DNA of 18,274 nt from an uncultured Lachnospiraceae bacterium. GTDB lineage: Bacteria > Bacillota > Clostridia > Lachnospirales > Lachnospiraceae. The stretch covers positions 1 to 18,274 of the forward strand of contig CACXEL010000180.1 of NCBI GenBank assembly GCA_902766655.1, in the 5' to 3' direction. The position numbers and the translations under genes are program-made. A model generated the notes under the pieces. That model saw nothing but the letters and a program-made list of their open reading frames with translations, was not told the DNA's origin and did no database searches. Below, one piece after another: positions 1 to 18,274 of the stretch (its first letter is position 1; every line of letters begins with the position of its first letter).

Positions 1-1
1 G

Positions 2-1849
2 CTGGGCGCCGGCAGCCACTACGGCGGAACCGTGGACTACTACGATATTGCTTTCCTCTTCACCAGCATCCTGCTCGTCTTCGCCCTGATCTACCTTGTG
101 ACCGTGCCGAAGACCATCCTGCCCGTGGTCCTTTTTGCCGCAGGCTCCGCAGCCATGCTCTTCTTCCCGGCGGCGGGCTACCTGCTGACCTTCAACGCCA
201 CCGCCCAGCGCTATGCCTTCCTGATCGCCTTCGTCGGCGTGATCCTCATCGAGGCTTTTCTCCACTCGGTCCTCCGGGAGGAAAAACGGAAGCGGCTCGT
301 GTTTGCCGCCGTTGCGGGATTTATCGTGGTCCTGGGGGCAGCCGCCGCCTTCTTCCTGCTCTTCAGGCACTACCAGATGGCCGCTGCGCCTGTCTATTTC
401 GCGGTGACGGCGGTGAGTGCCCTCATTTTCATGCTGATCTTCCTCCTGCTGGGCAGGGGGACGCGGAAGAAGGCCCTGGCAGCCGTCTGCCTCCTGGCCG
501 TCTGCGCGGAGATGGTGGCCTCCGGCTGGGGAACCTTCTACGACCGCGATTTCCTGACTGTCCAGTCCTACTACAACGACCACTTTAACGACGGGACCCG
601 GTCGGCCGTGGACCATATCAAGGCCGTGGATGACGGGCTTTACCGGATCACCACCTCGGACATTTTCAACTACGCCAACGAGGGCATGGTGGACAATTTC
701 AACGCCACCACCGCCTACTCCAACCAGCTGGCCGCCTCCATGGTCACCCTGGGCGAGACCGCCGGCGTTCAGCAGTTCAGCCCCAACTTTTTCCTGAACA
801 GCTACGACGACTATTATCTCCTGACCCTCCTGGCCGGCAAGTACCTGGTCACCGACGAACCCTCCCCCTTCTCCTTCTCCTATGACGGAGCCGCTTACCG
901 GAAGGTCTACGAAAATGACCGGGCCGCCGTCTTTGAAAATGTCAACCCGCTCCCCTTCGGCTACGTCTACAGCACGCGTCTTGACAACGGGGAGTTCGAC
1001 TCCCTCTCCACCTTCGACCGTCAGAGAGCCATGACGCAGGGCTATCTGCTGACCGACGGGAATACCGGCGATATCACCACGAAGGTCGCTGCATACGAGC
1101 CGCCCGCCACGGTCCTCCCTCTTACGGACCACATTCTGGAGACCAATGACCTTACGGTCGAGATTCTCCCCGACGGCAGGCTCAGCGCGATACCCACCGG
1201 CTACGATCCCTACCTTGTCTTTGACATCTCTTCCCTCCACTCCGTTGGGGAGGACGCCCTCCAGTATTTCAGCTTCACCGTCGATCCCGGGACCCTGAGC
1301 GGCAGGCAGAATTATGAGACCTTCATCACCTGCTCCGCCAACCCCGCTCAGATGCTGGAGACCCTCTTCTTCGTAGGCGACAATACCACCCGCGCCGCCC
1401 TCCTCATGCCGGACGGCGCACTGACCCTTCGACTGGATCTGACCTTCACCGGTGAAGTGGTCTTCGATGAGATCTCCTTCATCCAGATCGACGATCCGGC
1501 CCGGGACTTTGCCGTGCTGGCCTCTTCCGGTGTTTCAGGCATCTCCTTTGCGGACAACACCTACAGGGCTTCCGTGACCGGTGCAGCCCCCGGCAGCCTC
1601 CTCTGTGTTCCCTTCCTCTACGAGCGCGGCTGGACGGCCGACGTGAACGGGGAGACCGTGGCGCCTGTCAACGTGAACGGCGGCCTCATCGGCATTCCGC
1701 TGCCATCCGGCGACAGTGCCGTGACGCTGACCTACAAGCCGCCCTACCTGGTATATGGCATCGCAGCCTCCGCGGAGTTCTTCCTCATCCTTCTCATCGT
1801 CTGTTTCATTCCCCGGAGGAAAAAGACCGAAAAGACGGGAGATCAATAA
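2..1849 (+). CDS. YfhO-family membrane protein, C-terminal part (5' end outside window)
   Basis: Reading frame is open from the first bases of the window to TAA at 1847-1849, so about 615 C-terminal residues are present; family members are usually about 850-900 aa, so roughly the N-terminal third is missing. A GTG at 32 is internal, not the start. About six hydrophobic helices lie in the first ~175 visible residues, followed by a ~400-residue, tyrosine- and asparagine-rich, probably extracytoplasmic beta domain, a last membrane helix (YLVYGIAASAEFFLILLIV) and a basic tail (RRKKTEK). The segment LYERGWTADVNGE with the following VNGGLIGIPLPSGDS is typical of the end of the YfhO domain. In Bacillus subtilis, YfhO works with CsbB in lipoteichoic acid glycosylation; a similar extracytoplasmic sugar-transfer role is inferred here. 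It ends just before a hairpin zone and faces purA. Confidence 0.85.
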   Translation: MGAGSHYGGTVDYYDIAFLFTSILLVFALIYLVTVPKTILPVVLFAAGSAAMLFFPAAGYLLTFNATAQRYAFLIAFVGVILIEAFLHSVLREEKRKRLVFAAVAGFIVVLGAAAAFFLLFRHYQMAAAPVYFAVTAVSALIFMLIFLLLGRGTRKKALAAVCLLAVCAEMVASGWGTFYDRDFLTVQSYYNDHFNDGTRSAVDHIKAVDDGLYRITTSDIFNYANEGMVDNFNATTAYSNQLAASMVTLGETAGVQQFSPNFFLNSYDDYYLLTLLAGKYLVTDEPSPFSFSYDGAAYRKVYENDRAAVFENVNPLPFGYVYSTRLDNGEFDSLSTFDRQRAMTQGYLLTDGNTGDITTKVAAYEPPATVLPLTDHILETNDLTVEILPDGRLSAIPTGYDPYLVFDISSLHSVGEDALQYFSFTVDPGTLSGRQNYETFITCSANPAQMLETLFFVGDNTTRAALLMPDGALTLRLDLTFTGEVVFDEISFIQIDDPARDFAVLASSGVSGISFADNTYRASVTGAAPGSLLCVPFLYERGWTADVNGETVAPVNVNGGLIGIPLPSGDSAVTLTYKPPYLVYGIAASAEFFLILLIVCFIPRRKKTEKTGDQ

Positions 1850-1851
1850 GA

Positions 1852-1960
1852 AAAAGGACTATCCTTTTGAAAAGCAGAGACTGTCCTTTTCTGTCGAAAA
1901 TTTTACTATTTGACAGAAAAGGACAGTCTCTGTTTCTCAAAAAGAGCAGTCCCTCTTTTT
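1852..1960. terminator. Bidirectional terminator zone of three tandem hairpins
   Basis: Three hairpins fill the gap between convergent genes. Left: AAAAGGA 1852-1858 / TCCTTTT 1862-1868, loop CTA. Middle: perfect 21-bp arms 1875-1895 and 1912-1932 around a 16-nt AT-rich loop. Right: AAAAAGAG 1939-1946 / CTCTTTTT 1953-1960. Read rightward the right hairpin ends in T5, suiting the YfhO gene; read leftward the left hairpin is followed by a T-rich run (TTTTTCTTATT), suiting purA. The middle stem also blocks read-through in both directions. The assignment of direction is inference from the T runs. Confidence 0.8.
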
Positions 1961-1975
1961 ATGTAGATGCAGTTT

Positions 1976-3268
1976 TTACCGGAGCGGAGACTCCCTGTAG
2001 ATGATGTCCTCGCGGGCAGGGCCGTTGGTGACCATGGTGATGGGATAGCCGATCTCCCGCTCGATGAACTCGATGTAGCGGCGGCAGTTCTCCGGCAGGT
2101 CCTCATAGCGGCGGATCCCGCGGATGTCACACTTCCAGCCCGGCAGGACCTTGTAGACCGGCTTCGCCTTCTTCAGGCGGGTCGTGGTCGGGAAGTCCGT
2201 GGTGATCTGCCCGTCGATGTCGTAGGCGACGCAGACCGGGATTTCGTCCAGATAGCCCAGGGCGTCCAGAACGGTCATGGCCACGTCGGTGGCACCCTGC
2301 ATGCGGACACCGTATTTGGAAGCGACACAGTCATACCAGCCCATGCGCCGCGGACGGCCTGTGGTGGCGCCGTACTCGCCGCCGTCGCCGCCGCGTCTGC
2401 GGAGCTCATCGGCCTCCTCGCCGAAGATTTCGGAGGTGAACTCACCCGCGCCAACTGCGCTGGAGTAAGCCTTGGTGACCACGACGATGCGTTTGATCTC
2501 ATAGGGCGGAATGCCGGCGCCGATGGCGCCGTAGGCAGCCAGAGTGGAGCTGGAGGTGACCATGGGATAGATGCCGTGGTCCGGATCCTTCATGGTGCCC
2601 AGCTGGCCTTCCAGGAGGATGTGCTTGCCGTCCTTCAGGGCCTGGTGGAGGAAAGCAGTGGTATCGCAGGCGAAGGGTGTGATCATCTCCTTGTACTCAG
2701 CCAGCTCCGCCATGATGTCGTCCACCTTGAGCTCGGGCTGGTGATAGAGATCCCTGAGGAGGGTGTTCTTGATGGTGCAGATATTCTCGACCTTGTCCCG
2801 GAGGGCATCCATGTCCTCAAGCTCGGAGATCTGAATGCCGATCTTGGCGAACTTGTCGGAGTAGAAGGGCGCGATGCCGGACTTGGTGGAGCCGAAGGAC
2901 TTGCCGGCCAGACGGGCCTCCTCGCAGGAATCCAGGAGTACATGATAGCTCATGACCATCTGGCAGCGGTCGGAGACCAGGATCTTCGGCATGGGCACCC
3001 CCTGGTCCGTGATATTCCTGATTTCGTTGAACAGCTTCCTCACGTCGAGGGCCACACCGTTGCCGACGATGCAGGTCTTCTCCTGCCCGTAGAATACGCC
3101 GGAGGGCAGAGCGTGAAGGGAAAATTTGCCGTACTGGTTCTTGATGGTGTGTCCTGCGTTGGCGCCGCCCTGGAAACGGATGATGATGTCCGCCTCGGCA
3201 GCCAGGGTATCTGTGATCTTGCCTTTTCCTTCGTCGCCCCAGTTCGCACCGACAACTGCTGTAACCAT
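1976..3268 (-). CDS. purA: Adenylosuccinate synthetase PurA
   Basis: 430-aa GTP-dependent enzyme that joins IMP and aspartate to make adenylosuccinate, first committed step to AMP, cytosolic. The N-terminus carries the GTP-binding motif GDEGKGK (residues 11-17, with catalytic Asp12) and GGANAGHT with the conserved His40; GATTGRPRRMGWYD, TTTRLKKAKPVY and PGWKCDI mark the GTP/IMP and aspartate loops, and length is normal. Start chosen at 3268 (MVTAVVGANWGDEG) because AGAGAGGAATTAAA precedes it; an in-frame ATG at 3325 would only add a non-homologous leader. The loop usually read as TRVGxGPFPTE is SSAVGAGEFTSE here, a variant I associate with Lachnospiraceae PurA. It follows purB by 132 bp, probably one transcript, and ends at the triple hairpin. 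Confidence 0.97.
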   Translation of the reverse strand: MVTAVVGANWGDEGKGKITDTLAAEADIIIRFQGGANAGHTIKNQYGKFSLHALPSGVFYGQEKTCIVGNGVALDVRKLFNEIRNITDQGVPMPKILVSDRCQMVMSYHVLLDSCEEARLAGKSFGSTKSGIAPFYSDKFAKIGIQISELEDMDALRDKVENICTIKNTLLRDLYHQPELKVDDIMAELAEYKEMITPFACDTTAFLHQALKDGKHILLEGQLGTMKDPDHGIYPMVTSSSTLAAYGAIGAGIPPYEIKRIVVVTKAYSSAVGAGEFTSEIFGEEADELRRRGGDGGEYGATTGRPRRMGWYDCVASKYGVRMQGATDVAMTVLDALGYLDEIPVCVAYDIDGQITTDFPTTTRLKKAKPVYKVLPGWKCDIRGIRRYEDLPENCRRYIEFIEREIGYPITMVTNGPAREDIIYRESPLR

Positions 3269-3309
3269 TTTAATTCCTCTCTGTATATCTGTAAGCTGCC
3301 GCCCTCGAT

Positions 3310-3330
3310 GCCCTTTCCGGGACAAAGGGC
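3310..3330 (-). other. Hairpin in the purB-purA gap
   Basis: Perfect 7-bp arms GCCCTTT (3310-3316) and AAAGGGC (3324-3330) with a 7-nt loop, about 40 nt upstream of the purA start on the transcribed strand. No T run follows on the minus strand, so it does not look like a terminator; it could be an RNA processing or stability element. The rest of the 132-bp gap shows nothing else clear. Confidence 0.35.
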
Positions 3331-3400
3331 GGCCATATGTTCTGTACTTTTTTCAGGAAGGCCTTATTCAGGCGCTCTCGGCGCAGGTCCCGCCGGCCCT

Positions 3401-4831
3401 TTATACGTTGATCTCGCTCTTAAAGCCGAGGATGTCTTCATTTTCCCGGAGCATGGGAGAAATGACATCACGCAGGTAGGTCTCCACCTGCCTGGGCGCG
3501 CGGCCTACGTACTTTGACGGCTCCATGCTCTCCTCCAGCTCCTCACGGGTCAGGTGGAAGGAGGGATCGGCGGCGATGAGGTCCAGGAGATTGTTGTCCT
3601 TGCCCTCTACCTTGACGGTCCGCCCTGCCTCCATGGACAGCTGGCGGATCCGCTCGTGGAGCTCCTGCCGGTCGCCGCCCGCCTTGACCGCATCCATCAT
3701 GATGTTCTCGGTCGCCATAAAGGGCAGCTCTGCCATGAAGTGCTTACGGATGACCTTGGGATAGACCACCAGACCGTCGACCACGTTGATCACCAGGTCC
3801 AGAACACCGTCGCAGGCCAGGAACCCTTCGGGGACAGAAAGACGCTTGTTGGCCGAATCGTCCAGAGTCCGCTCGAACCACTGGACGGAGGCCGTGATGG
3901 CCGGGTTCAGGGCGTCGGCGAGGATATATCTGGAGAGAGAGGCGATCCGCTCTGACCGCATGGGGTTCCGCTTGTAAGCCATGGCGGAAGACCCGATCTG
4001 GCTCTTCTCGAAAGGCTCCTCGACCTCCTTTAAGTGCTGGAGCAGGCGGATATCGTTGGAGAACTTGGTGGCGCTGGAGGCGATGCCGGCCAGGACGTTG
4101 AGGACCCGGGTGTCCACCTTTCTCGAATAGGTCTGACCGGAGACCGGGTAACAGGCCTTAAAGCCCATCTTCTCAGCGATCATGGGATCGACCTTGTCGC
4201 ACTTGTCCTGGTCGCCGCCGAAGAGCTCCAGGAAGGACGCCTGGGTCCCTGTGGTGCCCTTGCTGCCGAGCAGCTTCAGGGAGCCGGCCACATAGTCAAG
4301 GTCCTCCAGGTCCATCATGAATTCGTTCATCCAGAGGGTGGCGCGCTTGCCCACGGTGGTGGGCTGGGCCGGCTGGAAGTGGGTGAAGGCCAGCGTAGGA
4401 AGGTCCTTGTACTCTTCCGCAAATTTGGCCAGCTCGGCGATCGCATTGATGAGCTTGCGGCGGATGATACCAAGGGCATCCCTCATGAGGATGATGTCGG
4501 TATTGTCACCGACATAGCAGCTGGTGGCGCCGAGGTGGATAATGCCTTTCGCCTTGGGGCACTGAAGACCGTAGGCGTAGACGTGGGACATGACGTCATG
4601 CCGCACTTCCTTCTCCCGCCTTCTGGCGTCCTCGTAGTTGATGTCGTCCGCGTGGGCCCTCATCTCGGCGATCTGCTCGTCCGTGATGTCCAGTCCCAGG
4701 GCCTGCTCGGTCTCGGCCAGGGCGATCCAGAGCCTTCTCCAGGTCCTGAACTTCCTGTCAGGGGAGAAGACCTCCTGCATCTCACGGCTGGCGTAGCGCT
4801 CGGAAAGAGGGCTTACATATCTGTCGTTCAT
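3401..4831 (-). CDS. purB: Adenylosuccinate lyase PurB
   Basis: 476-aa member of the fumarase/aspartase superfamily. It cleaves adenylosuccinate to AMP and fumarate and SAICAR to AICAR plus fumarate, so it acts in both de novo IMP synthesis and AMP formation; active as a homotetramer. Visible motifs: HLGATSCYVGDNTD (residues 99-112), THFQPAQPTTVGKR with catalytic-region His151, and the superfamily signature GSSAMAYKRNP (280-290) whose serine is in the flexible catalytic loop. The LGATSCYVGDN form and length fit the long, eukaryote-like PurB type common in Clostridia. Start at 4831 (MNDRYVSPLS) is preceded by GGAGTGAAA; an upstream in-frame ATG at 4945 would extend through the leader and sits at the promoter, so it is rejected. 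First gene of a probable purB-purA operon, with a promoter at 4944-4972. Confidence 0.97.
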   Translation of the reverse strand: MNDRYVSPLSERYASREMQEVFSPDRKFRTWRRLWIALAETEQALGLDITDEQIAEMRAHADDINYEDARRREKEVRHDVMSHVYAYGLQCPKAKGIIHLGATSCYVGDNTDIILMRDALGIIRRKLINAIAELAKFAEEYKDLPTLAFTHFQPAQPTTVGKRATLWMNEFMMDLEDLDYVAGSLKLLGSKGTTGTQASFLELFGGDQDKCDKVDPMIAEKMGFKACYPVSGQTYSRKVDTRVLNVLAGIASSATKFSNDIRLLQHLKEVEEPFEKSQIGSSAMAYKRNPMRSERIASLSRYILADALNPAITASVQWFERTLDDSANKRLSVPEGFLACDGVLDLVINVVDGLVVYPKVIRKHFMAELPFMATENIMMDAVKAGGDRQELHERIRQLSMEAGRTVKVEGKDNNLLDLIAADPSFHLTREELEESMEPSKYVGRAPRQVETYLRDVISPMLRENEDILGFKSEINV

Positions 4832-4837
4832 TTTCAC

Positions 4838-4937
4838 TCCATTTCTGCCAGAGGCATGTGGGACCGGCAGCTTTCCGGTCCTTACTTGTCCTTCCGGACA
4901 TGACAAACCCCGGCAGGGTCTGCCGGGGAACTGTCCC
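4838..4937 (-). promoter_or_regulatory. Structured 5' leader of purB
   Basis: The ~105-nt untranslated leader predicted from the promoter holds a series of small stems. From 5' on the minus strand: CCCCGGCA/TGCCGGGG (8 bp, arms 4908-4915 and 4921-4928, extendable by GACA/TGTC), then TGTCC/GGACA around 4887-4900, then GGACCGG/CCGGTCC (arms 4861-4867 and 4875-4881). The GACA/TGTC extension and the second stem compete for neighbouring bases, so alternative folds are possible. It does not match a purine or PRPP riboswitch that I can recognise. A regulatory role is inference. Confidence 0.4.
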
Positions 4938-4943
4938 TTGAAC

Positions 4944-4972
4944 AATATACACTATGACTGTCTTCATTTCAA
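4944..4972 (-). promoter_or_regulatory. Sigma-A-like promoter of purB-purA
   Basis: On the minus strand, TTGAAA (4967-4972) and TATATT (4944-4949) are separated by exactly 17 bp. Transcription would begin near 4937, giving a leader of about 105 nt before the purB start at 4831. Five of six bases match the consensus in the -10 box and four to five in the -35 box. Confidence 0.75.
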
Positions 4973-5095
4973 GCGCAGGGAAAGGCCGTGGGCAGAAAAC
5001 AGGCATATTGACTTATTCTTCCCCCTTTCCGGGTTCCCGGGTGCACATATTTGCCGAAGGCTTTCCGAAAAAGAGATGCACCCCTTCCCCGCCTG

Positions 5096-5104
5096 TGCTA
5101 TGAT
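5096..5104 (+). promoter_or_regulatory. Extended -10 promoter of the AIM24-family gene
   Basis: TGC TATGAT: a TGN extension at 5096-5098 followed by TATGAT (5099-5104), 59 bp before the start codon. Only a poor -35 candidate (GATGCA, 5075-5080) lies upstream, as is usual for extended -10 promoters. The rest of the 332-bp gap between purB and this gene holds the divergent purB promoter and leader and no other gene. Confidence 0.55.
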
Positions 5105-5163
5105 ATAGGCAGAGCGGCCCATTCCGGGCCAGCCAACCCAGGATGAAATTCAAGGAGGACCCC

Positions 5164-5835
5164 ATGCAGTACGAAATCAAAGGAACACCTTTCCCCGTAG
5201 TCGAATGCCGCCTGAACGCAAATGAAAAGATGATCACCGAGAGCGGCTCCATGGTCTGGATGTCTCCCAACATGAATATGGAGACCACCGGCGCCGGCGG
5301 CTTCGGCAGACTCTTCTCGGGCGAGAATATTTTCCAGAACATCTACACGGCCAAGGGAGGCCCCGGCCTCATCGCCTTCGGCTCCAGCTTCCCCGGCAAG
5401 ATCGCGGTGGTGGACGTAAGCCAGGGCTCCTGGATCTTCCAGAAGTCCGCTTTTCTGGCCAGTGAGGCCGGTGTGAACCTCAGCATCCACTTCAAGAAGA
5501 AGCTGGGAGCAGGCCTCTTCGGCGGGGAGGGCTTCATCATGCAGAAGCTCTCCGGCTCCGGCCTTGCCTTCGTGGAGATCGACGGTGAGCTCATTGAGTA
5601 CAAGCTCGACAGAGGCGACCAGATCGTGGTCGACACCGGCAACGTGGCCGGCTTCAGCGAAGGCGTTCAGATGGACATCGTACCTGTCAAGGGTCTCAAG
5701 AACAAGCTTCTGGGAGGCGAAGGTCTCTTCAACACCGTTCTCACCGGCCCCGGTACCGTCTGGCTCCAGACCATGCCCATCAGCAGCGTGGCCGGCGCCC
5801 TCATCCCCTACATTCCCACCGGCGGAAGCAACTGA
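5164..5835 (+). CDS. AIM24 / TIGR00266 family protein
   Basis: 223-aa soluble protein without signal peptide or membrane helix. Glycine-rich beta repeats such as GAGGFGRLFSGENIFQN, FGSSFPGKIAVVD, GAGLFGGEGFIMQKLSG and LLGGEGLFNTVLTGPG are the hallmark of the AIM24 family, which has a TRAP-like beta fold; the bacterial members have no agreed function, and the yeast homologue is linked to mitochondrial inner-membrane organisation. Length matches the family. Start chosen at 5164 because AAGGAGG lies 5 nt upstream; the ATG at 5143 would place this ribosome binding site inside the gene. It stands alone: own extended -10 promoter, own terminator at 5877-5913, with the purB and DUF operons pointing away from or toward it. 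The family call is firm; the function is unknown. Confidence 0.93.
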   Translation: MQYEIKGTPFPVVECRLNANEKMITESGSMVWMSPNMNMETTGAGGFGRLFSGENIFQNIYTAKGGPGLIAFGSSFPGKIAVVDVSQGSWIFQKSAFLASEAGVNLSIHFKKKLGAGLFGGEGFIMQKLSGSGLAFVEIDGELIEYKLDRGDQIVVDTGNVAGFSEGVQMDIVPVKGLKNKLLGGEGLFNTVLTGPGTVWLQTMPISSVAGALIPYIPTGGSN

Positions 5836-5876
5836 TTTGCCCGCTGACCGACAGAGAACCTTTCAAACCAGCGCAA

Positions 5877-5913
5877 AGCCCCTCTCCAGACCTGCCGGAA
5901 AGGGGCTCTTTTT
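5877..5913 (+). terminator. Rho-independent terminator after the AIM24-family gene
   Basis: Arms 5877-5887 and 5897-5907 pair over 11 positions with one mismatch (AGCCCCT...AGGGGCT), loop 9 nt, followed by CTTTTTATT. On the opposite strand the stem is followed only by a weak T-containing run, so it may also stop, less efficiently, the converging DUF operon that ends at 6018. Between 5914 and 6017 nothing else is seen. Confidence 0.85.
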
Positions 5914-6017
5914 ATTGGATAATTATGTGATGGATCCAGCCGCGTCATGCGTCAAGGGAAAGCCGGATGAACTGTCACAAATTCTTTCTGGCACCGCTGC
6001 TCCAGGCCGAAGCCCCC

Positions 6018-6794
6018 TCAGGCGCCGACGGCGCTGTGGTAGGCCGCCATCTCCTCGATGAGGAAGGCCTCCGGGTCCTCCGGCATATCCATGGCGAGCG
6101 CAGCCCTTCTGGCCACTTCCACCGCGTCCTCCGCCGCCTTCACGGCCTCCTGGTCCATGGCGGTCTCCGCCATCTCCTCCCGGAACTTTTTCTCCGGACG
6201 GCTGATCCTGGACGCGCAGATGAAAGCCTGCCGCCTGGCCGGTGTCGGATCCAGGTCGTAGGCTTCCCTGAAGGAATGCAGCCCCTCCACAAAGAGCAGG
6301 AGCTTCATCTGGGCCACGCCCAGATTGTGCCAGATCCCGGCCCGCAGACTGTCCTCCATTGGCCCGGGTGCCTCGAGCAGGCTCCGGTAGCTCCGGATGG
6401 CCGAGGCATACTTGCCGCTCCGGACCAGGGAATCGCCCTTCAGCTTGAGCCGCTCGGGCACCGGAAGCTTCTTCATGTCGTCCAGCATCCGGGCATAATC
6501 GTTCATCTCGGCGTTGGTCATGTAGCCTGCTTCCAGGAAGATGGGCAAAATAAAATCCGCGACCCGCTTTTTGGCCCGCAGGGCCCTGCCCATATTCATG
6601 GCCAGACCGGTCAGCTTCAGCTCCTCCGCGACCCACCGGACAAGGTCCTCGTTCAGGATCGACGGGTCCAGGAGCGGCGCGTAGTTGGCCGCGTAATAGC
6701 AGAGCTCCTCCAGCGTGAAGATGCTGGTGCCGATATTTTCAATATAATAGGGGTTTTTCGCCGACCCCGTCCGGCAGAGAATATATCCGCTCAT
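6018..6794 (-). CDS. TPR-like protein of the DUF5717-DUF5716 operon
   Basis: 258 aa, cytoplasmic (no signal or membrane helix). A conserved-looking N-terminus, KNPYYIENIGTSIFTLEELCYY (residues 13-34), is followed by helices (50-108) and a TPR-like stretch at about 112-182, where KGDSLVRSGKYASAIRSYRSLL and HNLGVAQMKLLLFVEGLHSFREAYDLDP keep the A-G-Y-A and final-proline pattern of TPR units. The C-terminal 60 residues are acidic and predicted helical. I recognise the N-terminal pattern as that of uncharacterised Lachnospiraceae proteins encoded beside DUF5716 genes; this is from memory, not a search. It starts 3 nt after the DUF5716 stop, with GGGAG 7 nt upstream of the ATG, so it is the last gene of the operon. 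A protein-protein adaptor role is inferred; no enzymatic motif is visible. Confidence 0.85.
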   Translation of the reverse strand: MSGYILCRTGSAKNPYYIENIGTSIFTLEELCYYAANYAPLLDPSILNEDLVRWVAEELKLTGLAMNMGRALRAKKRVADFILPIFLEAGYMTNAEMNDYARMLDDMKKLPVPERLKLKGDSLVRSGKYASAIRSYRSLLEAPGPMEDSLRAGIWHNLGVAQMKLLLFVEGLHSFREAYDLDPTPARRQAFICASRISRPEKKFREEMAETAMDQEAVKAAEDAVEVARRAALAMDMPEDPEAFLIEEMAAYHSAVGA

Positions 6795-6797
6795 AGC

Positions 6798-8072
6798 TTA
6801 CTCCCATCCCTCCTCATTCTGGCCCCTGAGAGGAATCGTCATCCGCCAGATCTTATGGGTGGCCGGGAAGAAGGCTCCCAGTCCCAGGTCCTCCGCCTCC
6901 ACGTCACAGTGGTCCGCGGACACACAGGAGACCGACAGCGCGATCCTGGTCGCCTTGGGCGGCCGTTTGGGAAGACCGGTAAGCGGAAGCTCAACGGAGG
7001 CCTCGTTCATGCCGGCCAGGTCGGTGGTGACAAAGGTGAGTGTGTCACCTTCCGCCAGGAGGAGCTCGCAGCCCGCCGCGCTCTCATACCAGTTGACGCC
7101 GGCGGTGATCAGGGGATAGCGGACAGGTTTTCCGCCGTCCGTCACCTCTATGGCTACATTGGTCTCGATCAGGTCCTCGCTCATGTAGAGCCGGCCGCGC
7201 ATGTTCTGGTTCTCCCTGCGGGCCATGGCTGCATAGCAGGCGCCCTTGACGAAAAGGTTGTCTCCGTAGTAGACCCTGCGCCGGTCCTCCACCAGGAAGG
7301 AGACGGTCTGCTGCATTTTGGCCGGTTCAAAGCTGTTTCCGGCCAGGAGGATGCCCGAATACTCGTCGTCACCCAGGCTGGTGACGGCATACTCGCACAT
7401 TTCCAGGTCCCGGATGGCCTCGTCGCCGGAGAAGGTCAGGCTCCTCGCCGTAGTCAGGCGGACGGTGGAAGGTCTGGCGGCCCGGTCCTCCGTCAGGGCG
7501 TTGAAAGTGACTTCATTTTCCGAGATCCGGAAGAGGCCGATCCGTTTCTTCCAGAAATCCTGGCGCTGGGAGAAGGCGTAATAGTAAAAGCTCTCCATCT
7601 CGTTCTGGAGCAGGATCTGGTCCCGGGAGAAGCCCAGGGAGAGGAAGGCCTTCCTGAGATTCCTGACCAGGTCGCCCGTCAGGTGGGCGCTGGTCACCAT
7701 GATGGCCTCCACGCTCCGCACGATGGAGCTCAGGCCCAGGAGCTTCAGGGATTCCCTGAGAAAGACGGCCAGAAGATCGGCCGGCGAATAGGTCTCCCCG
7801 TCCACCTCCACGCCCTCGGTGCCGAGGGCGATGTCGTAAAGATTGTCGATGCAGATTCCCTTGTCCAGGGTGCCGAAGTAGCGGGCCTCCAGGCCGAAAT
7901 GCCAGTCCGACCTGCCTTTGACCTTCCCGAGGGCCGTGGGAAAGAGAAAGAGGTTGGTGCCCACCTTGGTCGGCACGCAGATCGGCTCGCAGGCTGTTCT
8001 GTCATAGTAGCAGATCTGGGAGCCTTCCCGGTTCAGTTCGAAGCCGATAAGAACGTTGGTCACTTCATTCAT
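6798..8072 (-). CDS. DUF5716-type protein, degenerate Hsp70/actin-like fold
   Basis: 424 aa, no signal peptide. The order of segments follows Hsp70: an N-terminal strand-turn-strand (VLIGFELNREGSQICYYD, 7-24), a strand-helix block like the one before the INEPTAAALAYG motif (IMVTSAHLTGDLVRNLRKAF then QILLQNEMESFYYYAF, 124-167), a strand pair (IGLFRISENEVTFNAL, 178-193), an adenosine-type motif (GILLAGNSFEP, 240-250) and VKGACYAA (275-282). Residues about 305-415 resemble the Hsp70 substrate-binding beta sandwich (LPLTGLPKRPPKATRIALSV). The phosphate-binding DxGTT and DxGGGT loops are absent, so normal ATP hydrolysis is doubtful. Start at 8072 is set by GGAGGAGG 6 nt upstream; it overlaps the DUF5717 stop by 8 nt (ATGAATGA), implying translational coupling. 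The DUF name is from memory; the Hsp70 reading is my inference. Confidence 0.82.
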   Translation of the reverse strand: MNEVTNVLIGFELNREGSQICYYDRTACEPICVPTKVGTNLFLFPTALGKVKGRSDWHFGLEARYFGTLDKGICIDNLYDIALGTEGVEVDGETYSPADLLAVFLRESLKLLGLSSIVRSVEAIMVTSAHLTGDLVRNLRKAFLSLGFSRDQILLQNEMESFYYYAFSQRQDFWKKRIGLFRISENEVTFNALTEDRAARPSTVRLTTARSLTFSGDEAIRDLEMCEYAVTSLGDDEYSGILLAGNSFEPAKMQQTVSFLVEDRRRVYYGDNLFVKGACYAAMARRENQNMRGRLYMSEDLIETNVAIEVTDGGKPVRYPLITAGVNWYESAAGCELLLAEGDTLTFVTTDLAGMNEASVELPLTGLPKRPPKATRIALSVSCVSADHCDVEAEDLGLGAFFPATHKIWRMTIPLRGQNEEGWE

Positions 8073-11000
8073 GGGCGGCCTCCTCCAGTTCAAAGAGCGA
8101 ATCGATCAGGGCGCGGGTGCGGACGTACTGGCCCATACGGTCGCGGAGCTCGTCCGCGCGGCCTTCATTTTTCTCATAGAGCATACGGTTTATGAGCTGA
8201 TAACGGCTGCGGCCATTCATGTCGATGGCGGGCGCCTGGGCGAATGCGACGTTCTGCCGCTCCTCCTCGTCCCCCTGGCGGATGGTCACGTAGTACTCCA
8301 GCACCTCCCCGTAGAAAAGGGTGAACTCGCGCGTGAAAATGCCGTCATAAATCTGGACCATAGGCTCGGAGGCGAACTCCTCCCCCGCGCCGGGACCGGC
8401 CATGCGGTAGTGGAGCGTCACGCCTGCATCCTCCCCGGCCCTCACCTCGACGATGACCTTGTCCTCCAGCTGGTACTGCCGGAGAAAGATGGCCGGCAGG
8501 TCCTGGAGGAAACGGAAGCGGAGCCCCTTCTCGGCGGCGTCCTCCATGAGGACGTCCACCTGGTTCTCCTCCCGGGCGGTCAGCTCCTTCTGTACGGAAT
8601 AATACTTGAGCAGGGCCAGGCGGCAGATGAGGGGCATTTCACGTTCCCGGTCCATCATGCGGGCGAGCTCTGAGGCTGTGTAGGGAGAGACGGTCTTGTC
8701 CGCCAGGAAGGTGGTCTCGGATTCAAAGGCGATGTAGCGGGCCGCCAGCTCATCCCGGCCGGCCACGCGCACATAATACTGAAGGATCTCACCGCCCTCG
8801 GTGGGCACCTGGCGGACAAATAGGGCGCGCTCCAGGATCCGCTCGTCGATGGGGAAGGTCTCCATCTCGAAGCTCCTCGCCCGCCGGCGGACGGCCAGCA
8901 TCTCCTTCAGCGTGGTGTCGGTGTGCTCGACAAGATAGCTCAGCATGTTCTCATCGTACTTGCCAAGGCGGAAAACATGGAGAGCCAGAGCCTGTAGGTC
9001 CGGATTGCCCTCGCCGTCAGCCTTCACCAGGCGGCTGGTCAGCCTCACGAGCAGGTCGGGGGCTATATTTTCAAAGCCGTAGGTGCGGAGCATGTCGAAA
9101 GCTTCCCCGTCGAAGCCGCGGCGGATCAGGACCTCAACGAGGGTCGTCCGGTCGGCCATGGCGAACGCGTCCAGGTCCACGCCCTTCAGGAAGCTGTCCA
9201 GGGCCTCGCTTTCCGCATTGTCCCTGGCGAAGGCCAGGATCCTGGCACGAAGGCCGCTCCTGAATTCATCAGTGAAGGCAGCGGACCTCTCCATGCGGCT
9301 GAAGTATCCCAGGCGGGCTGCGTCGAGCGGCAGGAGGCCGGCGGAGCCGCTGCAGAGCCTGAGCAGAAGACCGGGAGAAGAGGCACCCTTGCCCGCACAG
9401 ACCGGGGCGAGCCGGACGGTGTCCATCAGAGGCTTCACCGAGCAGGATACCCTGGAGGCGCTTCGCCGGCCAAGGGCATCCGCGAAAAGGATCCGGCAGT
9501 CATCGACGTAACAGGGCAGATAGGCTGTCCCGTTGCTCATGGAGACCTTCACTTCACCGTTCAGGGCGTCGTGGCATACGATTGCCTCGCGCGGGGTGGG
9601 GTCGTCCGTATAGATCTGACAGGTAAAGAGGATGTCAGCCAGCTCCCGCACCCGTCCCCGGGCGATCAGGGCGTCCGCAAAGGCCTGGTAAATGACGGCA
9701 TAGTCGGCGTTGATCCTTCCCCGTTCCAGAGAGATGCCGGCGAACTCCTCCATAAGGGACTCGTAGACGCTGTAGGTCGCCGCGTCCGCCTCCCGGTTCC
9801 GGATGATGTTGGCGTAGAGGAGAGCCGTCTTGCTCTCGGAAAGCTCCCCGCCCATGGCGAAATACTTGCGGACAGGCAGCGGCAGGATCCGCTGGTAGTT
9901 GTCCGGCAGGGTCTCGACGTAGAACTCAAAGAGCCGGGTGATGCGGAGGTCATACTCGATGGCCAGAGAGTACCAGCGGTGGTATTCGGGCCTGCCGGGC
10001 TTTCCCTTCACGATGAGCCGGCAGATGGCCAGGACGATATCCGGCCCGGGATAGGCCTCGTAGCAGGCCGTCAGGATCTGATAGGTGCTCTCCCGGAAGG
10101 TCTTTTCGTTGTCTGCAAGGAGGGCCGTACGGAGTGCGATATCCTCCGTCAGCATGCCCTGACGCACGGCAAAGGAAAGCACCTGGCGGGTAAACGGTGT
10201 CAGCCGTCTGAGCCTGGAGGTATCCTGCTGGATCAGCAGAAGGGCCTCCATATAGAGGTAGGGCGAACGGATCCCCCGCTCGAAGGCATCCTCCAGGTAG
10301 AACATTTTCTTGGTCTGGGTCCGGTTCATGTCCGGGTCGATCTGGAGCAGGATCCAGAGGAGCAGGAAGGACTCCTGATTTCTCCCGTACCAGCTCCGGA
10401 TGGTCTCCACGACGCTGAGCCGTCCGTCCGGCGCAAAGCCCGCTATATGGCAGAGGTAGAGGAAGAAAGCCCTGATCTCCATCGGTTGGCTGCGGAAGCT
10501 CCTTGCGGACAGTTCTTCCAGGGCCCGCCTCGTGCCGGCCCTGTCTCCGCTCACCTCCAGCACCCACGCTTCCTTGAGCTCGCACACGAAGGGATCCTCC
10601 CCCATGCGCCTGGCTTCCCCGATCAGGGAGAGGGAATCCGCGGCCCACCGGCCGACCTCGATCCTGCCGGCCAGGTAGTCCATGTGCTTTCTGGCCAGCT
10701 TGACCCGCTGGACGCGGACCAGGTGGGCCAGGTCCACCTTGACCGCCCCGTTCCGGGAGGCGGCGACAGTATACTCTATGGTCTGGTAGAAGGAACGGAG
10801 GATGATCCTTCCGAACCTGCGGCCGCTGCCCAGCTTTTCCTGCTGGACGATATAGGGCAGCTCGAAGACCGAGCCGTTGAAGTCCTCCCCAGTGAGTCTC
10901 CGGCGGTCGACCCGCAGGAAATCACCGTCCACAGTGACGTCTATTTCGAGATTTCCCCAGGTACTCCGCCTGAGGAAGATCTTCTGCTGCATGGAGTAGG

Positions 11001-11619
11001 TGACATTGTAGAAGGACGCGCCGGTCCCTTCCGCGGTCAGCATGACGGGCTCTTTGAGGCCGGCGGCCACCAGGAACTCCTCCATTCTCTGATAGGTGAC
11101 CGGATGGTCCGTGAGACCCCTGTAGAGGGCCGGGATGGAAGGACCTCCCGTCTCCGCCAGCCTGAGAAAGCCGGGGGATGTGAAGAGGCGGTATGCCTCC
11201 TGGTAGTCATTTTTAGCCAGCTCCGTAAAGGCGTAGAGGTCCGCGATGACTCCCTGGGAAGTGTCGGGCTGGACCGGCCGCTTTCTGACCCGGACCGGGA
11301 GCTCATACTCCCCGAGGCTGGAGGAAAAAGTGACCGTTCCCTCCGCCGACTCGCCGGGCATGAGACCGCTTACGTCCACGGTGACGTCCACCTCAGCGGA
11401 AGAGGTGACTATGGACGTTTCCGACACCCGGATGCGGACGTTGTCCGGCACGAGGAGGGTCTTGAAGCGGACACCCTCTGCCGAGCGCACCCTTACCGTG
11501 GCATTGAACAGCCCGTTCTCCCCGGCGCTTCCCTCCAGGAAGGCCGGCTCCAGAATAAGGTCCGATTTCACGCCTTCCTCATAGCTTAAGTCCATGCTGA
11601 TACCAGTCGTTCTGATCAC
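8065..11619 (-). CDS. DUF5717-type large beta/alpha-solenoid protein
   Basis: About 1184 aa, cytoplasmic by lack of signal or membrane helices. N-terminal ~115 residues look like an Ig-like beta sandwich (FNATVRVRSAEGVRF, EGTVTFSSSLGEYELPVRV). After a short helical part comes a second beta module (about 205-300), then a long run of helical pairs (about 305-685 and again about 770-1050) typical of an alpha-solenoid, interrupted near 690-735 by a short beta segment, and near the C-terminus another beta module (about 1055-1130, VEVRAGEDAGVTLHYRM) and a last helix. No catalytic motif seen. I recognise it as the DUF5717 type, which I recall next to DUF5716 in Lachnospiraceae. Start: GTG 11619 lies 8 nt after AGAGGTG; the in-frame GTG at 11628 is only 1 nt from AGAGG and ATG 11595 has no ribosome binding site. 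First gene of the three-gene operon; a scaffold role is inferred. Confidence 0.82.
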   Translation of the reverse strand: MIRTTGISMDLSYEEGVKSDLILEPAFLEGSAGENGLFNATVRVRSAEGVRFKTLLVPDNVRIRVSETSIVTSSAEVDVTVDVSGLMPGESAEGTVTFSSSLGEYELPVRVRKRPVQPDTSQGVIADLYAFTELAKNDYQEAYRLFTSPGFLRLAETGGPSIPALYRGLTDHPVTYQRMEEFLVAAGLKEPVMLTAEGTGASFYNVTYSMQQKIFLRRSTWGNLEIDVTVDGDFLRVDRRRLTGEDFNGSVFELPYIVQQEKLGSGRRFGRIILRSFYQTIEYTVAASRNGAVKVDLAHLVRVQRVKLARKHMDYLAGRIEVGRWAADSLSLIGEARRMGEDPFVCELKEAWVLEVSGDRAGTRRALEELSARSFRSQPMEIRAFFLYLCHIAGFAPDGRLSVVETIRSWYGRNQESFLLLWILLQIDPDMNRTQTKKMFYLEDAFERGIRSPYLYMEALLLIQQDTSRLRRLTPFTRQVLSFAVRQGMLTEDIALRTALLADNEKTFRESTYQILTACYEAYPGPDIVLAICRLIVKGKPGRPEYHRWYSLAIEYDLRITRLFEFYVETLPDNYQRILPLPVRKYFAMGGELSESKTALLYANIIRNREADAATYSVYESLMEEFAGISLERGRINADYAVIYQAFADALIARGRVRELADILFTCQIYTDDPTPREAIVCHDALNGEVKVSMSNGTAYLPCYVDDCRILFADALGRRSASRVSCSVKPLMDTVRLAPVCAGKGASSPGLLLRLCSGSAGLLPLDAARLGYFSRMERSAAFTDEFRSGLRARILAFARDNAESEALDSFLKGVDLDAFAMADRTTLVEVLIRRGFDGEAFDMLRTYGFENIAPDLLVRLTSRLVKADGEGNPDLQALALHVFRLGKYDENMLSYLVEHTDTTLKEMLAVRRRARSFEMETFPIDERILERALFVRQVPTEGGEILQYYVRVAGRDELAARYIAFESETTFLADKTVSPYTASELARMMDREREMPLICRLALLKYYSVQKELTAREENQVDVLMEDAAEKGLRFRFLQDLPAIFLRQYQLEDKVIVEVRAGEDAGVTLHYRMAGPGAGEEFASEPMVQIYDGIFTREFTLFYGEVLEYYVTIRQGDEEERQNVAFAQAPAIDMNGRSRYQLINRMLYEKNEGRADELRDRMGQYVRTRALIDSLFELEEAAHE

Positions 11620-11659
11620 GATCCCCACACCTCTTTATCCAAGTCAACATTTCGGAAAT

Positions 11660-11688
11660 ATTATAGAACAAAAGACCGGTCTTCGCAA
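11660..11688 (-). promoter_or_regulatory. Promoter of the DUF5717-DUF5716-TPR operon
   Basis: On the minus strand, TTGCGA (11683-11688) and a perfect TATAAT (11660-11665) are 17 bp apart. Transcription would begin near 11653, about 35 nt before the chosen GTG start. The -35 box lies in the loop and inner stem of the polC terminator hairpin and the -10 box directly follows its T run, so the two elements overlap. Confidence 0.75.
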
Positions 11689-11704
11689 CTTGAAGCCGGT
11701 CTTT
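11662..11704 (-). terminator. Terminator of polC
   Basis: Stem of 13 bp with one bulged base (11680): arms 11671-11684 and 11692-11704 (AAAGACCGG/CCGGTCTTT plus CTTC/GAAG), 7-nt loop. On the minus strand it is followed by TGTTCTATAAT, so a U-rich tail TTTTGTTCT follows the stem. It sits about 160 nt after the polC stop. In that 3' region a second hairpin is seen (GGCCGCA 11729-11735 / TGCGGCC 11740-11746), without a T run; otherwise the 238-bp gap holds no gene. Confidence 0.75.
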
Positions 11705-11866
11705 CATGGATGAGGGCCTGACGGAACCGGCCGCATGCGTGCGGCCTGTCACCTCGGGCCGGAAAAATGTTTTTTCTGATGTCGCCGGGTGCCCTCGCGC
11801 CCCGTCAGACCAGGTCAATGTGAAAGCCTGCCGGTCTCCGGGTTTTCGTCGGACAACCTCCTTCTG

Positions 11867-14800
11867 TCACACCAGGTCAAAAAGAGAGATCTGGTTGGTC
11901 TCCGGAATGTCGCCCAGGATCCCCAGCCTGTCCATGAGGTCCACCAGGGTCTGGGAGACCTTGGCCCGGCTCTTTAAGTCGTCCTTGGAGAGGAAGGGAC
12001 CGGCCTTGGCGGCCTCCTCGATCTGGGCCGCGACGGACTCGCCCAGGCCGGCGATGGAGTTGATGGAAGGCATTAATTTCCCGTCAAGGATGGAGAAGGC
12101 TGTTGCCTTTGCCCGGTAGAGGTCCAGGCGGTGGAACTCGAAGCCACGGGCGTACATCTCGCGGACGATCATCATGTCCTTGAGCATTTCCTCCTCCTTT
12201 GGGGACTTCTCTTCCTTCTTTGTCACCTCCGCGCAGATTTCCTCCATATATTCCCAGCCCTGGGCCATGATCTCATAGTCGAAGGTGGTCACGCGGATGG
12301 AGAACATGGCAGCGTAGTAGGCCAGCGGATAATTGATCTTGTAGTAGGCGATGCGGAAGGCGTTCATGACGTAGGCCGCCGCGTGGGCCTTGGGGAACAT
12401 ATACTTGCTCCGCTTGCAGGACTCGATATACCAGTCGGGCACGCCGTGCTCCCGCATCTCCGCCTCCTGGTCGGGCTTCAAGCCCTTGCCCTTGCGGACA
12501 GCCTCCATGATCTTGAAGCTGTGCTCCGGCTCCACGCCCCAGGCGATCAGGTTCAGCATGATGTCGTCGCGCGTACAGATGGCCGTGGAAAGGGTGCAGT
12601 CTCCGTTCTGGATAAAGTACTGGGCGTTGCCCAGCCACACGTCGGTCCCGTGGGAGAGGCCGGAGATGCGGATGAGCTCCGAAAAGCTGGCAGGCTTCGT
12701 GTCGCGGAGCATGCCCATGACGAAGTTGGTGCCGAACTCGGGCACGCCGAGAACGCCAAGGTCGACACCCATCTTGTCCGGTGTGACCCCAAGGGCCTCC
12801 GTTCCGGTAAATAAGGACAGCACGCCCGGATCGTCCAGCGGGACCTCCAGGGGATTGGTGCCCGTCAGATCCTCCAGCATGCGGATGATGGTCGGATCAT
12901 CGTGCCCGAGGATATCGAGCTTTAAGAGGTTCCTGTCGATGGAGTGGTAGTCGAAGTGGGTGGTGATGATGTCGGTGGTCATGTCGTTGGCCGGGTGCTG
13001 GCCTGTGGTCCGGCGGACGCCGACGCAGCCCTCAGCCAGACGCGTGAGCTCACAGTCTTTTTTGGAAACGCCCTTGTCCTCGAAGTAGTGCCGTGCCAGG
13101 CCGTAGGCGGTCTTCTCCGCCACCGTGCCGATGGTACCGGCCTTGAAGGTCTGCCCCTTGCCGAAGATGACCTCTGTGTAGGCCTGGGCCACGCCCTGCT
13201 CATCCCCGGAGAAGTTGAGATCGATGTCCGGCTCCTTGTCGCCCTTGAAGCCCAGGAAGGTCTCGAAGGGGATGTCGAAGCCCATCTTTTTGAGCGGCGC
13301 GCCGCAGACCGGGCATGCCCTGTCCGGCATGTCCACGCCGCAGCGGCCGCCGTAGGCCTTGACTTCCTCCGAATCAAAATCCACATAGTGGCATTCTCCG
13401 CAGAGGTAATGCGGCGGCAGCGGGTTGACCTCGGTGATGTTGGACATGGTGGCGGCCAGGGAAGATCCGACGGATCCCCGGGAGCCCACCAGGTAGCCGT
13501 CCTCCCTGGACTTCTGGACCAGGCGCTGGGCGATGATGTACATGACCGCGTAGCCGTTGCCGATGATGGAGTTCAGCTCCTTGTTGAGCCGGTCCATGAC
13601 CTGGTGGGGCACCGGGTCCCCGTAGATCTTTCTGGCTGTGTCATAACACATCTCCCGCAGCTCGACGTCCGAGTTCTCGATGACCGGCGGGCACTTGTCC
13701 GGATGGATGGGGGAGATCTGCTCGATCCAGCCAGCCACCAGGTTCGTATTTTTCACGACCACCTCGAAGGCCTTGTCGGCTCCCAGATAGCTGAATTCCT
13801 CCAGCATCTCCTCCGTGGTGTGAAGGTAGAGGGGCGGCTGCTCCTCGTCCTTGTAGCCGTGTCCCGACTGGATGATGCTCCGGTAGATGGCATCCTCGGG
13901 ATTGAGGAAATGCACGTCGCAGGTGGCCACGCAGGGCTTCCCGAAGTCGTCCGCCAGCTTCACGATCCTTTTGTTGATGGCCCGGATATCGTCGTCGGTC
14001 CGGATCCCCTTGACCTGTTCGCGGACCATGTACTCGTTGTTCCCGACAGGCTGGACCTCCAGGTAGTCGTAGAAATTGACGATCCTGGCGATCTGCGCGG
14101 CCGGCTTGTCGTCCATGAGGGCAATGAAGAGCTCACCTGCCGAGCAGGCCGATCCCAGGATGAGCCCCTCACGGTGTTCGATGAGGAGGGATCTGGGAAT
14201 GCGTGGCCTCTTTTTGAAGTACTTGAGGTGGGACTCGGAGACCAGGGTGTAGAGGTTCCGCCTGCCCTGCTCGTTCTTCGCCAGAAGGATAATGTGGTAG
14301 TAAGGCAGGTTCCGGATCCGCTCCTCGGACACCATGCCGCGGCTGTTCAGCTCGGCGTAGGTGGTGATGCCCTGCCGTTTCATCTCGTCGAGGAGGAGCT
14401 TGTGGATCTCCACCATGGTGAGGGCCCGCTCGCCGGCCCGTTTTGGATCCAGGCAGGGAACCTTGAGAGACTTGGCCAGCTTGTCGAAGCTGCTGCGGCT
14501 GATGTGAGGCATAAGGAAACGCACGCAGGAGGGGATGTCCAGAAGAGTCCGCCTGTCGCCCTCGAAATCAAGGCCGGCCTTTTCGCAGGCCGCCTCCAGG
14601 AAAGCCGCATCCAGCCCGGCGTCGAAGCCCACCAGGGGCAGGCCGTCTATGAAGTCCAGGACCTTGTCCATGACCTCCTCAAGGAGCGGCGCCGATGCCG
14701 TGGCATTGTCCGTGATTCCCGTCTCGCGCTGGAAGGAGTAAGGCAGGGGCTTCTGGTGATTGATGAGGGTCGTGTAGCTGTCCGTTATGTTGCCCTTGAC

Positions 14801-16198
14801 CACCTTCTGAAGGCTGATCTCCGCCAGGTCGTCCTTGACGGGGCTGTGCCCCGTGGCCACGCAGGAGAAAATGACGACACTCCCCCTGACCTCCCCTTCG
14901 TCCGGCCCCTCGACCAGGTGGACCATATCGTCCACCAGGTAGCCCTCGCAGCCGTAGATCACCTTGAAGTCGGGATCCTTCTCGCTCGAAGTATGATGGG
15001 CCTCCGGGAAGGCCTGGACCACGCCGTGGTCGGTGATGGCCAGGGCTTTCATTCCCCAGCCCTTTGCCTGCTTTATGATGGAGGAGGCCGAGGAGACGGC
15101 ATCCATGTCGGACATCTTGGTATGGCAGTGGAGCTCAACACGCTTTTCCGGCGCATTGTCCACCCGCTTGTTCCGGAAGGCCCCGATCCGCTTGACCTCG
15201 AAGACATTCCGGACCATGACCTCCTTCTCGAAGGTGTCGAAGCTCATCATGCCCTTGACCATGAAGCAGGCCCCCTTGGTGAAGGTCTCCCGGAACCGGG
15301 GCGCCTCCTCCTGGGAATCGATCCACAGCTTCATGCGGATGCTGTCCGTATAGTCGGTCATGGACACGTTGAAAATGATCTTCCCGTTCTTCAGCTCCCG
15401 CTCTTCGGTCCCGAAGACCTCCCCGCGGAAGGTGACGACGTGGGGATCCTCGCCGAGTTCCACGATCGGCTGGGGCGGATCCCTGAACTCGCCCTTGCCG
15501 TAGACCACGTCCTTGTCATTGGAAATGAAGGCCTTCTGCTGCCGGAACTTCTTATCCGCCGCGTTGGGCAGCTTCTGGGGCTGGGCAGCGGTCTCCTCCT
15601 GCTTCTCTGCCCGGGCAACGGTCCGGCGGACCACCTCCCGGACGCGGGTGCCGATCCGCTCCTCGTCGGCGGCAAAAAAGCTGCCGGCCTTTTTCTCGGC
15701 GATTGTCACCTGAATGTCCAGGTCCCTGAACCCGGCGCGCTCGCAGAACACCTTCTCCAGATAATCGTAAATATGTTCCCGCATCTCGGAGGCCAGGAAG
15801 TTGTCGGCGATCTCCACCGTCACGGTCCTCTCGTCCGGGAAGTCCACGACGGCCTTCTTGAAGACCTGGTGGCAGAGCGGCATGACCTGCCCCAGCTCGA
15901 GCAGCATGCTGCTCCTGTAGTGGTGGTAAAAGTTCCTGGGCGTGTACTGGCGTGAAAGCCGGAACCGCTCCACGATCTTGACTTCCGTGTCCATCTTCCG
16001 GAAGGTCTGCCCGGCGATGGCCTCCTCCAGGTAGTAGATGACCTTCTTCTTGACCCAGCTGTCCGAGGAAATGTAGACTCTGAGCCGGGTCCTCGACTGG
16101 TTCATCGTGATCCGTTCCACGTACATCATGTCCGTGAGGTCCCGGACCTCCTCGCTGATCTCCAGCTTCGGAAAAGCTTCCGTAAACTTTTTAGTCAT
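11867..16198 (-). CDS. polC: DNA polymerase III alpha subunit, PolC type, with degenerate exonuclease
   Basis: 1443 aa, replicative C-family polymerase of Gram-positive bacteria. In order: N-terminal domains (1-210), OB fold (about 250-335), PHP domain (HCHTKMSD 357-364, TDHG 389-392), an inserted DnaQ-like exonuclease (about 437-607), rest of PHP, polymerase core with VGSRGSVGSS (904-913), Cys4 zinc module (CGEC 933-936, CPVC 962-965), catalytic PDIDLNFSGD (990-999), TTHFDYHSID (1079-1088), the C-terminal SIAGLG helix-hairpin-helix region and a final QISLFDLV, a plausible clamp-binding tail. Two oddities: the exonuclease has S445 and V447 in place of the Asp and Glu of DxETTG, and its third motif is KRAGER instead of HRAxxD; and TTGQHP (1064-1069) runs directly into ANDMTTD, lacking about 22 residues (GGIxVxP...) normal at this place. 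Start 16198 has GGAGG 4 nt upstream. Downstream of ispG, behind a terminator hairpin. Confidence 0.96.
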   Translation of the reverse strand: MTKKFTEAFPKLEISEEVRDLTDMMYVERITMNQSRTRLRVYISSDSWVKKKVIYYLEEAIAGQTFRKMDTEVKIVERFRLSRQYTPRNFYHHYRSSMLLELGQVMPLCHQVFKKAVVDFPDERTVTVEIADNFLASEMREHIYDYLEKVFCERAGFRDLDIQVTIAEKKAGSFFAADEERIGTRVREVVRRTVARAEKQEETAAQPQKLPNAADKKFRQQKAFISNDKDVVYGKGEFRDPPQPIVELGEDPHVVTFRGEVFGTEERELKNGKIIFNVSMTDYTDSIRMKLWIDSQEEAPRFRETFTKGACFMVKGMMSFDTFEKEVMVRNVFEVKRIGAFRNKRVDNAPEKRVELHCHTKMSDMDAVSSASSIIKQAKGWGMKALAITDHGVVQAFPEAHHTSSEKDPDFKVIYGCEGYLVDDMVHLVEGPDEGEVRGSVVIFSCVATGHSPVKDDLAEISLQKVVKGNITDSYTTLINHQKPLPYSFQRETGITDNATASAPLLEEVMDKVLDFIDGLPLVGFDAGLDAAFLEAACEKAGLDFEGDRRTLLDIPSCVRFLMPHISRSSFDKLAKSLKVPCLDPKRAGERALTMVEIHKLLLDEMKRQGITTYAELNSRGMVSEERIRNLPYYHIILLAKNEQGRRNLYTLVSESHLKYFKKRPRIPRSLLIEHREGLILGSACSAGELFIALMDDKPAAQIARIVNFYDYLEVQPVGNNEYMVREQVKGIRTDDDIRAINKRIVKLADDFGKPCVATCDVHFLNPEDAIYRSIIQSGHGYKDEEQPPLYLHTTEEMLEEFSYLGADKAFEVVVKNTNLVAGWIEQISPIHPDKCPPVIENSDVELREMCYDTARKIYGDPVPHQVMDRLNKELNSIIGNGYAVMYIIAQRLVQKSREDGYLVGSRGSVGSSLAATMSNITEVNPLPPHYLCGECHYVDFDSEEVKAYGGRCGVDMPDRACPVCGAPLKKMGFDIPFETFLGFKGDKEPDIDLNFSGDEQGVAQAYTEVIFGKGQTFKAGTIGTVAEKTAYGLARHYFEDKGVSKKDCELTRLAEGCVGVRRTTGQHPANDMTTDIITTHFDYHSIDRNLLKLDILGHDDPTIIRMLEDLTGTNPLEVPLDDPGVLSLFTGTEALGVTPDKMGVDLGVLGVPEFGTNFVMGMLRDTKPASFSELIRISGLSHGTDVWLGNAQYFIQNGDCTLSTAICTRDDIMLNLIAWGVEPEHSFKIMEAVRKGKGLKPDQEAEMREHGVPDWYIESCKRSKYMFPKAHAAAYVMNAFRIAYYKINYPLAYYAAMFSIRVTTFDYEIMAQGWEYMEEICAEVTKKEEKSPKEEEMLKDMMIVREMYARGFEFHRLDLYRAKATAFSILDGKLMPSINSIAGLGESVAAQIEEAAKAGPFLSKDDLKSRAKVSQTLVDLMDRLGILGDIPETNQISLFDLV

Positions 16199-16220
16199 TC
16201 ATCCTCCGTCTTCCGGTAAT

Positions 16221-16244
16221 AAAAACCTGCCATAGGCAGGTTTT
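16221..16244 (-). terminator. Terminator/attenuator hairpin between ispG and polC
   Basis: Perfect 10-bp arms AAAACCTGCC (16222-16231 on the plus strand) and GGCAGGTTTT (16235-16244), 3-nt loop; on the minus strand the stem runs into TTTTTATT. It ends only about 23 nt before the polC start codon, so no room is left for a separate promoter between them; polC must depend on read-through or on a promoter upstream of the hairpin. Confidence 0.85.
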
Positions 16245-16274
16245 GATAGTAAGCATGTTTCTGTATCGCAGGCT

Positions 16275-17333
16275 TCATTCACCTGTCCAGTTGAGGAGCT
16301 CGTCCTCCAGGGCGGCCAGGAGTTCATTCTCCGGGACCTTGCGGATGACCTTGCCATGGCGGATCAGCAGTCCTTCGTGCTGGCCTCCGCAGATACCGAT
16401 ATCGGCCTCGGCGGCTTCGCCGGGTCCGTTGACCACGCAGCCCATGACGGCCACCTTGAGATCCAGGGGGATTCCCTGGACCATCTGCTCGACCTGGTTG
16501 GCCAGGTCCACGAGGTCGATGTTGGTCCTGCCGCAGGTGGGGCAGGAGACGACTTCAATCGTGCCGCGGCGCAGCCCCAGAGTCTTTAAGATCATCCGGG
16601 CGGATTTGACCTCCTCGAGGGGATCCCCCGTCAGAGAGACCCGGATCGTATCGCCGATGCCCTCGTAAAGGATGATGCCGAGCCCGACGGCCGACTTGAT
16701 ATTGCCGGAGTATACCGTTCCCGCCTCTGTGATGCCGACGTGAAGGGGATAATCCGTCTGCTGGGCGATCAGCTCATGCGCCCGCACGCACATGAGGACG
16801 TCGGATGATTTGATGCTGATGACCAGCTGGTCGTAGCCCAGGTCCTCGATGATGCGGACCTTGTCCAGAGCGCTCTCGACCAGGCCTTCGGCGGTGACAC
16901 GGCCGTATTTCTGGACGATCTCCTTCTCCAGGGAGCCTGAATTGACGCCCACCCGGATAGGGATCTGTCTGGCCTTGGCCAGGTCCACCACAGCCCGGAT
17001 CCGGTCGATGCTGCCGATATTGCCGGGATTGATGCGGATGGCATCTGCGCCGTTCTCAATGGCAGCCAGGGCCAGGCGGTAGTCGAAATGAATGTCGGCC
17101 ACCAGCGGAATGTGGATCTGCTTCCGGATCTCCCGGAAGGCCTCGGCGGCCGCCATATTGGGCACGGCGGAGCGGATGATCTCGCAGCCTGCCTGCTCCA
17201 GGTCCAGGATCTGGGCAACCGTCGCCGGAACGTTTTCTGTCTTCGTGTTGGTCATCGACTGGATCGCGATGGGATGGCCGCCGCCAATGATGCGGCTGCC
17301 GACGCGGATCTCTCTTGTATGCTCTCGGTACAT
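16275..17333 (-). CDS. ispG: 4-hydroxy-3-methylbut-2-enyl diphosphate synthase IspG
   Basis: 352 aa, the [4Fe-4S] enzyme (also GcpE) of the MEP isoprenoid pathway; it reductively opens MEcPP to HMBPP using flavodoxin or ferredoxin. The N-terminal TIM barrel shows GGGHPIAIQSMTNT, VADIHFDYRLAL, RINPGNIG and RVGVNSGSLEK; the C-terminal cluster domain has SCPTCGRTNIDL (Cys264, Cys267) and MGCVVNGPGEA (Cys299, with Glu306 as the expected fourth ligand). Length matches the short bacterial form. Start at 17333 has GAGGAG 8 nt upstream. In many Clostridia it follows dxr and rseP; here a divergent hydrolase gene lies upstream instead, so it is the first gene of its unit, with polC behind it after a terminator. 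Confidence 0.97.
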   Translation of the reverse strand: MYREHTREIRVGSRIIGGGHPIAIQSMTNTKTENVPATVAQILDLEQAGCEIIRSAVPNMAAAEAFREIRKQIHIPLVADIHFDYRLALAAIENGADAIRINPGNIGSIDRIRAVVDLAKARQIPIRVGVNSGSLEKEIVQKYGRVTAEGLVESALDKVRIIEDLGYDQLVISIKSSDVLMCVRAHELIAQQTDYPLHVGITEAGTVYSGNIKSAVGLGIILYEGIGDTIRVSLTGDPLEEVKSARMILKTLGLRRGTIEVVSCPTCGRTNIDLVDLANQVEQMVQGIPLDLKVAVMGCVVNGPGEAAEADIGICGGQHEGLLIRHGKVIRKVPENELLAALEDELLNWTGE

Positions 17334-17358
17334 ACCGTACTCTCCTCACATGTCATTT

Positions 17359-17411
17359 CGGGCAGTCTGTGCCCGTCCTATTATCTTAATCCATTTTCCC
17401 GCCGCGCACAA
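17359..17411 (-). promoter_or_regulatory. Tentative ispG promoter and leader hairpin
   Basis: On the minus strand TTGTGC (17406-17411) and TAAGAT (17383-17388) are 17 bp apart; the -35 match is weak. The expected transcript would begin with a small hairpin, CGGGCA/TGCCCG (arms 17359-17364 and 17370-17375). This is the best candidate in the 214-bp divergent gap. Confidence 0.35.
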
Positions 17412-17501
17412 TGGCGCAGAGTATAAAATCTTTCTAACTCCGGCGGCTTCATTTCAGCAGGTCTGTTTATGGCAATTCCGGTCCGGAAGTAGTAAACTGA
17501 T

Positions 17502-17515
17502 AATAGCCTGCTATT
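17502..17515. promoter_or_regulatory. Possible operator palindrome in the ispG/hydrolase gap
   Basis: AATAGC CT GCTATT, perfect 6-bp half sites, lies 33 bp before the hydrolase start in an AT-rich stretch of an otherwise GC-rich region, next to GATAAT (17499-17504) that could be part of a promoter. A repressor site is a guess from position and symmetry only. Confidence 0.25.
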
Positions 17516-17547
17516 TTGGCAATTAACAGTATAAAAAGGGGAAAGCC

Positions 17548-18274
17548 ATGAAAAATGAATTCAATTACCCGTCCAGTGACGGCCATACATCCATACACGC
17601 CATAGAGTGGAAACCGGACGGCGAGATCCGGGGCATCCTGCAGATTGCCCACGGCATGGTCGAGTTCATCGACCGCTACGACCGCTTCGCCCGCTTCATG
17701 GCGGGCCAGGGCTTCGTCGTGGTGGGAAATGACCACCTGGGCCACGGCTCCTCCGTGGTCAGCGAGGAGGACCTTGGCTTCTTTGCGGAGAGAGACGGCA
17801 ACAAGCACGTCATCTCCGACCTCCACAAGCTCATGCTGCTCACGAAGAGGAAGTACCCCAACCTGCCCTATTTCTTCCTGGGGCACAGCATGGGCGCCTT
17901 CCTGGCCAGGCAGTATGCCTGCTATTTCGGCCACAGCCTGGCCGGCGTCATCGTGATGGGCACCGGCTACACGCCCGAGTCCCTCATCCTCACCGGAAAG
18001 TCCATCTGCCGCAGCATCGCCTCCGTCAGGGGCTGGCGCTACCGCAGCGAATTCCTCCGGAAACTGGTCTTCGGAAACAACAACAAGCCTTTTGAACCGG
18101 CCAGGACCCGCAACGACTGGCTGACAAAGGACGAAGCCATCGTCGACGCCTACAACGCCAACCCGCTGAACAACTACAACTTCACTGTGAACGGCTACTT
18201 CCATATGTTCCGGAGCATCGAGATGTGCCAGAAGAGCGCCAACCTGGCCCGAATCCCCAAGGATCTGCCGATCC
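17548..18274 (+). CDS. Alpha/beta hydrolase, serine-lipase/monoacylglycerol-lipase type (3' end outside window)
   Basis: ATG at 17548 is preceded by AAGGGGAAAGCC; 242 codons are present and the frame is open at the window end, so about 50-80 residues are missing if it has the usual ~310 aa. The N-terminal cap-less core has the oxyanion-hole HGM (35-37), DHLGHGSS (62-69) and the nucleophile elbow GHSMG with Ser114, as in the Hydrolase_4/serine aminopeptidase S33 group. The visible part stops at RIPKDLPI, just before the strand that normally carries the catalytic Asp; the catalytic His would also be outside. No signal peptide, so cytoplasmic. Substrate cannot be told; esters of lipids or lysophospholipids are the usual ones for the group. 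Divergent from ispG, apparently unrelated. Confidence 0.9.
   Translation, partial: MKNEFNYPSSDGHTSIHAIEWKPDGEIRGILQIAHGMVEFIDRYDRFARFMAGQGFVVVGNDHLGHGSSVVSEEDLGFFAERDGNKHVISDLHKLMLLTKRKYPNLPYFFLGHSMGAFLARQYACYFGHSLAGVIVMGTGYTPESLILTGKSICRSIASVRGWRYRSEFLRKLVFGNNNKPFEPARTRNDWLTKDEAIVDAYNANPLNNYNFTVNGYFHMFRSIEMCQKSANLARIPKDLPI

What the first reader, a model, noticed from the sequence alone, without database searches (positions are those of the whole stretch)
14378..14890. PolC proofreading exonuclease has lost its catalytic residues
The inserted DnaQ-like domain (residues about 437-607) is full length and alignable: VATGHSPVKDDLAEI matches the ETTGxSPxxDxIIEI strand, LVGFDAGLDAAFL matches LVAHNASFDxxFL, and RFLMPHISRSSFDKLAKSLKV matches the RxLYPxLKxHxLDTLAKKLxV helix. 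Yet of the five residues that bind metal or activate water in this family, Asp and Glu of ExoI are S445 and V447, His and Asp of ExoIII are K586 and R591, and only the ExoII Asp (D530) remains. Flanking identity argues against a frameshift. Established knowledge: loss of these residues abolishes 3'-5' proofreading. Inference: the main replicase of this organism, if this is its only PolC, copies DNA without intrinsic proofreading, or another exonuclease acts in trans.
Basis: partly seen in the sequence, partly recalled or inferred. Interest (0 to 1): 0.85.

Follow-up and report, generated by a model that had tools for sequence, protein, structure and literature searches.

The report
Replicase with a dead proofreading domain
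A whole group of gut bacteria carries a main DNA-copying enzyme whose usual error-correcting domain keeps its shape but has lost its working residues, while a second candidate error-correcting site in the same enzyme stays conserved.

Summary
The window encodes the only PolC found in its MAG (75.97% complete). Its DnaQ-like domain has S445, V447, K586, R591 where active PolCs have D, E, H, D; only D530 matches. In all 36 genus members readable at the five columns (of 42 genomes), 30 keep none and 6 keep one; 139 of 149 other loci of the family keep all five. The genus is one clade, support 99. The fold persists and new residues are conserved at old catalytic columns (V447 31/36, R591 33/38).
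Best reading: proofreading moved from DnaQ to PHP; inferred, not shown.
A 2026 survey states that in Pol III it is PHP, not DnaQ, that is inactivated; this genus contradicts it.

The parts
11867..16198 (-). polC, PolC-type DNA polymerase III alpha subunit, 1443 aa
   Evidence: NF001688 1513.9 bits; Pfam PHP, DNA_pol3_alpha, RNase_T, DNA_pol3_finger
14378..14887 (-). DnaQ-like insert, residues 438-607, fold kept, DEDDh site lost (S445, V447, D530, K586, R591)
   Evidence: alignment of 189 PolC rows; AlphaFold2 model and structural matches
14924..15151 (-). PHP domain, first part (residues 350-425), metal ligands H357, H359, D366, H391, E418
13844..14317 (-). PHP domain, second part (residues 628-785), metal ligands H635, C685, D761, H763
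11870..13831 (-). polymerase core and C-terminus (residues 790-1443), catalytic D991, D993, D1095; a QISLF sequence near the C-terminus, recalled as the clamp-binding motif type
   Evidence: roles of the aspartates recalled
12992..13000 (-). place (QHP codons, residues 1067-1069) where 21 palm residues (63 nt) present in genus relatives are absent in frame. Suspected assembly or strain artefact

Best explanation
In the common ancestor of this genus (Lachnospiraceae by the titles of named relatives) the DnaQ-type proofreading domain of the replicase PolC lost its metal-binding residues (shown by comparison). The domain was kept as a folded, non-catalytic insert with a remodelled former active site (sequence conservation shown, purpose inferred). 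The DNA 3' end is probably edited instead by the PHP exonuclease site into which the DnaQ domain is inserted, helped by the PHP site of DnaE1 and by mismatch repair (inferred from conservation of all nine ligands, an intact DnaE1 PHP and the presence of MutS). So this is a pseudo-exonuclease inside a replicase that has probably moved its proofreading from DnaQ to PHP.
Against: No activity was measured. The only PolC PHP tested that I found, from Geobacillus kaustophilus, showed no exonuclease activity (passages); it has Asn at ligand position 8 where this genus has Asp, but more than ligands may be needed. PHP ligands are intact in most PolCs of the family anyway (140 of 149 loci complete, 6 differ, 3 unreadable), so their conservation here is not special. 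The 'never both broken' pattern is not significant once kinship is counted (5 independent pairs, median p 1). PHP may be kept for structure. In more distant pairs exo dN/dS rises to 0.12-0.87 (synonymous sites near saturation; the printed list was cut), so part of the domain is under weak constraint. The KapD-like exonuclease is more frequent in the genus (39 of 42) than in the rest of the family (36 of 59), which favours the first rival. DnaE1 of the window's own genome is only a C-terminal fragment, its PHP unread, and no MutS was found there.
Confidence: 0.57

Rival explanations
1. A stand-alone DEDDh exonuclease proofreads in trans, for example the KapD/ERI-like protein (C399 in this genome) or an accessory DnaQ-like protein (C255).
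For: C399 encodes a 332-aa protein whose sequence, read by eye, keeps D-x-E, the ExoII D and H-x4-D; C255 encodes a 197-aa DnaQ-like protein that also keeps them. The KapD-like protein is near-universal in the genus, 39 of 42, and less frequent outside it, 36 of 59.
Against: The closest models of the 174-aa core that I searched are an exonuclease and KapD, both far below cut-off, not an epsilon subunit. Of the 36 other family genomes that have it, none is among those whose main PolC I found dead or without the insert, so it is not tied to the loss. It was not found in G030 (97% complete). PF00929 proteins other than PolC and the KapD type occur in 5 of the 18 best genus genomes, by my reading of places and frame lengths.
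Confidence: 0.18
2. The genus replicates without effective 3'-5' proofreading by PolC and tolerates it through mismatch repair: a natural, stable weak mutator.
For: DnaQ dead genus-wide; MutS kept in 41 of 42; polC GC3 unusually high (median 0.744 against 0.528), a possible but ambiguous trace of changed mutation bias.
Against: PHP ligands intact. In B. subtilis the strongest hypermutators came under selection for a lower mutation rate (passages of PMC11890065). GC is one clade's trait.
Confidence: 0.15
3. The window polC is a decaying or mis-assembled copy and a working PolC lies in the missing quarter of the genome.
For: MAG 75.97% complete; 21 palm residues absent from this copy alone; the contig of the nearest relative G040 ends at that place.
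Against: The exo loss is genus-wide and so independent of this assembly; the one-contig genome G001 has one PolC and one DnaE1, with dead exo; neighbouring purA, purB and ispG match their models nearly end to end. It may be true of the palm gap, not of the exo loss.
Confidence: 0.06
4. The domain still cleaves with an unrecognised set of residues.
For: D/E526 in 37 of 38 and E/D530 in 24 of 38 leave acidic residues near the pocket.
Against: ExoI E is gone in 36 of 36 rows and ExoI D in 34 of 36; ExoIII D is R, Q, K or L in 38 of 38; no alternative metal site is apparent.
Confidence: 0.04

Closest known systems
Canonical PolC (B. subtilis recalled; solved PolC 9qpc; other genera of the family)
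   Same: Same domain order, NTD-OB-PHP with inserted DnaQ fold-polymerase; same fold over PHP and insert (TM 0.87 to 9qpc)
   Different: DEDDh residues lost across a genus
PolC without the exo insert, of Clostridia and Negativicutes (PMC3919608, section read)
   Same: PolC without a working DnaQ activity, paired with DnaE1
   Different: There the insert is missing; here it is kept, folded and constrained
PolA2/APEX and about half of Pol I orthologs with an inactive 3'-5' exonuclease domain (PMC12926913, passages and Discussion)
   Same: A DnaQ-like domain kept as a vestige inside a polymerase
   Different: Those are family A polymerases; this is a Pol III alpha subunit
Mycobacterium tuberculosis DnaE1 (PMC5636811, passages)
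   Same: Nine-ligand PHP site, there the proofreader
   Different: DnaE type, no DnaQ insert; PHP activity not shown for this PolC

Membership tests
PolC-type DNA polymerase III (NF001688) | Full-length match over the curated cut-off | tested here: met
   1513.9 bits against 873, residues 2-1441
PolC-type DNA polymerase III (NF001688) | Three catalytic polymerase aspartates | tested here: met
   D991, D993, D1095
PolC-type DNA polymerase III (NF001688) | Continuous palm between PDIDL and KLDILGHDD | tested here: not met
   21 residues absent in the window copy; present in every genus relative readable there; possibly an assembly artefact. A second relative, G026, lacks 16 other palm residues
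Active DEDDh (DnaQ-type) proofreading exonuclease | D-x-E, D, H-x4-D at the five columns | tested here: not met
   S, V, D, K, R
Active DEDDh (DnaQ-type) proofreading exonuclease | DnaQ fold | tested here: met
Active PHP exonuclease | Nine ligands HHDHEH[C/H]DH | tested here: met
   H357 H359 D366 H391 E418 H635 C685 D761 H763; definition from PMC12926913
Active PHP exonuclease | Measured Zn-dependent 3'-5' exonuclease | not testable with these tools
   Needs purified protein
PolC without the exo insert | DnaQ insert absent | tested here: not met
   Insert present, about 170 residues

The most novel reading that the evidence does not exclude
A replicase that has switched proofreader within one polypeptide: the DnaQ domain became a non-catalytic part whose remodelled pocket (acidic 526 with Arg 591 in place of the metals) now guides the primer 3' end into, or regulates, the PHP exonuclease, so that a high-fidelity genus edits its genome by PHP alone.
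Probability: 0.3. Interest if true: 0.82.

Novelty: new variant of a known kind. Interest (0 to 1): 0.62.

Why it matters
[quoted passage not shown] A genus with the opposite state is a direct counterexample and a natural experiment: it makes testable whether the PHP site of a PolC can carry replicative proofreading alone, which the one PolC PHP tested that I found (G. kaustophilus, inactive) could not show. It also shows that loss of DnaQ proofreading in a replicase can persist through a clade of at least 36 sampled genomes rather than being a short-lived mutator state.

Tried and rejected
Sequencing error or frameshift for the exo loss: rejected, the loss is genus-wide. A second intact polC: none found in the assembly or in one-contig G001; the missing quarter of G000 cannot be excluded. 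Loss of mismatch repair: MutS not found only in G000 itself, whose assembly is incomplete; MutL not tested. The 'at least one proofreader' rule as a statistical result: not significant after kinship. Spread beyond the family: 110 of 118 class-level genomes had a match; I read 70 of these loci (30 given, 40 fetched, chosen by me among matches that covered the insert; a few of them from the same family or order), left out those whose match began near residue 650 and a number of others, and found 69 with both sites intact and one (L319) masked at ExoIII. This sample cannot estimate how often the insert is absent. GC3 of polC is high in the genus; I draw no conclusion from it. Salt bridge D/E526-R591: the coordinates of the model are not readable here, so not tested. 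Whether the dead exo of L113, which falls near the genus in the tree (a neighbouring branch has support 18), shares the same loss event is open; its substitutions differ.

Print check: paper searches listed no paper that I could see to describe an inactivated DnaQ domain in a PolC; most listed papers I saw only as title and start of abstract, and the library lacks most subscription papers. Read: PMC12926913 sections 14 and 24 and passages; PMC3919608 section 14 and passages; passages of PMC5636811, PMC3666897, PMC11890065, PMC7281927; outline and abstract of PMC3774996.

Rows dropped: tree 184 of 189 rows (short rows); fold from 60 rows, 34 genus and 25 family rows of my choice beside the window; distances without L043-L045.

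Full report
WHAT IS THERE. The window is contig C180 of a metagenome-assembled genome, 2.86 Mb in 484 contigs, 75.97% complete, 4.14% contamination. polC lies on the minus strand at 11867-16198 and encodes 1443 aa, over the PolC cut-off (1513.9 bits against 873). That RUG names stand for rumen genomes is recalled.

THE EXO SITE. I compared 40 loci of the same genus (the window included; one per genome, of 42 genomes) with 149 loci from 148 other genomes of the family, drawn as one genome per genus code. Outside the genus 139 of 149 read D,E,D,H,D; three have substituted sites (L113, L235, L237), five lack the insert (L236, L238, L239, L240, and L241, a second copy in G106), two are fragments (L226, L234). 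Inside the genus 36 of 40 rows are readable at all five columns: 30 keep none and 6 keep one. Two more are readable in part and are not intact (L041, L044), and the split gene of G005 is also dead in its N-terminal ORF. In G008, G037 and G040 the contigs stop short of the domain. Further out, 69 of 70 class-level loci read had both sites intact, the remaining one being masked.

WHAT PROOFREADS INSTEAD. (a) PHP. The nine ligands are complete in the window and in 36 of 36 genus rows readable at all nine. DnaE1 has them too in 28 of 28 readable loci of 30 fetched: 26 by pattern, two by eye; the window genome's own DnaE1 is a C-terminal fragment. In M. tuberculosis DnaE1 this site is the proofreader (passages). 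In G. kaustophilus PolC it was inactive, with Asn at position 8; here it is Asp (passages). Over 182 rows none has both sites broken, but by independent pairs this is not significant, and PHP is intact in most PolCs anyway. (b) Stand-alone DEDDh proteins. G000 has two: C255, DnaQ-like, a type that is patchy in the genus, and C399, KapD/ERI-like, in 39 of 42 genus genomes and 36 of 59 others. (c) Mismatch repair: MutS in 41 of 42, all but G000. I judge (a) most likely, (b) the chief rival.

THE PALM GAP. The window copy lacks 21 residues that every genus relative readable there has; among the 189 rows the only other clean gap of this kind in the core is 16 residues in G026, including two catalytic aspartates (the rows with longer gaps are fragments or broken frames, a few others lack 4-7 scattered columns). 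The place lies at a short repeat (seen twice in L010), and the contig of the nearest relative G040 (96% identical in the C-terminal part) ends there. Neighbouring purA, purB and ispG match their models nearly end to end. As assembled, neither copy should polymerise (inference from recalled palm anatomy). Since polC is otherwise kept throughout the genus I suspect assembly or strain artefacts, but two in-frame cases among about 40 are unexplained.

LITERATURE. Timinskas et al. (authors recalled; PMC12926913, sections 14 and 24 read) call DnaQ domains active if DEDDh is intact, report three active proofreaders in most Clostridia, and write that in Pol III alpha subunits PHP is inactivated and not DnaQ. 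An earlier survey (PMC3919608, section read) reports PolCs without the insert (6%). I found no report of a kept but dead DnaQ insert in a PolC in the searches, within the limits told under Tried and rejected.

VERDICT. New variant of a known kind. The loss of the site is near certain from sequence; the switch to PHP is the best inference and awaits a bench test.

Noticed in passing
window 12992-13000 (and L006, G026): In-frame palm gaps: 21 residues in the window copy at a QHP repeat, 16 residues in G026 including two catalytic Asp; unexplained
   Followed up: partly
L047 (G020:C230:8500-13000): A compact PolC-like open frame of about 800 aa with a DnaQ domain in front of, not inside, a PHP domain, ending early at a TGA, in a genus member; perhaps from a mobile element
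   Followed up: partly
L241 (G106:C9): A second, divergent PolC copy without the exo insert beside a PolC with intact sites (L175) in the same genome
   Followed up: no
L213, L221, L227, L231, L232, L242: Six family PolCs with altered PHP ligands, all with intact DEDDh
   Followed up: partly
polC of the genus: polC GC3 is high (median 0.744 against 0.528 in the rest of the family; 7 of 149 family loci reach the genus median)
   Followed up: partly
window 6018-11628: Two adjacent proteins of unknown function (DUF5717 and DUF5716) and a TPR protein in a row downstream of polC on the same strand
   Followed up: no
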